Shown here: positions 1 to 64,000 of the stretch, one piece after another
How positions within the stretch are numbered: the first letter of the stretch is position 1
Layout: each line of letters starts with the position of its first letter
Assembly: GCF_003234965.1 (NCBI RefSeq)
Contig: NZ_QKVK01000002.1
Location: 124,001 to 188,000, forward strand
Source: Aestuariivirga litoralis
GTDB lineage: Bacteria; Pseudomonadota; Alphaproteobacteria; Rhizobiales; Aestuariivirgaceae
Direction of reading: 5' to 3'
DNA length: 64,000 nucleotides
Translations under genes and position numbers: made by a program
The notes under the pieces: generated by a model
Seen by the model: only the letters and a program-made list of their open reading frames with translations
Told to the model about the DNA's origin: nothing
The model's database searches: none

Positions 1-276
1 CGGCGCAACGGCGTCCTCGCCATCCATCAGGTCGTCGACCGTCTTGACGACGTTCGAGCGGCCGTTGCGGCGGATGCCGCTGATGTGGAGGTTCCGCAGC
101 ATGGTGAACAGCCAGGCGCGGAGCGGCCGCGACGGGTCATAGAGGTGGCTCTTGAGCATCGCCCGCTCGAGGCAGTCCTGCACCAGGTCATCGGCCAGCG
201 CCGGATCGCCCGTCAGCGCCCGGGAGAAGCGCCGGAGCACGGGCAGTTCAGTCGACAGCTGGCGGCGGAAGTCCAT
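1..276 (-). CDS. ECF-type RNA polymerase sigma factor, N-terminal part (runs off window)
   Basis: Translating the minus strand from the ATG at 276 gives 92 codons with no stop, beginning MDFRRQLSTELPVLRRFSRA. The protein has the sigma-70 region 2 pattern of ECF factors: an acidic stretch (GDPALADDLVQDCLERA) followed by LRAWLFTMLRNLH, the segment used for -10 recognition and core binding. An AAGGACC Shine-Dalgarno sequence lies just upstream of the ATG. Region 4 would lie beyond position 1 and is not visible. It would direct RNA polymerase to a small stress regulon; no anti-sigma gene is visible on this side. The family is clear, the regulon unknown. Confidence 0.85.
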   Translation of the reverse strand, partial: MDFRRQLSTELPVLRRFSRALTGDPALADDLVQDCLERAMLKSHLYDPSRPLRAWLFTMLRNLHISGIRRNGRSNVVKTVDDLMDGEDAVAP

Positions 277-348
277 GGAAGAGGTCCTTTTGGAGAGATT
301 ACGCGGGGAAAGGGGGGATATTCCATGGAATTGGCCACCCCCCACCCC

Positions 349-424
349 ATCATCGCCGGGCTCGTCCCGGCGATCCCCTTGGCAGCGCCCAGGAAGATGC
401 CCGGGACGAGCCCGGGCATGATGA
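349..424. repeat. Palindromic repeat, family A, copy 1
   Basis: Two back-to-back hairpins: CCGGGCTCGTCCCGG on the left and CCCGGGACGAGCCCGGG on the right, framed by TCATC and GATGA, so the whole unit is also roughly palindromic. It lies 25 bp past the gor stop codon and probably also works as its terminator. Four relatives lie elsewhere in the window. Confidence 0.75.
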
Positions 425-449
425 AACGTGGGGCCGTGGCAGGAACCTC

Positions 450-1811
450 TCAGCCCGTCCACTTCTCGCGCATGGTCACCAGTTCCTCCGCTGCCGTCGG
501 GTGCACCGCCATGGTGGCGTCGAAGTCGGACTTTTTCGCCCCCAGCCGCAGGGAAATGCCGAGGAGCTGCGCCATTTCGCCGGCGTCCGGCCCGCAGATG
601 TGGCAGCCGAGCACCCGGTCGGTCTCGCCATCGACAACGAGCTTCATCAGTATGCGCTCGTCGCGGCCCGACAGCGTGTGCTTCATCGGGCGGAAGGAGG
701 TCTTGTAGATGTCGACGGCGCGGACCTGCTCGCGCGCCTGCGCTTCCGTGAGGCCCACCGTGCCGAGTTCGGGCTGGGAGAAGACGGCGGTGGGAATCAG
801 GCTGTGGTCGACCTTCACCGGCTTGCCGCCGAATACCGTGTCGGCGAAGGCATGGCCCTCGCGGATCGCCACGGGCGTGAGGTTGGCGCGGTTGGTGACA
901 TCGCCCACGGCATAGATCGAGGGCACCGTGGTCTGCGAATAGTCGTCCACCTTCACGGCATAATGCGGGGTGAGCTCGACGCCCGCCTTGTCCAGACCAA
1001 GGTCCATGACGTTGGGAATGCGGCCGGTGGCGAACATGATCTGGCCCGCGCCAAAGGCGGCGCCGTCATTGAACGTCACGCGCACGCCGTCACCGGAGCG
1101 CTCGATCGACGCGACGTCGGCCCTGGTGCGCAGCTCGATCCCTTTCTTCTTCATCTCGGCGGCGAGATGGTTGCGCAGGTCGTCGTCGAAGCCGCGCAGG
1201 ATCTGCTCGCCGCGATAGACCAGCACCGTCTCGACGCCGAGGCCGGAGAAGATGCCGGCAAATTCCACCGCGATGTAGCCGCCGCCGACGATGACGATGC
1301 GCGACGGCAGCCGCTCCAGGTTGAAGGCCTCGTTCGAGGTGATCGCAAGCTCATGGCCGGGCAAGTGCCGCGGCACGAAGGGTGTCGCCCCCGTGGCGAC
1401 GAGAATGTAGCGCGCGGTGACCTTGCGGCCGCCGGCGAGGCGAACGGTGTTGGCGTCCTCCACCGTGGCGCGCTCGAGGATCAGCTCGGCGCCCGCCGCC
1501 TCGAGGTTGCGGATATAGGCCTTGTTGAGGCGGTCGATTTCCCTGTTCTTGTTCTCGACCAGCGTCCACCAGTCGAAGGAGACCTTGCTCGAGGTCCAGC
1601 CGAAGCCCACCGCGTCCTCGAACTCCTCGGCGAATTTCGAGGCATAGACGAAGAGCTTCTTCGGCACGCAGCCGCGGATCACGCAGGTGCCGCCGACCCG
1701 ATACTCCTCCGCCACCGCCACGCGCGCGCCATAGCGCGCCGCGATGCGGCCGGCGCGGACCCCGCCGGAGCCCGCGCCGATCACGAAGAGATCGTAGTCG
1801 AATCCGCTCAT
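450..1811 (-). CDS. gor: Glutathione-disulfide reductase
   Basis: A 453-residue flavoprotein of normal family length. It reduces oxidised glutathione with NADPH in the cytosol. Visible features in order: the FAD dinucleotide motif GAGSGG near residue 12; the redox-active pair C43-VIRG-C48; a second nucleotide motif (GGGYIAVEFAG near 175) followed by Arg-containing VYRGEQILRGFD, which favours NADPH; and the C-terminal catalytic HPTAAEE. The start codon overlaps the rpiA stop as ATGA, so the two are translationally coupled. A family A palindrome follows the stop. Lipoamide dehydrogenase is excluded by the CVIRGCVPKK active site typical of glutathione reductases. Confidence 0.96.
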   Translation of the reverse strand: MSGFDYDLFVIGAGSGGVRAGRIAARYGARVAVAEEYRVGGTCVIRGCVPKKLFVYASKFAEEFEDAVGFGWTSSKVSFDWWTLVENKNREIDRLNKAYIRNLEAAGAELILERATVEDANTVRLAGGRKVTARYILVATGATPFVPRHLPGHELAITSNEAFNLERLPSRIVIVGGGYIAVEFAGIFSGLGVETVLVYRGEQILRGFDDDLRNHLAAEMKKKGIELRTRADVASIERSGDGVRVTFNDGAAFGAGQIMFATGRIPNVMDLGLDKAGVELTPHYAVKVDDYSQTTVPSIYAVGDVTNRANLTPVAIREGHAFADTVFGGKPVKVDHSLIPTAVFSQPELGTVGLTEAQAREQVRAVDIYKTSFRPMKHTLSGRDERILMKLVVDGETDRVLGCHICGPDAGEMAQLLGISLRLGAKKSDFDATMAVHPTAAEELVTMREKWTG

Positions 1812-2503
1812 GCCTTGCGGAAGGTCTGCACCCCGTCATCGGTGCCCATCAGCACGATGCCGCAGATGTCGATGAACAGGCCGTGGTCAACGACGCCGGG
1901 GATCGACTTCAGCAGGTTGTCCAGCCGGCGCGGATCGGGGATGTGGCCGATGGTGACGTCGATGATGGCATTGCCGCTGTCGGTGACGAAGGGCTTGCCG
2001 TCCTTCAGGCGCAGCACCTGCTTGCCCTTGAGGTCGAGGATGCGCAGCGCACGGTCGATCTTCCACGAGGTGGCGTTGACGCCGAAGGGCACGACCTCGA
2101 CCGGCAGCGGGAAGCGGCCCAGCGCATTGACCTTCTTCGACTGGTCGGCGATCACCACCATGTAGCGCGACGAGGTGGCAACGATCTTCTCGACCAGCAG
2201 CGCACCGCCGCCGCCCTTGATGAGCTGCCAGTTGGCGTCGAACTCGTCGGCGCCATCCACCGTCACGTCGAGATGCGGCTGCTTCTCAAGCGTGGTCATC
2301 TTGAGGCCCAGGCTCTGCGCCAGCTGGAAGCTGGCACGCGAGGTGGCCACGCATTCGACGTCGAAGCCGCCACGGGCCTTCTCGGCCAGCGCCTCGATGA
2401 AGTGGTTGGCGGTGGAGCCGGTTCCGAGCCCCACCTTGTTGCCGGCCTTGACGTATTCGAGCGCGGCGATGGCCGCCGCCTTCTTCTGCTGGTCTGCGGT
2501 CAC
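1808..2503 (-). CDS. rpiA: Ribose-5-phosphate isomerase A
   Basis: Interconverts ribose 5-phosphate and ribulose 5-phosphate in the non-oxidative pentose phosphate pathway. At 231 residues it has the normal RpiA length. Visible motifs: the phosphate-binding loop GLGTGSTANHFIEAL near residue 22, the catalytic DGADEFD segment and the KGGGGALLVEKI stretch. It sits between gabD and gor and overlaps both by 4 bp, so it is in one transcript with gor. The pairing makes sense because the pentose phosphate pathway supplies NADPH for Gor. Confidence 0.96.
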   Translation of the reverse strand: MTADQQKKAAAIAALEYVKAGNKVGLGTGSTANHFIEALAEKARGGFDVECVATSRASFQLAQSLGLKMTTLEKQPHLDVTVDGADEFDANWQLIKGGGGALLVEKIVATSSRYMVVIADQSKKVNALGRFPLPVEVVPFGVNATSWKIDRALRILDLKGKQVLRLKDGKPFVTDSGNAIIDVTIGHIPDPRRLDNLLKSIPGVVDHGLFIDICGIVLMGTDDGVQTFRKA

Positions 2504-3975
2504 TTGTTGAGCCCACCCATGAGCATGTATTTCATTTCCAGATATTCCTCGACGCCGTGGTGCGATCCCTCGCGGCCGAGCCCTGATTCCTTGACACCGC
2601 CGAACGGCGCTTCCGCCGTCGAGATGATGCCCTCGTTGATGCCGACCATGCCGTATTCGAGGCCTTCCGCCACGCGCCAGACGCGGCCGATGTCACGCGA
2701 ATAGAAATAGCAGGCAAGGCCGAACTCGGTGGCGTTCGCCATGGCGATCGCCTCGTCCTCGGTCTTGAAGCGGAACAGCGGGGCCACGGGGCCGAAGGTC
2801 TCCTCGCGGGCCACCGCCATGTCGGTGGTGACGTCGCGCAGCAGTGTGGGCTCGAAGAAGTTGCCGCCCAGCGACTTGCCGCCGCTGACGATCTTGGCAC
2901 CCTTCTTCACCGCATCGTCGATGTGCTCCTGCACCTTGGCGATGGCGGCCTTGTTGATGAGCGGGCCCGTGGTGATGCCGGCTTCCGTGCCGTCGCCCAC
3001 CTTCAGGTTCTTGACGGCGGCGGCAAGCTTCTCGGCGAAGGCATCATAGACGCCTTCCTGCACGAGGATGCGGTTGGCGCAGACGCAGGTCTGCCCGGCA
3101 TTGCGGTACTTCGACAGCATGGCGCCCTGCACGGCCGCATCGAGGTCGGCATCGTCGAAGACGATGAAGGGCGCGTTGCCGCCGAGCTCGAGGCCCACCT
3201 TCTTGATGGTCGGCGCGCACTGCGCCATGAGGAGCCGGCCCACTTCCGTCGAGCCGGTGAAGGTCAGCGCACGGACGATCGGGTTCGAGGTCATCTCCGC
3301 GCCGATCTCGCGCGACTGGCCGGTCAAGACCGAGAACACGCCTGCCGGAATGCCGGCGCGCTCGGCCAGTTCGCACAGGGCGAGTGCGGAGAACGGCGTC
3401 TCGTTGGCGGGCTTGCAGACGAAGGCGCAGCCGGCGGCCAGTGCCGGGCCGGCCTTGCGGGTGATCATGGCGTTGGGGAAGTTCCACGGCGTGATGGCCG
3501 CGACGACGCCGACGGGCTGCTTGATGACGACGAGGCGGGCGGCCGGCCAGGGCGACGGGATCGTCTCGCCATAGATGCGCTTGGCCTCTTCGGCGAAGAA
3601 CTCGATGAAGGAGGCGCCATAGGCCACCTCGCCGCGCGATTCGGCGAGCGGCTTGCCCTGCTCGGCCGTCATGATCTGGGCGAGGTCCTCCTGGTTCTCC
3701 ATCATCAGGTTGAACCACTTGCGCAGGATCGCGGCACGTTCCTTGGCGGTCTTCTTCGCCCAGTCCTTCTGGGCTCTCTGGGCAGCCTCGATGGCGGTGC
3801 GGGCCTCGGCGGCGCCGAGCTTCGGCACGGTGCCGATCACGCTCTCGTCAACCGGGTTGGTGACGTCGATGGTGGCAGAGCCTGCGACCCACTTGCCGTC
3901 GATGTAGCATTTCTCCTTGAGGAGGGACTTGTCCTTCAGTATGTCGCGCAACGCCTGGGTCTTGCGGATATCCAT
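2500..3975 (-). CDS. gabD: NAD(P)-dependent succinate-semialdehyde dehydrogenase
   Basis: A 491-residue aldehyde dehydrogenase closest in motifs to GabD. The cofactor-site Asn is in TPWNFPNA (N165), the general base is E263 in GLELGG and the nucleophile is C297 in GQTCVCANR. The CVCANR form with two nearby Cys is typical of GabD. It would oxidise succinate semialdehyde to succinate at the end of GABA breakdown; glutarate semialdehyde is an equally possible substrate. It overlaps rpiA by 4 bp and is the first gene of the gabD-rpiA-gor set. An AGGAGAT-like ribosome site precedes the ATG at 3975. Confidence 0.92.
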   Translation of the reverse strand: MDIRKTQALRDILKDKSLLKEKCYIDGKWVAGSATIDVTNPVDESVIGTVPKLGAAEARTAIEAAQRAQKDWAKKTAKERAAILRKWFNLMMENQEDLAQIMTAEQGKPLAESRGEVAYGASFIEFFAEEAKRIYGETIPSPWPAARLVVIKQPVGVVAAITPWNFPNAMITRKAGPALAAGCAFVCKPANETPFSALALCELAERAGIPAGVFSVLTGQSREIGAEMTSNPIVRALTFTGSTEVGRLLMAQCAPTIKKVGLELGGNAPFIVFDDADLDAAVQGAMLSKYRNAGQTCVCANRILVQEGVYDAFAEKLAAAVKNLKVGDGTEAGITTGPLINKAAIAKVQEHIDDAVKKGAKIVSGGKSLGGNFFEPTLLRDVTTDMAVAREETFGPVAPLFRFKTEDEAIAMANATEFGLACYFYSRDIGRVWRVAEGLEYGMVGINEGIISTAEAPFGGVKESGLGREGSHHGVEEYLEMKYMLMGGLNK

Positions 3976-4055
3976 TGCGATCTCCTGTCAATCGGGTGGC
4001 GGCCTCTTAGCACGGGGTCCGGCCCGGAACCAAATGCCAGTTTAGGGAGGCAGAC

Positions 4056-4730
4056 TTGCCTGATCGTGCGGTGATTTTCGACCTCGACGGCACCCTCGTG
4101 GACACCGCCCCGGACCTGATGCGGGCGACCAATTTCGTGCTCACCGGCATGGGCCGGCGGCCGCTGGAAATGCCGGAAGTGCGGGCCTTCGTGGGCCATG
4201 GCGCCCGCGCGCTCCTCACCCGCGGGCTGGCAGCCACCGGGGGCCTGCCCGATGCCTATGACGTCGAGGCGGATTACCGGCGCTTCGTCGACTATTATGC
4301 CGCCAACATCGCGCAGGGCAGCGCCCCCTTCCCCGGCCTCGTTTCGCTGCTCGACCGGCTGAAGGACGAGGGCTACGGGCTGGGTGTCTGCACCAACAAA
4401 CTCGAGGGCCTTTCGGTGCTGCTGCTCGAGGCGCTCGACCTCGCGAAATATTTCGGCTCGGTCGTCGGGCCGGACACGCTGGGAATCGCCAAGCCGGATC
4501 CCAAGCCCTTCTTCGAGGCGGTGAACCGCCTCGACCTCGACAGCCCGCGGGCGATCATGGTGGGCGACAGCGAAACCGACATCCTCACCGCCCGCAATGC
4601 GGGCGTGCCGGTCATCGCCGTGCCCTTCGGCTACACCCCCCGCCCAGTGGCGGAATTCGCCCCGGACCGGCTGATCGGCCACTTCGACGAGGCCTACGGC
4701 GCCATCGAGGAGCTTTTCGCCGAGGCCTGA
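4056..4730 (+). CDS. gph: Phosphoglycolate phosphatase (HAD family)
   Basis: A 224-residue haloacid-dehalogenase phosphatase. It opens with FDLDGTLVDTAPDL, which carries the nucleophile and acid/base Asp pair (D9, D11). Later come the CTNK segment (motif II/III region) and GDSETDILTARNAG (motif IV). It would hydrolyse 2-phosphoglycolate. The start is TTG at 4056, preceded by GGGAGG at good spacing; no ATG lies nearby in frame. It is divergent from gabD. Other small phosphate esters are possible substrates, since this HAD subgroup is broad. Confidence 0.9.
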   Translation: MPDRAVIFDLDGTLVDTAPDLMRATNFVLTGMGRRPLEMPEVRAFVGHGARALLTRGLAATGGLPDAYDVEADYRRFVDYYAANIAQGSAPFPGLVSLLDRLKDEGYGLGVCTNKLEGLSVLLLEALDLAKYFGSVVGPDTLGIAKPDPKPFFEAVNRLDLDSPRAIMVGDSETDILTARNAGVPVIAVPFGYTPRPVAEFAPDRLIGHFDEAYGAIEELFAEA

Positions 4731-4775
4731 CCGGCAGCCCCTCCGGTGGCTGACTTCGATGGTCGACTTGGGTGG

Positions 4776-4805
4776 TTGACTTGGGTGGAGCCTTCCGCCT
4801 ATACG
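4776..4805 (+). promoter_or_regulatory. Promoter of tRNA-Val
   Basis: TTGACT at 4776-4781 and TATACG at 4800-4805 are separated by 18 bp, a good match to a housekeeping promoter. Transcription would begin about 13 bp before the tRNA. The -35 element is in the last of three imperfect 12-bp repeats (4751-4789). Confidence 0.65.
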
Positions 4806-4824
4806 CAGCCCACCCCACAGGCAC

Positions 4825-4900
4825 GGGCGATTAGCTCAGTTGGTAGAGCACTGTGTTCACATCGCAGGGGTCACTGGTTCGAGTCCAGTATCGCCCACCA
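4825..4900 (+). tRNA. tRNA-Val (anticodon CAC)
   Basis: A full 76-nt cloverleaf: acceptor GGGCGAT pairs with ATCGCCC, the D-arm is GCTC...GAGC, and the anticodon stem CTGTG/CGCAG carries the loop TTCACAT, giving anticodon CAC (reads GUG). The T-arm is ACTGG-TTCGAGT-CCAGT, and the terminal CCA is encoded. The gene stands alone with its own promoter. Confidence 0.97.
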
Positions 4901-5038
4901 TTGCTCCGATCAGACATTCCATCTGCAAGGCGGCCGGTCCCAGGCCGTGACGTCATCTGCGGCCACCTCAAACCCCGCGACAGGCGCCGCGAAAGCAACT
5001 ATCAATCGGGGAAGCCCCTTCAGCAGACCTGTTTCCCC

Positions 5039-5659
5039 ATGGCCCCCGTCATCTGCAAGACCACCCGGACGGTCTATTACCCCGCCCCGAAGAGCGCCAG
5101 CACCACGCTGCGGGAGGTGTTCTTCGAGATCGAGAATGGGTATCGGTTCCGGCCCTTCACCATCAGCGGGCGGGAGGTGGACCTGTTCTGGCTCTATGGC
5201 CACAGCGAGCTGTTCAAGGAGGTGCCGGTGCCGGAAGGCCATGAGGTGTTCACCGTGGTGAGGGACCCCATCGAGCGCTTCCTGTCCTTCTACAAATGGG
5301 GCGTGGTCGACAATCACTGCCGGTTCGACAGGCCGGTGGAGATCAACGCCTTCGTGGCGGACTTCGCCACGCAGCTGAACCGCACGCCGAAGGTGCGCTT
5401 CCACCTGTCGCCGCAGTTCCTGTTCATCGGCACGGATCTGGGCTGGTATCACCGCATCTTCCGCATGGAAGAGATGGCGGAGCTGGGGCGCTATCTCAGC
5501 CAGCGGGCGCAGCGGGACATCACCGTGGGCAACGCCAACAGCAGTTCGCGGCGGTCGTCCGCCGACGCGCTCACGCCCCAGTCCCGCGCCCGCCTTGCCG
5601 AGATCTACCGCGAGGATTATGTGCTGCTGAAGGACTTCTACGCACCGCCCTCCGCTTGA
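5039..5659 (+). CDS. Sulfotransferase family protein
   Basis: A 206-residue protein with the two PAPS-binding signatures of sulfotransferases: an N-terminal phosphosulfate loop (PKSASTTLR, residues 17-25) and the downstream RDPIERFLSFYKW near residue 75, whose Arg and Ser contact the 3'-phosphate. It probably moves sulfate from PAPS to a sugar or lipid; the acceptor is unknown. The ATG at 5039 begins the domain directly; the open frame upstream runs into the tRNA and is not coding. It lies 138 bp after tRNA-Val without a partner gene. It is shorter than most sulfotransferases but keeps both cofactor motifs. Confidence 0.82.
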   Translation: MAPVICKTTRTVYYPAPKSASTTLREVFFEIENGYRFRPFTISGREVDLFWLYGHSELFKEVPVPEGHEVFTVVRDPIERFLSFYKWGVVDNHCRFDRPVEINAFVADFATQLNRTPKVRFHLSPQFLFIGTDLGWYHRIFRMEEMAELGRYLSQRAQRDITVGNANSSSRRSSADALTPQSRARLAEIYREDYVLLKDFYAPPSA

Positions 5660-5749
5660 CCGTTTTCCGCCGCAGCCCATTCACCCGATAGGGCCATGGC
5701 CGGCCTGTTGCTTTTTGTCCCGCTCTCCGCCGCCGGCGAAGACAACCAA

Positions 5750-5779
5750 ACAGAAAGAGCGGCCCTTGTGGGGCCGCTC
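5750..5779 (-). terminator. Intrinsic terminator of the HdeD-like gene
   Basis: On the minus strand, GAGCGGCCC and GGGCCGCTC form a perfect 9-bp stem with a 5-nt loop, followed by TTTCTGTTT. It lies 25 bp after the stop codon at 5805. Confidence 0.75.
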
Positions 5780-5804
5780 CGGTGTGGTGCGCAATGCCGC
5801 AGGA

Positions 5805-6389
5805 TCAGCCCTTGGCGTGGCCCTTGAGGCGGAAGGCCAGCACGAGCATGAGAACGCCGGCGGCGATGGCATAGGCCCCGATCACCCAGATGAGGGCCAG
5901 CGCGCTGGTCACCGGCCAGGCGAAGAGCATGATGCCGAACAGCACGGAGATGACGCCGTGCAGGATCAGCATCCACTCATTGTCGATCTCCTTGCGCAGG
6001 CGGATGGCGCCGATGATTTCCATGACACCGCTGACGATGGCCCAGGCGCCGATGAACCACAGCAGGTAGAGCCCCACCAGGACCGGGTTCGCAAAGGCGA
6101 TGAGGCCAGCCAGGACGCCGAGGATGCCGACCACCGCCAGCCACCAGCGCGGGGCGGGCGTGCCGCCGCCGATGGCGGCGAAGATCGAGAACACGCCATC
6201 GACCAGCGCATAGGCGCCATAGAGGATGACGAGGCTTACGATGGTGATGCCCGGCCAGGCGAAGGCCAGGATGCCGAACACGATGGCGGCGACGCCGCGC
6301 AGCGCCAGCGCCCACCAGTTCTTGGCCAGGTTATGCAGCAGGATGGCGCCCGGTCCGAGGCCATGGCCTTGCGTCGTGGTATTGCTCAT
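5805..6389 (-). CDS. HdeD/DUF308 family membrane protein
   Basis: A 194-residue integral membrane protein with about six hydrophobic segments in a repeated pattern; FGILAFAWPG near the start and FGIMLFAWPV later are copies of the same element. This is the HdeD/DUF308 signature. In E. coli HdeD is linked to acid resistance; the role here is unproven. The start at 6389 (MSNTTTQGHG) is chosen because AAGGGAC precedes it; the longer in-frame reading is hydrophilic and lacks a ribosome site. It is a single-gene transcript ending at the hairpin at 5757-5779. Confidence 0.88.
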   Translation of the reverse strand: MSNTTTQGHGLGPGAILLHNLAKNWWALALRGVAAIVFGILAFAWPGITIVSLVILYGAYALVDGVFSIFAAIGGGTPAPRWWLAVVGILGVLAGLIAFANPVLVGLYLLWFIGAWAIVSGVMEIIGAIRLRKEIDNEWMLILHGVISVLFGIMLFAWPVTSALALIWVIGAYAIAAGVLMLVLAFRLKGHAKG

Positions 6390-6450
6390 TGTCGTCCCTT
6401 CTCCGTTTAAACCCGCGATAATATTAGTCCAATCGCGCAACTTCCCGAAC

Positions 6451-6532
6451 ACAAAAATGCCCGCCGTCACGCCGGGCGGGCGCGGGGCGGGCAAGTTTCT
6501 GCGAAGAAGCTGCCAGACATCGGCCTGGCATC
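6451..6532 (-). ncRNA. Candidate small RNA with own terminator
   Basis: On the minus strand a TATGAT hexamer at about 6543 is followed by roughly 80 nt with three hairpins: GCCAG/CTGGC, TTCT/AGAA, and GCCCGCC/GGCGGGC followed by ATTTTTG. The last (6459-6481 plus the U-run to 6453) is a good intrinsic terminator, and nothing coding ends in front of it. No clear -35 element is visible. It could instead be a distant second terminator of the OsmC gene. Confidence 0.3.
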
Positions 6533-6723
6533 GGACGAATCATAGGCTGATTTGGCCGGGCGAGGCCAGTGCCGGACGGAACGAGGGTTAAGCCCCCCGG
6601 AGCCGCTTCCCCCGCGTTTTCAGGGGTTTTTGCGGAACCCGGCGGGGCGGCCATGCATTTTGCGAAGGCCTCGCCTCACATCAGGGGCCTGCGGCGCCAG
6701 CGTGCCCCGGCCCGCAGTAAACG

Positions 6724-6758
6724 CGGTGGTTGTACATATCTACAATGCACAACCACCG
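6724..6758 (-). terminator. Hairpin after the OsmC gene
   Basis: A perfect 10-bp inverted repeat CGGTGGTTGT / ACAACCACCG with a 15-nt loop begins 4 bp past the stop codon. On the minus strand it is followed by CGTTTAC, a short U-run only, so termination strength is uncertain. Confidence 0.5.
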
Positions 6759-6761
6759 ATT

Positions 6762-7178
6762 CTATTCCTCGATGATTTCGAAGGCGTGCTCGATCTTCGC
6801 CGTTTTGCCGAACATGATGGAGGCCGAGCAGTATTTCTCGGCCGAGAGGTTGATGGCGCGCTCCACATTGGCAGGCTTCAGGCCTTTCCCCGTGAGCTTG
6901 TAGATGATCTTCACATGGGTGAAGACCTTGGGGTCCTCCGCCGCGCGTTCGGCCTCCAGCGCCACGTCGAGCGCCGCGACCTTCTCGCGCATGCGCTCGA
7001 GGATCATCACGACGTCGAAGGCGGTGCAGCCACCCAGCCCGAGAAGCAGCATCTCCATCGGCCGCACACCGATGTTGCGGCCCCCCGCCTCTGGTGCGCC
7101 GTCCATCACCACCGCATGGCCGGAGCCCGATTCCCCGACGAAGGCCCGGCCGTCGAGCCACTGAACGCGTGCTTTCAT
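6762..7178 (-). CDS. OsmC family peroxide-reducing protein
   Basis: A 138-residue OsmC/Ohr-fold protein. Both redox cysteines are present: C51 in GLGGCTAFDV and C117 in EKYCSASIMF. Proteins of this YhfA-like branch reduce organic peroxides or hydroperoxy compounds by a Cys pair; the exact substrate is not predictable. GAGGAGA precedes the ATG at 7178. It is transcribed alone; a hairpin follows the stop. Confidence 0.9.
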   Translation of the reverse strand: MKARVQWLDGRAFVGESGSGHAVVMDGAPEAGGRNIGVRPMEMLLLGLGGCTAFDVVMILERMREKVAALDVALEAERAAEDPKVFTHVKIIYKLTGKGLKPANVERAINLSAEKYCSASIMFGKTAKIEHAFEIIEE

Positions 7179-7234
7179 GAGACTGTCTCTCCTCTACGAG
7201 GGGGCCTTCTAGCGGGAATGCGGGCGCGCGCCAA

Positions 7235-7771
7235 TCACGAGGGCGAGAGCCGTGCGGCGTAGAGAAATCCCTCGGTATCCGCCGTGATGGCGTCGGACGC
7301 GATGGCCGCGTCGCCCTCGGCCAGCGCATGGCCGTTCACGTCGGCCGCACCCTGGAGCGCGAAGAGCAGGATGGGACCGGGATGCGCGAGGTCCGCACCG
7401 CTCGACAGCACATCCGCCACGGCCCGCCACGCGCCACGCCGGACGAACAGGTTCAGCGCCCGGCAGGGACCGTCGCGCAGGCGGCAGGAGGTCGGCACGT
7501 CGCAAGGGTATGGATGCGGCACGAAGCGGCGGTGGACGGCAAGGCTCCTGTGCCCCTCGAAGGCAAGGTCGAGGCCGTTGCCCTCGATTAGGGTGAAGAT
7601 GCGGTCGACCAGCGGGTAATTCGAGAACGGCACGTCCGCCTCGATGCGGGCGATGGCGAAGCGCCAGCCGAAGTCATCCGTTCCCGGCGGGTCGGAGGCA
7701 ATGTCCCAGGACACGCCCATGCCGTTGCGCCAGCGGCCCTCCGTGAAATCCGAGCTGCGAATGATCCGCAT
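7235..7771 (-). CDS. HutD/Ves family protein (first copy)
   Basis: A 178-residue cupin-like protein of the HutD family: WRNGMGVSWDIA near residue 14, then FGWRFAIARIEADVPFSNYP and FTLIEGNGLDLAFEG, the family's conserved blocks. HutD proteins are linked to histidine utilisation but also occur outside hut operons, and no catalytic role is established. The start at 7771 (MRIIRSSDF) is where homology begins; the long open frame upstream is antisense to the amidohydrolase gene. It is divergent from the enamidase-like gene, 91 bp apart. A second copy lies at 25645. Confidence 0.85.
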   Translation of the reverse strand: MRIIRSSDFTEGRWRNGMGVSWDIASDPPGTDDFGWRFAIARIEADVPFSNYPLVDRIFTLIEGNGLDLAFEGHRSLAVHRRFVPHPYPCDVPTSCRLRDGPCRALNLFVRRGAWRAVADVLSSGADLAHPGPILLFALQGAADVNGHALAEGDAAIASDAITADTEGFLYAARLSPS

Positions 7772-7862
7772 GCTTGCCCTGCCCTCGACACGTCCTGAGT
7801 GATGACGCAGTATGCCACTTCCGACGCGGCCCCAGAAGCCGCGCGCTTGACAGGAGGACAAC

Positions 7863-9062
7863 ATGGCGCATGACGCCGGGGCCGCGCCGGGCGGCCCGCA
7901 GAAGCTCGTGATCCGCAACATCGGCCTGCTGCTGTCAGGCGACATCGCCAACCCCATCCTCGATGCCGACACGGTGGTGGCGGAGAATGGCCGGATCACC
8001 GCCATCGGCCGCGCCAGGGACGTGGACCAGGAACACGCCACCCACATCATCGATGCCAATGGCACCGCACTCACCCCGGGCCTGATCGACAGCCATGTCC
8101 ATCCCGTGGCCGGCGACTGGACGCCGCGCCAGAACCAGATCGGCTGGATCGACTCGAACCTCAATGGCGGCGTGACCACCATGATCTCGGCGGGCGAAGT
8201 GCACACACCGGGCCGCCCGCGCGACGTCATCGGCCTCAAGGCGCTGGCGATTTCCGCCCAGCGGCAATTCGCCAATTTCAGGCCCTCGGGCGTGAAAGTG
8301 CATGCGGGCGCGCCCTGCATCGAGCCCGAGATGGTGGAGCAGGATTTCAAGGACCTCGCCGATGCGGGTGTGACACTGCTCGGCGAAGTGGGTTTGGGTG
8401 GCGTGAAGGATGGCCCCACCGCCAGGCGCATGGTGGCCTGGGCGCGGAAATATGGGATCCAGAGCACCATCCACACTGGTGGCCCCTCCATCCCCGGCTC
8501 CGGCCTCATCGATGCCGACGTGGTGCTCGATGCCGACACCGATGTGGTGGGCCACATCAATGGCGGGCACACGGCGCTCCCTGACAAACAGATCCGCTGC
8601 ATCTGCGAGGGCTGCAAGCGCGGCCTCGAGATCGTGCACAATGGCAATGAGCGCGCCGCGATCTATACGCTCCGGCTGGCGAAGGAGATGAAGGAACTCC
8701 ACCGCGTCATCCTCGGCACCGATGCCCCTGCGGGCTCGGGCGTGCAGCCATTGGGCATCGCGCGCATGGTGTCGATGCTGTCCTCGCTGGGCGAGCTTCC
8801 GGCCGAGCAGGCGATCTGCCTCGCCACCGGCAACACCGCGCGCATGCGGAAGCTCGACTGCGGGCTGATCGAGGTGGGCCGTGCGGCCGACTTCGTGTTC
8901 ATGGACAAGGCACAGCATTCGGCGGGCGAGACCCTGCTGCACTCGATCGAACTGGGCGACCTGCCCGGCATCGGCATGGTGGTGATCGACGGCCAGGTGA
9001 AATGCCAGAGGAGCCGCAACACGCCGCCCGCCACGCGCATTCCGACCATCATCAAGGGCTGA
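7863..9062 (+). CDS. Amidohydrolase, enamidase-like
   Basis: A 399-residue metal-dependent amidohydrolase. The metal ligands expected for the enamidase/dihydroorotase type are visible: H78-V-H80, E175 in GEVGLGG, H204 in STIHTGG, H231 in GHINGGHT and D287 in LGTDAPAGSG. Overall pattern and length resemble enamidase from nicotinate fermentation, which opens a cyclic enamide (tetrahydro-6-oxonicotinate). I infer hydrolysis of a cyclic enamide or lactam. AGGAGG precedes the ATG. The next gene (lactonase) starts 4 bp after the stop, so they form an operon. No molybdenum nicotinate hydroxylase genes are present nearby, so nicotinate itself is not supported. Confidence 0.75.
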   Translation: MAHDAGAAPGGPQKLVIRNIGLLLSGDIANPILDADTVVAENGRITAIGRARDVDQEHATHIIDANGTALTPGLIDSHVHPVAGDWTPRQNQIGWIDSNLNGGVTTMISAGEVHTPGRPRDVIGLKALAISAQRQFANFRPSGVKVHAGAPCIEPEMVEQDFKDLADAGVTLLGEVGLGGVKDGPTARRMVAWARKYGIQSTIHTGGPSIPGSGLIDADVVLDADTDVVGHINGGHTALPDKQIRCICEGCKRGLEIVHNGNERAAIYTLRLAKEMKELHRVILGTDAPAGSGVQPLGIARMVSMLSSLGELPAEQAICLATGNTARMRKLDCGLIEVGRAADFVFMDKAQHSAGETLLHSIELGDLPGIGMVVIDGQVKCQRSRNTPPATRIPTIIKG

Positions 9063-9066
9063 CATC

Positions 9067-9999
9067 ATGAGCCATCACCCCTGCCTCGCACCCGACTCGC
9101 AACGCTTCCTCGACCTCTTCCCCGCCGGTGCGGCGCTGACCAAGCTCGCCACCGGCTTCATCTGGGCGGAAGGCCCGGTGTGGTTCTCGGAACTCAACGA
9201 GCTGCGCTTTTCCGACATCCCCAACAACCGCATGATGCGCTGGTCTCCCGTCAGCGGCCTCTCGGTGTTCCGCCAGCCCTCGCAGCGCACCAACGGCCAC
9301 ACGCGCGACCGTGACGGCAACATGGTCTCCTGCGAGCATGGCGGGCGCTGCGTGAGCCGCACTTACATGGACGGCCGCTACGAGGTGCTGGTCACGCACT
9401 GGAACGGCAAGCGGCTGAACTCGCCCAATGACGTGGTGGTGAAGTCCGACGGCACCATCTGGTTCACCGATCCGCCCTACGGCATCATCTCCGACCATGA
9501 GGGCATCATGGCCGAGAGCGCCATCGGCAAGAACCAGGTCTATCGCTTTGATCCAGCCTCGGGCGAGCTGAGCGTGGTGGCCGACGACTTCGACCGGCCC
9601 AACGGCCTTGCCTTCTCACCCGATGAATCCGAACTCTACATCGCCGACTCAGGCTACGCCCGCGGCCACGGCTTCGGCTTCGAAGAGGGCCGGCCGCGCC
9701 ATGTGCGCGGCTTCACCGTGGTGGGCGGTAGGACGCTGAAGAACAGCCGCGTCGTCGCCACCATCATGGAGAAGGTGCCGGATGGCCTGAGGGTCGACAC
9801 CGGAGGCCTGCTGTGGATTTCCGCCGGCGACGGCATCCACTGTTATACGAAAGACGGAGAACGCCTCGGCCGCATCCTGGTGCCGGAGACGGTGGCGAAC
9901 CTCACCTTCGGCGGCTTCGGCAAGTCACGCATGTTCATCACCGCCACGTCATCCCTTTACGCGATCGAAACATCGCGTGTCGGCGCGCAGACACCATAA
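9067..9999 (+). CDS. SMP-30/gluconolactonase family hydrolase
   Basis: A 310-residue six-bladed propeller protein of the SMP-30/gluconolactonase family. Characteristic blocks: WAEGPVWF with the metal-binding Glu near residue 36, TNGHTRDRDGNMVSCEHGGR, LNSPNDVVVKSDGTIWFTD with the metal-site Asn/Asp, and DRPNGLAFSPDESELYIADS. Such enzymes hydrolyse lactones or similar cyclic esters in a metal-dependent way. It follows the enamidase-like gene by 4 bp, suggesting successive hydrolysis of ring-opening products. Substrate unknown. Confidence 0.88.
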   Translation: MSHHPCLAPDSQRFLDLFPAGAALTKLATGFIWAEGPVWFSELNELRFSDIPNNRMMRWSPVSGLSVFRQPSQRTNGHTRDRDGNMVSCEHGGRCVSRTYMDGRYEVLVTHWNGKRLNSPNDVVVKSDGTIWFTDPPYGIISDHEGIMAESAIGKNQVYRFDPASGELSVVADDFDRPNGLAFSPDESELYIADSGYARGHGFGFEEGRPRHVRGFTVVGGRTLKNSRVVATIMEKVPDGLRVDTGGLLWISAGDGIHCYTKDGERLGRILVPETVANLTFGGFGKSRMFITATSSLYAIETSRVGAQTP

Positions 10000-10133
10000 A
10001 AAGAAAGGGTCCTGTTCATCACAGGACCCAGGCAAAGGGAGGAGGCGGGGGGACCCCAGGAAAGGGGGGAACGAAGCGACAGCTGACTTTCTCAGGAGAC
10101 CCGCCCCGCCGACGATGGCGCTAACCACCGTGA
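9998..10133 (-). ncRNA. Candidate Fnr/FixK-controlled small RNA
   Basis: Minus-strand transcript predicted to start near 10133 and end in the U-run at 10006-9998. Its terminator is a perfect 9-bp stem, GGGTCCTGT/ACAGGACCC with a 5-nt loop, followed by TTTCTTTTT. About 10 nt upstream is CCTCCTCCC (complement of 10037-10045), an anti-Shine-Dalgarno motif used by alphaproteobacterial regulatory RNAs. A -10-like TATTGA lies at 10145-10140, and an Fnr/FixK-type box is centred 32 bp further upstream, the class II spacing. No protein gene ends at this terminator. The open frame crossing it has no ribosome site and runs straight through the terminator. Confidence 0.5.
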
Positions 10134-10166
10134 CCATGATCAATAAGCCAGCCGCCGCCCTGCTGC

Positions 10167-10182
10167 TTTGACATGCGTCAAA
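10167..10182. promoter_or_regulatory. Fnr/FixK-type binding site
   Basis: TTTGACATGCGTCAAA matches the TTGA-N6-TCAA consensus of alphaproteobacterial FnrL/FixK with fully symmetric 6-bp arms. It is centred 41.5 bp upstream of the predicted minus-strand RNA start at 10133. Relative to the deacylase gene at 10227 the matching -10 position holds only C-rich sequence, so the minus strand is the better target. Confidence 0.6.
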
Positions 10183-10226
10183 TTTGGCTGCAGGAACGCA
10201 GAGAACCCCCGCGACAATGAGCCCCG

Positions 10227-11378
10227 ATGAAAACCTCGCTTGAACACCTTGAAAAGCTGATCGCCTTCCCGAGCGTGAGCCGGGACCCGAACCTCGACCT
10301 CATCGCCTATGTGCGCGATTTCCTTGGCTCCTTCGGCGTCGACTCGCTGATCGTGCACAACGAGGACGGGCGCAAGGCCAATCTCTGGGCGACGATCGGG
10401 CCAAAGCATGTGCCGGGCATCGTGCTCTCGGGCCACACCGACGTCGTCCCGGTCGAGGGCCAGGCCTGGTCGTCCGATCCCTTCAGGCTCGAGAAGCGCA
10501 ACGGCAACTACTTCGGCCGCGGCACGGCCGACATGAAGGGCTTCATCGCCTGCTGCCTGCGCGCCGCGGAACTCGCCTCGTCCCGGACGCTCCACACGCC
10601 GATCAACCTCGCCTTCTCCTATGACGAGGAGATCGGCTGCGTGGGTGTCCGCCGCCTGCTCGACATCCTGAAGGATGCGCCGGTGAAGCCGCGCCTCTGC
10701 ATCGTCGGCGAACCGACGCTGATGCAGGCCGTCACCGCGCACAAGGGCAAGCTCGGCTTCCGCGTCACCGCCCATGGCCTCGAGGCGCATTCGAGCCTGG
10801 CGCCCATCGGCGTCAACGCCATCTACATGGCGTGTGATCTCATCGGTGCGATCCGCGCCATCCAGAAGGACATCGCGGACAATGGGCTGCGCGACGGCGA
10901 CTACGAGGTGGCCTACACCACGCTCCATGTCGGCAAAATGCAGGGCGGCGAGGTGATGAACATCGTCCCCAACCGCTGCAACTTCGATTTCGAGATCCGT
11001 TACCTGCCGGAGGACGACGAGCGCGCCATCGTCACCCGCATCAAGGCCGCGGCGGAGAAGATCGCCGAGGGCTATCGCGGCGTGTTCGACAAGGCGCGCT
11101 TCGAATTCATGGACCTGCAGAGCTACCCCGCAATGAACACGCCGGTGGACAGCGAGGCGGTGAAGTTCGTGCATTCGCTGACCGGCGGCAATTCCACTGG
11201 CAAGATCACCTTTGGCACCGAAGGCGGATTGTTCCAGCAGGCGCTCGGCACGCCGGCCGTGGTCTGCGGCCCCGGCAACATCGCGGTGGCCCACAAGCCC
11301 GACGAGCACGTGAGCGAAGCCCAGATGGCGCAGTGCGACCGGATGCTGGAACGGCTGGTGGAGAAGCTGGCGTCCTAG
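10227..11378 (+). CDS. M20 family deacylase, acetylornithine deacetylase (ArgE)-like
   Basis: A 383-residue zinc peptidase-family amidohydrolase. Metal and catalytic residues are visible: H70 and D72 in SGHTDVVPV, D102 in GTADMKGF, E134/E135 in SYDEEIGC, and a Glu in IVGEPTLMQ; the dimerisation lid lies between about 170 and 280. It would remove an acyl group from an amino acid. True ArgE is possible, but the position next to a catabolic set and the absence of arg genes make a degradative N-acyl amino acid hydrolase equally likely. The upstream spacer holds the Fnr/FixK box. Confidence 0.85.
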   Translation: MKTSLEHLEKLIAFPSVSRDPNLDLIAYVRDFLGSFGVDSLIVHNEDGRKANLWATIGPKHVPGIVLSGHTDVVPVEGQAWSSDPFRLEKRNGNYFGRGTADMKGFIACCLRAAELASSRTLHTPINLAFSYDEEIGCVGVRRLLDILKDAPVKPRLCIVGEPTLMQAVTAHKGKLGFRVTAHGLEAHSSLAPIGVNAIYMACDLIGAIRAIQKDIADNGLRDGDYEVAYTTLHVGKMQGGEVMNIVPNRCNFDFEIRYLPEDDERAIVTRIKAAAEKIAEGYRGVFDKARFEFMDLQSYPAMNTPVDSEAVKFVHSLTGGNSTGKITFGTEGGLFQQALGTPAVVCGPGNIAVAHKPDEHVSEAQMAQCDRMLERLVEKLAS

Positions 11379-11397
11379 CTCGCCCTCATCCCACCCT

Positions 11398-11475
11398 CAT
11401 CATGGCCGGGCTTGACCCGGCCATCTTTTTGGTGGCCGCCAAAGAGGATGCGCGGGACAAGCCCGTGCATGATGG
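11398..11475. repeat. Palindromic repeat, family A, copy 2
   Basis: TCATCATGGCCGGGCTTGAC opens the unit and GGGACAAGCCCGTGCATGAT closes it; each half is its own hairpin. It lies between the convergent deacylase and GFA genes, 20 bp past the deacylase stop. Confidence 0.75.
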
Positions 11476-11488
11476 AGGTTTGGTACCC

Positions 11489-11851
11489 TTATCGTGGCAT
11501 CCACTTCGGCCTTTTCCCCACATACGAATGATAGGCCGGCGCCAGTTCCTTCCTGTTGGCGCTATCGAAACTCCCCAGCACCAGCGCCACCACCGGCTTG
11601 TCATCGATGGCGCCGACCGTCGAGCCGCATTTGGGGCAGAAGCTGCGGCTCAAATAATCGGACGAGCGCCAGGTGGAGGGCCTCGTGCTCCAGGTCACCT
11701 TGTCCGCCGGGAATTCCACCCAATGCAGCGTCAACGCGCCCGAATGATGCTGGCACATGGTGCAGGAACAGGTGTGGGGCCTGAGCGGCGGCCCCTCCGC
11801 CGCAAAACGGATGTGGCCGCAGAGACAGCCGCCCGTGTAGGTCCGTGCCAT
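11489..11851 (-). CDS. GFA (CENP-V) family zinc protein
   Basis: A 120-residue member of the glutathione-dependent formaldehyde-activating (GFA) fold. The zinc-binding cysteine groups are complete: GGCLCG near residue 9, CSCTMCQ near 28 and FCPKCGS near 72. Most small GFA proteins have no proven activity, and formaldehyde-glutathione chemistry should not be assumed, although the window does contain a formaldehyde-producing sarcosine oxidase. It stands alone between two family A palindromes. Confidence 0.85.
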   Translation of the reverse strand: MARTYTGGCLCGHIRFAAEGPPLRPHTCSCTMCQHHSGALTLHWVEFPADKVTWSTRPSTWRSSDYLSRSFCPKCGSTVGAIDDKPVVALVLGSFDSANRKELAPAYHSYVGKRPKWMPR

Positions 11852-11961
11852 TCATTCCTCCCTGTCGGTGCGGGGACGATGAGAGAGCGACCAGGGGTTG
11901 TGAAGGGGCTCACGCGAATGTCATCGGGGACTTCGGCCAAGCCTCCGCCTCCTCCCCTCAT

Positions 11962-12043
11962 TCATCATGACCGGGCCAGACCCGGCCATCCTTTCTGTCG
12001 GCCGCGGAAAAGGATGCGCGGGTCAAGCCCGCGCATGATGAGG
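11962..12043. repeat. Palindromic repeat, family A, copy 3
   Basis: TCATCATGACCGGGCCAGAC on the left and GGTCAAGCCCGCGCATGATG on the right, with about 40 bp between the inner arms. It lies 20 bp past the stop of the DUF1028 gene and probably ends that operon. Confidence 0.75.
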
Positions 12044-12063
12044 GAGGGGCTGATGAAAGGGAC

Positions 12064-12741
12064 CTACGGATCCCCCGGCACGCCGTAGCTCGGCGCCTGC
12101 GTCGGGTCCACGGCGCGCTGGAGATAGGCGCCCATCTGCGGCTTGTAGTCTTCCCAAAGCCGGCGCAGCACCCTGATCGGGTTCTCGTCGTCCCAGTCGA
12201 CGCGCAGCGAGACGAGCGGGAAGGCCTGTTCGTGATAGACGATCAAGGCCGCGGAATGCACCGGGCCCTCCTCGCCGCCGGAGTCGAGACCCGCCTCCAG
12301 GGAGCGCAGCAGGCGTTCCGCCAAGTGCTGGTCGGCATTGGCGGCGAAGGCATCGGTCATCGTCTTGGGCAGGCTCGCATGCTTCAGCAGATTGCCCGCC
12401 GCCACGCAGTCGCGCTGCTCGGAGACGCCATGCGTGCCGAGGATGTTCTTGCCGGACCAGGTGGCGGAGCGGCCCTGACTGTCCACTGCCGTGAGCTGGC
12501 GGTAATCGATGAAGGGGCGGTCCTTCTTCACCGCGGCGATGGCGTCGGCGGCACTGAGGCCCTTCTCCATCAGGTCGAGCAGCAACGGCCCGAGGTTGGG
12601 ATCGGTGACATTCTGCGTCGCCACGGCGCCCACCCTGGCGCGGGCATGCGGGCAGCGCGCGCCCACCGCGATCGAGGATGTAGTGATGGCCACACCGAAG
12701 GCGCCCGACTTGGCGCAGCGGCCGGCGATGGAAAAGGTCAT
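12064..12741 (-). CDS. DUF1028 family protein (predicted Ntn-hydrolase)
   Basis: A 225-residue DUF1028 protein: it begins MTFSIAGRCAKSGAFGVAIT and carries GARCPHARARVGAVATQN, the family hallmark, later NILGTHGVSEQRD and GLDSGGEEGPVHSAAL. The fold is thought to resemble N-terminal-nucleophile hydrolases; members often lie beside amino-acid or ring-cleavage genes. No reaction is established. It is the last gene of the minus-strand operon, 13 bp after the deacetylase-like gene. Confidence 0.88.
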   Translation of the reverse strand: MTFSIAGRCAKSGAFGVAITTSSIAVGARCPHARARVGAVATQNVTDPNLGPLLLDLMEKGLSAADAIAAVKKDRPFIDYRQLTAVDSQGRSATWSGKNILGTHGVSEQRDCVAAGNLLKHASLPKTMTDAFAANADQHLAERLLRSLEAGLDSGGEEGPVHSAALIVYHEQAFPLVSLRVDWDDENPIRVLRRLWEDYKPQMGAYLQRAVDPTQAPSYGVPGDP

Positions 12742-12754
12742 GCGTAATACTCCG

Positions 12755-13870
12755 TCAAAGGTCCTGCGCCTGCTCTTCGAGCAGGCGGCGCTGAAGCTGG
12801 ATGAAGGCTTCTCCCGGCTGCTGCTGGATGGCGATTTCGAGATTGGGGTCGGTGACCTCGGTGCGCTGGCCCGACAGTGCCTCCATCAGCGCCTGGCCGC
12901 AGAAGGGCACATAGGCCTCGGAATAGCCGCCCTCATGCATCACCACCACGCGGCCGCCGCACAGCGCATCGGCCACCTCGAGCGTCGTCTGCATCAGCCA
13001 GCGATAGGTGTCGCTGTGGGCCATCATGCGCGACAGCGGGTCGACAATGCTGGCGTCATAACCGCAGGCGACGACGATGAGCTCGGGCCGATAGCGCTCC
13101 AGCGCCGGCACCACGATCAGCTCCATGGCATCGACGTAAGCCTGGTGGCCGCCGCCGGGCAGCAGCGGCACGTTGATGTTGTAGCCCTCGCCCCTGCCCC
13201 GGCCACGGTCCTTCGCGAAGCCGGAATCGGTGGGGAAGCAGCGGTCCTGGTGGAGCGAGATGGTCAGCACGTCCGGACGCTCGTAGAAGATCGCCTCCGT
13301 GCCATTGCCGTGGTGCACGTCCCAGTCGATGACGGCGACCCGAGAAAGCTTGTGCTTCGCAATGGCCCGCTCGATGGCGAGCGCGCCATTGGCGAGGAGG
13401 CAGAAGCCGAGGCCCTTGTCCGGCAGGCAGTGGTGGCCGGGCGGGCGCGACAAGGAATAGGCATTGCGCAGTTCACCCTTGAGCACCGCATCGACGGCTT
13501 CCGCCGCGAGACCGGCGGAGACGCGCGCGATGTCATAGCCGCCGGGGCCGAAGGTCGACTCGAAACCCATGTCGCCGCCCTCAGCCTTGCTCAGTTCGGC
13601 GAAGCGATCGAGATAGGGCGCGGGATGAACGCGCAGCAGGTCCTCGCGCGTCAGCATGGGTGCGCTGCGGACATCGAGCTTGTCGGTGAGGCCCGAGACA
13701 TCCATCAGGCTCTTCAGGCGGCGCTTGCTGTCGGGCGACTCGCAGAAACCGGACGCATTGGGCGGCTGCACCCAGCCGCCGACGGGAAAGAACAGCGCGA
13801 AGGGCTTGCCGAAATGCCAGAGGCACTTCTCGTCGAAGAAAAATCCGGTGCGGCGCTGCGGCATCAGCAC
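12755..13870 (-). CDS. Class II histone-deacetylase-like amidohydrolase
   Basis: A 371-residue zinc amidohydrolase of the HDAC/acetylpolyamine deacetylase superfamily. Active-site features: the His pair in SRPPGHHC (H146, H147), the zinc ligands D184 and H186 in IDWDVHHGNGT, and a third ligand Asp in CGYDASIVDP near 271. In bacteria these remove acetyl or similar acyl groups from small amines. It overlaps the Rieske gene by 7 bp, so it is in the same operon; I infer that it deacylates or hydrolyses an amide intermediate of that pathway. The polyamine role known for relatives remains an alternative. Confidence 0.87.
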   Translation of the reverse strand: MLMPQRRTGFFFDEKCLWHFGKPFALFFPVGGWVQPPNASGFCESPDSKRRLKSLMDVSGLTDKLDVRSAPMLTREDLLRVHPAPYLDRFAELSKAEGGDMGFESTFGPGGYDIARVSAGLAAEAVDAVLKGELRNAYSLSRPPGHHCLPDKGLGFCLLANGALAIERAIAKHKLSRVAVIDWDVHHGNGTEAIFYERPDVLTISLHQDRCFPTDSGFAKDRGRGRGEGYNINVPLLPGGGHQAYVDAMELIVVPALERYRPELIVVACGYDASIVDPLSRMMAHSDTYRWLMQTTLEVADALCGGRVVVMHEGGYSEAYVPFCGQALMEALSGQRTEVTDPNLEIAIQQQPGEAFIQLQRRLLEEQAQDL

Positions 13871-15012
13871 AGCCTCTTGGCGAGGTAGCGCGCGAAGTCG
13901 TGGATCTCGCGTTCGAGCCAGCTCAGGGGCCCGCGCGAGGCGAAGGGCGCCCGCGAGCCCTGGTAAATGCCTTCCACCACGAACTTGTCCTCCGCATTCA
14001 CCCGGTCGAAGAAATCGGCGAGCTCCTTCACCCAGGCATCACGGCCCTCGCCCAGCGCCTCATGCACTTCCGGAGCGAGCGCGATGCCGAAGCGCAGGTG
14101 CACCTGCCCCGTGCCCTCCGGCCTCAGCGACAGATACCACAGGTGATCGGGGGCCAGCACATACATGTGGGTGGGGAAGATGGTGGGGAGAATGGACGTG
14201 TGCCGCCACTTGGCCGTGAGGCGCGTGTTGGAGGGATGCGCGCGGCCATAGCGGGCCGTCTCGTCCTTGGTGAAGGTCTGGTAGGTGAAGGCGTCGTAGG
14301 TCTCTTCCGGGAACTCGGTGTCCTCCACCGGGAACCATGCGCCCACCGTGGCCTTGTGGGCGACGGGGAGGTGATAGCCTTCCATGAAGTTCTCGTTGAG
14401 GAGCTTCCAGTTGGTCGCCCATGTGTGGTCCTGGTGGATGACGGGGATGTAGCCCGCCATGGCATAGGGCTCCACAACGGGGAGCAGCGGCGCCAGCAGG
14501 CTCGCGACGCTGGGCGCGTCCTTGTTGAGCGTCACGTAGATCCAGCCTTCCCAGATCTCGGTGCGGATTTCGGGGAGGCGATACTGCTTCTTGTCGAAGG
14601 CCGGGTCGCGGCCGCCCATGTGGCCGGCACCGATCACCTTGCCCTCAGTGTCATAGGTCCATGCATGATAGGGGCAGACGAGCTTCCGGCCGCAGGAGCC
14701 GCGGCCCTCGGCGAGCGGCATCATGCGGTGCAGGCAGACGTTGGAGAAGCTCCTGACCGCGCCATCCTCGCCGCGGATCGTCAGCACCGGCTGGTCGTTG
14801 ATCGAGAAGGTGATGTAGTCGCCGGGCTTCGGAATATCCGCCGCTAGGCCGGGGCACAGCCATTCCCTGGCGAAGATGCGCTCGCGCTCCAGCTGGTAGA
14901 CATCCTCCGAGGAATAGAGGAGCGGCGGAATGGTGTCCGCCTGCGAGAAGGGCGTGGCCGCCACCGCGGCGAGCGTCTTCAGGGCACGCTTCACGTCGGG
15001 TGGCGGGGCCAT
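13864..15012 (-). CDS. Rieske non-heme iron oxygenase, large subunit
   Basis: A 382-residue ring-hydroxylating oxygenase alpha subunit. The N-terminal [2Fe-2S] centre has C93-L-H95 and C113-PY-H116. The catalytic iron ligands H214 and H219 are in NENFMEGYHLPVAHK, with a downstream acidic ligand. It hydroxylates or demethylates a substrate with O2 and electrons from a reductase. No dedicated ferredoxin reductase is encoded nearby, so electrons must come from another protein. GGAGAG precedes the ATG. It lies 12 bp after ridA and overlaps the HDAC-like gene. Substrate class (ring or N-methyl) cannot be fixed from sequence. Confidence 0.9.
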   Translation of the reverse strand: MAPPPDVKRALKTLAAVAATPFSQADTIPPLLYSSEDVYQLERERIFAREWLCPGLAADIPKPGDYITFSINDQPVLTIRGEDGAVRSFSNVCLHRMMPLAEGRGSCGRKLVCPYHAWTYDTEGKVIGAGHMGGRDPAFDKKQYRLPEIRTEIWEGWIYVTLNKDAPSVASLLAPLLPVVEPYAMAGYIPVIHQDHTWATNWKLLNENFMEGYHLPVAHKATVGAWFPVEDTEFPEETYDAFTYQTFTKDETARYGRAHPSNTRLTAKWRHTSILPTIFPTHMYVLAPDHLWYLSLRPEGTGQVHLRFGIALAPEVHEALGEGRDAWVKELADFFDRVNAEDKFVVEGIYQGSRAPFASRGPLSWLEREIHDFARYLAKRLC

Positions 15013-15024
15013 GGCTCTCTCCTG

Positions 15025-15438
15025 CTAGGGAATGACGGCGGTGACTTCGATCTCGACGATCCATTCCGGCCGGGCCAGCGCGGTGATGACAAGGCCCGTC
15101 GAGCACGGGAAGACGCCCTTCAGCCACTTGCCCATCTCGCGGTAGACGTCCTGGCGGTAGCGGATGTCGGTGAGGTACACGACGATCCGGCAGATGTGGT
15201 CCATGTGGCCGCCCGCCTCCTCCATCAGCATCTTGATGTTGGCCATGGTCTTCGCTGTCTGCGCGGCGGCGTCGCCGACGTGCAGCGACTCGCGCGTGTC
15301 GAGGTCCTGCGAGACCTGGCCGCGCAGGAACACCATGGTGCCCTTGGCGACGACACCCTGGCAGAGGTCGTTGTCGAGCTTCTGCTCGGGGTAGGTGTCC
15401 TTGGTGTTGAAGGGGCGGATGCGCTTGTGGGCCGTCAT
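15025..15438 (-). CDS. RidA family enamine/imine deaminase
   Basis: A 137-residue YjgF/YER057c/UK114 protein. Family blocks: YPEQKLDNDLCQGVVAKGTM near the start, VFLRGQVSQD, and the C-terminal PCSTGLVITALARPEWIVEI, where the Arg-Pro-Glu segment holds the imine-binding Arg. RidA enzymes hydrolyse reactive enamines/imines to ketones and ammonia. The start at 15438 is supported by GAGGAA at 9 bp; a longer reading into the spacer has no ribosome site. It lies 31 bp after the HpaB-like gene. The context suggests a pathway-specific enzyme rather than the housekeeping copy. Confidence 0.9.
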   Translation of the reverse strand: MTAHKRIRPFNTKDTYPEQKLDNDLCQGVVAKGTMVFLRGQVSQDLDTRESLHVGDAAAQTAKTMANIKMLMEEAGGHMDHICRIVVYLTDIRYRQDVYREMGKWLKGVFPCSTGLVITALARPEWIVEIEVTAVIP

Positions 15439-15469
15439 GGTCTGTTCCTCGTGATTCTGCTGCTGGACA

Positions 15470-16936
15470 TTACTCTGCGGCCTGCTTGGTGACACCCCAG
15501 ATATTATTGGAGAGGCCGCCTGCCTTCTGCGCAAACCTCAGGGGCTGGTTCCAGTCGAAAGTGCGGTAGACCGCGGCGGACTGGGCGAAGGGCGGCGACT
15601 GGGCGAAGAGCTGGAAGGTGAGGCGGTGGCCGGCATAGTCCGAGTTCAGCGCGTCCCGCGCCAGTGCGAGGAGCTTGCGGCGGTCCTCCGCCTGCCACTC
15701 GTCGTTGACCGTGTAGTACTTGTCCATCCACTGCTTGGTCTCGGGATGGTCGAAGACGGCGCTATCCGGCGTCACGCAGATCTGGCCGCCGCAGAGTTCG
15801 CGGGCGATGTGCATCATGCGTGGCAGGTTGTTGAGCGCGTGGCAGCGGCCGGTGAAGAGCAGCGACTGGTTCGGCATGAGGAGGCCGTTGGGGCTGCGCT
15901 CGCCCGTCGCGATGGCGGCGGTCAGGTGCGCATTGATGCCCTCGCGCCAGATGGCGAGCTCGGCCAGCTTCTCCTGCACCGCCTGCTGCTTGTCGAGACC
16001 TGTCTGCTTCGCATTCCACAGCGCGGCACCGATGATGAGGTCGGCGTAGCTGAGCGTTCTCTGCACGAAGGGGAAGGCCGAATAGCGGTGCAGCGTCTGG
16101 CGGATGAAGGCAGCGGCGCGGGTGTGCTGGTAGAACAGGATGTCTTCCCAGGGGATCAGCACATTGTCGAGGATCATCAGCGTGTCGACCTCGTCGAACT
16201 TGTTCGAGAGGGGATAGTCGCGCTCCGGTGCCCTTCCGGTGAAGCCGGTGCGGCAGATGTGCTTCACGCCCGGCGCGTCCATCTTGACGATGCAGCCCAG
16301 CGCGTATTCCGAGAGCTTGGCGTCGCCCCAGTTGGCGATGGTGGGCTTCAGGAAGGCCTGGTTGGAATAGGCCGCGGCGGTCTCGTACTTCGCGCCGCGG
16401 ATGATGATGCCGGCATCGGTCTCCTTCACCACATGGACCAGCATGTCCGGGTCCTGGTCCTGCGGGCGCTTGGAGCGGTCGCCCTTGGGGTCGGTGTTGG
16501 CCGAGACGTGGAAGGGGTCGTTCTTGATCACGAGGTGGATGTGGCGCTCGATGTTCTCGGCGAAGCGCGGGTCGATCTCGTTCAGGATCTCCTTGCCGTC
16601 CCACAGCGACCACATCTCGCCGATGGTCTCGTCGCCCACCCGGGTGACCACACCGCCGATGTCGTTCATCACCGTGTCGACGGCCTTGCGCTTGTCGTCC
16701 CAGTCCTTCTTCTCGAAGGGAAGACGGAGCCCGATGGGGAAGCGCTCGCCATCCTCCTCATAGGTCATGATCTCCTGCGTCTTCGCCTCGTGCTGCATGT
16801 CGTAGATGCGGGCGCGGATGTCGACGAGGGGCTTGAACTGCGGGTGGCGGGTCACGTCCTTCACGCGCTCGCCATTGATCCACACCTCGCGGCCGTCGCG
16901 GAGCGAGTCACGGAATTGTTCGCCAGTCCTGATCAT
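15470..16936 (-). CDS. HpaB-type FADH2-dependent aromatic monooxygenase
   Basis: A 488-residue oxygenase of the 4-hydroxyphenylacetate 3-hydroxylase family, with the usual two-domain acyl-CoA-dehydrogenase-like layout. Landmarks: the N-terminal RTGEQFRDSLRDGREVWING, HVSANTDPKGDRSKRPQDQD in the middle, and CGGQICVTPDSAVFDHPE in the C-terminal domain. These enzymes hydroxylate phenolic or hydroxylated heteroaromatic rings with FADH2 made by a partner reductase, here encoded 3 bp upstream. It starts the Rieske/RidA part of the operon. 4-hydroxyphenylacetate is unlikely to be the substrate, since none of the hpa ring-cleavage genes are present. Confidence 0.9.
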   Translation of the reverse strand: MIRTGEQFRDSLRDGREVWINGERVKDVTRHPQFKPLVDIRARIYDMQHEAKTQEIMTYEEDGERFPIGLRLPFEKKDWDDKRKAVDTVMNDIGGVVTRVGDETIGEMWSLWDGKEILNEIDPRFAENIERHIHLVIKNDPFHVSANTDPKGDRSKRPQDQDPDMLVHVVKETDAGIIIRGAKYETAAAYSNQAFLKPTIANWGDAKLSEYALGCIVKMDAPGVKHICRTGFTGRAPERDYPLSNKFDEVDTLMILDNVLIPWEDILFYQHTRAAAFIRQTLHRYSAFPFVQRTLSYADLIIGAALWNAKQTGLDKQQAVQEKLAELAIWREGINAHLTAAIATGERSPNGLLMPNQSLLFTGRCHALNNLPRMMHIARELCGGQICVTPDSAVFDHPETKQWMDKYYTVNDEWQAEDRRKLLALARDALNSDYAGHRLTFQLFAQSPPFAQSAAVYRTFDWNQPLRFAQKAGGLSNNIWGVTKQAAE

Positions 16937-16939
16937 GGT

Positions 16940-17455
16940 TCAGTTTCCCTCGTGATGGACGATGCGCGCGAAGGCGCGGTTGCAATAGACCAGCGGGTCG
17001 GCGGCACCGGAGTGCGCGGCGACGACGCGGCCGATGAAGATGCGGTGCGTGCCGGCATCGAGCTGGTCATGCACTTCGCATTCGAAGATGGCGGTGGCGT
17101 CCGAGACGAGAGGCAGGCCCAGCTCGCCGTCGCGCCAGTCGTGGTTGGAAAAGTCAAAGGGCCTCCCCTCGCGCGGCCGGCCGGCGAAGGTCTCGGCATA
17201 GGCGCGGTGCGCCGCGGAGAGCAGGTTGACTGCGAAGACGCCGTTTCCTTCCACCGCCGCGACGGCCGGGCTCTTGCGGTTGATGCAGCAGAGCACCAGC
17301 GGCGGCTCGGCCGAAACGGAAGAGACCGCACTCACCGTGAGGCCGAAGCGGCCCAGGGGACCGTCCGTCGTCACCACCGAGACGCCGGTGGCGGCAAGCC
17401 CCATGGCGGCCGTGAATTGTGCCGCGCCAACGGGCGGCTTAGCCATCGCGTTCAT
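16940..17455 (-). CDS. Flavin reductase (HpaC-like) of the two-component monooxygenase
   Basis: A 171-residue FMN-binding split-barrel reductase: TGVSVVTTDGPLGRFGLTVS near the start, SVSAEPPLVLCCINRKS, and GTHRIFIGRVVAA with the conserved flavin-binding His. It reduces FAD or FMN with NAD(P)H and hands it to the adjacent HpaB-like oxygenase. The start at 17455 (MNAMAKPP) is chosen because GGAGGGAAC sits 10 bp upstream; an ATG 48 bp further up lacks a ribosome site. First gene of the operon, divergent from the LysR gene. Confidence 0.9.
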   Translation of the reverse strand: MNAMAKPPVGAAQFTAAMGLAATGVSVVTTDGPLGRFGLTVSAVSSVSAEPPLVLCCINRKSPAVAAVEGNGVFAVNLLSAAHRAYAETFAGRPREGRPFDFSNHDWRDGELGLPLVSDATAIFECEVHDQLDAGTHRIFIGRVVAAHSGAADPLVYCNRAFARIVHHEGN

Positions 17456-17549
17456 CTGCCCGTTCCCTCCGTTCAGATGCCCCGAGCTTGACACCGGATG
17501 CATGCTTCGGAAAAATAGATTATATCGGGCCGCTGGATAGGATTTTACG
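17456..17549. promoter_or_regulatory. Divergent control region between the monooxygenase operon and its LysR gene
   Basis: 94 bp with a TTGACA at 17488-17493 pointing toward the LysR gene and an A/T-rich stretch (AAAAATAGATTATAT) starting 17 bp later that could hold the -10. The 17-bp spacer between them is itself nearly symmetric around GCATGC. LysR proteins usually bind such a divergent region; no exact T-N11-A site is claimed. Confidence 0.4.
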
Positions 17550-18458
17550 ATGCTGCGCTATACGCTGCGCCAGGTGGAATATGCCGTGGCGATCTGGGAC
17601 CACGGCTCGGTGGCCGCGGCCTCGGCGCATCTGGGGGTGGCGCAGCCCACGCTGTCCGCCTCGCTCGCCAAGCTCGAGGAGCAGATCGGGCTGCAGCTGT
17701 TCATCCGCCACCATGCGCAGGGGGTGAGCCCCTCGCCCGCGGGCCTGCGCTTCCTCGCCGAGGCGCGCAACCTCTTGACCCATGCGCAGGACCTGCAGCG
17801 TGACATGCTGGCGGCGGGCACCGCCATCGAGGGGCAACTGTCGCTCGCGAGCTTCGCCACCATCGCGCCCTCCTTCGTGCCACCGCTGATCAAGACCTTC
17901 ACCAGCCTCCACCCCAAGGTGACGATCCGCATGGCGGAGGGGACACAGGACGAATTGTTCAAGGGCCTGCGCGGCGGCGACTTCGACCTGGCGCTCCTCT
18001 ATGATGTCGACATGCCGGAGGATTTCACGGTCACACCGCTCACCTCCTTCGCACCCCATGTGCTGCTGCCCGGAAAGCACAGGCTGACGCGCCTCAAGAA
18101 CGTGCCGCTCGTTGCACTGAAGGACGAGCCCTTCGTGCTGCTCGACATCGCGCCGAGCCGGACCTACTTCACGCGCATCCTCGAGACCGCGGGGATCGTG
18201 CCGAAGGTCGCCTTCTCGTCGCCTTCACTCGAGGTTGTGCGCGGCCTCGTCGGCCAGGGGCTCGGCTATTCGATCCTGGTGACGAGACCATACGGGGATC
18301 ATTCCTATGCGGGCGAGGAATTGGCGGTGCGGCCCATCGCGGACGAGGTGGAGCGCGGCGTCATCGCGCTTGCAGCACTCAGGCAAATGCGCAAGACACG
18401 GCTGGTCTCGGCCTTCGAGGCGCATTGCGTGGATTTCTTCAGGACGGTGAAAGCGTGA
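17550..18458 (+). CDS. LysR-type transcriptional regulator of the catabolic cluster
   Basis: A 302-residue LysR protein: winged-helix domain at 3-62 (LRQVEYAVAIWDHGSVAAAS, then AQPTLSASLAKLEEQIG) and a periplasmic-binding-like effector domain from about 90. It is divergent from the flavin reductase/monooxygenase operon, so by the usual LysR logic it controls that operon in response to a pathway intermediate. Its stop overlaps the GTG of the DadA-like gene, so the regulator and the oxidoreductase are co-transcribed. Confidence 0.92.
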   Translation: MLRYTLRQVEYAVAIWDHGSVAAASAHLGVAQPTLSASLAKLEEQIGLQLFIRHHAQGVSPSPAGLRFLAEARNLLTHAQDLQRDMLAAGTAIEGQLSLASFATIAPSFVPPLIKTFTSLHPKVTIRMAEGTQDELFKGLRGGDFDLALLYDVDMPEDFTVTPLTSFAPHVLLPGKHRLTRLKNVPLVALKDEPFVLLDIAPSRTYFTRILETAGIVPKVAFSSPSLEVVRGLVGQGLGYSILVTRPYGDHSYAGEELAVRPIADEVERGVIALAALRQMRKTRLVSAFEAHCVDFFRTVKA

Positions 18459-19705
18459 CCCAACCTTCAGCCACCATCATCGGCGCCGGCATCGTCGGCG
18501 TCTCGGCCGCCACCTTCCTGCAGCGCGAAGGATACAAGGTCACCATCATCGACCGCGTGCCGCCGGGCGAAGGGGCGAGCTTCGGCAATGCCGGCGGCCT
18601 CGCCTTCGCCGAGATCGTGCCGACGGTTCACCCGCACATGCTGATGAAGATCCCCGGCTGGCTGCTGGACCCCCTGGGCCCGCTCACCATCCGCTGGTCC
18701 TATTTCCCCAGGGCGCTGCCGTGGTTCCTGTCGATGGCGCGCAATTCGCTGCCCGACCGGGTGAAGGCCATCACCGCGGCACGCGCCGACCTGGCGCTCC
18801 GCGTGGTCTCCGATTTCGAGACGCTACTGAAGGCCGCGGGCACGGCCGACATGATCCGGCTGCAGGATACGCTCAGGCTCTATGACAGCGAGAAGCAGTT
18901 CCTGTCCGAGGCCAGCGAGCGCGAGATCAAGAAGGCCCATGGTTATGAGATGACGCGCATCTCGGGCGACGAGGCGCGCGAGATGGAACCGGCGCTGGGC
19001 AAGACCGTCCATTGCGGCGTGTTCCATGGCGGCTGGTATTTCCTCACCAATCCCGGCCGCGCGGTGAAGTCCATCGCTGCGGAGGTGGTGCGGAATGGCG
19101 GCACCGTCCTGCAGGACGAGGTGGTCACGCTGGAGCGCGAGGGCAATCGCGTGACGGGCCTGCGCCTCAAGGACTACGGGCTGCATGAGGTGGACCGGCT
19201 GGTGATCTGTGCGGGGGCCTATTCGCATTTGCTGGCGCGGCAGCTGGGCGAGAAGGTGCTGCTCGAGGCCGAACGCGGCTATCACATGGTGCTGCCGAAT
19301 TCGGGCGTGAACCTGTCGCGCTCGCTCACCATGGCGGGCAAGCCCGGCGCGGCGACGCCCATGGAAATGGGACTGCGGCTTGCAGGCTCCGACGAGTTCG
19401 CGGGGCTCGATGCCGCGCCCAATTATGCCCGCGCCGATGCGCTGTGGACGAATTTCAAGACCGTGCTGCCGGGGCTGAAGGAGCCCGATGCGGAGACCAC
19501 GCGCTGGATGGGGCGCCGGCCCGGCACGCCGGATTCGCTCCCCGTGATCGGGCCGTCGAAGACCACGGCCAATGTCTGGTACGGCTTCGGGCATGGCCAC
19601 ATGGGGCTGACCTGGGGGCCTTCCACCGGGCGGCTGATCGCGGAGGCCATGACGGGTGTGAAGAGCAACATCGACATGGCGCCGTTCCGGGTGGACCGGT
19701 TCTGA
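18455..19705 (+). CDS. DadA-like FAD-dependent D-amino acid dehydrogenase/oxidoreductase
   Basis: A 416-residue DAO-family flavoprotein with the ADP-binding GAGIVGVSAATFL near residue 9, GNAGGLAF near 44, and the C-terminal GFGHGHMGLTWGPSTG typical of DadA. It would oxidise a D-amino acid or a secondary amine to an imine. The GTG at 18455 overlaps the LysR stop (GTGA); an upstream TTG is less likely. An imine product would be a natural RidA substrate, which ties it to the divergent operon. Confidence 0.85.
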   Translation: MTQPSATIIGAGIVGVSAATFLQREGYKVTIIDRVPPGEGASFGNAGGLAFAEIVPTVHPHMLMKIPGWLLDPLGPLTIRWSYFPRALPWFLSMARNSLPDRVKAITAARADLALRVVSDFETLLKAAGTADMIRLQDTLRLYDSEKQFLSEASEREIKKAHGYEMTRISGDEAREMEPALGKTVHCGVFHGGWYFLTNPGRAVKSIAAEVVRNGGTVLQDEVVTLEREGNRVTGLRLKDYGLHEVDRLVICAGAYSHLLARQLGEKVLLEAERGYHMVLPNSGVNLSRSLTMAGKPGAATPMEMGLRLAGSDEFAGLDAAPNYARADALWTNFKTVLPGLKEPDAETTRWMGRRPGTPDSLPVIGPSKTTANVWYGFGHGHMGLTWGPSTGRLIAEAMTGVKSNIDMAPFRVDRF

Positions 19706-19957
19706 GACCGGAAACTCCCCTCCCCACAAGGGGGAGGGAAGACAGCCGCATGCCCACCACCCGGATCTCGGCTGCGGAGTTTTTTCCTTGACTTTCTTTC
19801 AGACCTATGCTAGGTATGTATTCTCTGGCGTACCTGCTGCTGATTGACATGGTGAATCCGTTTTCCGCAAGGCCACGCCCCGGCCCTGCCCCTCCCGTTG
19901 CCCGGCGCCGTCACGCCGGGGAGCGCGGGGCGGAGCTTTGGGTGGCACCCCCCGGAT
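19706..19957. other. Gene-free stretch
   Basis: Together with the family A palindrome that follows, this makes a gap of about 360 bp between convergent genes. It begins with a CCCTCCCC/GGGGGAGG hairpin that may end the DadA-like transcript. It also contains a promoter-like TTGACT-N17-TAGGTA at 19788-19816 overlapping the inverted repeat ACCTA-TGC-TAGGT. No convincing reading frame. Confidence 0.5.
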
Positions 19958-20036
19958 TCATCATGCGCGGGCTCGACCCGCGCATCCTTTCGCTGCGAGC
20001 AAAAGGATGGCCGGGACAAGCCCGGCCATGATGAGG
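19958..20036. repeat. Palindromic repeat, family A, copy 4
   Basis: TCATCATGCGCGGGCTCGAC on the left and GGGACAAGCCCGGCCATGAT on the right, with CATCCTTT and AAAGGATG facing each other inside. It lies between the convergent DadA-like and GreA/B-like genes. Confidence 0.75.
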
Positions 20037-20063
20037 GAGGGACGAGAGAGAGCGGAACCGCAA

Positions 20064-20534
20064 TCAGCCCAGCCCCTCGAGCCCGGTGATCTCCACCTCG
20101 CCGCCGGGCACCTCGGCGGCATCGCCAACCTTCTTCCCCATCAGCGCGCGGGCCATGGGGGAGGTGTAGGCGATGAGGCCCTTGGCCGGGTCGGCTTCGT
20201 CCTCGCCGACGATGGAGAAGACCTGCCTCCGGCCATCCTCGCGTTCAATCGACACCCGCGTGGCGAAGGCCACGGCCTCCGGTTTCCCGGCACTGCCCAC
20301 CAGCTGCGCTGACGAGCGCCGCTGGGTCCAGTAGCGGAGGTCGCGCGAGGCGCGCGCGATCATCGCCTTGTCCTGGTCGTGCTGGCCTTGCGCGAGGAGC
20401 TTTCGGCAGGCCTCGATCTCGCCGTCGATGAGGGCCAGGCCGCGCGCCGTCACGAAATTGGGGTTGGCGCTGACGGGACGCTCGGGAAGGTCCTCCGGGC
20501 GGTCATCTTGTTCTTTGACAAAGGCGCGGCTCAT
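20064..20534 (-). CDS. GreA/GreB family transcription elongation factor
   Basis: A 156-residue Gre-type protein: an N-terminal coiled-coil segment (GLALIDGEIEACRKLLAQGQ to the RRSSAQLV region) and a C-terminal FKBP-like domain with FSIVGEDEADPAKGLIAYTS and ARALMGKKVGDAAEVPGG. It would help backtracked RNA polymerase cleave its transcript. It is closer to GreB or the Rnk-like branch than to housekeeping GreA, being acidic and lacking the usual GreA N-terminus. Divergent from pepN, 38 bp apart. Confidence 0.87.
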   Translation of the reverse strand: MSRAFVKEQDDRPEDLPERPVSANPNFVTARGLALIDGEIEACRKLLAQGQHDQDKAMIARASRDLRYWTQRRSSAQLVGSAGKPEAVAFATRVSIEREDGRRQVFSIVGEDEADPAKGLIAYTSPMARALMGKKVGDAAEVPGGEVEITGLEGLG

Positions 20535-20572
20535 GGCTTCTATGCTTTCAACTCAGTGACAGGTTTACCCGC

Positions 20573-23212
20573 ATGAAGACCGAGACGCCACAGCCGATCC
20601 ACCTCGCCGACTACACGCCGGTGCCCTACCTGATCGACAGCGTGGCGCTCGATTTCCGGCTCGACCCGCAGGAGACGCGCGTGACGGCGCGCCTGTCGCT
20701 CCGGCCCAATCCGGCGAGCAGGGAACAAGGCGCGGCCCTCGTGTTCGACGGCGAGCGCATCACGCTTCAGTCGCTGGTGCTGGATGGCGTGGCCCTGCAA
20801 CCCGGCCAGTATCATGCGGATGAACAATCGCTGACCATCGCGAATGTTCCGCAGGCACCCTTCACGCTGGAGGTGGTGACCACATGCAACCCTGCAGCCA
20901 ATACCGAGCTTTCGGGGCTCTATCTCTCGGGCGGCGTGTTCTGCACCCAGTGCGAGGCGGAGGGCTTCCGCCGCATCACCTATTTCTACGACCGGCCGGA
21001 CGTGATGGCGCGCTACACGGTGCGCATCGAGGCGGAGCGCGAGCAGGCGCCCATCCTGCTCTCCAACGGCAACCCGCGCGAACGCGACGTGATCGGCGGC
21101 ACGACGCGGCATTTCGCGGTGTGGGACGACCCCTTCCCCAAGCCGTCCTACCTTTTCGCGCTGGTGGCGGGTGACCTGGGCGCAGTGCATGACGGTTTCA
21201 CCACGATGAGCGGCCGCACGGTGGAACTCGGCATCTATGTGCTGAAGGGCAATGAGGGCCGCTGCGCCTGGGCGATGGAGTCGCTGAAGCAGTCGATGCG
21301 CTGGGACGAGCGGCGCTTCGGCCGCGAATATGACCTCGACGTGTTCAACATCGTGGCGGTGCCCGACTTCAACATGGGCGCGATGGAGAACAAGGGGCTC
21401 AACGTCTTCAACGACAAGTACATCCTCGCCAACCCCGAGACGGCGACCGACCTCGACTATGTGAACATCGAAGCCATCATCGCGCATGAGTATTTCCACA
21501 ACTGGACGGGCAACCGCATTACCTGCCGCGACTGGTTCCAGCTCTGCCTGAAGGAAGGGCTGACGGTGTTCCGCGACCAGGAGTTCACCTCCGACCTGCG
21601 CTCTCGCGCGGTGAAGCGCATCACCGACGTGAAGACGCTGCGGGCCCGGCAATTCCCCGAGGACAATGGCCCGCTCGCCCACCCGCCCAGGCCCGATGCC
21701 TATATCGAGATCAATAATTTCTACACGCCCACCGTCTACGAGAAGGGCGCCGAAATCTGCCGCATGATGCTCACCCTCATCGGCGAGCAGGCCTTCCGCA
21801 AGGCGATGGACCTCTATTTCGACCGCCATGACGGCGAGGCGGCGACCGTCGAGCAGTTCGTGGCCTGCATGGCGGAGGCTTCGGGCCGGGACCTCACGCA
21901 GTTTTTCACCTGGTACAGCCAGGCGGGCACGCCCGCGGTGAAGGCCGAGGGCCATTACGACGCGGCGAAGAAGCAATACACGCTGACGCTGGAACAACAG
22001 GTGAAGCCGACGCCGGGCCAGCTGGAGAAGCAGGCCCTGCACATTCCGCTGGGGATCGGACTCATCGGTCCTGACGGTACCGACATGCCGCTGGACCTCG
22101 AAGGCGTGGGCACGCTCAACACGCCGCTGATCGAGCTGACGGAGCCCCGCCAGAGCTTCCGCTTCAACGTCGCGCAGCGGCCGGTGCTGTCGCTGAACCG
22201 CGGCTTCTCCGCACCGGTCAAGCTGGAGGCCGATCTCTCGACGGCGGACGAGCTGTTCCTGATGGGGCATGACGGCGACAGCTTCAACCGCTGGGAGGCG
22301 GGCCAGCGGCTGGGGCGCAGGCTGGTGCTCGATGCCTATCATGGCACGGCGACCGAGGCCGGCGTGGCGGCCTATGCGGCGGCGCTGAAGAAGATCATCG
22401 ACGACCCGGCGGTGGATGACGCCTTCAAGGCGCTGATGTTGATGCTGCCGACCGAGAGCGAGATCGCGGCGGCACTCGGCGCGGAGGTTGACACCGACAG
22501 GGTGCATGCGGCGCGCGATGGCCTTCGCACGGCGATTGCCCGGCAGCTGGCGCGCGAACTCGACGCGATCTGGCAGCGCACGGACGAGCCCGGCCCCTAT
22601 CGGCCCGACCCCGCCTCGACCGCGCGCCGCGCGCTGCGCCAGACGGCGCTGGCGCTGATGGTGATGGGCGACCGGACGGACGGCATCGCCCGGGCCCTGG
22701 CCGAGTTCGAGGCGGCGCACAACATGAGCGCGGAGATGGGCGCACTGGCGGCGCTGGTACAGGTCGACTGCCCGGAGCGCGAGACGGCCCTCGAGCGCTT
22801 CCACGCGCGCCATGCCCATGAGCACCTGCTCGTCGACAAGTGGCTGATGCTGAACGCCCAGGCGCAGGGGCCCGGCGCGGCGGCGCGCATCGCGCGGCTG
22901 ACCACGCACCCGGACTTCAGGTGGACGACACCCAACAAGGTCTATGCCCTGCTCTCGGGCTTCGTCGGCGGCAATCCGGCGGGGTTCAATGCCGAGGACG
23001 GCTCCGGCTACAAGGTGATCGCCGACGCGATCCTGAGGCTCGACCCCATCAACCCGCAGGTGGCGTCACGGCTCGCCACCTCGTTCCGCAGCTGCAAGCT
23101 GTTGAATTCGAGTCGAAAAACGGCCGCCCAGGCGGAGCTCGAGCGGATCCTCGCCGAGCCCTCCCTGTCACGCGACGTGTTCGAAATCGTGTCGAAGATC
23201 GCAACCTCCTGA
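20573..23212 (+). CDS. pepN: Aminopeptidase N
   Basis: An 879-residue M1 zinc aminopeptidase of standard length. The substrate-N-terminus motif GAMEN lies near residue 268 (FNMGAMENKGLN), the zinc site HEYFHNW near 305 with its second Glu about 19 residues on (LKEGLTVFRDQEF), and the long helical C-terminal domain follows. It removes N-terminal residues from peptides in the cytosol. A single gene with its own promoter region, shared with the divergent Gre gene. Confidence 0.97.
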   Translation: MKTETPQPIHLADYTPVPYLIDSVALDFRLDPQETRVTARLSLRPNPASREQGAALVFDGERITLQSLVLDGVALQPGQYHADEQSLTIANVPQAPFTLEVVTTCNPAANTELSGLYLSGGVFCTQCEAEGFRRITYFYDRPDVMARYTVRIEAEREQAPILLSNGNPRERDVIGGTTRHFAVWDDPFPKPSYLFALVAGDLGAVHDGFTTMSGRTVELGIYVLKGNEGRCAWAMESLKQSMRWDERRFGREYDLDVFNIVAVPDFNMGAMENKGLNVFNDKYILANPETATDLDYVNIEAIIAHEYFHNWTGNRITCRDWFQLCLKEGLTVFRDQEFTSDLRSRAVKRITDVKTLRARQFPEDNGPLAHPPRPDAYIEINNFYTPTVYEKGAEICRMMLTLIGEQAFRKAMDLYFDRHDGEAATVEQFVACMAEASGRDLTQFFTWYSQAGTPAVKAEGHYDAAKKQYTLTLEQQVKPTPGQLEKQALHIPLGIGLIGPDGTDMPLDLEGVGTLNTPLIELTEPRQSFRFNVAQRPVLSLNRGFSAPVKLEADLSTADELFLMGHDGDSFNRWEAGQRLGRRLVLDAYHGTATEAGVAAYAAALKKIIDDPAVDDAFKALMLMLPTESEIAAALGAEVDTDRVHAARDGLRTAIARQLARELDAIWQRTDEPGPYRPDPASTARRALRQTALALMVMGDRTDGIARALAEFEAAHNMSAEMGALAALVQVDCPERETALERFHARHAHEHLLVDKWLMLNAQAQGPGAAARIARLTTHPDFRWTTPNKVYALLSGFVGGNPAGFNAEDGSGYKVIADAILRLDPINPQVASRLATSFRSCKLLNSSRKTAAQAELERILAEPSLSRDVFEIVSKIATS

Positions 23213-23262
23213 ATCCCATTCTAAACACTGGACAAATCACCCCCATTTCGAATCAATAGCCG

Positions 23263-25644
23263 GTGATTCGATCAGTGGTGGCGTCCGTGTTTGCAAAGCC
23301 TCCCCGCCGCGGTCCGGCAGGGTTTCAGGGGAAGAGATTGGGCAAGACGCACATCGGCGAGCTGTTCTTCAAGGAGAGGGTCCTCAGGGTTCCCTCGCCC
23401 TGGCCGGGCCGCTTCCGCATCGCCATTGGCGAGCGTCACCTGCGGCTTCTCATTACCTCGCTGATCGTTCTCTTTCTGTTAATGCTCGGCAGCTCGCTGC
23501 TGGTTCAGCTGACCGACAGCCGCACCACCCACGTGGCCGAGCAGAACCGGCTTTCGGCGCTGCATGGCCAGCTCGCGGCGCAGCGCATCAAGGCGGAGAT
23601 CGCGGGCGCCCTGGCGGCGGGCCGCACGCCGCCCGTCGTGAGCAGCGACTACCTCAAGGCCCTGCTGCCGCCCGAGGCGCTGGCCGAGGAACGCGTCTTC
23701 GCGGTGGCCAACAGCACCGGCGAGATCGCGGCGAGCATCCCGGCCTCGGCGCAGCTCGACGGCAAGTTCATCACCAGCGTGCTGTCGCCGCGCTTCGTGA
23801 CCGAGGCGCCGATCAACACCGGCGAGATGGCGCCGCTGACGCTGGCCTCCGGCGAAGAGGGCTTCGTCGCCATGTATGACCTGGGCGACTATCCCGGCAC
23901 GCTGATCGTGCTGCAGCGCCAGCAGGACGTGCTCTCCGCCTGGCGCTCGGGCGTCACGCAGGTGACGGCGCTGTTCATCGTCACCTTCTTCGTGCTGATG
24001 CTGCTGGGGGCGGCCTTCCACTGGCAGGCGGCCAAGGCGGCGGAGGCTGACTCGATCCTCGGCGTTGCAACGGCGCGGCTCGACAAGGCGCTGGACCGCG
24101 GCCAGTGCGGCATGTGGGACTGGGACGTGAACCGCGGCATCATCTTCTGGTCGCGCTCGATGTTCGACATGCTGGGCATGCCGGTGAAGGGCGACTATCT
24201 CTCCTTCGCCGAGATGGCGAGCCGCATCCACGAGAACGACACGCAGCTCGAGGAGGCGGTGGAACAGCTGCTCGACGGGCAGATCACCTCCTTCGACCAG
24301 GAATTCCGCATGCGCCACCAGGACGGCCATTACGTGTGGCTGCGCGCGCGCGTGGCGCTGGCGCCTGGCGAGCAGCAAGGCCAGCCGCACCTGATGGGCA
24401 TCGTCTTCGACATCACCCAGCAGAAGCTCGCCGACAAGCTGAACAAGGAAGCCGAGCTCCGCCTCAAAGACGCAATCGAGAACATCTCGGAAGCCTTCGT
24501 GCTGTGGGATGCCGACAACCGGCTGGTGCTGTGCAATTCCAAGTACCAGCAGTTCCATTCGCTGCCCGCCTCCGTGTGCATTCCCGGCACGCCCTACGAG
24601 GACGTGGTGCGCTCGGCCAAGGAGCCCGCCATCACCAAGCGCACCGGCATCCGTGGCGAGGGCGGCGGCGAGGGCCGCAGCTTCGAGGTGCAGCTCGCCG
24701 ACCGGCGCTGGCTGCAGATCAACGAGCGGCGCACCAAGGATGGCGGCTTCGTGTCGGTGGGCACCGACATCACCGCGCTGAAGCTGCAGGAAGAGCGGCT
24801 GCGCATGTCCGAGCGCGAGCTGATGATGACGGTGCGCGACCTGCAGAAGGAGCGCCTGCTCGCCGACCAGCAGGCCCAGCGCCTGGCCGACCTCGCCGAC
24901 AAGTATGCCCGGGAGAAGACCAGGGCCGAGGCCGCGAACCGGTCCAAGTCCGAGTTCCTCGCCAACATGAGCCACGAATTGCGCACGCCGCTCAACGCCA
25001 TCATCGGCTTCTCGGAGGTGATGCTGGCGCAGATGTTCGGCCCGATGGGATCGGACAAATATGCCGAGTACTCGCGCGACATCCACCGGAGCGGCCAGTT
25101 CCTGCTCGACGTCATCAACGACATCCTCGACATGTCGAAGATCGAGGCGGGCCGCATGTCGCTCGAATGCGAGACGCTGCAGGTCGATGCGGCCCTCGAC
25201 GAGGTGATGCGCCTGATCACGCCGCGCGCCTTCGAGGGCGGCGTGACGGTGGAGCGCCAGGTGCCGCAGGGCTTCACGCTGTGGGCCGACCGGCGCGCCT
25301 TCAAGCAGGTGCTGATCAACCTGCTCTCCAACGCCGTGAAGTTCACCCCCGAGGGCGGCAGGATCACCGTCTCGGCCCTGGCCTCGAACGGCGTGATGGC
25401 GATCGCCATCCGCGACACCGGCATCGGCATCCCCGCGCGCGACATCGAGAAGCTGGGCCGACCCTTTGAGCAGGTGGAGAACCAGTTCACCAAGTCGCGC
25501 GGCGGATCGGGCCTCGGGCTCGCCATCTCCAAGTCCTTCGTGGAGCTGCATGGCGGCACGCTGAGCATCCGCTCCACGGTGGGCCAGGGCACGGAAGTGA
25601 CCATCACCTTCCCGTTGCGGCCTGCCGCCGCCAAGGTCGCCTGA
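23263..25644 (+). CDS. Membrane PAS-domain sensor histidine kinase
   Basis: A 793-residue kinase. Order: cytoplasmic N-terminus; a membrane span near 66-87 (LLITSLIVLFLLMLGSSLLV); a periplasmic region; a second span near 230-250 (LFIVTFFVLMLLGAAFHW); a PAS/PAC domain near 270-390; a second PAS near 400-510; a coiled coil; the H-box ANMSHELRTPLNAIIGF with His near 571; and an ATPase domain with N, G1 (DTGIGIP) and G2 (GGSGLGLAI) boxes. The H-box region resembles the PleC/DivJ/PdhS group that phosphorylates DivK or PleD, but this is not proven. No partner regulator is adjacent. The start is a GTG without a strong ribosome site; a TTG at 23338 preceded by GAAGAGA is an alternative. Confidence 0.88.
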   Translation: MIRSVVASVFAKPPRRGPAGFQGKRLGKTHIGELFFKERVLRVPSPWPGRFRIAIGERHLRLLITSLIVLFLLMLGSSLLVQLTDSRTTHVAEQNRLSALHGQLAAQRIKAEIAGALAAGRTPPVVSSDYLKALLPPEALAEERVFAVANSTGEIAASIPASAQLDGKFITSVLSPRFVTEAPINTGEMAPLTLASGEEGFVAMYDLGDYPGTLIVLQRQQDVLSAWRSGVTQVTALFIVTFFVLMLLGAAFHWQAAKAAEADSILGVATARLDKALDRGQCGMWDWDVNRGIIFWSRSMFDMLGMPVKGDYLSFAEMASRIHENDTQLEEAVEQLLDGQITSFDQEFRMRHQDGHYVWLRARVALAPGEQQGQPHLMGIVFDITQQKLADKLNKEAELRLKDAIENISEAFVLWDADNRLVLCNSKYQQFHSLPASVCIPGTPYEDVVRSAKEPAITKRTGIRGEGGGEGRSFEVQLADRRWLQINERRTKDGGFVSVGTDITALKLQEERLRMSERELMMTVRDLQKERLLADQQAQRLADLADKYAREKTRAEAANRSKSEFLANMSHELRTPLNAIIGFSEVMLAQMFGPMGSDKYAEYSRDIHRSGQFLLDVINDILDMSKIEAGRMSLECETLQVDAALDEVMRLITPRAFEGGVTVERQVPQGFTLWADRRAFKQVLINLLSNAVKFTPEGGRITVSALASNGVMAIAIRDTGIGIPARDIEKLGRPFEQVENQFTKSRGGSGLGLAISKSFVELHGGTLSIRSTVGQGTEVTITFPLRPAAAKVA

Positions 25645-26199
25645 GTGCGGCTCATTCCCTTTTCGAGCCTTGTCGCCACGCCATGGAAGAACGGCGGCGG
25701 GGTGACGCGGCAGATCGCCTGCCACCCGCCAGGCAGCAGCCTCGATGACTTCGACTGGCGCATCTCGACAGCGGAGGTGGCGCAGGACGGCCCCTTCTCG
25801 CGCTTCACGGGCGTCGACCGGCGGCTTCTCATTCTCGACGGCGCGGGACTGGCGATGCGCCTTGCCGAGGGCCCGCGGCGCGTGCTGACGGGCGAGCACA
25901 TCGACTTTGCCGGGGAAGCGGAGGTCTTCGGCGCGCTGATCGACGGGCCGGTGACCGACTTCAACATCATGGTACGGCGTGAGCGCGTGCGGATGGAAGC
26001 CGAAGCCATGACCGTGATGGGCGATGCAGTGATCACCGCGCGCTGGCCAACCGGCCTGCTGTTCGTGCTGCGCGGTCAGATCTCCGTCGAGGGAACGGAA
26101 CTCTCCCGCTGGGACAGCCTGATGCTCGACAGGCCCATGACGCTGCGGGCCAGCGGCGCGGCGGAGCTTCTGCTCATCGGCTTCGAGGCGCTTTCCTAG
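25645..26199 (+). CDS. HutD/Ves family protein (second copy)
   Basis: A 184-residue HutD homologue: WKNGGGVTRQIACHPPGSSL near residue 14, FDWRISTAEVAQDGPFSRF, and LILDGAGLAMRLAEGPRRVL, matching block for block the protein encoded at 7235-7771 and closer to the family consensus (WKNGGG versus WRNGMG). It starts with GTG directly after the kinase stop (TGAGTG), so it is translated from the kinase mRNA. No hut genes are near. Function unknown. Confidence 0.87.
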   Translation: MRLIPFSSLVATPWKNGGGVTRQIACHPPGSSLDDFDWRISTAEVAQDGPFSRFTGVDRRLLILDGAGLAMRLAEGPRRVLTGEHIDFAGEAEVFGALIDGPVTDFNIMVRRERVRMEAEAMTVMGDAVITARWPTGLLFVLRGQISVEGTELSRWDSLMLDRPMTLRASGAAELLLIGFEALS

Positions 26200-26203
26200 G
26201 AGG

Positions 26204-26704
26204 TCAGTCCGGCTTGCCGTCAGGCTTGCCGCGGCCACGGTCCTCGCGGTTGCGGAGGTGCTGGGCCATGATGCGGCGCTCCTCCGGCGTGAGCCTGTCG
26301 AGCAGCGCCATGGCGGCCGTGCTGCCTGCCACGAACAGTGCCTCGCTCTGCGCGGTGAAACCCTCGACCGCGGCCCGGACGCGCGCGGCGTCATAGGGCT
26401 CGGCCTCCAGCGCGTCGGCCAGCGCGATGACCTGCGCCTTCACCGCGCGGCGGCCCTCGCGGATCTCCTTGTCCTGCGCCTTGAAGGCGGCGAGAAGCTC
26501 GGCGCGGCGTGCCCGGTCGAGATCGCGGAAGAAAAAGCGCGGGATCAGCTGGGTCTGGGTCAGCCGGGCATAGCGCTCCGGCCCCATGCCGACATACCAG
26601 CGCGCCGCCACCGCACCGGCCACCAGCAGGTTGAGCGCGAGCGAGACGACGAGCGCCACGATGATCCAGTTGATGCGGCGCGGAGTTGACGGGGTGTCGC
26701 TCAT
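26204..26704 (-). CDS. Periplasmic metal-sensor/Spy-like protein
   Basis: A 166-residue protein with one N-terminal membrane anchor (IIVALVVSLALNLLVAGAVA, about 12-31) and a helical periplasmic part containing LTPEERRIMAQHLRN, the LTxxQ-like element of the Metal_resist/Spy group. The tail is charged (REDRGRGKPDGKPD). Relatives sense or bind metals or act as small chaperones. It overlaps the upstream membrane protein gene by 4 bp and is the last of a four-gene minus-strand set headed by an EF-hand protein and an ECF sigma factor. Confidence 0.75.
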   Translation of the reverse strand: MSDTPSTPRRINWIIVALVVSLALNLLVAGAVAARWYVGMGPERYARLTQTQLIPRFFFRDLDRARRAELLAAFKAQDKEIREGRRAVKAQVIALADALEAEPYDAARVRAAVEGFTAQSEALFVAGSTAAMALLDRLTPEERRIMAQHLRNREDRGRGKPDGKPD

Positions 26705-27072
26705 GTCGTGCCTTCCTCGGCATAGGCATCGCCGACGCCGCCCAGATCATCGACCGGTGCATCATCGTTCAGCGCCACGCCGCCGGTGACGGCGCTGGGC
26801 ATCAGGAAGTCGATCCGGCCATTGGCGCCCAGCCAGACGCCCAGCGCCAGCGAGGCGGCGAGCGGCACCGCCGCGGCATAGCGCCAGACCGTGGCGCGCC
26901 GGCGCGCGCGCGGCACGAAGGCGATGACCCTGGCCTGTTGCGGCTCCTCGGCGATGCGCGCCATCAGCCGGTCCATGGCGCCGGCGGGAATGGGCGGCCG
27001 GGAGGCATGCCGCAGCACGGCATCGACCTCCCGGTCACCGGAATGATTGTTGTCCTGTTCCATCTCTTTCAC
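26701..27072 (-). CDS. Single-span membrane protein, putative anti-sigma factor
   Basis: A 123-residue protein with a cytoplasmic N-terminal half containing a helix (AGAMDRLMARIAEEPQ) and one membrane span near 66-82 (AAAVPLAASLALGVWLG), followed by a short acidic tail. Position directly after an ECF sigma gene, with a 4-bp overlap, is the classical place for an anti-sigma factor, although no zinc-binding HxxxCxxC motif is present. Assignment rests on position and layout. Confidence 0.6.
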   Translation of the reverse strand: MKEMEQDNNHSGDREVDAVLRHASRPPIPAGAMDRLMARIAEEPQQARVIAFVPRARRRATVWRYAAAVPLAASLALGVWLGANGRIDFLMPSAVTGGVALNDDAPVDDLGGVGDAYAEEGTT

Positions 27073-27662
27073 TGCCCCGTTTCAGCCAGTCCGCCGAGCA
27101 GCTCGCGCCACTCTGCCGACAGGCTGTCCTTCAGTCCCCGCCGCGCCCGCGACAGGAGGGATTCGAGCGCATCGACGCTCACCTCCAGCACGGCCGCGGC
27201 CTCGATATTGGTCAGCCCCTCGAAATACACAAGCGACAGCGCAAGGCGCTGGCGCTCCGGAAGCGCCGCGATGCGGGAATCGACCAGCCGGGCCGCCTGC
27301 GCCCGGTCCAGCGGCGCATCGGGCCTGGCCTGCGGATCGGCAACCTCGGGCGCCTCCTCGAGTGGCGTGCCGCGCGGCCTGCGGCTGCGGTCGATCACCG
27401 CATTGGCAGCCACGCGCATCAGCCAGCCCTTCAGCGCCGCCGCCTCGCGCACCTGGCCGGGGTTGCGCCACAGCTTGAGGAAGGCCTCCTGCGCCACGTC
27501 CTCGGCATCCGCCCCGCCATTGGTCATCCGCCACACCAGCCGGTAGACCGGCTGGTAGTGGCGGCTGGCGATCTCGGCGAAGGCCGCATGCGAGCCACCG
27601 GCGGCGGCCTCGAGAAGGCCGGCATCCGTCATCTGGCGGAGGGCCGATGGCTCTGGCGTCAA
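27069..27662 (-). CDS. ECF-type RNA polymerase sigma factor
   Basis: A 197-residue ECF factor with region 2 (HYQPVYRLVWRMTNGGADAE, then DVAQEAFLKLWRN) and region 4 (LPERQRLALSLVYFEGLTNI followed by EAAAVLEVSVDALESLLSRA). The reading starts at a TTG at 27662; an ATG 30 bp downstream (MTDAGLLEAA) is an alternative, and neither has a strong ribosome site. It follows the EF-hand gene by 21 bp and overlaps the putative anti-sigma gene, so the four genes form one operon. A calcium or metal signal is plausible, judging from the neighbours. Confidence 0.9.
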   Translation of the reverse strand: MTPEPSALRQMTDAGLLEAAAGGSHAAFAEIASRHYQPVYRLVWRMTNGGADAEDVAQEAFLKLWRNPGQVREAAALKGWLMRVAANAVIDRSRRPRGTPLEEAPEVADPQARPDAPLDRAQAARLVDSRIAALPERQRLALSLVYFEGLTNIEAAAVLEVSVDALESLLSRARRGLKDSLSAEWRELLGGLAETGQ

Positions 27663-27683
27663 GATATGGGTCCGGTCGCGCCG

Positions 27684-28139
27684 TCAGTTGGGTTGTGCTC
27701 CGCTAGGGGTAACGGGTTTCCTGAGCTTGGCAACCCGATAGTTCTGCGCCTCGCCGAGGCTCACGCCGCCATCATGGTCGGCATCCGCCGCGGCGATCAG
27801 CCGGTCGACCGAGGCATCGAGCTCGGCCCTCGTGATGGCGCCGTCCTTATTGGTGTCGAGATCGGCCAGGATGCGGGCGCGGCGGCGTTCCAGCGCCTGC
27901 TCCAGCGCGTCGTTGAGTTCGGCGGTGGAGACGGCGCCATTGCGGTCGGCATCCAGCCGCTCGAAGCGCTTCTCCGCGCGGGGCGCGAGTTCCGCCGCCG
28001 TCACCTTGCCGTTGGCGTCGACATCCACCCGGGTGAAGGTCTTGGGGCTCTTGGGCAAATAGGGCTGCATGGCGAAGGCGGTGGCGGGCACCACGGCGCA
28101 GGCGCTGAACAGGGCGATCGCAAGGCTCAGTCGGTTCAT
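27684..28139 (-). CDS. Secreted EF-hand calcium-binding protein
   Basis: A 151-residue protein with a signal peptide (MNRLSLAIALFSACAVVPAT, cleavage after AFA) and four EF-hand loops: DVDANGKVTAAEL, DADRNGAVSTAEL, DLDTNKDGAITRAEL and DADHDGGVSLGEA. It should bind Ca2+ in the periplasm. AGGAGGAA precedes the ATG. It heads the sigma/anti-sigma/Spy-like set, which suggests that calcium or envelope state feeds into that ECF system. Confidence 0.88.
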   Translation of the reverse strand: MNRLSLAIALFSACAVVPATAFAMQPYLPKSPKTFTRVDVDANGKVTAAELAPRAEKRFERLDADRNGAVSTAELNDALEQALERRRARILADLDTNKDGAITRAELDASVDRLIAAADADHDGGVSLGEAQNYRVAKLRKPVTPSGAQPN

Positions 28140-28208
28140 CGGACGGTTCCTCCTCTTGGCTGTCCTGAAGGCAAGACGCCGTGGAACGGCAAATCCGTCG
28201 CGGAATGT

Positions 28209-31088
28209 TCAGGAGGCGGGGCCGACCAGCCGGTCGAAGACCTCCGCAACCTCGGACTGGGACTCGGCCAGCAGGGCCTCTGCCGTGGCGATGTCGGGCG
28301 TCACCGCGGCATTGGCCACCAGCAGGTTGAGGGCGGGCAGCGCCTTTGCAGGATCATAGGGCCCGTCGAGGCAGAGGCGCAGCATCTGGGTGAGGCGGTG
28401 GTAGAGAAGCCCCGCTCGCTTCAGCGCCGCATGGTCGGCATCTGCCAGCAGCCCGGCCCGGTGCAGCTTCTCCAGTGCGGCGAGCGTGTTGGTGTCCAGC
28501 ACGTGCGGATGCGCGTGGGCATGGATCAGCTGAAGCGTCTGGGCGATGAATTCGAGCTCGACCAGGCCGCCCCTTGCCCGCTTCACGTCCCACACCCCGC
28601 CCGAACCCTGCTCCTTCAGCATCAGCTTGCGCATGTCGACCACGTCCGCCCGCACCTTTGCATCATCCCTCGGCTCGCAGAGCGCGGCGCGGATATGGGC
28701 GGCGAGTTCGGTCATCAGGCCGGGATCACCGCAGACCGGGCGCGCGCGGGTGAGCGCCAGCTTCTCCCAGGTCCAGGCGGAATCGCGATGATAGCTCTCG
28801 AAGCTCGAGAGGCTCGCCGCCACCGGCCCCTTGCTGCCAGAGGGGCGGAGCCGCATGTCCACCTCGTAGAGCACGCCCTCCGCCGTGGGGGCGGAGATGG
28901 CCGCGATCAGGCGCTGGCTGAGCCGCGCGTAATACTGGTTGACGCTCAGGGGCTTGGCGCCCTCGCTCATCTCGGCGCCTTGGGCGGCGTCATAGATGAT
29001 GATGAGGTCGAGGTCGGAACCTGCCGTCATCTCGTTGCCGCCGAGCTTGCCCATGGCGATGACGGCGCTGCGCCCGCCCGGCACATGGCCGTTGCGGCGG
29101 AGTTGGTCCTCCGTCACCGCCCGGTGCAGGCGGCCCAGCAGCAGGCCTGCGAGCTGCGAGAAGGCGAGGCCCGTCTCCGCCGCTCCGGCGGTTTCCGACA
29201 GCACGCGCACGCCGATGCGGAAGGCCTGTTCCTTGCCGACGATGCGGGCGCGGTCGGCCACCTCGTCCGTTTCCACCCCCTCCGGCATGGCGGCGGCGAT
29301 GAGCTGCGCCATCTCCGCCTCGGAGGGCAGCGAGGTGAAGAAGCCGGGATCGAGCACCGCGTCCAGCACCTTGGGGCGGCGGCTCAGTTGCTCCGCCAGG
29401 CGCGGCGCGCTGCCGAGGATGGTGGCGAGGAGATCGAGAAGCCTCGGGTTGGCCTTCAGGAGCGAAAACAGCTGCACGCCGGCCGGAAGCCCGCTCAGGA
29501 ACTTGTCGAAGGCAAGGAAGGCGAGGTCGGCATCACCCATGGCGGCGAGCGCGGTCAGGAGCTTCGGCATCAGCTCGGTCAAAAGCTCGCGCGCCTTGGC
29601 GCTGCGGGTCGCCGCATAGCGCCCGAAATGCCAGCCGCGGATGGTGGCGGAAACCTCCGACGGGCTCCTGTAGCCCATGCGCGACAGGGTCTCGATCGTT
29701 TCCGGGTCGTCCTCGCCGCCGGTGAAGACGAGGCTTCCGCCCGCGGTGCCCAGCTCCTCGGCGGATTCGAACAGGCGTGAGTAATGGCCCTGCACGCATT
29801 CGAGCACGCGGCGCACCTCCGCCTCGAAGCTTCCGCCATCAGCGAAGCCGCAGAAGCGGGCCATGCTTTCGAAGGCAGGATCATCCGCCGGCAGCGTGTG
29901 GGTCTGCTCGTCATTCACCATCTGCACGCGGTGCTCGATGGCGCGCAGGAAGCGATAGGCCGAGGTGAGCTCGGACGCCGCCTCGTGGGTGATCCACTGC
30001 GCGTCCGCCAGCGCTTCAAGCATGGCGATGGTGCTCCGCCCACGGAGCTTCGGATTGCGGCCGCCGGCGATGAGCTGCTGGGTCTGGACGAAGAACTCGA
30101 TCTCGCGGATGCCGCCGCGGCCGAGCTTCAGGTTATGGCCCCTGACCTTCACCTCGCCATGGCCCTTCACGGCATGGATCTGGCGCTTCATCGACTGCAC
30201 GTCGGCAATCGCCGCGAAGTCGAGATACTTGCGCCAGATATAGGGCCTGAGGCGGGAGAGGAACTCATCGCCCAGCGCCGTGTCACCGGCGCAGGGCCGC
30301 GCCTTGATCATCGCGGCACGCTCCCAGTTCTGGCCCTGGTTGAGGTAATAGATTTCCGCCGCGTCGATGGAGATCGCCACCTGCGTGGCGCGCGGGTCGG
30401 GCCTCAGGCGCAGGTCGGTGCGGAAGACATAGCCATCCTCCGTCACGTCCTGCATCAGCTGAACGAGACGCCTCGTGAAGCGCACGAAGAAGGTGGCGGC
30501 CTCCTGGCTGTCGCCGAGCAGCGGCGTCAGCGCGTCGTAAAGGATGATGAGGTCGATGTCGGAGGAGTAGTTGAGCTCATGCGCCCCCTGCTTGCCCATG
30601 GCGAGCGCCACGTAGCCGCATTGGGCCTGCGGTTGGGCGGGGTCGGCGAGCGTCACCTTGCCCTGCCGCGCATAATCCGCCAGCAGCCAGGAAATGGCGG
30701 CGGAAAGTGCGGCATCGGCAAGATCGGTGAGCGCCACCGTCACCTGCTCCACGTCCCAGGTGCCCGAGAGATCGGCCACCGCGCAGAGCAGCGCCACCCG
30801 CTTCTTCACCTGCCGCAGCCTCGCCATGACCTCCGCCTGGCTGAGGGCCGGGTCGACATGGCGGAGGCCTGCGAGCTGCAGCCCCAGCAGCTGGTCCGGA
30901 TCCTCGCGGAACACGCAGGCCGCGAAGGCCGGGTCGCGCAGCATCAGCTGCCGGAGATAGGGCGAGGCGCCGGCAATGTTCTCCGCCAGCGCCGCCTTCT
31001 CCGCCGGAATGGCCCCGGGCGGCATTTCGGCACGGAAGAGAGCGATGGCAGCGTTGTCGAGGGCGGGCTGGGGCGGGGGAAGAAGCAT
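28209..31088 (-). CDS. glnE: Bifunctional glutamine synthetase adenylyltransferase/adenylyl-removing enzyme
   Basis: A 959-residue GlnE. Two nucleotidyltransferase domains are visible: the first (deadenylylation) with GKQGAHELNYSSDIDLIILY near 190, the second (adenylylation) with GKLGGNEMTAGSDLDLIIIY near 690. It turns glutamine synthetase off and on in response to PII. The start at 31088 (MLLPPPQPAL) is chosen because the 27 residues upstream are poorly conserved in character. In rhizobia glnE lies directly after the degP two-component genes; here an RHS locus separates them. Confidence 0.95.
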   Translation of the reverse strand: MLLPPPQPALDNAAIALFRAEMPPGAIPAEKAALAENIAGASPYLRQLMLRDPAFAACVFREDPDQLLGLQLAGLRHVDPALSQAEVMARLRQVKKRVALLCAVADLSGTWDVEQVTVALTDLADAALSAAISWLLADYARQGKVTLADPAQPQAQCGYVALAMGKQGAHELNYSSDIDLIILYDALTPLLGDSQEAATFFVRFTRRLVQLMQDVTEDGYVFRTDLRLRPDPRATQVAISIDAAEIYYLNQGQNWERAAMIKARPCAGDTALGDEFLSRLRPYIWRKYLDFAAIADVQSMKRQIHAVKGHGEVKVRGHNLKLGRGGIREIEFFVQTQQLIAGGRNPKLRGRSTIAMLEALADAQWITHEAASELTSAYRFLRAIEHRVQMVNDEQTHTLPADDPAFESMARFCGFADGGSFEAEVRRVLECVQGHYSRLFESAEELGTAGGSLVFTGGEDDPETIETLSRMGYRSPSEVSATIRGWHFGRYAATRSAKARELLTELMPKLLTALAAMGDADLAFLAFDKFLSGLPAGVQLFSLLKANPRLLDLLATILGSAPRLAEQLSRRPKVLDAVLDPGFFTSLPSEAEMAQLIAAAMPEGVETDEVADRARIVGKEQAFRIGVRVLSETAGAAETGLAFSQLAGLLLGRLHRAVTEDQLRRNGHVPGGRSAVIAMGKLGGNEMTAGSDLDLIIIYDAAQGAEMSEGAKPLSVNQYYARLSQRLIAAISAPTAEGVLYEVDMRLRPSGSKGPVAASLSSFESYHRDSAWTWEKLALTRARPVCGDPGLMTELAAHIRAALCEPRDDAKVRADVVDMRKLMLKEQGSGGVWDVKRARGGLVELEFIAQTLQLIHAHAHPHVLDTNTLAALEKLHRAGLLADADHAALKRAGLLYHRLTQMLRLCLDGPYDPAKALPALNLLVANAAVTPDIATAEALLAESQSEVAEVFDRLVGPAS

Positions 31089-31250
31089 GCCCGGCGTTTT
31101 AGGACATGTTTGGGAAAAGAGGAAACGGGCCGCAGAGGCCACAGACCGTGGCCCCTCTTCCGGCGTCACGGCCCCGGGGCGCTGGCCCGTTCCGCACGTC
31201 CGGCAGCATGCCTCATGGTCATGCGACCTTATCCGGGGCCCCGCAAGCGG

Positions 31251-31403
31251 CTAGGGGCAAACACAGGTGCCATCTGCCCAGCGGCCACCACGATCATGAC
31301 ACAGGTCGATGGCCCCCTGCAAAATCACCCAGTACAAGACACCACAGAGAAGCAGGGAAATTGCGACCAGGAAAGCACCGGTCAACTGCCGACGGAATTT
31401 CAT
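31251..31403 (-). CDS. Small membrane protein with a Cys-rich tail, RHS partner
   Basis: A 50-residue reading frame too short for ordinary gene finders. It begins MKFRRQLTGA, continues with one membrane span (FLVAISLLLCGVLYWVILQG, about 11-30), and ends in CHDRGGRWADGTCVCP. The pattern C-x3-GG-x-W-x3-G-x-C is seen in small proteins near RHS and polymorphic-toxin genes. AAGGGG lies about 12 bp before the ATG. It is 90 bp after the RHS stop on the same strand. An immunity or export-partner role is possible but unproven. Confidence 0.55.
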   Translation of the reverse strand: MKFRRQLTGAFLVAISLLLCGVLYWVILQGAIDLCHDRGGRWADGTCVCP

Positions 31404-31493
31404 GCCGTGTCACGCCCCTTGGACGGGGCAGCAGCGGGGCGTGTCGATCCACGCCCCAAGGGTTCTGCCGCCTTGCACCGGCTCGACCTTCGG

Positions 31494-34400
31494 TCAGAGA
31501 GTGACATTCTCCAAGAGGGATTGCTTTGGTGCAAACGTTTCTAGCAGATTTTTTGTCTTCTGCCAGTTGGCGAGAGTCATTCTCCGGACAGATGGCGTGG
31601 CGCCCGTGGCGGCATCGGCCTCTGCCAGCAGCGAACCATCGAGGCCATGGATATAATGCACCGTGGCCCTGGGGCCGCCGGGCGCGGTGGTGCGGCGCTG
31701 CACCAGCTGTTCCAGCGCGTTATAGGCATATTGCGAGGTCTGGAGCCCGTCTCCGGTGCGGGTGACGCTGACCGGGCGGTTGCGGAGGTTGTAGGCGATG
31801 TCCATGCGCTCTGCCCCCATTACCGCGCTCACCATGTTGCCCGCCGCATCATAGGCGAAGCTGCGGGTGGTGAAGTCGTTGACGCTGGTGGCGGCGAGGC
31901 GGTTGGACGTTGCCGGATAGCGCAGCAGCGTGGTGAGCGGCGCGCCGCCGCCGGGCGGCGTCAGCTCCTCCCGCGCGCGGTCGCCAGTGGGCGTGTAGCC
32001 ATAGGTGAGGCTGCCCCAGGGCCCGCGCGCATAGGCCAGGCGCTGGGCGGCATCATAGGCCAGGCGGATCGACCGCGCGGCGGCGACATTGTCGTTCACC
32101 TCCGTGAGGTTCATGCCGTCGCCATAGGCATAGGACAGATCCGACAGGCGCGCCGTGCCATCGGCGAGCCTGAGCGCGGTGAGGCGGCCGTCGCGGTCAT
32201 AGGCCCGGGTGGCGGCAAGGCCGTTGCCGTGGGTGAGGCGGGTGAGGCGGCTCGACATCGGCGCCCAGGCGAGGCCGCTCGCCACCGTGTCCACCGCCGC
32301 GGTGGCTGTGGCGCGGGTGGTGACGGCGCTGACGCGGCCCACCGCATCGCGGCTGTAGCCCACCACGCGGCCCGAGGGATAGCCAATGGCAGTGAGGCGC
32401 CCGGCGGCATTGTAGCCATAGCGCGTCACATAGGACTTGCCGGCGATGACGCGGCGCTCCGCCACGATGCGGCCCAGCGCATCATAGCTGCGCGACAGGC
32501 TGCCGGACTGATCGGTGATGCCGGTGAGGCGGCCCAGCCCCTTGTTGCCATTGCGGGCGTCGTCATAGCCGTAGGTGACGTCTTGCGCAGGATCGGCGGG
32601 GTGGGCCTCCTTCAGCAGGCGGCCGCCCCCGTCATAGGTCAGCACGGTGACGATGCCACGCGGATCGGTGACGCGGACGGGAAGGCCGCGCTCATCGCGC
32701 ATGATGACGGTGGTGCCGACATCCGGCCCGCTTTCCGCAATGACCTCGCCGAAGCCGTTGCGGACATAGGTGGTGGTGAGGCCGCGCGGATCCCGATAGG
32801 CGGTGATCTGGTCCTGCGCGTCACGCATGAGTTCGACGCGGGCGCCCGTCTCGTCGATGAGCTTGGCGAGACGCTGCAACCCATCATAGGAATAGCCGAA
32901 GAGGCCGCCACGCGGGTCCTTCACCTCGGTGAGGTTGTCGGTGCGGTCATAGGCGAAGGCCGTCTGCTGGCCGGCAGCGCCGATCGAGCGCATGAGCCGG
33001 CCGAGCTCGTCGAACAGGGCCGACTGCTGGCGGACGATGGCGCCCGAGGCGGACTTCACCATGCGCGAGGTCTGATCGCCATTGGCATTGTAGCCATAGT
33101 CGATGCGCTCACCCAGATTGTTGGTGACGGTGGCGAGCCAGCGCGCATCGTTCCAGCCATAGCGCAGGAAGGACCCGTCCGGCGCCGTCACCTGCGTGAC
33201 TTGGCCCACGGCATCATAGGCGATGACGGTGCGCGCCTGGCCGGCACCCGGATTGACGGTGACCGTGGTGAGCCGCCCGCGCGCATCATAGGCCATGGCG
33301 GTGACGACGCCGTTGGGATCGGTGACGCTCAGCGGCCGGCCCCCGGCATCGAGCGCGGTGACGCGGGTGACGTGGCCCAGCTCATCGGTGACGGAGGTGA
33401 GGTTGCCCGCGGCGTCATAGCCATAGCGGACGGTGTCCGACGGCCCGGGAAGCGGGCCATCGACGGCGGCGAGGAGCTGGATGGCACCCGCCGGCGGGCG
33501 CACGGCATCGACAAGGCGCGCGGTCACGTCGGTCCAGCGGGCGCTGCGGCTGCCAGCCGGCTGGAGTGGAAAGCTGGTGGCGATGCGCAGTGCGACTTGC
33601 CGCGTCCCGGGTGGAATGACGGGGACGACAAACCTGTTGTCACGAAAGGCGACCGTGTCCACGGCGGATGCGAATGAGTTGGTCTTGAGACCGAGGGGGC
33701 GACCCGAGGCATCGAGAAAATCCACCTCGAGATTGACCTCGCCTCCCACTTTATTGGCCCAGGACGAGATTGAAAGATCGAGTCCACGCTGCCCTGCATC
33801 AACCTCACGATAGCGGTCGCGCGGGACAACAAGGCGTTGGCCGACGTGCGAACTTCCCGTCACGGTGTCTGCATTGGTGAAGAAGGTACAGACCTGGCAA
33901 GGCGAGGAAGCTGCCACAGTGACAGGCCCCGCCGGACCTCCGCCCGTCCCCTCCACCACCGTTTCCCAGCCCGCACCGGATGGATCAGAGGCGGAGCCGT
34001 TCACGACTGCAAGGAAGGGATGGGGCGTGGCCGACCCGTCGGACGTCAGCGAAAGGGTGATGTCGTCGATATAGCCATCGTTGTTGCTTCCATCATTCCG
34101 CCAGATGAGGAGGACAATGCGGATGGTCCGCGTTGCTGCGGGAACCGGAGCCGTCCGGCTGAGCGGTGTCCAAGCGACGGGAATGGCCAGGGGGGAGAGG
34201 GTGCTTGCGAGCCGCTGCCCCTCCGCATTCAAAAAGAGAAGACCCACCGCCGCGTAATCACTCGCCGCGCTCCACCGGCCCTGCAGCCACCCCACTGAGG
34301 CGGCCCGCAATCCGGCATCGACTTCGGCAATGTTCCCGGCGGGGATCGCGACATCCTGATAGGCAACAACCCAGGGAGACCTGCTGCCGTAGAAGCAGGG

Positions 34401-36128
34401 GTTGGACGTGTCACAGGGGCTGCTCACCCGCACGCCGAGTATGCCAGTGGTGCTGGTCCAGCCTGTGACCCCCTCGCTTGCCGAGGGGTTGGTGACAGGC
34501 AGGCCAACATCCTCCAGCGCAGGTCCCGTGGGACCGTTCGGCGGCAGGGGAGGCAGGGCAAATGGCAGGTAGCTGTAGCGCGTGCTGCGCACCTCGCCGC
34601 CGGACTTGTAGGGCGCCGCGAGGGAGAGTGTGCTGGTCTCTTTCACTTCGGCGATCTGCCCCGCGCCGTTATAGGTGAACGAGGTGGTGACGCCGGGCCT
34701 TGCGATCATCGTCGGGAGCGGCCTGTTTGCATCCCACGCCGTGGAGCTGGTTTGGGCTTGCGGCGTTCCAACGGCTTCCCGGGTGGCCAGAGGCCGCCCG
34801 CGCCTGTCACGGGTCCACTCGGTGACACGCCCTTCGGCGTCCACGGCGCGGGTGCGGAAGCCATTGGCATCGTAGATGTAGCTGGTATTGCTGGCCACGC
34901 AGTTCGACGTGGCGATGCCATCGACCGCGACGAGCTGGCGCAAGCCGCCGATCACCTTGTGGTAGGTGTACCTTGTCGCACGCCCGAGGGGATTGGTGAC
35001 CGTTACCGTGCCGCCGGCATCGTCATAAGCGAACTCCCAGCGCTCCGCGCCGCCCGCGTGCTCGCTGCTGAGCACCCTGTCCTTGCTGTCATAGGTCCAG
35101 GACGCGAAGCGCACGCCGCGCTCGTCGGTGATGCCCGTCAGCAGAAGGCTCGGCCGCCCGGCGCGGCCGTTGTATTCGTAGCTCACCCTCGGATTGTCGG
35201 CGTCGCTGGGCGTCGCATCGGGATAGATCACGCTGGACAGCGCCCAGAAATCTGTTGCGGCCGTCAACTCCAGGCTGGGAAAGCGGTTCTGGTAGGCATA
35301 GCGGATCATCTGGCCGTCGCTCGCCCGCGCCCTGGAGATGAACCGCGAGGGTGACGGCAGCTGCTCATAATCGAATTCGATCCACCGCCCCAGGGTGTCG
35401 GTGACGCGTGTGGCGAAGTCGCCCGTATAGCTCAGTTTCTGGGTGTAGCCGTCCTGAAAACGGATCTCCGTGAGGACGCTGGTGCGAAGGCCGTCGGACC
35501 GGTATTGCGCGTCCGGCGCATGCGCGGCGGAGTCGAAGACATAGTCGACGTTGCCGGGGGTCCGCAGCACGATCGAATCCCCGGCAATGCTCAGGCTCGC
35601 ATCGAGGTCGCTACGGCTTTGCCAGATCACGCTGCTGGCCCGGTATGACCCACCCCACCGCGGGATCATCGTCCTCCATACGCCGGCTTGCTTGTTGAAG
35701 TGATATTCGAACTGGTCCGGCAGGACCACGTGCACCCAGTCTGCCTGGGCAAGCGTGCTGCCGCTCCACCTCGCACGCGCATCGAAATTCGTGCGCCACC
35801 CGCGTCCGATGCTGGAATAGGGGCTGGCCACCAGCGTGAATGGGCTGCTCGAATAGGTGCGCCTCAGCTCCAGTGGGTGGCTTCCGCCAGAGGACCAGTC
35901 CAGCACCTCCTGGTGCTTCCGGCCGGTCAGCACGTCCACCGGATTGCCCTCGGAGGGCTGGCAGGGCTGCGGTGGCGGCTTGTCAGGGTCAACGCAGCCC
36001 AGGAACTGGTGGACCTCCTGAGAGTCGCAAGGAAAATATGACCCGGCGCTCGCAGGGACCGCCAACAACAGGAACATGAAACAGAGCGCAAACCCACCCT
36101 GCCAAATGCCGAGTGGCATTCTGGCCAT
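31494..36128 (-). CDS. Secreted RHS/YD-repeat protein with a shortened core
   Basis: A 1544-residue protein. Signal peptide at 1-28 (GFALCFMFLLLAVPASA), then SEGNPVDVLTGRKHQEVLDW, the DUF6531-type start of secreted RHS proteins. YD repeats then fill the chain in two blocks, about 200-560 and 920-1480 (for example YDAAGNLTSVTDELGHVTRV). Between them (about 560-900) lie two jelly-roll-like segments with AGNIAEVDAGLRAASVGWLQ and related text. The conserved RHS core begins (YIHGLDGSLLAEADAATGA) but stops about 40 residues later without the usual closing motif or toxin domain. GGGGGGAC precedes the ATG. It is inserted between glnE and the two-component genes. Confidence 0.88.
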   Translation of the reverse strand: MARMPLGIWQGGFALCFMFLLLAVPASAGSYFPCDSQEVHQFLGCVDPDKPPPQPCQPSEGNPVDVLTGRKHQEVLDWSSGGSHPLELRRTYSSSPFTLVASPYSSIGRGWRTNFDARARWSGSTLAQADWVHVVLPDQFEYHFNKQAGVWRTMIPRWGGSYRASSVIWQSRSDLDASLSIAGDSIVLRTPGNVDYVFDSAAHAPDAQYRSDGLRTSVLTEIRFQDGYTQKLSYTGDFATRVTDTLGRWIEFDYEQLPSPSRFISRARASDGQMIRYAYQNRFPSLELTAATDFWALSSVIYPDATPSDADNPRVSYEYNGRAGRPSLLLTGITDERGVRFASWTYDSKDRVLSSEHAGGAERWEFAYDDAGGTVTVTNPLGRATRYTYHKVIGGLRQLVAVDGIATSNCVASNTSYIYDANGFRTRAVDAEGRVTEWTRDRRGRPLATREAVGTPQAQTSSTAWDANRPLPTMIARPGVTTSFTYNGAGQIAEVKETSTLSLAAPYKSGGEVRSTRYSYLPFALPPLPPNGPTGPALEDVGLPVTNPSASEGVTGWTSTTGILGVRVSSPCDTSNPCFYGSRSPWVVAYQDVAIPAGNIAEVDAGLRAASVGWLQGRWSAASDYAAVGLLFLNAEGQRLASTLSPLAIPVAWTPLSRTAPVPAATRTIRIVLLIWRNDGSNNDGYIDDITLSLTSDGSATPHPFLAVVNGSASDPSGAGWETVVEGTGGGPAGPVTVAASSPCQVCTFFTNADTVTGSSHVGQRLVVPRDRYREVDAGQRGLDLSISSWANKVGGEVNLEVDFLDASGRPLGLKTNSFASAVDTVAFRDNRFVVPVIPPGTRQVALRIATSFPLQPAGSRSARWTDVTARLVDAVRPPAGAIQLLAAVDGPLPGPSDTVRYGYDAAGNLTSVTDELGHVTRVTALDAGGRPLSVTDPNGVVTAMAYDARGRLTTVTVNPGAGQARTVIAYDAVGQVTQVTAPDGSFLRYGWNDARWLATVTNNLGERIDYGYNANGDQTSRMVKSASGAIVRQQSALFDELGRLMRSIGAAGQQTAFAYDRTDNLTEVKDPRGGLFGYSYDGLQRLAKLIDETGARVELMRDAQDQITAYRDPRGLTTTYVRNGFGEVIAESGPDVGTTVIMRDERGLPVRVTDPRGIVTVLTYDGGGRLLKEAHPADPAQDVTYGYDDARNGNKGLGRLTGITDQSGSLSRSYDALGRIVAERRVIAGKSYVTRYGYNAAGRLTAIGYPSGRVVGYSRDAVGRVSAVTTRATATAAVDTVASGLAWAPMSSRLTRLTHGNGLAATRAYDRDGRLTALRLADGTARLSDLSYAYGDGMNLTEVNDNVAAARSIRLAYDAAQRLAYARGPWGSLTYGYTPTGDRAREELTPPGGGAPLTTLLRYPATSNRLAATSVNDFTTRSFAYDAAGNMVSAVMGAERMDIAYNLRNRPVSVTRTGDGLQTSQYAYNALEQLVQRRTTAPGGPRATVHYIHGLDGSLLAEADAATGATPSVRRMTLANWQKTKNLLETFAPKQSLLENVTL

Positions 36129-36272
36129 GACCGTCCCCCCGATGAAAACACGCTCTTGAGAAGCTCAGCGGCTGCGGCGGAGCTTCCGTCACCGGCGCAA
36201 TGGCCGTGGAGTGCACCTTGGGGGAAGTTCTTAACTTATGTCAAATTGGGTAAAGGTTTTCACGTAAAATAA

Positions 36273-37655
36273 TTATTCACGTCCCGTCGGCAGCACCAGC
36301 CGCGCCCTTAGTCCCGGCGCGTTGTCTTCCAGCATCAGCGTGCCCTTGTGGAGCTTCATGACGCCGGAGACGAGGCTGAGGCCCAGGCCGTTGCCGGGCT
36401 TGCTGCGGCTTTCGTCGAGGCGGACGAAGCGTTCCGTCACCCTGCTGCGGTCGGCTTCGGGGATGCCGGCGCCGTGGTCGGCCACGGTGATCACCACCTT
36501 GTCGTCGTCCCGCGTGCCGGTGAGCGTGATGCGCGGCGTCTCGCCGTCGCGCGCGCCGTATTTGAGCGCGTTGTCGAGCAGGTTGGTGAGCGCCTGCGCG
36601 AGGAGCTGGCGGTCGCCCTGCACCTGGAGGCCAGGCGCGGCGCTGGCGGTGAGCGTGCCGCCCTCCTCCTCCGCCATCGGCTCATAGAGTTCGGCGACAT
36701 CGGCGATGAGTTCGCTCACGTCGACGGCGACGAGACCGCTGCGCGCCTGGCCGGCCTCGGCGCGGGCAATCGAGAGGAGCGCGTTGAAGGTGTCGAGCAG
36801 GCGGTCGGATTCATCCACCGTGTTCTCGAGGGCGGCGCGGTATTCGGCCTCGCTGCCGGAGCGCAGTGCCGCCTCGACGCGGGCCTTGATGCGGGTAAGC
36901 GGCGTCTTCAGGTCATGCGCGACATTGGAGGAGACCTCCTTCATCGCGCCCATCAGGCTTTCGATCTGCTCCAGCATCTCGTTCAGCGCCAGCGCCAGCC
37001 GGTCCAGCTCGTCGTTGGAACCCGAGACCGGCATGCGGCCCGACATGTTGCCGGCCATGATCGATCGGCTGGCATCGGTGATGGCATCGACGCGGCGCAG
37101 GAAGTTGCGGCTCATCAGCAGGCCGCCGCCGAGGCCCAGCACGAGGGCGATGGCAAGGGCATAAAGGATCGATTGCCGGATGATGGTGGCGAACTGCCGG
37201 AGCGATTCCACGTCGCGTCCGACGATGAGTTTGAAGCCGCCGGGCAGCACGGTGTAGAAGGCGCGCGCCACGTGGTTCTCGCGCACCGCGCCTTTTTGCA
37301 CCTGGAGGGGAAACTCGATCCAGCTCGAATCCTCCTTGGGCACGGTCGGCAGGTCGTCGAGATTGCCGGCGATGCGCTGGCCGGCGGGTGCGGCGAGGAG
37401 ATAGACCGAGCCCGTGTCGTCCGCACTGCGGCGCTGCACCGTGTCGAGGATGCCGCTCAGGCCGCGCAGCTGGTACTGGTCGGAGAGCGCCTGCACCTCG
37501 GCCTGGATCGTGTAGTCCGTCTGCTCCTGCAGCAGCACGGCGGTATTGAGGTAGACGTAACCCAGAAGGGCCGCGACCGAGACCGCGAACAGAATGAGGT
37601 ACAGCGCCGCCAGGCGGAAGGTGGAGGTGCGGAGGAGCTTGGCGCGCGCCGTCAC
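36273..37655 (-). CDS. Sensor histidine kinase paired with the degP-linked regulator
   Basis: A 460-residue kinase with a membrane span near 13-38, a periplasmic domain of about 120 residues, a second span near 165-182, HAMP, the H-box SNVAHDLKTPLTRIKARV (His near 247), and an ATPase domain with DHGAGIP and GNGLGLSLV. It lies 7 bp after its response regulator gene, which in turn follows degP, an envelope protease. This suggests an envelope-stress signal, as with CpxA. AT-rich DNA follows its stop. Confidence 0.92.
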   Translation of the reverse strand: MTARAKLLRTSTFRLAALYLILFAVSVAALLGYVYLNTAVLLQEQTDYTIQAEVQALSDQYQLRGLSGILDTVQRRSADDTGSVYLLAAPAGQRIAGNLDDLPTVPKEDSSWIEFPLQVQKGAVRENHVARAFYTVLPGGFKLIVGRDVESLRQFATIIRQSILYALAIALVLGLGGGLLMSRNFLRRVDAITDASRSIMAGNMSGRMPVSGSNDELDRLALALNEMLEQIESLMGAMKEVSSNVAHDLKTPLTRIKARVEAALRSGSEAEYRAALENTVDESDRLLDTFNALLSIARAEAGQARSGLVAVDVSELIADVAELYEPMAEEEGGTLTASAAPGLQVQGDRQLLAQALTNLLDNALKYGARDGETPRITLTGTRDDDKVVITVADHGAGIPEADRSRVTERFVRLDESRSKPGNGLGLSLVSGVMKLHKGTLMLEDNAPGLRARLVLPTGRE

Positions 37656-37662
37656 TTAAGCG

Positions 37663-38394
37663 TCACTTGTCGCGGATCATGTAGCCCGCACCGCGCACCG
37701 TCTGCAGGATGGGCTCGTCATGGCCCTTGTCGATCTTGGCGCGCAGCCGCGAGATGTGGACGTCGATGACGTTGGTCTGCGGGTCGAAGTGATAGTCCCA
37801 GACATTCTCCAGCAGCATGGTGCGGGTCACGATGTGGCCGGCATTGCGCACCAGGTATTCGAGCAGCTTGAACTCGCGCGGCTGCAGCAGGATGGGCTTG
37901 CCGGCACGCGTCACCGTGCGGGTCAGGAGGTCGATCTCGAGGTCGGCCGCCTTCAGCCTTGTCGCCTGCGGGGCTTCCTTGGCGCGGTGGCCGAGGTTCT
38001 CGACGCGGGCAATCAGCTCGGCGAAGGCATAGGGCTTGCCGAGATAGTCGTCGCCGCCGGCGCGCAGGCCCTTCACCCGCTCGTCGACATCGGCGAGCGC
38101 GGAGAGGATCAGCACCGGGGTCTGGATGTTGTGCTCGCGGAGCTTCCGGATGATGGTGAGGCCATCGATCCTGGGCAGCATGCGGTCGACGATCAGCACA
38201 TCGTGCACGGCCTCGAGCGCCAGGCCAAGGCCTTCCTCGCCATCGGCGGCGTGGTCGGCGACATGGCCGGCCTCGGCCAGGCCCTTCACCAGCCAGCTGG
38301 CGGCTTCGCGGTCGTCTTCGATGACTAGGATGCGCATGGCGGTACGGGCGGGGCTTGCTGTCCAGACGTGGGAATCGTGCTCACTAACTTGCAT
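37663..38394 (-). CDS. OmpR-family response regulator
   Basis: Receiver domain with the acidic pair in VIEDDRE, the phosphorylation Asp in VLIVDRMLPRIDG, and the Lys in YLGKPYAF. The C-terminal winged helix includes LLQPREFKLLEYLVRNAGHI and NVIDVHISRLRAKID. The ATG at 38394 has GGAGAT 7 bp upstream and gives 243 residues; the family-typical start MRILVIEDD at 38337 (224 residues) has no ribosome site. It is the partner of the kinase gene 7 bp downstream and follows degP. Confidence 0.93.
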   Translation of the reverse strand: MQVSEHDSHVWTASPARTAMRILVIEDDREAASWLVKGLAEAGHVADHAADGEEGLGLALEAVHDVLIVDRMLPRIDGLTIIRKLREHNIQTPVLILSALADVDERVKGLRAGGDDYLGKPYAFAELIARVENLGHRAKEAPQATRLKAADLEIDLLTRTVTRAGKPILLQPREFKLLEYLVRNAGHIVTRTMLLENVWDYHFDPQTNVIDVHISRLRAKIDKGHDEPILQTVRGAGYMIRDK

Positions 38395-38418
38395 GTTCCA
38401 TCTCCGGTGAAAAGGGGG

Positions 38419-38515
38419 GCGCGGAGGAGGAGGTCCGGGGGTGGACCACCCTCCTCCGCGCGGGAAAGGCACGCGAGACGCGGAGCGGGGGGTTGGGGCG
38501 TTGTCCGCGTGCCTT
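38419..38515. other. Two strong inverted repeats between degP and the regulator gene
   Basis: GCGCGGAGGAGG (38419-38430) pairs perfectly with 38450-38461, and AAGGCACGCG (38466-38475) pairs with 38506-38515. On the minus strand the first is followed by CCCCCC-TTTT, a moderate terminator; the second has no U-run. They may reduce read-through from degP into the two-component genes or stabilise the degP mRNA end. Confidence 0.45.
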
Positions 38516-38534
38516 CTACCGTCACCGCCGGGGA

Positions 38535-40037
38535 TCAGCCCTTGGCGGTGGGCAGCGCGATGAAGCGCTGGCCGTCGTCGGTCTTCACCAGGATGAGGAC
38601 CTTCTTCTTGTCGTTGGCCTTCAGCGCGGCGCGCACGTCGGACGGCGCGTGCACTTCCTGGCCAGCCACCTCGAGGATGGTGTCACCGGCCTTGAGGCCC
38701 ATGTCGGCCGCAGCCGAGCCCTCGGCGACATCGGTCACGGTGACGCCGGGGCCATCCTCGGCGGGCGCGACCTTGAGGCCGAGTGCGGAGAGCGACACGG
38801 ACTTGTCGGCCTCTTCCTTGGGCGCGTCCTTCGATGCCATCTTCTTGTCGTCCGGCATGGTGCCGATCTTGACGTCGAGGTCGATGGTCTTGCCGTCGCG
38901 GACGACGGTGAGCGGCACCGAGTCACCCGGCTTGATGCCGGCGACCTTGCGCGAGAGATCGCGCGAGTCGCTCACATCCTTGCCGTCGATCTTCAGGATG
39001 GTGTCACCCTGCTTCACGCCGGCGGCGAGTGCGGGTGAGTCTTCCGTGACGTCGGCGACGATGGCGCCCTTGGCATCCTTCAGGCCCAGGCTCTCGGCGA
39101 TGTCTTCCGTCACCGGCTGGATCTGCACACCCAGCCAGCCGCGGGTGACCTTGCCGTTCTCCTTCAGGCTGTCGATGATGTTCTCGGCGGTCGAGGCCGG
39201 GATGGCGAAGCCGATGCCGACGGAGCCGCCCGAGGGCGAGAAGATGGCGGTGTTGATGCCGACGACTTCACCCTCGAGGTTGAAGGCGGGGCCGCCCGAG
39301 TTGCCGCGGTTGATAGCGGCGTCGATCTGCATGAAGTTGTCGTAGGGGCCCGAGCCGATGTCGCGGCCCAGCGCCGAGACGATGCCGGTGGTCACCGTGC
39401 CGCCGAGGCCGAAGGGGTTGCCCACCGCCATCACCCAGTCGCCGACGCGCGGCTCGTCCTTGGTGAAGGACACGTAGTCGAACTTCTTGTCCTTGGCGTC
39501 GATCTTGATGAGCGCGAGATCCGTCTTGGGATCGGTGCCGATCACCTCGGCCTTGTACTCGGTGCCGTCCTTCATGGTCACCGACACCTGGTCGGCGTCC
39601 TTGACGACGTGGTTGTTGGTCACCGCATAGCCATCGGCCGAGATGATGAAGCCGGAGCCCATCGCCATGCCGCCATTGGGGTGGGAGTCCTCGCCATCAC
39701 CGCCCTGGTCGCCCTGGCCCATGCCCGGCATGTTCCTGAACTGCGGGAACTGCTTGAAGAAGTCTTCCATGCCGTTCGGCATGCCGCGCTTGCCCTGGGC
39801 CTGGTCCTCGCCGGTGGCGGCGGCATTGGCATACTTCACCTGCACGCTGACGACGGCCGGCATGACGCGGTCGACGAGGTCGGCGAAGCCCTTGGACGGA
39901 TCGACCGCGGCAGCCTGCAGCTGGTTCTGCGCGGTGGCGGGGGTGGAGGGGAGAACCGACGCGGCGGTCACGAAAGCCGTGGCAGCCATGAGGCCGGCAG
40001 CGAAAGCTCCGAGCGTCTTGTTCTTTGCAGAGGACAT
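38535..40037 (-). CDS. degP: Periplasmic serine protease, Do/DegP family
   Basis: A 500-residue HtrA protease/chaperone. Signal peptide (GAFAAGLMAATAFVTAASV, cleavage near ATA). The catalytic His is in NNHVVKDADQ, the Asp in TDLALIKID and the Ser in RGNSGGPAFN. Two PDZ domains occupy the C-terminal half (GWLGVQIQPV and ALGLKVAPAE regions). It degrades misfolded envelope proteins. The start at 40037 (MSSAKNK) has GGAG 9 bp upstream, so the 5 extra codons above it are probably not used. It lies after the cytochrome c maturation operon and before a two-component system. Confidence 0.94.
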   Translation of the reverse strand: MSSAKNKTLGAFAAGLMAATAFVTAASVLPSTPATAQNQLQAAAVDPSKGFADLVDRVMPAVVSVQVKYANAAATGEDQAQGKRGMPNGMEDFFKQFPQFRNMPGMGQGDQGGDGEDSHPNGGMAMGSGFIISADGYAVTNNHVVKDADQVSVTMKDGTEYKAEVIGTDPKTDLALIKIDAKDKKFDYVSFTKDEPRVGDWVMAVGNPFGLGGTVTTGIVSALGRDIGSGPYDNFMQIDAAINRGNSGGPAFNLEGEVVGINTAIFSPSGGSVGIGFAIPASTAENIIDSLKENGKVTRGWLGVQIQPVTEDIAESLGLKDAKGAIVADVTEDSPALAAGVKQGDTILKIDGKDVSDSRDLSRKVAGIKPGDSVPLTVVRDGKTIDLDVKIGTMPDDKKMASKDAPKEEADKSVSLSALGLKVAPAEDGPGVTVTDVAEGSAAADMGLKAGDTILEVAGQEVHAPSDVRAALKANDKKKVLILVKTDDGQRFIALPTAKG

Positions 40038-40149
40038 TTCCTTGGTCTCCATCGAGGTTGTTGTTCGATGGGTCCAAGCTAGGTATCCGCCCCTTACGGT
40101 GACCTGTCCGGAAGATGAAACTTCGGTAAGTCTTGCGGCAGGCCCGAGG

Positions 40150-40596
40150 CTATTGCAGGGCGCGTTCGAGGGCGCGCTTCTCGTCCTCGGTCAAAGGTGT
40201 CTCCGGCGCCACCTGGGAGCGTTTGCGGCGCAGCAGCATGGCCCCGCCGGCGATCAGCAGCACGGCAAAGGGGGTGCCCCAGAGAATCAGCGTCTCGCGC
40301 TCGAAGCGGGGCTTCAGCAGCACGAACTGGCCATAGCGCTCGACGATGTAGTCCAGCACCTGCTCGTTCGTCTTGCCCGCCGTGATCTGCTCGCGCACCA
40401 AGGTCCGCAGGTCCTTGGCGAGGGGAGCCTCGGAATCATCGATCGACTGGTTCTGGCAGACGAGGCAGCGCAGCTGGGCCGAAACGGCGCGCGCACGCTG
40501 CTCGAGGGCGGGATCCTTCAGTTGCTCATCGGGGGTCAGCGCCAGGGCGGGCTGCACCGCGACGAGCAGGGCCAGAATGGCAAGGAGCTTCCTCAT
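40150..40596 (-). CDS. ccmH: Cytochrome c maturation protein CcmH/CycL
   Basis: A 148-residue thiol-disulfide protein: signal peptide at 1-20, the redox motif R-C44-LV-C47-QNQSI, and one membrane span near 103-122 followed by a charged tail. It keeps the apocytochrome c CXXCH reduced for heme attachment. Its ATG overlaps the ccmF stop (ATGA). Last gene of the ccmIEFH (cycHJKL) operon. Confidence 0.95.
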   Translation of the reverse strand: MRKLLAILALLVAVQPALALTPDEQLKDPALEQRARAVSAQLRCLVCQNQSIDDSEAPLAKDLRTLVREQITAGKTNEQVLDYIVERYGQFVLLKPRFERETLILWGTPFAVLLIAGGAMLLRRKRSQVAPETPLTEDEKRALERALQ

Positions 40597-42578
40597 TCCG
40601 CCGGCACCGCCTGCGCAGTGGCCGCGCGCTTCGGCGCACCGACGCGGTAGCGCCGGTCGGAGAGCGACAGGAGGCCGCCTGCAAACATGATCGTGGCGCC
40701 GAACCAGATGAAGTTGACGAAGGGATTGTAATACATGCGCATGGCGCGCGCCCCGCCCGTCGTCTCGTCGCCCATCACCACATACACGTCGCCGTGCCAC
40801 GTTTGGTACAGGCCCACCTCGGTGGTGGGCATGCCGGACGGCTTGAAGTTGCGCTTTTCCGAGCGCAGCGTGGCCAGCTCGCGGTCAGCCTCCTTCAGGG
40901 TGAAGCTGCCGACCTTGCCGGTATAGTTGGGCCCCACCAGCGGCGCCTCGCCGGTGAAGGTGACGGTGTATTTTCCGACCGCGGCGGATTCGCCGGGCTT
41001 GAGCGCCACGATCACCTCGATGCGCCACAGCGAGATGGCGATGACGCCGGCCACCAGCACGCCAAGCCCGGCATGGGCCACGGCGGTGCCGATCGCCGAG
41101 CGCGGCAGGCCGGTGAGGCGGTGCCAGCTGGTGGCGAGCGGCACCTTGAACAGCGCCACCTTGGCCGCGAGATCGGCGATGGCGCCGAACACCAGCCAGG
41201 CGGCGATGGCCATGCCCACGGGCGCGAGCCACGGGCCCCGGACATTCAGCGCGAAGACGATGGCGCCGACGATCAGCGCCAGCACCAGCGCCCAGGCCAG
41301 GCGCTTCATGGCGAGCCCGATGTCGCCGCGCTTCCAGGCCAGGAAGGCGCCGACCGGCACCAGCAGCAGCAAGGGCAGGATGATGGGGCCGAAGGTCAGG
41401 TCGAAATAGGGGGCACCCACCGAGATCTTCTCGCCCGTCAGGGTTTCGAGCGCCAGCGGGTAGAGCGTGCCGACGAAGACCGCGAGGCAGGAGACGCAAA
41501 GCAGCAGGTTGTTGACGACGAGGCTTCCTTCGCGGCTCACCGGCGCGAAGAGGCCGCCGGCCTTGAGCTGCGGCGCGCGCCAGGCGAAGAGCGACAGCGA
41601 TCCGCCGATGAACAGGCAGAGGATCATCAGGATGAAGCTGCCGCGCTCGGGGTCCACCGCGAAGGCGTGGACCGAGGTCAGCACGCCGGAGCGCACCAGG
41701 AATGTGCCCATGAGCGAGAGCGAGAAGGCGAGGATCGACAGCAGCACCGTCCAGATCTTCAGCGCGTTGCGCTTCTCGACCACGATGGCCGAATGGATGA
41801 GGGCCGTGGCGACCAGCCAGGGCATGAAGCTCGCATTCTCCACCGGGTCCCAGAACCACCAGCCGCCCCAGCCGAGCTCGTAATAGGCCCACCACGAGCC
41901 CATGGCGATGCCGATGGTGAGGAACATCCAGGCGACCAGCGTCCAGGGCCTCACCCAGCGCGCCCAGGCGGCATCGACACGGCCTTCGATCAGGGCCGCC
42001 ACCGCGAAGGCGAAGGCGATGGAGAGGCCGACATAGCCCGCATAGAGGAAGGGCGGGTGGAAGGCCAGGGCGGGGTCCTGCAGGATGGGGTTCAGGCCGT
42101 TGCCCTCGATCGGCGGCGGGTCGACGCGGATGAAGGGGTTCGACGTCATCACGATGAAGAGCAGGAACGCGAGCCCGATCGACCCCTGGATCGCCAGCAC
42201 GCGGGCGCGCAGCTCCAGCGGCAGGTTCTGGCCGAACAGCGCCACCGCCGCGCCATAGAGCGCGAGGATCAGCACCCACAGCACCATGGAGCCCTCATGG
42301 TTCCCCCACACGCCGCTGATCTTATACAGCAAGGGCTTGGCGGAGTGCGAATTCTCGACGACGTTCAGCACCGAGAAGTCGGACGTCACATAGGCATGGG
42401 TGAGTGCGGCGAAGGCGATGGCGATCAGCACCAACTGCAAGATCGCCGCGGAGATTCCTGCCCGCATCGCGGCCACGTCGCCGCGCTGGGCGCCGACCAG
42501 CGGCACGATGAACTGGTAGAGCGCCACGCCGACCGCGAGGATCAGCGCGAAATGTCCAACCTCGGCAACGGAGATCAT
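40593..42578 (-). CDS. ccmF: Cytochrome c heme lyase CcmF/CycK
   Basis: A 661-residue membrane protein with about 15 spans and the heme-handling motif [18 protein letters not shown] near residue 233. It transfers heme from CcmE to apocytochrome c in the periplasm with CcmH and CcmI. It overlaps both ccmE and ccmH by 4 bp. Length is normal. Confidence 0.96.
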
Positions 42579-43033
42579 TGCATCGCCCCCTCTTCCGCGC
42601 CCTTGCCCAGCTTCACGCCCTTTTCCTTCAGGCTGTTGGCGAGCTCGCGCGGCATGTAGTTCTCGTCATGCTTGGCCAGCACCGTGTCGGCGACGAAGGA
42701 CCCATCCTGCTGCAGCTTGCCTTCCGTCACCACGCCCTGCCCCTCGCGGAACAGGTCCGGCAGGATGCCGTCATAGCTCACCGTCACGGTCTTGAGCGTG
42801 TCGGTGACGCCGAAGCTCGTCACCGTGCCGGGACCCTTCCTGACGCTCCCCTGCTCCACCATGCCGCCGAGCCTGATGCGCTGGCCGACCTTTACGCCCG
42901 TCTCGGTGAGGTCGCTCGGCGTGTGGAAGAAGGTGATGGTGTCGGAGAGCGCATAGAGCACCAGCCCCGCGGCGAGGCCGATGACGGCGAGGCCGCCGAG
43001 GATCAGGGAAAGTCGCTTCTGCTTCCTGGTCAT
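42575..43033 (-). CDS. ccmE: Heme chaperone CcmE/CycJ
   Basis: A 152-residue periplasmic heme carrier with an N-terminal anchor (about 8-29) and an OB-fold. The covalent heme ligand H122 and the heme-iron ligand Y126 are in [10 protein letters not shown]. It overlaps ccmI and ccmF by 4 bp each. Confidence 0.96.
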
Positions 43034-44124
43034 TCGAGCTTCATGTCCCTTCCAAGGGCCGCGATCTGGGCCAGCGCATCTTCGTTCCCGCTATAGGTTT
43101 CGAGTGCCTTCTTGTACGCGGCCTGGGCCTTGTCCGTATCACCCAGCACCACGCGGGCGCGGATCAGCCGCAGCCAGCCGTCAAGATTGTCCGGGTTTGC
43201 GGCGAGTTTCTGTTCAAGCCCGTCGACCATGGAGCGGATCATGGCCTGCTGGTCGGCACCGCTCATCTGCGCGGCATCCGCCATGGTCTGCTGGTCGAGC
43301 GCGGGGGGCTTGGCGTTCATGTCCTGCATCTCGGCGAGCAGCATGGGGCGCCACGGGGCATCCTCCGGCGTGTCCTTCAGGAAGGCCTCGAAGGCGGCCT
43401 TGGCCTCGTCCGTCTTGCCCTCCTGCTTCAGCCCAAGCGCATCATAGAAGCGCGCCTTGGGGAATTTCGGGTCGAGCTTCAGCGCCTCGTCGAACAGCGC
43501 ATGCGCCGGGGCCGGTACCATGCCCTGGTTGGCCATCACCAGCGCCTCGCCGTAATCCGAGATATTGGCGGCATCGGGCGGCGACAGGCGGACGATGTTG
43601 CGATAGGCGTCCGCCGCATCCTGCCAGCGCTGGTCGCGGCGGTAGAGGGGGGCGAGGATCTGCCAGCCCTGCAGGTCGTCCGGGTTCGCTTCGAGGTGCT
43701 GTTCCACCTTGGCCACGAGTGCGGCCATGTCGCCGTTCTTCTCGGCATTGGCCATGCGCTCGGCATGCGGCACGTCGGCCAGCTGCGGGTTGCCCGCCTT
43801 CATGTAGAGCGGCAGCGCCACGGCAGGCACGATCAGCGTGGCGGCAATGGCGGCCCAGGCGATCCCCGAGACCTTCTTCTTCGGCGCCTCCTGCGAGGCC
43901 GCAATCAGGCGGCGGGATATCTCATTGCGCGCCGCATCGGCCTCGGCCTGGCCGATGGTGCCGCGCTCGACGTCACGGTCGAGTTCGGCCAATTGGTCGC
44001 GGAACACCGCGCGGTCATAGGCGGCGCGCTCTGCAATGCTCTCGGCAGGCTTGGACTTGACCACGGGCCACAGCAGTGCTGCCAGCACGGCCGCGGTCAT
44101 GGCGGCAAAAACGATCCAGATCAT
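43030..44124 (-). CDS. ccmI: Cytochrome c biogenesis factor CcmI/CycH
   Basis: A 364-residue protein with two N-terminal membrane spans ([20 protein letters not shown] at about 3-22 and a second near 100) and a TPR-rich periplasmic domain (for example [20 protein letters not shown]). It binds apocytochrome c tails and passes them to CcmFH. The start at 44124 (MIWIVFAA) places the first span at the N-terminus as in the family; the longer reading adds a non-homologous leader. First gene of the operon, divergent from soxB. Confidence 0.93.
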
Positions 44125-44284
44125 GGTGATCCATGAGATATTCCCTTGAGGCCTATTAAAGCAATTCATCCCGCAGGGGCAAATCCGGTCGCATTGTCGC
44201 ACGGCGGCCCCTTGGCGTCGGAAAAGCCTTTGTTCGGCCCTTGCGGTTGCGTTAGAAACCGCCCCAGTTGCAAGGAATTCACCC

Positions 44285-45538
44285 ATGAAACCGCGCTATT
44301 CCATCTTTTCGCTCGCGCGAAACGCGATGAATTACCACAAGGACTGGGAGAGGGCCTGGCGCTCGCCCAACCCGAAAAAGGAATATGACGCCGTCATCGT
44401 CGGCGCCGGCGGCCACGGCCTGGCCACCGCCTATTACCTCGCCAAGAACCACAAGATGACCAATATCGCGGTCGTCGAGAAGGGCTGGCTGGGCGGCGGC
44501 AACACCGGGCGCAACACCACCATCATCCGCTCCAACTACCTTCAGGACCCCTCGATCGCCATCTACGAGCTCGCCCGCTCGCTCTACGAGGACCTGTCGC
44601 AGGACCTGAACTACAACGTGATGTTCAGCCCCCGCGGCGTGCTCATGCTGTGCCAGACGCAGCACGAGTTCCGCGCCTTCCAGCGCACGGCCCATGCCAA
44701 CCGCCTCGCCGGCCTCGACTGCCGCATGGTGACGCCGCAGGAAGTGAAGGAGATCGTCCCGATCATCAACGACGATCCCAACTGCCGCTACCCCATCCTC
44801 GGCGCATACTATCAGCCGCGCGGCGGCACGGGCCGGCACGACGCGGTGGCCTGGGGCTATGCCCGCGGCGCGGACTCGATGGGCGTCGACATCATCCAGA
44901 ACTGCGAAGTGATCGGCATCCAGCGCGAGGGCGACAGGGTGGTCGGCCTCGAGACCACCAGGGGCGCGATCAAGACCAGGAAGATCGGCGTCGTCACCGC
45001 CGGCCATGTCTCCACCATCATGGACATGGCGGGCGTGAGGATGCCGATCGAGAGCCAGTGTCTGCAGGCGCTGGTCTCCGAGCCGATCAAGCCGGTCATC
45101 GACTGCGTGGTCATGGCCAACACGGTGCACGGCTACATGAGCCAGTCCGACAAGGGCGAGCTCGTCATCGGCGGCGGCACCGACCCCTACAACAACTATT
45201 CGCAGCGCGGCTCCTTCCCGGCGCTGGAACACACCGTGGCCGCACTGGTCGAGACCTTCCCGATCATCTCGCGCCTGCGCATGCTGCGCATGTGGGGCGG
45301 CATCGTCGACATGACGGGCGACCGTTCGCCCATCATCTCCAAGACGCCGGTCGAGGGCCTCTATGTCAATTGCGGCTGGGGCACTGGCGGCTTCAAGGCC
45401 ATCCCCGGTTCGGGCTGGGTCTTCGCCGATACCATCGCCAATGACCGCCCCCACCCCATCGCCGAGCCCTTCGGCCTCAACCGCTTCCAGGAAGGCCGCC
45501 TGATCGACGAATCCGTCGCCGCCGCGGTCGCCCACTAG
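44285..45538 (+). CDS. soxB: Sarcosine oxidase beta subunit
   Basis: A 417-residue flavoprotein: AVIVGAGGHGLATAYYL near 37 binds FAD, GGGNTGRNTTIIRSNY follows, and RHDAVAWGYA near 185 is where the heterotetrameric enzymes attach FMN to a His. It oxidises the methyl group of sarcosine to give glycine and formaldehyde or 5,10-methylene-tetrahydrofolate. First gene of soxBDAG. Confidence 0.96.
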   Translation: MKPRYSIFSLARNAMNYHKDWERAWRSPNPKKEYDAVIVGAGGHGLATAYYLAKNHKMTNIAVVEKGWLGGGNTGRNTTIIRSNYLQDPSIAIYELARSLYEDLSQDLNYNVMFSPRGVLMLCQTQHEFRAFQRTAHANRLAGLDCRMVTPQEVKEIVPIINDDPNCRYPILGAYYQPRGGTGRHDAVAWGYARGADSMGVDIIQNCEVIGIQREGDRVVGLETTRGAIKTRKIGVVTAGHVSTIMDMAGVRMPIESQCLQALVSEPIKPVIDCVVMANTVHGYMSQSDKGELVIGGGTDPYNNYSQRGSFPALEHTVAALVETFPIISRLRMLRMWGGIVDMTGDRSPIISKTPVEGLYVNCGWGTGGFKAIPGSGWVFADTIANDRPHPIAEPFGLNRFQEGRLIDESVAAAVAH

Positions 45539-45549
45539 GAGTAAGCCCG

Positions 45550-45903
45550 ATGCTAGTCGTCAAATGCCCCGTCTGCGGCGCCGAAGGTGACGAGACGGAT
45601 TTCCACGCCGGCGGCCAGGCGCATATCCGCCGCCCCGCCACCCATGATCCCGCACACGTCACGGACGAGCAGCAGCGCAACTACCTGTTCATCCGCATCA
45701 ACCCCAAGGGCCTGCATTTCGAGCGCTGGCGCTGCGACCGCGGCTGCGGCAAGTGGTTCCACGCCGCGCGCGACACGGTGACCATGGAGTTCAAGGCCTT
45801 CTACGGCATCACCGAGCTGCCGCCGCGCGATGTCATCGCCCAGGCCAAGGGCCAGTGGGCCGAGTATTTCGAACACCGCCTCAAGTCGGAGCACAAGGCA
45901 TGA
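45550..45903 (+). CDS. soxD: Sarcosine oxidase delta subunit
   Basis: A 117-residue zinc protein with C6-PV-C9 at the start, HAGGQAHIRRP after it, and CDRGCGKWFHAARD in the middle. It is a structural subunit of the enzyme. It starts 11 bp after soxB and overlaps soxA by 4 bp. Confidence 0.95.
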   Translation: MLVVKCPVCGAEGDETDFHAGGQAHIRRPATHDPAHVTDEQQRNYLFIRINPKGLHFERWRCDRGCGKWFHAARDTVTMEFKAFYGITELPPRDVIAQAKGQWAEYFEHRLKSEHKA

Positions 45904-48900
45904 GCAAGCCATATCGTCTGGGCTCCGGCGGCCGCCTCGTCGACCGCACCAGGAAAGTGAGCTTCTCCTTCGACGGCAAGACCGTCCAGGGTTTCGCAGG
46001 CGACACCGTCGCTTCCGCCGTGCTGGCCTCGGGCCAGCGCGTCTTCGGCCGCAGCTTCAAGTATCACCGCCCGCGTGGCGTCATCGGCCTCGGCTCCGAG
46101 GAAATGAACGCGCTCGTCGGCGTGGGCGATGGCGCGCGGCATGAGCCGAACCTGCGCGCCACCCAGGTCGAGATCTTCAACGGCCTTACCGCCGTGTCGC
46201 AGAACCGCTGGCCGTCCCTCAACTGGGACGTGGGTGCGATCAACAACACCTTCTCGCGCCTCATCCCCGGCGGCTTCTATTACAAGACGCTGATGTGGCC
46301 GCAGTCCTTCTGGAAGCATGTCTACGAGCCCTTCATCCGCCGCGCGGCTGGCCTCGGCAAGGCGCCGGAAGGCCGTGACCCGGATACCTACGAGCAGATC
46401 CACGTCCATTGCGACGTGCTCGTCATCGGCGGCGGCATCGCCGGCCTCGCGGCAGCCGAAGCCGCCGCGGCCAATGGCGCCAAGGTCATCATCGCCGACG
46501 AGAACCCGCAGCTGGGCGGCCTCGCCGACATCTCGGGCGGCGCCATCGAAGGCCAGTCGCTCACCGAGTGGACGGCCGCCAAGGGTGCGAAGCTCTATGC
46601 GGCAGAGAACGTGCATGTGCTGAACCGCACCACGGTGGTGGGCCACTGGCACCACAATTTCGTGATGCTGTTCGAGCGCGTCGCCGACCATGACCCGGCG
46701 CTCCTCTCTCAGGGCGTGCCGCGCCATCGCCTGTGGAAGGTGCGTGCGCATCAGGTGATCCTTGCCACGGGCTCGATCGAGCGTCCCATCGCCTTCGCCA
46801 ACAACGACCGTCCGGGCGTGATGCTGGCGTCCGCCGCCCGCGGCATGGTGGAGCGTTATGGCGTTGCGCCGGGGTCCAATGGCGTCGTCTTCACCAACAA
46901 CGACGATGCCTACCAGACGGCCATCGTGCTGAAGGATGCGGGTGTGGGCGTCCGCGTCGTCGACAGCCGTGCGCGCGCCGAAGGGGCTCTCCCCAACAAG
47001 GCGCGCGAGATGGGGATCCCGGTCGATACGGGCTCCGTCATCTCGGCCGTCAACACCACCTGGGGCGGCCTCAACATCACCGACGTCAAGATCGCCTCCT
47101 ACCGCAAGGGCCAGGGCCGGGTGATCAAGGAGACGAAGGCGGATTGTGATTTCGTCGCCATGTCCGGCGGCTGGAACCCGGCGCTGCACCTCTGGTGCCA
47201 CAATGGCGGCAAGATCCGTTTCGACGATGCGCTGCAGGCCTTCCGGCCCGACAAGCATCACGACCACATCACCGCCATCGGAGCCGCCAACGGCCATTTC
47301 GGCCTGCACCAGATCCTCGAGGAGGCCTACCACGCCGGTTCGAAGCTCTCCGGCAACGGCAATCTCCATTCCGTTCCGGCCGCCCAGCAGGCCGAGGAGC
47401 GCCCGCTGGAACCGATCTGGTTCGCGCCCGCCACGGGCAAGTACAATGAAGGCAACAAGCACTTCATCGATTACCAGAACGACGTGACGGCGGCCGACCT
47501 CGAGCTCGCCCAGCGCGAAGGCTACGAGTCGGTGGAGCATACCAAGCGCTACACCACCTTCGGCATGGCCACCGACCAGGGCAAGACGTCGAACATCAAC
47601 GGCCTCGGTGTCATTTCCGAAGCCAGCGGCAAGACCATCCCGGAAGTGGGCATCACCACCTTCCGCCCGCCCTACACGCCCTTCTCCTTCGGCTCGGTGG
47701 CGGGTGTCCTCACCAAGGACCTGTTCCTGCCCATCCGCCGCACCGCCATCTACCAGTGGCATGTGGACCATGGCGCGGTGTTCGAGCCCGTTGGCCAGTG
47801 GCGCCGCGCCTATACCTATCCGCGCAATGGCGAGACTAACCACCAGTCGATCGACCGCGAGATTCTTAGCGTGCGCAACAAGGTGGGCCTGCTCGATGCC
47901 TCCACCCTCGGCAAGATCGAGATCAAGGGGCCGGATGCAGCCGAGTTCCTCGACCGCATGTACACCAACATGTTCTCGACGCTGAAGATCGGCAAGTGCC
48001 GCTACGGCCTGATGATGAACGAGCTGGGCTTCCTCACCGACGACGGTGTGACCGTGCGGCTCGGTGACGACCACTTCCTGATGCACACCACGTCCGGCGG
48101 TGCGGACCGCATCTCGGCCTGGCTCGAAGAGTGGCTGCAGACCGAGTGGACGCATTACAGGGTCTTCGTCACCAACGTGACGGAGAACTGGTCGCAGTTC
48201 GCCATCGCGGGGCCCAAGGCGCGCGAGGTGCTGAAGAAGCTCGACCCGAACTTCGACCTGTCGAACGAAGCCCTGCCGCACATGTCCTTCGTCGAAGGCA
48301 AGCTCGGCGCCTACCCCGTTCGCGTCTACCGCATCTCCTTCTCGGGCGAGCTCTCCTACGAAGTGGCGACGCCTGCCAATTACGGCCTCGGCCTGTGGAC
48401 GGCGATCGTCGCGGCGGGTGAGGAATTCGGCCTTGAGCCCTATGGCACCGAAGCGCTCCACGTGCTGCGCGCCGAGAAGGGTTACATCGTGGTGGGCGAC
48501 GAAACCGACGGCACCACGACGCCGATCGACGTCGGCCTCGACGGCCTCGTCTCCAAGAAGAAGGCGGACTTCCTCGGCAAGCGCTCGCTGGAACAGTCCT
48601 ATCTCAAGGGCCCGAACCGCAAGCAGCTCGTCGGCCTCCTCACCGAGGATCCGAACGACGTTCTCCCCGACGGCGCCTATGCCGTGCGCCAGGTGAAGGA
48701 CAAGCCGCCGATGGAGATGATCGGCCAGGTCACCTCCTCCTACCGCTCGCCCACCCTCGGCCGCTCCATCGCCATGGCGCTGATCGAGAATGGCCGCAAC
48801 CGCATGGGCGAAACCATCTCCTTCCCGCTCCCGGGCGGCAAGGTGGTGCGCGCCAAGATCACCGACACCGTCTTCTATGACAAGGAAGGGGCCAAGCTGA

Positions 48901-48908
48901 ATGTCTGA
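45900..48908 (+). CDS. soxA: Sarcosine oxidase alpha subunit
   Basis: A 1002-residue subunit: an N-terminal ferredoxin-like segment (VQGFAGDTVASAVLASG), a NAD/FAD-binding region with VLVIGGGIAGLAAAEAAAAN near 180, and a C-terminal GcvT-like folate-binding domain (from about 620, with YTYPRNGETNHQSIDREILS). The folate domain captures formaldehyde as 5,10-methylene-THF. The ATG overlaps the soxD stop; the longer upstream frame is antisense-free but lies within soxD. Confidence 0.96.
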   Translation: MSKPYRLGSGGRLVDRTRKVSFSFDGKTVQGFAGDTVASAVLASGQRVFGRSFKYHRPRGVIGLGSEEMNALVGVGDGARHEPNLRATQVEIFNGLTAVSQNRWPSLNWDVGAINNTFSRLIPGGFYYKTLMWPQSFWKHVYEPFIRRAAGLGKAPEGRDPDTYEQIHVHCDVLVIGGGIAGLAAAEAAAANGAKVIIADENPQLGGLADISGGAIEGQSLTEWTAAKGAKLYAAENVHVLNRTTVVGHWHHNFVMLFERVADHDPALLSQGVPRHRLWKVRAHQVILATGSIERPIAFANNDRPGVMLASAARGMVERYGVAPGSNGVVFTNNDDAYQTAIVLKDAGVGVRVVDSRARAEGALPNKAREMGIPVDTGSVISAVNTTWGGLNITDVKIASYRKGQGRVIKETKADCDFVAMSGGWNPALHLWCHNGGKIRFDDALQAFRPDKHHDHITAIGAANGHFGLHQILEEAYHAGSKLSGNGNLHSVPAAQQAEERPLEPIWFAPATGKYNEGNKHFIDYQNDVTAADLELAQREGYESVEHTKRYTTFGMATDQGKTSNINGLGVISEASGKTIPEVGITTFRPPYTPFSFGSVAGVLTKDLFLPIRRTAIYQWHVDHGAVFEPVGQWRRAYTYPRNGETNHQSIDREILSVRNKVGLLDASTLGKIEIKGPDAAEFLDRMYTNMFSTLKIGKCRYGLMMNELGFLTDDGVTVRLGDDHFLMHTTSGGADRISAWLEEWLQTEWTHYRVFVTNVTENWSQFAIAGPKAREVLKKLDPNFDLSNEALPHMSFVEGKLGAYPVRVYRISFSGELSYEVATPANYGLGLWTAIVAAGEEFGLEPYGTEALHVLRAEKGYIVVGDETDGTTTPIDVGLDGLVSKKKADFLGKRSLEQSYLKGPNRKQLVGLLTEDPNDVLPDGAYAVRQVKDKPPMEMIGQVTSSYRSPTLGRSIAMALIENGRNRMGETISFPLPGGKVVRAKITDTVFYDKEGAKLNV

Positions 48909-49503
48909 GCTCTCTTATCAATCGCCGCTCGCCGGCGTGACCGCTCCTGCCGGCCTCTCGATCTCCATCCGCGAGATCACCGAGCGCGGCATGATCGATC
49001 TCCGCGGCCTCACCTCGGATGCTGCCTTCATGGCTGCCGTCAAGGGCGTGCTGGGCGTGGAGCTTCCGACGAAACCCCGCACCTCCGTGACCTGGGGCGA
49101 CGTCAGGGTCCTCTGGCTCTCGATCGACCAGTGGCTGATCCTCAGCTCGCGCCACAAGGCGCATGAGCTGCTGGCCAGCCTGCGCGAAGCACTGCAGGGC
49201 ATCCACTCGCTCGTCGTCGACGTCTCCGACATGCGCGCGGTGATCCGCCTCGAGGGCGACGGCTGCCGCGAGGTGATCATGAAGGGCACGTCGCTGGACC
49301 TGCTCGACCCCGAATACGTGCAAGGCTGCTGCCGCCGCATGCGCTACGCCGAAATCGCCGCACTGCTCGACGTGTTGGAAGACAATGTCTTCGACATCTA
49401 CGTCTTCCGCAGCTACGCGCACTACACCTGGAACTTCCTCTGCGCCACCGCCAGGGCGCCGGCGAAGCTGAAGCTGTTCGGCAAGCAGGACGTTCCGGCG
49501 TAA
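48901..49503 (+). CDS. soxG: Sarcosine oxidase gamma subunit
   Basis: A 200-residue GcvT-related subunit overlapping soxA by 8 bp. Typical segments: ISIREITERGMIDLRG, SDMRAVIRLEGDGCREVIMK and FDIYVFRSYAHYTWNFL. It completes the heterotetramer. A family B palindrome begins 24 bp after the stop. Confidence 0.94.
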   Translation: MSELSYQSPLAGVTAPAGLSISIREITERGMIDLRGLTSDAAFMAAVKGVLGVELPTKPRTSVTWGDVRVLWLSIDQWLILSSRHKAHELLASLREALQGIHSLVVDVSDMRAVIRLEGDGCREVIMKGTSLDLLDPEYVQGCCRRMRYAEIAALLDVLEDNVFDIYVFRSYAHYTWNFLCATARAPAKLKLFGKQDVPA

Positions 49504-49526
49504 GCCGGGGACCAGATCATTAAAGA

Positions 49527-49614
49527 CCGTCATCCCGGCGAAAGCCGGGACCCCGCTTTGTATCCGTGCACGCTGAACGATTTAGCGGGGCCCCGGCTTT
49601 CGCCGGGGTGACGG
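49527..49614. repeat. Palindromic repeat, family B, copy 1
   Basis: CCGTCATCCCGGCGAAAGCC opens the unit and GGCTTTCGCCGGGGTGACGG closes it, giving a long inverted repeat around a core of about 40 bp. It stands between soxG and the GIY-YIG gene. The next copy lies immediately after that gene. Confidence 0.85.
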
Positions 49615-49704
49615 ACGATGGGGAATGCATGTTTCCTGGAACGTAATCGATTTTCCTGTTCCGCTCGACCTTTCTTGGACGCCAAGGTCGCCTTACCATG
49701 TGGC

Positions 49705-50028
49705 ATGGAGAAATATCCCGCGGTCTACATCATGGCGAGCCGTTATCGCGGTACTCTCTATGTGGGCGTGACGAGCAACCTCTATTCCCGCGTTTGTGAT
49801 CACAAGAACGGCACGACACCCGGTTTCACGTCCGATTACGCGGTGCACACACTCGTCTGGTACGAGCATCACATGACGGTGGACGCCGCCATTCTCCGCG
49901 AAAAGCGGATCAAGGAATGGAAACGAAATTGGAAGATTGAACTGATCGAGAAGATGAATCGGGATTGGCGCGATCTTCACGATGACATCGACGTGCTTGC
50001 GACACTCGTCGAAGACGACCCCCTATAG
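49705..50028 (+). CDS. GIY-YIG nuclease family protein
   Basis: A 107-residue YhbQ/UPF0213-like GIY-YIG protein: the motif appears as AVYIM...GTLYVGVTS, with the catalytic Arg in NLYSRVCDHKNG and the metal-binding Glu in LREKRIKEWKRNWK. The ATG at 49705 begins homology; upstream in-frame sequence is not coding in character. Base composition is visibly less GC-rich than its neighbours. Its stop is 2 bp before a family B palindrome, and another copy lies 90 bp before its start. Such genes are often multicopy in alphaproteobacteria. Function unproven; repair or mobility are both possible. Confidence 0.88.
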   Translation: MEKYPAVYIMASRYRGTLYVGVTSNLYSRVCDHKNGTTPGFTSDYAVHTLVWYEHHMTVDAAILREKRIKEWKRNWKIELIEKMNRDWRDLHDDIDVLATLVEDDPL

Positions 50029-50030
50029 CA

Positions 50031-50116
50031 CCGTCATCCCGGCGAAAGCCGGGACCCCGCTTTGCATCGGCACGGGTTGAACCAAAGCTGGGTCCCGGCT
50101 TTCGCCGGGATGACGG
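50031..50116. repeat. Palindromic repeat, family B, copy 2
   Basis: Same ends as copy 1 (CCGTCATCCCGG and CCGGGATGACGG), starting 2 bp after the GIY-YIG stop and ending 11 bp before the metF stop. The two copies frame the nuclease gene. Confidence 0.85.
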
Positions 50117-50127
50117 CTTTAGAAATA

Positions 50128-50997
50128 TCACTTCACCGTGGCCAGCCAGTCGAACAGCTTGTCGAAACCGCCGAACGGATAGAGGTGCGGGCCGGCGATG
50201 CCGAGGTCGGGCTGGCCGTAATGCACCTGCGCGAGGCCGGCCACGAAATCGTCCGGCGTGTTGACGGTGAGCAGCTTGGTGATGTTCAGCGCCTGCTTGC
50301 GGATGAAGCGGGCGGAATTGCCCACGCCGCACATGGCGGCATATTTCACCAGCGTCTTGATGGTCGCCGGGCCGGGAATGCCCACATAGATCGGAAGCTC
50401 GATCCCCTCGGCGCGCAGGCCCCTAGCCCACTCGGTCACGGGGCCGGCCTCGAACAGGAACTGCGTGGCGATGAAGCCGTCGAGGCCATTGGCCTTGAGA
50501 TAGGCCTGCTTCTCCTTCAGCGCCTTCACCAGCACCGCCTCGCCATGGACCTTGGTGATGTCCGGGTTGCCCTCGGGGTGGCCGGCGATGCCGATGGTCT
50601 TGACGCCATTGGCCTGGAACACGCCGGTGTTCAGTAGCTGGATCGCCGCGTCATACTGGCCGATGGGCTCCGGCGCACCGCCGCCCAGCACCAGCATGGT
50701 GTCGGAGCCGGCTTCCGCCAACGCCTTGATGCGGGCGCGGAGGTCGGCCTCGTCCTTGACGAAGCGCGCGGGCACATGCGGCACCGGCTGGAAGCCCGCC
50801 GCCTTCAGCTGCTTCACCGCCTCGATCTGGGCGCCAAGATCGCCCGCATCGATGAGGGCCACGAAGACGCGGCAGCCGGGCACCAGCTTCTCCTTGAGCA
50901 GGGCAAGCTTCTCGACCTGCTTCGGCGTGATCTCGATCGAGGACAGGCGCAGGAAGGAGGCAGTGGAGGATCCGGCAGCGGTGATCGGGGCATTCAT
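50128..50997 (-). CDS. metF: Methylenetetrahydrofolate reductase, short form
   Basis: A 289-residue TIM-barrel protein of the MetF family: SFLRLSSIEITPKQVEKLAL at the start, VPHVPARFVKDEADLRARIK, GIAGHPEGNPDI (flavin/folate site) and FIATQFLFEAGPVTEWARGL. It reduces methylene-THF to methyl-THF. The position beside sarcosine oxidase, rather than with met genes, suggests that it handles demethylation-derived C1 units. The start at 50997 is where homology begins. Divergent from the GlxA-like regulator. Confidence 0.87.
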   Translation of the reverse strand: MNAPITAAGSSTASFLRLSSIEITPKQVEKLALLKEKLVPGCRVFVALIDAGDLGAQIEAVKQLKAAGFQPVPHVPARFVKDEADLRARIKALAEAGSDTMLVLGGGAPEPIGQYDAAIQLLNTGVFQANGVKTIGIAGHPEGNPDITKVHGEAVLVKALKEKQAYLKANGLDGFIATQFLFEAGPVTEWARGLRAEGIELPIYVGIPGPATIKTLVKYAAMCGVGNSARFIRKQALNITKLLTVNTPDDFVAGLAQVHYGQPDLGIAGPHLYPFGGFDKLFDWLATVK

Positions 50998-51190
50998 GGG
51001 GAAAACGGGCTCCGTTGAGGTGGCCGGAGATTGCGCCAGCCAGAAAGGCCCCGCCCGGATGTTTGCGACCCCGCCATGATGAATGCGACCGGACCCATCG
51101 CGCCGTGTCGTTTTCCACCTGCGACATGACGCTGGTGGACAATGCCCGAACTTTGCGCAAAAAGGGTCGAAACAGGAGTTTCCGCCCCCG

Positions 51191-52180
51191 ATGTTCGGCG
51201 ATCCCCCCAAGCAACTGCCCCAGCACATGGCCGTGGTCGTGGTGCCGGAATTCACCATGATGCCGGTGACATCGGCCATCGAACCGCTGCGGATTGCCAA
51301 CCGCATGTCGGAAAAGACCCTCTACAAGTGGACCATGCATTCCCTCGACGGCCAGCCCGTGGCGGCCTCGAACGGCATCCTCGCCATGGTCGACGGCGAT
51401 CTCTCGGCGATCTCCGAGGATGCGACGATCCTCGTCTGCGCCGGCCTCAACGTGCAGCGCCACACCGACAAGCGCCTCGTCGCCTGGCTGCGCAAGGTGG
51501 CCCGCAAGGGGGTGAACATCGGTGCTGTCTGCACCGGCGCGCACATCCTCGCCGAGGCGGGCCTGCTCGACGGCTACAAGTGCACCATCCACTGGGAGAA
51601 CATGCCGGGCTTCACCGAGGCCTTCCCGGAGCTCGATGCCACCGGCGGGCTGTTCGAAATCGATCGTGACCGCTTCACCTCCGCCGGCGGCACCACGGCC
51701 CTCGACATGATGCTAACCCTCATCGCCAGCCAGCACGGGCCGGAGCTCGCCTCGGCGGTCGCGGAAGGCATCCTGCATTCGCCGATCCGCCACCACAGCG
51801 AACACCAGCGCATGTCGCTGCCCGCCCGCATCGGCGCCAGGCACCCCAAGCTCGTCGGCATCATCGAGGAGATGGAGGAGAACCTCGAGGAGCCGCTCTC
51901 GCCCTCGATTCTCGCCAAGCAGGCCGGCCTCTCCACCCGCCAGCTGGAGCGGCTGTTCCGCCGCTATCTCGACCGCAGCCCCAAGCGCTACTACCTCGAA
52001 CTGCGCCTCAAGAAGGCGCGCTCGCTGCTGTTGCAGACCGACATGTCGGTGATCAACGTGGCGCTGGCCTGCGGCTTCTCCTCGCCCTCGCATTTCTCCA
52101 AGTGCTACCGGGCCTTCTATGGCCGCACGCCCTATCGCGAGCGCGGCATCCCCGTCATCGAGGGGGCGGAGGCGGTCTGA
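51191..52180 (+). CDS. GlxA family AraC-type regulator (GbdR-like)
   Basis: A 329-residue protein: an N-terminal DJ-1/PfpI amidotransferase-like sensor domain (VVVVPEFTMMPVTSAIEPLR, GAVCTGAHILAEAGLLDG) and a C-terminal AraC domain with two helix-turn-helix units (SPSILAKQAGLSTRQLERLF and NVALACGFSSPSHFSKCY). GbdR-type members respond to glycine betaine or dimethylglycine. The location beside soxBDAG and metF fits that role. The ATG at 51191 is chosen because upstream residues have no homology. It is divergent from metF, 193 bp apart. Confidence 0.9.
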   Translation: MFGDPPKQLPQHMAVVVVPEFTMMPVTSAIEPLRIANRMSEKTLYKWTMHSLDGQPVAASNGILAMVDGDLSAISEDATILVCAGLNVQRHTDKRLVAWLRKVARKGVNIGAVCTGAHILAEAGLLDGYKCTIHWENMPGFTEAFPELDATGGLFEIDRDRFTSAGGTTALDMMLTLIASQHGPELASAVAEGILHSPIRHHSEHQRMSLPARIGARHPKLVGIIEEMEENLEEPLSPSILAKQAGLSTRQLERLFRRYLDRSPKRYYLELRLKKARSLLLQTDMSVINVALACGFSSPSHFSKCYRAFYGRTPYRERGIPVIEGAEAV

Positions 52181-52190
52181 AACAAACGAA

Positions 52191-52214
52191 GGGCGGGCCC
52201 CTTGGGACCCGCCC
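52191..52214 (+). terminator. Hairpin after the GlxA-like gene
   Basis: GGGCGGGCCC and GGGACCCGCCC pair with one bulged base, 10 bp past the stop. No U-run follows, so it is at best a weak or Rho-assisted end. The rest of the 229-bp spacer up to 52409 shows no gene. Confidence 0.4.
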
Positions 52215-52409
52215 CTCGGCAGTGCCTTCGCGACCGGGGGGATCTGACGAACGGCACGTTTCGAGTTTCTCAATTAAAACGTTTACATTGCCGCAGCCCA
52301 AGGTGGAAGGGCCATCAGGTTATAGCGCCATGCGTGTGGTGCATGAAGGGCCACTGGCCGGGGAACACATCGTCCAGCCTGAGCTAAGATTTTGTTATAA
52401 AATAACTTT

Positions 52410-53777
52410 CTACAAGACTGCCGGCAGCGTCAAAAGCACCCGCAACCCGCCCAGCGCAGCATCGTCCAGTTGCACGCTCCCCGCGTACATGGCCGCCGTC
52501 TCCCGCACGATGGAGAGGCCGAGCCCGGAGCCCGGCTTGGTTTCGTCCATGCGCTGGCCGCGCTTCAGGGCCTCAGCCCGCTTCTCCGCCGGCAGGCCCG
52601 GACCGTCATCCTCGACCGCGATCGCAAGCAGGCTGCGGCCCGCGGTGGCGGCCTGAAGCCGGGCCGCGACGCTCACCCGCCCGGCTGCCCATTTGCAGGC
52701 ATTGTCGAGCAGGTTGCCCACCATCTCCTCGAGGTCCTGCCGCTCGCCGCGGAAACGCAGGCCGTCGGGGCAATCGACGGTGACGGTGACCCCCTTGTCG
52801 CGGTTGATGCGTTCCAGCGTGCGGGCCAGCGCGTCCAGCACCGGCTTCACCTCGGTGACGGCGCCGAGCCCCTGGGCGCGGGCCGCGCGGCGCGCCCGGT
52901 CGAGATAGAGGTTCACCTGGTCGCGCATCAGCCCGGCCTGTTCGGCCACCTTGGCGGCGAGCGGGGTTTCCTGCCCCGCCGCCTCGTTGGTCAGCACGCT
53001 GAGCGGTGTCTTTAGCGCATGGGCCAGGTTGCCCACCTGGGTGCGCGCCCGCTCCACGATTTCGGCATTGGACTGGATCAGAAGGTTCAGCTCCTCCGCC
53101 ACGGGCCGGATCTCGGCGGGATATTCGCCCTTGAGCTCGCTCGCCCCGCCCTGGCGGATGGCCAGCAGGTTGGCCTGCATGGCGCGCAGGGGCCTGAGCC
53201 CGAAGCGCACCTGCGCGAGGACGGCGAGCGCCAGGCCCAGCGCCAGCACCACGAGGCTCACCACCAGCGCGCGGTTGAAGCTCCTCACCTCGGCGGAAAG
53301 CTCATCGTAATTGCCGGCCACCAGCACCGAATACTTCCGCGTGCTGCCCGGCAGCGTGAACACCTGCTCGATCGCCCGCAGCGTCACGCCCAGCGTGTCG
53401 GTGAGGTAGAAGCCCTGCACGCCCTCCTTGCCGGCAAGCTCCGGCGGCAGCGTGAGGCGCTGTTCGAGCAGCGAATTCGATGCAAGGTCGGCAGCACCCC
53501 CAGCCTTGTCCACCGGCACCACCTGCCAGTACCAGCCCGACAGCGGCAGGCCGAAGCGCGGGTCGACGATGGCGGCGGAGAGCCGCGGGCTTCCCTCCGC
53601 CGTCACTTCGATATTGGCCAGGAGACCGTCGAGCACCGAGCGCAGGCGCTGGTCGAAGTTGCGTTCGAGCGCGGCCGTGAAAAGGTTCGCCAGCAGCAAG
53701 CCCGTGGCGGCGAGCAGCACCACACTCACGACAAGCGACGAGAGGATGAGCCGGCTCGACAGCGAGCTAGGGCGCAT
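52410..53777 (-). CDS. feuQ: Sensor histidine kinase FeuQ-like
   Basis: A 455-residue PhoQ/FeuQ-type kinase: spans near 8-30 and 168-190, a periplasmic domain of about 130 residues between them, a HAMP-like region, the H-box GNLAHALKTPLSVLTNEA, and the ATPase boxes NLLDNACKWA, EDDGPGLP and GSGLGLSIV. In rhizobia FeuP/FeuQ controls export of cyclic beta-glucans and osmoadaptation. It overlaps feuP by 11 bp. The symbol rests on the matching regulator and gene order. Confidence 0.85.
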   Translation of the reverse strand: MRPSSLSSRLILSSLVVSVVLLAATGLLLANLFTAALERNFDQRLRSVLDGLLANIEVTAEGSPRLSAAIVDPRFGLPLSGWYWQVVPVDKAGGAADLASNSLLEQRLTLPPELAGKEGVQGFYLTDTLGVTLRAIEQVFTLPGSTRKYSVLVAGNYDELSAEVRSFNRALVVSLVVLALGLALAVLAQVRFGLRPLRAMQANLLAIRQGGASELKGEYPAEIRPVAEELNLLIQSNAEIVERARTQVGNLAHALKTPLSVLTNEAAGQETPLAAKVAEQAGLMRDQVNLYLDRARRAARAQGLGAVTEVKPVLDALARTLERINRDKGVTVTVDCPDGLRFRGERQDLEEMVGNLLDNACKWAAGRVSVAARLQAATAGRSLLAIAVEDDGPGLPAEKRAEALKRGQRMDETKPGSGLGLSIVRETAAMYAGSVQLDDAALGGLRVLLTLPAVL

Positions 53778-54438
53778 CGTCTGGCTCGGTGACGGTGTAG
53801 CCCATGCCGCGGATCGTATGCAGCACGTCGACGCCCAGCTTCTTCCTCAGGCGGCCGACGAACACTTCGACGGTGTTCGAATCGCGGTCGAAGTCCTGGT
53901 CATAGAGATGCTCGACGAGCTCGGTGCGCGACACCACCTTGCCCTTGTGATGCATCAGATAGGAGAGCAGCCGGAACTCCAGCGAGGTGAGCTTCACCGG
54001 CAGGCCGTCGACGCTGACGCGCGCCGCCTTGGTATCGAGCACCACCGGCCCCACCGCGATCTCGCTCGAGGCATGCCCGGCCGCGCGGCGCAACAGCGCG
54101 CGGATGCGGGCCAGCACCTCCGCCATGTGGAAGGGCTTGGCGACATAGTCATCCGCCCCCGCATCGAAGCCCGCCACCTTGTCCGACCAGCGGTCGCGCG
54201 CGGTGAGGATCAGCACCGGCATCTTGCGCCCGGCGCGGCGCCACTTCTCGAGCACGCTCACGCCGTCGAGAATGGGGAGCCCCAGGTCGAGGACCACCGC
54301 GTCATAGGGCTCGGTATCGCCGAGGAAGTGCCCCTCCTCGCCGTCCTTCGCGGCATCCACCGCATAGCCCGCATCCTCCAGCGCCGCGGTGAGCTGGCGG
54401 CGGAGGTCCGGATCATCCTCGACGACGAGCAGCCGCAT
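53767..54438 (-). CDS. feuP: OmpR-family response regulator FeuP-like
   Basis: A 223-residue regulator with receiver (VVEDDPDLRRQL, VVLDLGLPILDGVSVLEKW, YVAKPFHM) and a winged helix including LYDQDFDRDSNTVEVFVGRL. The segments RDRWSDKVAGFDAGADDYVA and DQDFDRDSNT are characteristic of the FeuP/PhoP group of Hyphomicrobiales. It lies 12 bp after a PepSY protein gene and overlaps its kinase gene. Confidence 0.88.
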   Translation of the reverse strand: MRLLVVEDDPDLRRQLTAALEDAGYAVDAAKDGEEGHFLGDTEPYDAVVLDLGLPILDGVSVLEKWRRAGRKMPVLILTARDRWSDKVAGFDAGADDYVAKPFHMAEVLARIRALLRRAAGHASSEIAVGPVVLDTKAARVSVDGLPVKLTSLEFRLLSYLMHHKGKVVSRTELVEHLYDQDFDRDSNTVEVFVGRLRKKLGVDVLHTIRGMGYTVTEPDDAP

Positions 54439-54450
54439 CGCTTGTCCCCG

Positions 54451-54711
54451 CTATTGCGAAACCTGGCCGGTCACGGCGTCGACCAGCACCTGGATCACCG
54501 CGCCATCCTGCTTCAGCCGCACCACATAGGCGCCGCCCTTCAGCTTGACGCCCAGGGGCTCCGCCCCCGGCACCGCCTGCAGCGCCAGCTTCACCGCCTC
54601 GGACGGCGCCACCTGCGCCTCCTGCGCGCCAGCCGGCAAGGCCCACAGGGCGGCCGCCAGCAGGGTTCCCGCAATGGTCAATGGCTTGCGCATGGCTGGG
54701 GCTTGTCTCAT
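54451..54711 (-). CDS. Secreted PepSY-domain protein, FeuN position
   Basis: An 86-residue protein with a signal peptide (LTIAGTLLAAALWALPAGAQ) and one PepSY module (SEAVKLALQAVPGAEPLGVK, then YVVRLKQDGAVIQVLVD). AGGA lies 8 bp before the ATG. It is the first gene of a feuP-feuQ operon. In Sinorhizobium a small periplasmic protein encoded at this position (FeuN) restrains FeuQ; the same role is inferred from position and size, not shown. Confidence 0.75.
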   Translation of the reverse strand: MRQAPAMRKPLTIAGTLLAAALWALPAGAQEAQVAPSEAVKLALQAVPGAEPLGVKLKGGAYVVRLKQDGAVIQVLVDAVTGQVSQ

Positions 54712-54721
54712 GTCCGGCGTC

Positions 54722-55174
54722 CTAACCCTTCCTATCTGAACCGCGCATGAATGGAAATCCCGTGCGCTTGCGGGCGGTCACGGCATCCGCCACCTTCTCG
54801 ATCGAGCGGCCGCCGATGTAACCGCCCGCCCCCACCGTCAGTGTTCTGACCAGCGTGTTCATGGCCCTGATGTCGCGTTCGCTCGTGGCGGCATTGGCCT
54901 CCGCCGAGAGCGTGCCGATCTGGGCCTCGAATTCGGTGAGCCGCTGCTGCAGCAGCGCCTTGAAGCGGGCGAGTGTGGCCCGCGTGCCCTGGGGCCTTCC
55001 ACGCGCGGCACCGCGCAGTTTCCAGCCCTCCAGACGAGCACGGCAGGCCAGGGCCTGCCGTGTTATTCCAGCGTCTGCGGCAATCGTGGCCACCGCCTCG
55101 ATGCCATGCTCGTATCTCTCCCGCACCCGCGCCCAAACGGCAGCGGGCGCCGGTTCATCACCGTCGCCGCTCAT
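54722..55174 (-). CDS. Hypothetical protein with helix-turn-helix
   Basis: A 150-residue basic protein. VATIAADAGITRQALACRAR looks like a DNA-binding helix-turn-helix similar to small terminase or transposase-associated HTH units. The C-terminal half is helical (LARFKALLQQRLTEFEAQIG) and ends in SIEKVADAVTARKRTGFPFM. The ATG at 55174 is one of two close candidates (the other at 55186). It lies 10 bp upstream of the PepSY gene on the same strand, so it may be part of the feu transcript. I do not recognise the family. Confidence 0.65.
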   Translation of the reverse strand: MSGDGDEPAPAAVWARVRERYEHGIEAVATIAADAGITRQALACRARLEGWKLRGAARGRPQGTRATLARFKALLQQRLTEFEAQIGTLSAEANAATSERDIRAMNTLVRTLTVGAGGYIGGRSIEKVADAVTARKRTGFPFMRGSDRKG

Positions 55175-55300
55175 GTCCTCACCCATTTGTGGAGTATGCG
55201 CCTTTATACCCCAACGAGCGCGCGCTGTCAAGGACTAAATTCGCTTCAGAGGAATTTTCTTTGTCCTTGAAGTCTCCCCCGCCCCGGCTATTCCAGTGCC

Positions 55301-56194
55301 ATGGATATCCGCCAGCTCCAGTATCTCGCAGCGCTCGCGCGCGAAAAGCACTTCACCCGTGCCGCCCAGGCCTGCCACGTCACGCAGCCCACGCTGTCGG
55401 GCCGCATCCGCCAGCTGGAGCAGGAGCTGGGCGTTCCCATCGTCGAGCGCGGCCAGCGCTATATCGGGCTCACGCCCGAGGGCGAGCGCGTGCTGAAATG
55501 GGCGCATCTCATTCTCGACAACTGGCAGAGCCTCACCCAGGAGCTCGGCACCATCCGCTCCAGGAAGGGCGAACTCGTCGGCCGTCTCGTCCTCGGCGTC
55601 ATTCCTTCTGCCCTGCCGAAGGTCTCGATGCTCACCCGCGCCATGGAGCGCGAGCACCGCTCGGTCGAGTTCACCGTGCTCTCGCAGTCCTCCGAGGAGA
55701 TCCTGCGGAACCTGCACGAGCACGCCATCGATGTCGGCATCACCTACCTCGACAACGAGCCGGTGGAGGGCCTGATGCAGCATCCGCTCTACGAGGAGCA
55801 CTACAGCCTCTTCGTCGGCGAAACCTCTCCGTATGCGGATAAATCTTCCGTCACCTGGACAGAGGCGGCGCAGGAACCCCTCTGCCTGCTCACCCCCAAC
55901 ATGCAGAACCGCCGCATCATCGACCGTGCCTTCGCGGTGGCCAATGTCCACCCCTCGCCCCGGCTCGAGACCAATTCGATCATGAACCTGCTCGCCTCGG
56001 TGAAGTCGATGGGGCTGTCCTCCATCATGCCGGACTACTTCATCCATGTTCTGGGCAAGCTCGAGGGGGTCAAGGCCATTCCCCTCACCAACCCGAAGGT
56101 GGAGCACAAGGTCGGCCTCGTCGGCCTGCCGCGCGAGCCGCTTTCCCCCCTGGTCGCCGCCCTCTTCGCCACCGCCCGCACGCTGAAGGCTTGA
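55301..56194 (+). CDS. LysR-type regulator of formate dehydrogenase genes
   Basis: A 297-residue LysR protein: HTH at 1-60 (QLQYLAALAREKHFTRAAQA, CHVTQPTLSGRIRQLEQELG) and an effector domain from about 90 (LVLGVIPSALPKVSMLTRAM). LysR genes upstream of fdsGBA are known as fdsR, and the context here matches, with only a small Cys-rich gene between. It probably activates the operon in response to formate. OxyR-like and CbbR-like relatives have similar sequence. Confidence 0.88.
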   Translation: MDIRQLQYLAALAREKHFTRAAQACHVTQPTLSGRIRQLEQELGVPIVERGQRYIGLTPEGERVLKWAHLILDNWQSLTQELGTIRSRKGELVGRLVLGVIPSALPKVSMLTRAMEREHRSVEFTVLSQSSEEILRNLHEHAIDVGITYLDNEPVEGLMQHPLYEEHYSLFVGETSPYADKSSVTWTEAAQEPLCLLTPNMQNRRIIDRAFAVANVHPSPRLETNSIMNLLASVKSMGLSSIMPDYFIHVLGKLEGVKAIPLTNPKVEHKVGLVGLPREPLSPLVAALFATARTLKA

Positions 56195-56254
56195 TTTCGG
56201 TCAAGGACGGGATTCGCCCCCTCCGCCAAGGTGCACGCTATAGGAGCACCGACC

Positions 56255-56467
56255 ATGAAATATTCGACCGACGGCACCCACGCCCACTGCGCAACCCATA
56301 ATTGCTACGTCTCCCTGAACCAGACCGAGGGCCAGTGCCGCGACGATCACCGCTGCAACGACGAAGTTTGCCCGCTCGAAAAGGAACTGGGCCGCCCTCG
56401 CTTCGGCAAGGCGCTGGACATGATGGCGGCAGGGATCGGCCAGGTGATGGGGAAGATCGGGGGTTAA
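56255..56467 (+). CDS. Small Cys/His-rich protein next to formate dehydrogenase genes
   Basis: A 70-residue protein beginning MKYSTDGTHAHCATHNC. Five Cys (12, 17, 28, 34, 39) and several His lie in the first 40 residues, a metal-binding pattern; the rest is a short helix (FGKALDMMAAGIGQVMG). It has no recognisable family. The ATG at 56255 starts the conserved part. It sits between the LysR gene and fdsG, about 210 bp upstream of the latter. Confidence 0.6.
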   Translation: MKYSTDGTHAHCATHNCYVSLNQTEGQCRDDHRCNDEVCPLEKELGRPRFGKALDMMAAGIGQVMGKIGG

Positions 56468-56506
56468 GCGGTCGTTAACGAGGCGACAATCCTGATCTTC
56501 CAAAGC

Positions 56507-56583
56507 TCATCATGCCCGGGCTCGTCCCGGGCATCCTTTTCGACCGCTCGAAGAAGATCGCCGGGACACGCCCGGCGACGACG
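56507..56583. repeat. Palindromic repeat, family A, copy 5
   Basis: TCATCATGCCCGGGCTCGTC and GGGACACGCCCGGCGACGAC; the right half is less well kept than in the other copies. It lies between the small Cys-rich gene and fdsG. Confidence 0.65.
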
Positions 56584-56678
56584 GACTGGAAGGGGGCCGG
56601 CCCCCTCATAACCCCTGCCTATGACCCCATAGCGTCCGTCAATTGGAATTTACACTCGTCCTGCGCCATTAAGTTGGC

Positions 56679-57170
56679 ATGGCTCAGAAAACCACCCTGC
56701 TCGATCTTTCCCCGCGCGAGGCGACGGCCGCCCGGGAGATCGCCCTCCGCTACGGCAACCGCCCCGATGCGCTGCTGGAAATCCTCCATGACCTGCAGCA
56801 TCAGCTGGGCTTCATCCCCGAGGCCGCCCTTCCGGCGCTCGCCAAGTCGCTCAACCTGTCGCGCGCCGAGGTGCACGGTGTCGTCACCTTCTATCACGAC
56901 TACCGCCGCGAGCCCGCCGGCCGCCACGTGATCAAGGTCTGCCGGGCCGAGGCCTGCCAGTCCATGGGCGCCAATGAACTCGTGGGCATGATCGAGCGTT
57001 ACCTCAAGGTGAAGCTGGGCCAGACCACCGCCGATGGCGCGATCACGGTCGAGGCCGCCTACTGCCTCGGCAATTGTGCCCTCTCCCCCGCCGTCATGGT
57101 GGACGAGAAGCTGGTCGGCCGGGTCGACGCCAGGAAGTTCGAGAAGATCGTCGCGGAGTGCCGCTCATGA
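56679..57170 (+). CDS. fdsG: NAD-dependent formate dehydrogenase gamma subunit
   Basis: A 163-residue NuoE-like protein with the [2Fe-2S] ligands in VCRAEACQSMG and YCLGNCALSPAVMVD. It relays electrons within the soluble FdsABG complex. The ATG at 56679 begins the family N-terminus (MAQKTTLLDLS). It overlaps fdsB by 4 bp. Confidence 0.95.
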   Translation: MAQKTTLLDLSPREATAAREIALRYGNRPDALLEILHDLQHQLGFIPEAALPALAKSLNLSRAEVHGVVTFYHDYRREPAGRHVIKVCRAEACQSMGANELVGMIERYLKVKLGQTTADGAITVEAAYCLGNCALSPAVMVDEKLVGRVDARKFEKIVAECRS

Positions 57171-58690
57171 GCAAGGTCTATGTCCCGCGCGACTCAGCCG
57201 CCCGCTCGGTCGGCGCCGATGAGGTGGCCGCCGCGCTGGCCGCCGCCGGCCACGAAGTGATCCGCAACGGCTCGCGCGGCCTCCTGTTCCTCGAGCCCCT
57301 CGTCGAGGTCGAGACCAAGGACGGCCGCATCGCCTACGGCCCCGTCACCGTCGAGGACGTGGCCTCCCTTCCGATCGCCACCGCAGGCGCCCACAAGCTG
57401 CGCCTCGGAAACATCGAGGATCACCCCTACCTGAAGAACCAGGAGCGCCTCACCTTCGCGCGCTGCGGCATCACAGATCCGGTCTCGGTTTCGGACTACG
57501 TGGCGCACGGCGGCTTCGAGGGCCTGAAGAAGGCGCTGGGCCTTGGCCGTGCCGCCATCGTGGCCGAGGTCACCGAATCGGGCCTCCGCGGCCGCGGCGG
57601 TGCGGGCTTCCCCACCGGCATCAAGTGGAAGACCGTCCACGATGCCGCCGCCGACCAGAAATACATCTGCTGCAACGCCGACGAGGGCGACAGCGGCACC
57701 TTCGCCGACCGCATGGTGATGGAGGGCGACCCCCTCATGCTCATCGAGGGCATGACGATTGCCGGCATCGCCGTGGGCGCCACTAGGGGCTACGTCTATA
57801 TCCGCTCGGAGTACCCTGACGCCATCGCCACCATGAAGGAGGCGATCGCCGCCGCGGTCGCCGCCAAGTGGCTGGGTGCCAATATTCAGGGTACGGACAA
57901 AACCTTCCACCTCGAAGTCCGCCGCGGTGCGGGTGCCTATATCTGCGGTGAAGAGACCGCGATGCTCGAATCGATCGAGGGCAAGCGCGGCACGGTGCGC
58001 CCCAAGCCGCCGATCCCCGCACTCGAGGGCCTGTTCGGCAAGCCCACCGTGATCAACAACGTGCTGAGCTTCGCGGCTGTCCCCTTCATCCTCGCCAAGG
58101 GGGGTGCTGCCTACAAGAACTACGGCATGGGCCGCTCGCGCGGCACGCTGCCCTTCCAGCTCGCCGGCAACATCAGGCAGGGCGGACTGGTCGAGAAGGC
58201 CTTCGGCGTCACGCTGCGTGAGCTGGTCGAAGGCTTTGGCGGCGGCACCTTCACTGGCAAGCTCATCCGCGCCATCCAGGTCGGCGGCCCGCTCGGCGCC
58301 TATGTGCCTGCCGCGCAGCTCGACATGCCGATGGATTACGAAACCTTCGCCGCCGCGCAGGCCATGGTCGGCCACGGCGGCATCGTGGTGTTCGACGAGT
58401 CGGTCGACATGGCCCAGCAGGCCCGCTTCGCCATGGAGTTCTGCGCCATCGAGTCCTGCGGCAAGTGCACGCCCTGCCGCATCGGCTCCACCCGCGGCGT
58501 CGAGGTGATCGACAAGATCATCGCCGGCGATGACCGTGACGCCAACCTGGATCTGCTGGCGGACCTCTGCCAGACCATGACCGATGGTTCGCTCTGCGCC
58601 ATGGGCGGGCTTACCCCCATGCCGGTACTGAGCGCCATCAAGCATTTCCCCGAAGATTTCGACAAGCCCGCCAAGATCGCGGCGGAATGA
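57167..58690 (+). CDS. fdsB: NAD-dependent formate dehydrogenase beta subunit
   Basis: A 507-residue NuoF-like flavoprotein: thioredoxin-like N-terminus, the NADH/FMN-binding GLRGRGGAGFPTGIKW near 140 and CNADEGDSGTFADRMVM near 170, and the [4Fe-4S] site ESCGKCTPCRIGSTRG near 427. It passes electrons from formate to NAD+. ATGA overlap with fdsG; fdsA starts 13 bp after its stop. Confidence 0.96.
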   Translation: MSKVYVPRDSAARSVGADEVAAALAAAGHEVIRNGSRGLLFLEPLVEVETKDGRIAYGPVTVEDVASLPIATAGAHKLRLGNIEDHPYLKNQERLTFARCGITDPVSVSDYVAHGGFEGLKKALGLGRAAIVAEVTESGLRGRGGAGFPTGIKWKTVHDAAADQKYICCNADEGDSGTFADRMVMEGDPLMLIEGMTIAGIAVGATRGYVYIRSEYPDAIATMKEAIAAAVAAKWLGANIQGTDKTFHLEVRRGAGAYICGEETAMLESIEGKRGTVRPKPPIPALEGLFGKPTVINNVLSFAAVPFILAKGGAAYKNYGMGRSRGTLPFQLAGNIRQGGLVEKAFGVTLRELVEGFGGGTFTGKLIRAIQVGGPLGAYVPAAQLDMPMDYETFAAAQAMVGHGGIVVFDESVDMAQQARFAMEFCAIESCGKCTPCRIGSTRGVEVIDKIIAGDDRDANLDLLADLCQTMTDGSLCAMGGLTPMPVLSAIKHFPEDFDKPAKIAAE

Positions 58691-58703
58691 GGAGCCACCT
58701 GAG

Positions 58704-61583
58704 ATGACTCTGATCAAGGAAACCGACTACGGCACGCCCAAGTCCGCCGCCGAGAAGATGGTGACGCTCGAGATCGACGGCCAGGAAGTGACGGTGCCGG
58801 AAGGCACCTCCATCATGCGCGCCGCGATGGAGATGGGAACCAAGATCCCCAAGCTCTGCGCCACCGACATGCTGGACGCCTTCGGCTCCTGCCGGCTCTG
58901 CCTCGTCGAGATCGAGGGCCGCAAGGGCACGCCGGCGTCGTGCACCACGCCCGTCGCCCCCGGCATCAAGGTGAAGACCCAGACGCCGCGCCTCGCCCAG
59001 CTGCGCAAGGGCGTGATGGAGCTCTACATCTCCGACCACCCGCTGGACTGCCTCACCTGCGCGGCCAACGGCGACTGCGAACTGCAGGACATGGCCGGCG
59101 CCGTCGGCCTGCGCGAGGTGCGCTATGGCTATGAGGGCGACAACCACGTCTTCAAGAAGCGCGCCGATGGTTCGCAGAACATCCGCTACCAGCCGAAGGA
59201 CGACTCGAACCCCTATTTCACCTTCGACCCGGCGAAGTGCATCGTCTGCTCGCGCTGCGTTCGCGCCTGCGAGGAAGTCCAGGGCACCTTCGCGCTGACC
59301 ATCGACGGCCGCGGCTTCGACAGCCACGTCTCCGCCGGCATGGACGAGGCCTTCCTCGATTCCGAATGCGTCTCCTGCGGCGCCTGCGTACAGGCCTGCC
59401 CGACCGCGACGCTCTCCGAGAAGTCGGTGATCGAGATGGGCCAGCCGGAACATTCCGTCGTCACCACCTGCGCCTATTGCGGCGTGGGCTGCTCCTTCAA
59501 GGCCGAGATGAAGGGCGACGAAGTCGTCCGCATGGTGCCTTACAAGGACGGTGGCGCCAACGAGGGCCATTCCTGCGTGAAGGGCCGCTTCGCCTGGGGC
59601 TACACCACCCACAAGGACCGCATCACCACCCCGATGATCCGCGAGAAGATCACCGATCCGTGGCGCGTCGTGTCGTGGGAGGAGGCCATCGGCTACACCG
59701 CCAAGCGCTTCAAGGCGATCCAGGAGAAGTATGGCCGTACCTCGATCGGCGGCATCACCTCGTCCCGCTGCACCAACGAGGAAGTCTTCGTGGTGCAGAA
59801 GATGATCCGCGCCGCCTTCAAGAACAACAATGTCGATACCTGCGCCCGCGTCTGCCATTCGCCGACGGGTTACGGCCTGTCGCGCACCTTCGGCACCTCC
59901 GCCGGCACGCAGGACTTCAAGTCGGTCGACGAGGCCAATGTCCTCCTGCTGATCGGCGCCAACCCGACGGACGCGCACCCCGTGTTCGGCTCGCGCATGA
60001 AGAAGGCGATCCGCAATGGCGCCAAGCTCATCGTCGCCGACCCGCGCCGCATCGACCTCGTCGAGTCGGCCCATGTGAAGGCCGCTCACCACCTGCAGCT
60101 CAGGCCCGGCACCAACGTGGCGATCGTCAATGCACTCGCCCACGTGATCATGACCGAGGGGCTGGAGAAGCGCGACTACATCAACGAGCGCTGCGACCCC
60201 GTCGAATTTGCTCGCTGGGAAGCCTTCATCAAGGAAGAGCGGAACTCTCCGGAAGCGCTGGAAGAGATCACCGGCGTTCCCGCCGCTGAAGTCCGCGCCG
60301 CGGCCCGCCTCTATGCCACGGGCGGCAATGGCGCCATCTATTACGGCCTCGGCGTCACCGAGCACAGCCAGGGTTCCACCATGGTCATGGGCATGGCGAA
60401 CCTCGCCATGGCCACTGGCAACGTGGGCCGCAATGGCGTGGGTGTGAATCCGCTCCGTGGACAGAACAATGTGCAGGGCTCCTGCGACATGGGCTCCTTC
60501 CCGCACGAGTTCTCGGGCTACCGCCATGTCGGCGACGACACGGTGCGCCAGATGTTCGAGACCGTGTGGCAGACCGCGCTCGACAACGAGCCGGGCCTGC
60601 GCATCCCCAACATGTTCGATGCCGCGGTCGAAGGCACCTACAAGGGCATCTTCGTCCAGGGCGAGGACATCGCCCAGTCGGACCCCAACACGAAGCACGT
60701 GAACCACGCGCTGGAGTCGATGGAATGCGTCGTCGTGCAGGACCTGTTCCTGAACGAGACCGCCGCCTTCGCCCACGTCTTCCTGCCCGGCACGTCCTTC
60801 CTCGAGAAGGACGGCACCTTCACCAATGCCGAGCGCCGCATCAACCGCGTGCGCATGGTCAAGGCACCGATGCAGGGCAAGCACGAGTGGCAGGCGGTCG
60901 CCGAACTCGCCACCGCCATGGGCTACCCGATGCATTACAATGATGCCTCGGAGATCATGGACGAGATCGCGCGCCTCACGCCGACCTTCGCCGGTGTCTC
61001 CTTCGAGAAGCTGGACCTGCTGGGCTCCGTCCAGTGGCCCTGCAACGACAAGGCGCCGGAAGGAACGCCGCTCATGCACATCGGCGGCTTCGTGCGTGGC
61101 AAGGGCCGCTTCGTCGTCACCGAATTCGTGCCGACGACGGAGCGCACCAACCGGTCGTTCCCGCTGATCCTGACGACGGGTCGCATCCTGTCGCAGTACA
61201 ATGTCGGCGCCCAGACCAGGCGGACCGACAATGTCGCCTGGCACAAGGAGGACGTCCTTGAGATCCACCCGCACGACGCCGAGCTGCGCGGCATCAGGGA
61301 CGGCACCATGGTGTCGATCTCGAGCCGCATCGGCGCCACCACGCTGAAGGCGAAGATCTCGGAGCGCATGCCGCAGGGTGTGGTCTACACCACCTTCCAC
61401 CACCCGGTGTCGGGCGCCAACGTGATCACCACCGAGAATTCCGACTGGGCCACCAACTGCCCCGAATACAAGGTGACGGCCGTGCAGGTGAACCTCTCCA
61501 ACCAGCCTTCCGACTGGCAGAAGGAGTGGGAGGAGCGCGAGGAAGAGAACAAGCGCGTCGCCCCCATGGTCGCCGCCGAATGA
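58704..61583 (+). CDS. fdsA: NAD-dependent formate dehydrogenase alpha subunit (Mo/W)
   Basis: A 959-residue catalytic subunit. N-terminal ferredoxin-like [2Fe-2S] (CATDMLDAFGSCRLCLVEI), a His/Cys cluster (HPLDCLTCAANGDCELQ), two [4Fe-4S] groups (CIVCSRCVRACEEVQ and CVSCGACVQACPTA), a further cluster at CAYCGVGCSF, then the bis-MGD domain. The metal ligand is the Cys of RVCHSPTGYG near residue 383, so this is a Cys, not selenocysteine, enzyme. It oxidises formate to CO2. AGGAGCC precedes the ATG. Confidence 0.97.
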   Translation: MTLIKETDYGTPKSAAEKMVTLEIDGQEVTVPEGTSIMRAAMEMGTKIPKLCATDMLDAFGSCRLCLVEIEGRKGTPASCTTPVAPGIKVKTQTPRLAQLRKGVMELYISDHPLDCLTCAANGDCELQDMAGAVGLREVRYGYEGDNHVFKKRADGSQNIRYQPKDDSNPYFTFDPAKCIVCSRCVRACEEVQGTFALTIDGRGFDSHVSAGMDEAFLDSECVSCGACVQACPTATLSEKSVIEMGQPEHSVVTTCAYCGVGCSFKAEMKGDEVVRMVPYKDGGANEGHSCVKGRFAWGYTTHKDRITTPMIREKITDPWRVVSWEEAIGYTAKRFKAIQEKYGRTSIGGITSSRCTNEEVFVVQKMIRAAFKNNNVDTCARVCHSPTGYGLSRTFGTSAGTQDFKSVDEANVLLLIGANPTDAHPVFGSRMKKAIRNGAKLIVADPRRIDLVESAHVKAAHHLQLRPGTNVAIVNALAHVIMTEGLEKRDYINERCDPVEFARWEAFIKEERNSPEALEEITGVPAAEVRAAARLYATGGNGAIYYGLGVTEHSQGSTMVMGMANLAMATGNVGRNGVGVNPLRGQNNVQGSCDMGSFPHEFSGYRHVGDDTVRQMFETVWQTALDNEPGLRIPNMFDAAVEGTYKGIFVQGEDIAQSDPNTKHVNHALESMECVVVQDLFLNETAAFAHVFLPGTSFLEKDGTFTNAERRINRVRMVKAPMQGKHEWQAVAELATAMGYPMHYNDASEIMDEIARLTPTFAGVSFEKLDLLGSVQWPCNDKAPEGTPLMHIGGFVRGKGRFVVTEFVPTTERTNRSFPLILTTGRILSQYNVGAQTRRTDNVAWHKEDVLEIHPHDAELRGIRDGTMVSISSRIGATTLKAKISERMPQGVVYTTFHHPVSGANVITTENSDWATNCPEYKVTAVQVNLSNQPSDWQKEWEEREEENKRVAPMVAAE

Positions 61584-62419
61584 GCGACCGCCGTGCCATG
61601 AAGCGCCAGCGCCCCCCGGTCCATCCGGGGGACGTGGAGGCCTTGCGCACGTCGATTGCCGCCCACGGCATCCTCCACACGCTGGCGGGTGACGAGGAGA
61701 CCATTTGGCAGGTGCCGGAGGAAGTGCCCCTCGCGGTGCAGTTCAATTCGCAGAGCTACGCCGTGATGATGGGCACGCCCGCCGACTTCGAGGACTTCGC
61801 CATCGGCTTTGCCATCGCCGAAGGCCTGATCGCCAAGGCCTCCGACGTCACCGCGGTCCTCGTCCTTCCGACCGAGCAGGGCTACGCGATCGACCTCTCG
61901 GTGCCGGAGGAGAAGATCAACCGTGACCGCATGGCGAAGCGCAGCCTCGAGGGCCGCACCGGCTGCGGCCTCTGCGGCATCGAGGACATGAAGGATGCGA
62001 TCCGCATGCCTTCGCGCAGGCTGCCCGCGGTGGCGCTTTCGCCCCAGGCCGTGGCCCGCGCCTATGAGCAGCTTCCCGCCCACCAGCCGATGAGCCGGGT
62101 GAACCGTACGGTGCACGCCGCCGCGTGGTGCTCCGTGGACGGAGAAATCCTGCTCTCGCGCGAGGACGTCGGCCGCCACAATGCGCTCGACAAGCTGATC
62201 GGCGCGCTGGCCCGCGAGGGCCGAGACCTCGGACAAGGCTTCGTGCTGATGTCCAGCCGCTGCAGCTTCGAACTGGTGCAGAAATGCGCCATTGCGGGGA
62301 TCGGGGCGCTCGCCACCGTTTCCGCCCCCACCGCCCTCGCGCTCTCACTGGCGCGGCAGGCCCACCTCAAGCTCGCGGCGCTTGCCGGCCGCGGCGTCAT
62401 GATCTTCGACAGGGACTAG
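61580..62419 (+). CDS. fdhD: Formate dehydrogenase sulfurtransferase FdhD
   Basis: A 279-residue protein that supplies the sulfido ligand to the Mo site of FdsA. The catalytic Cys pair is in TGCGLCGIED near 128, and the conserved SREDVGRHNALDKLIG follows near 195. The ATG overlaps the fdsA stop. Confidence 0.95.
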   Translation: MSDRRAMKRQRPPVHPGDVEALRTSIAAHGILHTLAGDEETIWQVPEEVPLAVQFNSQSYAVMMGTPADFEDFAIGFAIAEGLIAKASDVTAVLVLPTEQGYAIDLSVPEEKINRDRMAKRSLEGRTGCGLCGIEDMKDAIRMPSRRLPAVALSPQAVARAYEQLPAHQPMSRVNRTVHAAAWCSVDGEILLSREDVGRHNALDKLIGALAREGRDLGQGFVLMSSRCSFELVQKCAIAGIGALATVSAPTALALSLARQAHLKLAALAGRGVMIFDRD

Positions 62420-62421
62420 AG

Positions 62422-62649
62422 ATGCAGCACCAGGACATGCTCCGGATGGCGAACCAGATCGCCTCCTTCTTCAATGGCTCCGGCCCCGAAGTGGCGGTGA
62501 AGGACGCCGCCGAGCACATCAACAAGTTCTGGGACCCCCGCATGCGCGCCGTGCTGGTGGCGCACCTCGACAAGGGCGGCGAGGGTCTGGACGCGACGAT
62601 CGTGAAGGCCGCGAGCCTCATCAAGCGGCCGAAGCCGGCGAACGCGTGA
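62422..62649 (+). CDS. fdsD: Formate dehydrogenase delta subunit
   Basis: A 75-residue FdsD: MQHQDMLRMANQIASFF at the start, INKFWDPRMRAVLVAHLDKG in the middle and KAASLIKRP at the end, the usual family pattern. It aids maturation of the enzyme. It begins 2 bp after the fdhD stop. Confidence 0.93.
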   Translation: MQHQDMLRMANQIASFFNGSGPEVAVKDAAEHINKFWDPRMRAVLVAHLDKGGEGLDATIVKAASLIKRPKPANA

Positions 62650-62701
62650 GGCTGCGCCTGACCTTCGCTCTTTTTTGCCGTCACGTACCACCCAAAAACT
62701 T

Positions 62702-62786
62702 CGTCATCCCGGCGAAAGCCGGGACCCCGCTTTCTTGCAGAGCCAGTTGACGCAAAGCTGGGCCCCGGCTTTCGCCGGGGTGACGG
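62702..62786. repeat. Palindromic repeat, family B, copy 3
   Basis: CGTCATCCCGGCGAAAGCCG on the left and GGCTTTCGCCGGGGTGACGG on the right. It fills the space between the convergent fdsD and YcgN genes, ending at the base before the YcgN stop codon, and probably acts as a two-way terminator. Confidence 0.85.
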
Positions 62787-63251
62787 TTAGAGTTTTTTCC
62801 GCTTCGCCTTCGGCAGCCGCCACAGGTGGTCGACCAGTTCCTCCACCGTGATCCCCTCCTCCGAATAGGCCTCGCCCGCGACCGTGATGCCGGCCTCGGT
62901 CACGGTCTCCTGCGTGCCTGACACCAGCGGGTGCCACCACGGCAGCTTCCTGCCCTCGTCCAGCAGGCGATAGGCGCAGGTGGCGGGGAGCCAGCCCAAA
63001 GAGCCGACATTGTCCGGCGTCAGCTGCACGCAGTCGGGCACTTTTGCCTGGCGGTTCGGATAGTCCGTGCAGCGGCAGGTGCCGAGATCGAGCAGCTTGC
63101 ACGCGGCCCGCGTGTAGAGGAACCGGCCGGTATCCTCATCCTCCAGTTTGTTCAGGCAGCAGCGGCCGCAGCCGTCACAGAGCGATTCCCACTCGGCACG
63201 GCTCATTTCGGCGAGGGACTTGGTCTTCCAGAAGGGGGCAGGCTCGGTCAT
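62787..63251 (-). CDS. YcgN/UPF0260 family cysteine-cluster protein
   Basis: A 154-residue protein with the YkgJ-type cluster: [20 protein letters not shown] near residue 24, then [18 protein letters not shown] and VPDCVQLT. These Cys probably hold an Fe-S cluster or zinc; function is unknown. The start at 63251 ([10 protein letters not shown]) is chosen as the family start; the upstream reading is not conserved in character. It is convergent with fdsD and divergent from the PBP gene. Confidence 0.88.
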
Positions 63252-63404
63252 GGCCCCCAATGGCATGGAACCGACACCGAAAGTCAACCTTGTGCTGGCA
63301 TGATGGCTGCCCGCTTGGTAGCTTTTCACCCGGTCCGGTTGGGCGGCGCGTTTTCGTCACAATCGGTCCCTAATCGGCGGCAAGGCTCGAGGTCGGTCAG
63401 AAGC

Positions 63405-64000
63405 GTGTCGAAACTTCCATCGCGTGAATCCCTGTGGGGGCGGCTCTGGCGGGCCGATGGCGCCGTCAGCACAGCCGTGTTCGAGACCTGGGATTTCCTC
63501 AAGCGCTCGCATTCGGCCTATCGCAGCTTCCTGGAGCGCTTCCGGCTGCGCGGGCTGAAGCGCGTCGTCATCGACCTCCTCGATGATGGCCTCACCTTCG
63601 GGGTGATGTTCTGCTTCCTGCTGCTGGCCTATGCGCTGCCGCCCTTCTCCGGAACGGGCGACGTGTGGAACCGCGGCCGCGAATATGCCGTCACCTTCAC
63701 CACGGCCGATGGCGAGATCATCGGGCGGCGCGGCATCCGGCAGGATGACGCCATCCCGCTCGCCGACATTCCGCCCCACATGATCAAGGCGGTGCTGGCC
63801 ACCGAGGACGCCCGCTTCTTCGACCATTTCGGCGTCGACGTGATCGGCACCTTCCGTGCCATCATCCAGAATGCGCGCGCCAATGATGTGGTGCAGGGCG
63901 GCTCGTCGCTCACCCAGCAGGTGGCGAAGAACCTGTTCCTGAGCCCTGAGCGCACCATCCGCCGCAAGGTGCACGAGGCCTTCCTGTCGCTGTGGATCGA
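63405..64000 (+). CDS. Class A penicillin-binding protein, N-terminal part (runs off window)
   Basis: 198 codons from a GTG at 63405 to the window end. Cytoplasmic leader of about 60 residues, a membrane span near 65-80 (FGVMFCFLLLAYALP), then the start of the GT51 glycosyltransferase domain with the catalytic Glu in LATEDARFFDHFGVD and the second motif in VVQGGSSLTQQVAKNLFL. It polymerises peptidoglycan; the transpeptidase domain lies beyond the end. The N-terminus is longer than that of E. coli PBP1a. Confidence 0.9.
   Translation, partial: MSKLPSRESLWGRLWRADGAVSTAVFETWDFLKRSHSAYRSFLERFRLRGLKRVVIDLLDDGLTFGVMFCFLLLAYALPPFSGTGDVWNRGREYAVTFTTADGEIIGRRGIRQDDAIPLADIPPHMIKAVLATEDARFFDHFGVDVIGTFRAIIQNARANDVVQGGSSLTQQVAKNLFLSPERTIRRKVHEAFLSLWI

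Follow-up and report, generated by a model that had tools for sequence, protein, structure and literature searches.

A probable new family of Fnr-activated small RNAs with an invariant loop in Aestuariivirga-like bacteria and their relatives

The 64-kb stretch of Aestuariivirga litoralis DNA analyzed here (the window) carries on its minus strand a candidate small RNA of about 135 nt (9998–10133), which probably belongs to a new RNA family of Fnr-activated, trans-acting small RNAs using an invariant loop. We consider it likely, on the evidence of conservation, that this is a stand-alone structured RNA, activated by an Fnr-type regulator at low oxygen and pairing with target mRNAs through its loop. 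The box, the promoter spacing, the covarying hairpins, the invariant loop, the terminator present in most loci and the persistence of the element were all obtained by comparing sequences. The family consists of 16 distinct loci, found in 12 of the 37 genomes that belong, like the window, to the Aestuariivirga-like genus, in three genomes of a sister genus (G061, G169 and G789, one of them Thermopetrobacter sp. TC1) and in the MAG Dive100_bin3.90 (Dive100 below).

Read on the minus strand from 10240 to 9940, the locus presents TTTGACGCATGTCAAA (box core at 10181–10168), TTATTGATC (with TATTGA at 10145–10140), about 135 nt, GGGTCCTGTGATGAACAGGACCC, and TTTCTTTTT (10029–9998). The Fnr/FixK-type box is TTGACGCATGTCAA (10168–10181, minus strand). 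Its form TTGACNNNNGTCAA has a single copy in the window, at the box, for 0.02 expected, and was present in 2 of 100 shuffles; the looser TTGAN6TCAA has two copies, for 0.40 expected, a number reached in 8 of 100 shuffles. The second looser copy, TTGATTTCGGTCAA (56191–56204), lies at the end of a reading frame named LysR-like by eye; some 475 bp beyond it comes a frame resembling, also by eye, a formate dehydrogenase / NuoE-like subunit. Another TTTGACGCATGTCAAA box was observed in a relative (G018:C20:45830–45859, L014), where the RNA is not beside it. Also, the window contains four copies of GCTTGACCCGGCCATC with at most 2 mismatches (11410–11425, 11975–11990, 12013–12028 and 20006–20021; 0.10 expected), which perhaps belong to a palindromic repeat.

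The -10-like TATTGA (10140–10145, minus strand) lies 32 bp from the box, centre to centre, which is the class II distance looked for in an Fnr-activated small RNA. A scan of 9900–10300 with the sigma-70 consensus found no promoter, which is not unexpected because the promoter would be activator-dependent. Among the 16 RNA loci, TTGAN6TCAA is found upstream in 15, the exception (G031) being close to a contig end, and the TA of the -10 occupies two fixed positions from the box in 13 of these 15, G061 and Dive100 among them. On the other strand, the mirrored positions carry TA in 0 of 15 loci, G011 and G018 having it one base off. As the fixed spacing exists on the RNA side only, the box points at the RNA. 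It is thus extremely unlikely, in our judgment, that the box serves the divergent gene and that the minus-strand RNA is incidental. Such a gene does lie beyond the box in all 15 loci where it was found (in the window an M20 peptidase gene, 10227–11378, plus strand, upstream of the RNA), but it changes from M20 peptidase to kinase-like between genera, whereas the box and the RNA stay. An earlier note, made on the window alone, had described a minus-strand Fnr/FixK box, TATTGA at 32 bp, some 135 nt without a coding gene and a terminator; all of these are present, the 135 nt having no conserved frame, and its proposal that an Fnr-type box drives a small RNA is well supported by the conservation of the box and of the TA, and by a loop invariant in every locus.

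The RNA start suggested by the -10 is located just ahead of a first hairpin, and its end was placed from the terminator. For the resulting 136-nt RNA, the folding energy is -58.5 kcal/mol (z -3.41), and 0 of 200 shuffles were as low; single-sequence folding of eight loci gave more modest values (z -1.20 to -4.94). The RNAalifold consensus is made of two hairpins, both given here on the minus strand: P1 (10112–10131), where 4 of 7 pairs have changed on both sides, and P2 (10044–10110), which combines a covarying closing stem, an inner GAGAAAG/CUUUCC stem and a large apical loop. In an alignment of 14 of the 16 loci, 96.9% of cells were paired, for 50–62% in slid controls, the fitting of this alignment to a covariance model favouring the pairing figures. 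Changes on both sides were found in 10 of 30 pairs, and 0 of 500 shuffles reached any of the five measures used (14 loci). These pair counts leave out G169 and G789, in which the closing stem is very different in sequence and still well paired.

The apical loop of P2, GCUGUCGCUUCGUUCCCCC (19 nt, 10065–10083, minus strand), does not vary across the 16 loci while the stems change; this identity is favoured by the finding of loci through their core, and the 12 genus loci were also found by DNA similarity or by the model. The earlier note had placed the activity elsewhere, in CCTCCTCCC (10037–10045, minus strand), 20 nt downstream of the invariant loop. This motif exists in only 4 of the 16 loci, and its three copies in the window, for 1.08 expected, represent little excess, so that it was discarded as the active part. 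Thus, the switch and the RNA proposed in that note hold, and the motif that matters is another one. The region almost certainly does not code for a small protein. Many loci do have an ATG- or GTG-initiated frame running through the core, but comparison of the loci gave no small protein common to them in frame and start; since frames and starts differ from one locus to another, such a protein is unlikely. Indels next to the loop and an identity that holds at the DNA level regardless of frame also argue against it.

The RNA of the window would end at an intrinsic terminator hairpin (10007–10029, minus strand), with a 9-bp stem, a 5-nt loop and a TTTCTTTTT tail, the T tract reaching about 9998. 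Taken alone it is weak, because 0.7 such sites are expected in the scanned region. Our scan found a comparable terminator, with differing stems, in 11 of the 16 loci and none in the other 5. In G789, P2 is immediately followed by UCUUUUUUC (a U tract), therefore P2 may end the RNA there.

The neighbourhood of the RNA was compared between genera. Of the 12 genus loci, 11 have the M20 peptidase gene upstream and 11 an SMP-30 gene downstream (SMP-30/gluconolactonase gene of the window at 9067–9999, plus strand, convergent). A kinase-like gene, with an AAA_33 domain in its G789 copy, lies divergent to the RNA in the three sister genomes and Dive100; downstream of the RNA there is a Usp gene in 4 of 4, with an Fnr gene in two. 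The neighbours differ between genera, thus the box and the RNA persist together. In G061, Dive100, G169 and G789, usp or fnr is on the same strand, 174–384 nt past the RNA core. This arrangement, as well as the U tract directly after P2 in G789, is what would be expected if the RNA were, or had been, an Fnr-controlled leader or attenuator acting in cis on usp or fnr, with P2 as its terminator. In this group, the RNA may act as a leader. For the family as a whole, we hold such a role very unlikely: in the genus, the SMP-30 gene is convergent in all 11 loci (of 12) that have it downstream, and therefore there is nothing there for the RNA to control in cis.

The members of the family were collected by several searches. 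A search with a 211-base region matched 13 of 61 genomes, 12 of them of the window's genus and one of another family (a 31-base stretch, L013). The covariance model R1, built on P1 and P2, matched 12 of the 37 genus genomes (E 1.3e-15 or better) and also G061, which belongs to another genus of the window's family (E 1.2e-6). G169 and G789 were added through a pattern search allowing mismatches, each with the box and a weak match to a second model, R2. In assembled genome contigs, the exact 20-mer AGCTGTCGCTTCGTTCCCCC was found at 13 loci, 12 already in the set and the one of Dive100 being new. The short DNA matches L013 and L014, a 32-bit second match in G029 (L027, whose 150 upstream bases contain no box) and a 21-bit second match in G169 (L111) were left out before counting.

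Beyond these loci, R1 matched 5 of 297 genomes of the order, all of the window's family. G169, which was in that sample, was missed, so that the lack of members elsewhere holds only as far as these searches reach. In 385 genomes of the class, a 30-base pattern allowing 3 mismatches found the window's own copy alone. The core 21-mer with 3 mismatches matched 33 of 397 genomes of the order (8 family members and 25 others), and the box was found in 0 of the 11 others inspected. The exact 15-mer of the loop matched 3 of 372 genomes of the class, namely the window's own and two without box, and the exact 19-mer loop had no match in viral contigs. Rfam, with 4227 models, includes models of FnrS and of the AbcR RNAs. 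At gathering score, its covariance models matched neither the spacer nor 12 related loci, the only match in the window being a tRNA (4825–4897), and a permissive scan of the spacer gave matches all far under the gathering scores. The earlier note had named an Rfam search and a comparison of the spacer across relatives as checks: the first gave no family for this RNA, and the second found the box kept in 15 of 16 loci and the terminator in 11 of 16. Among the titles and abstract beginnings returned by our literature queries (part of the matches for some queries, few subscription papers), we recognized no paper on such an RNA.

The distribution of the RNA was then set beside that of Fnr. In 15 of the 37 genus genomes, including all 12 RNA-bearing ones, we found an Fnr matching the Dive100 Fnr at E 2.6e-79 or better. 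The other 22 genomes contain a more distant Fnr match (13) or none at E 1e-20 (9), and the RNA in 0 of 22. The association between the RNA and the close Fnr type has a Fisher p of 2.5e-7 over the 37 genus genomes, relatedness being ignored. G006, G014 and G015 have the close type and no RNA; G169 and G789 have the RNA and no match to the Dive100 Fnr at E 1e-20. The CX2CX7C cysteines, read from residue positions, are present in the 15 Fnr proteins and in the G061 Fnr, and CX2CX7C was also found in most of the more distant ones. The Fnr gene of G000 (G000:C25:3192–3923) encodes the Fe-S cysteines, with CX2CX7C and a later cysteine. Comparison with the cbb3 oxidase gene ccoN was uninformative, as it was matched in 34 of 40 genomes, with and without the RNA.

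From these data, we infer transcription of the element, its activation by Fnr, an action in trans, base pairing and repression. At low oxygen, an oxygen-sensing Fnr-type activator would switch on the RNA gene from a class II promoter. The RNA would start at about 10133, fold into P1 and P2 and end at the intrinsic terminator, the C-rich, invariant 19 nt being exposed as the loop of P2. Most probably, this loop would pair with target mRNAs in the G-rich regions where their translation starts, which would lead to less translation of these targets at low oxygen. Blocking of ribosome binding sites by the RNA, as suggested in the earlier note, is plausible.

Loop complements are scarcely more numerous than control sites, with no general enrichment. 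In 6 genomes, 63 sites were found (57 without the 6 of the RNA itself) for 60 with a reversed control, and all 63 were inspected. A second complement search in 15 genomes gave 36 sites, made of the 15 own loci and 21 others, for 15 in the control; 15 of the 21 were inspected. The best lead is a CAF17/GcvT-like gene (G000:C26:130106 in G000; family assigned on the G028 protein). In G000, G028 and G001, its GGGAACGAAGCAACAGC lies one base ahead of the ATG and pairs with the loop at 16 of 17 positions. The predicted pairing at this start reaches -33.5, -33.5 and -32.6 kcal/mol in the three genomes, a strength equalled by 4 or 5 of 1927 background starts and by 0 of 2000 shuffled loops, for a site picked from whole genomes, in which several such sites are expected. 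It is a lead only, because its flanks are conserved too, in three genomes that are closely related. In G061, loop complements precede the starts of a DUF302 gene (G061:C2:9496) and of a FadL-like gene, 5.6 kb apart. As candidate targets, the CAF17/GcvT-like gene and the DUF302 gene are thus only leads.

The Thermopetrobacter cluster concerned (G061:C2:1–18000, L207) contains YeeE- and DsrE-type frames, recognized by eye, the DUF302 protein and two FadL-like proteins, one of which was tested; two start sites of L207 complement the RNA loop. In G018, three near-identical stretches with GGGGGAACGATGAAACTCTTGAAG, near the ends of contigs C112, C121 and C147, are perhaps a repeat element.

The absence of enrichment among complementary sites, together with 19 loop nucleotides unbroken over two genera while the stems vary, would also suit a decoy or scaffold role, in which the loop binds a protein, or a different stable RNA, instead of many mRNAs. 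We find this rather unlikely: the C-rich loop complements purine-rich start regions, some start-site matches are strong, and a loop pairing with many targets could be invariant as well. Tentatively, we also propose, as a possibility with less than even chances, that low oxygen yields a stem of free sequence whose 19-nt loop, absolutely fixed, is shown to one dedicated partner, either a protein or a single core mRNA, and that this device and its Fnr box are inherited together and are linked, inside the genus, to a single Fnr lineage. Loop pairing with target mRNAs is still the reading that we prefer.

Few small RNAs controlled by Fnr/FixK in alphaproteobacteria were met in the literature. Two of them, RSs0019 and RSs2461 of Rhodobacter sphaeroides, have FnrL binding upstream, and their function is not characterised in the portions of PMC4263372 considered here. 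The window RNA resembles them, by their description there, as an alphaproteobacterial small RNA with an Fnr-type site upstream. The exact 15-mer of its loop is found in only 2 of 371 other genomes of the class, neither with the box. With its defined promoter, covarying structure and invariant loop, this compact family, one member of which is in Thermopetrobacter sp. TC1, constitutes a testable case. The AbcR small RNAs of alphaproteobacteria carry CU-rich anti-Shine-Dalgarno motifs, according to the parts consulted of PMC7143759, and similarly present C-rich unpaired stretches able to mask ribosome binding sites. In contrast to AbcR, the window RNA has no Rfam match, and its conserved C-rich part is the P2 loop, outside the CCTCCTCCC motif, which is not conserved. 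FnrS, the FNR-activated small RNA of enterobacteria in the passages used of PMC4263372 and PMC10993149, belongs to another bacterial class, and no Rfam covariance model matches the window RNA, which carries an invariant loop atop a long covarying stem. The plan would nevertheless be the same in both, namely an Fnr-type activator, a small RNA and a presumed pairing with mRNAs at low oxygen.
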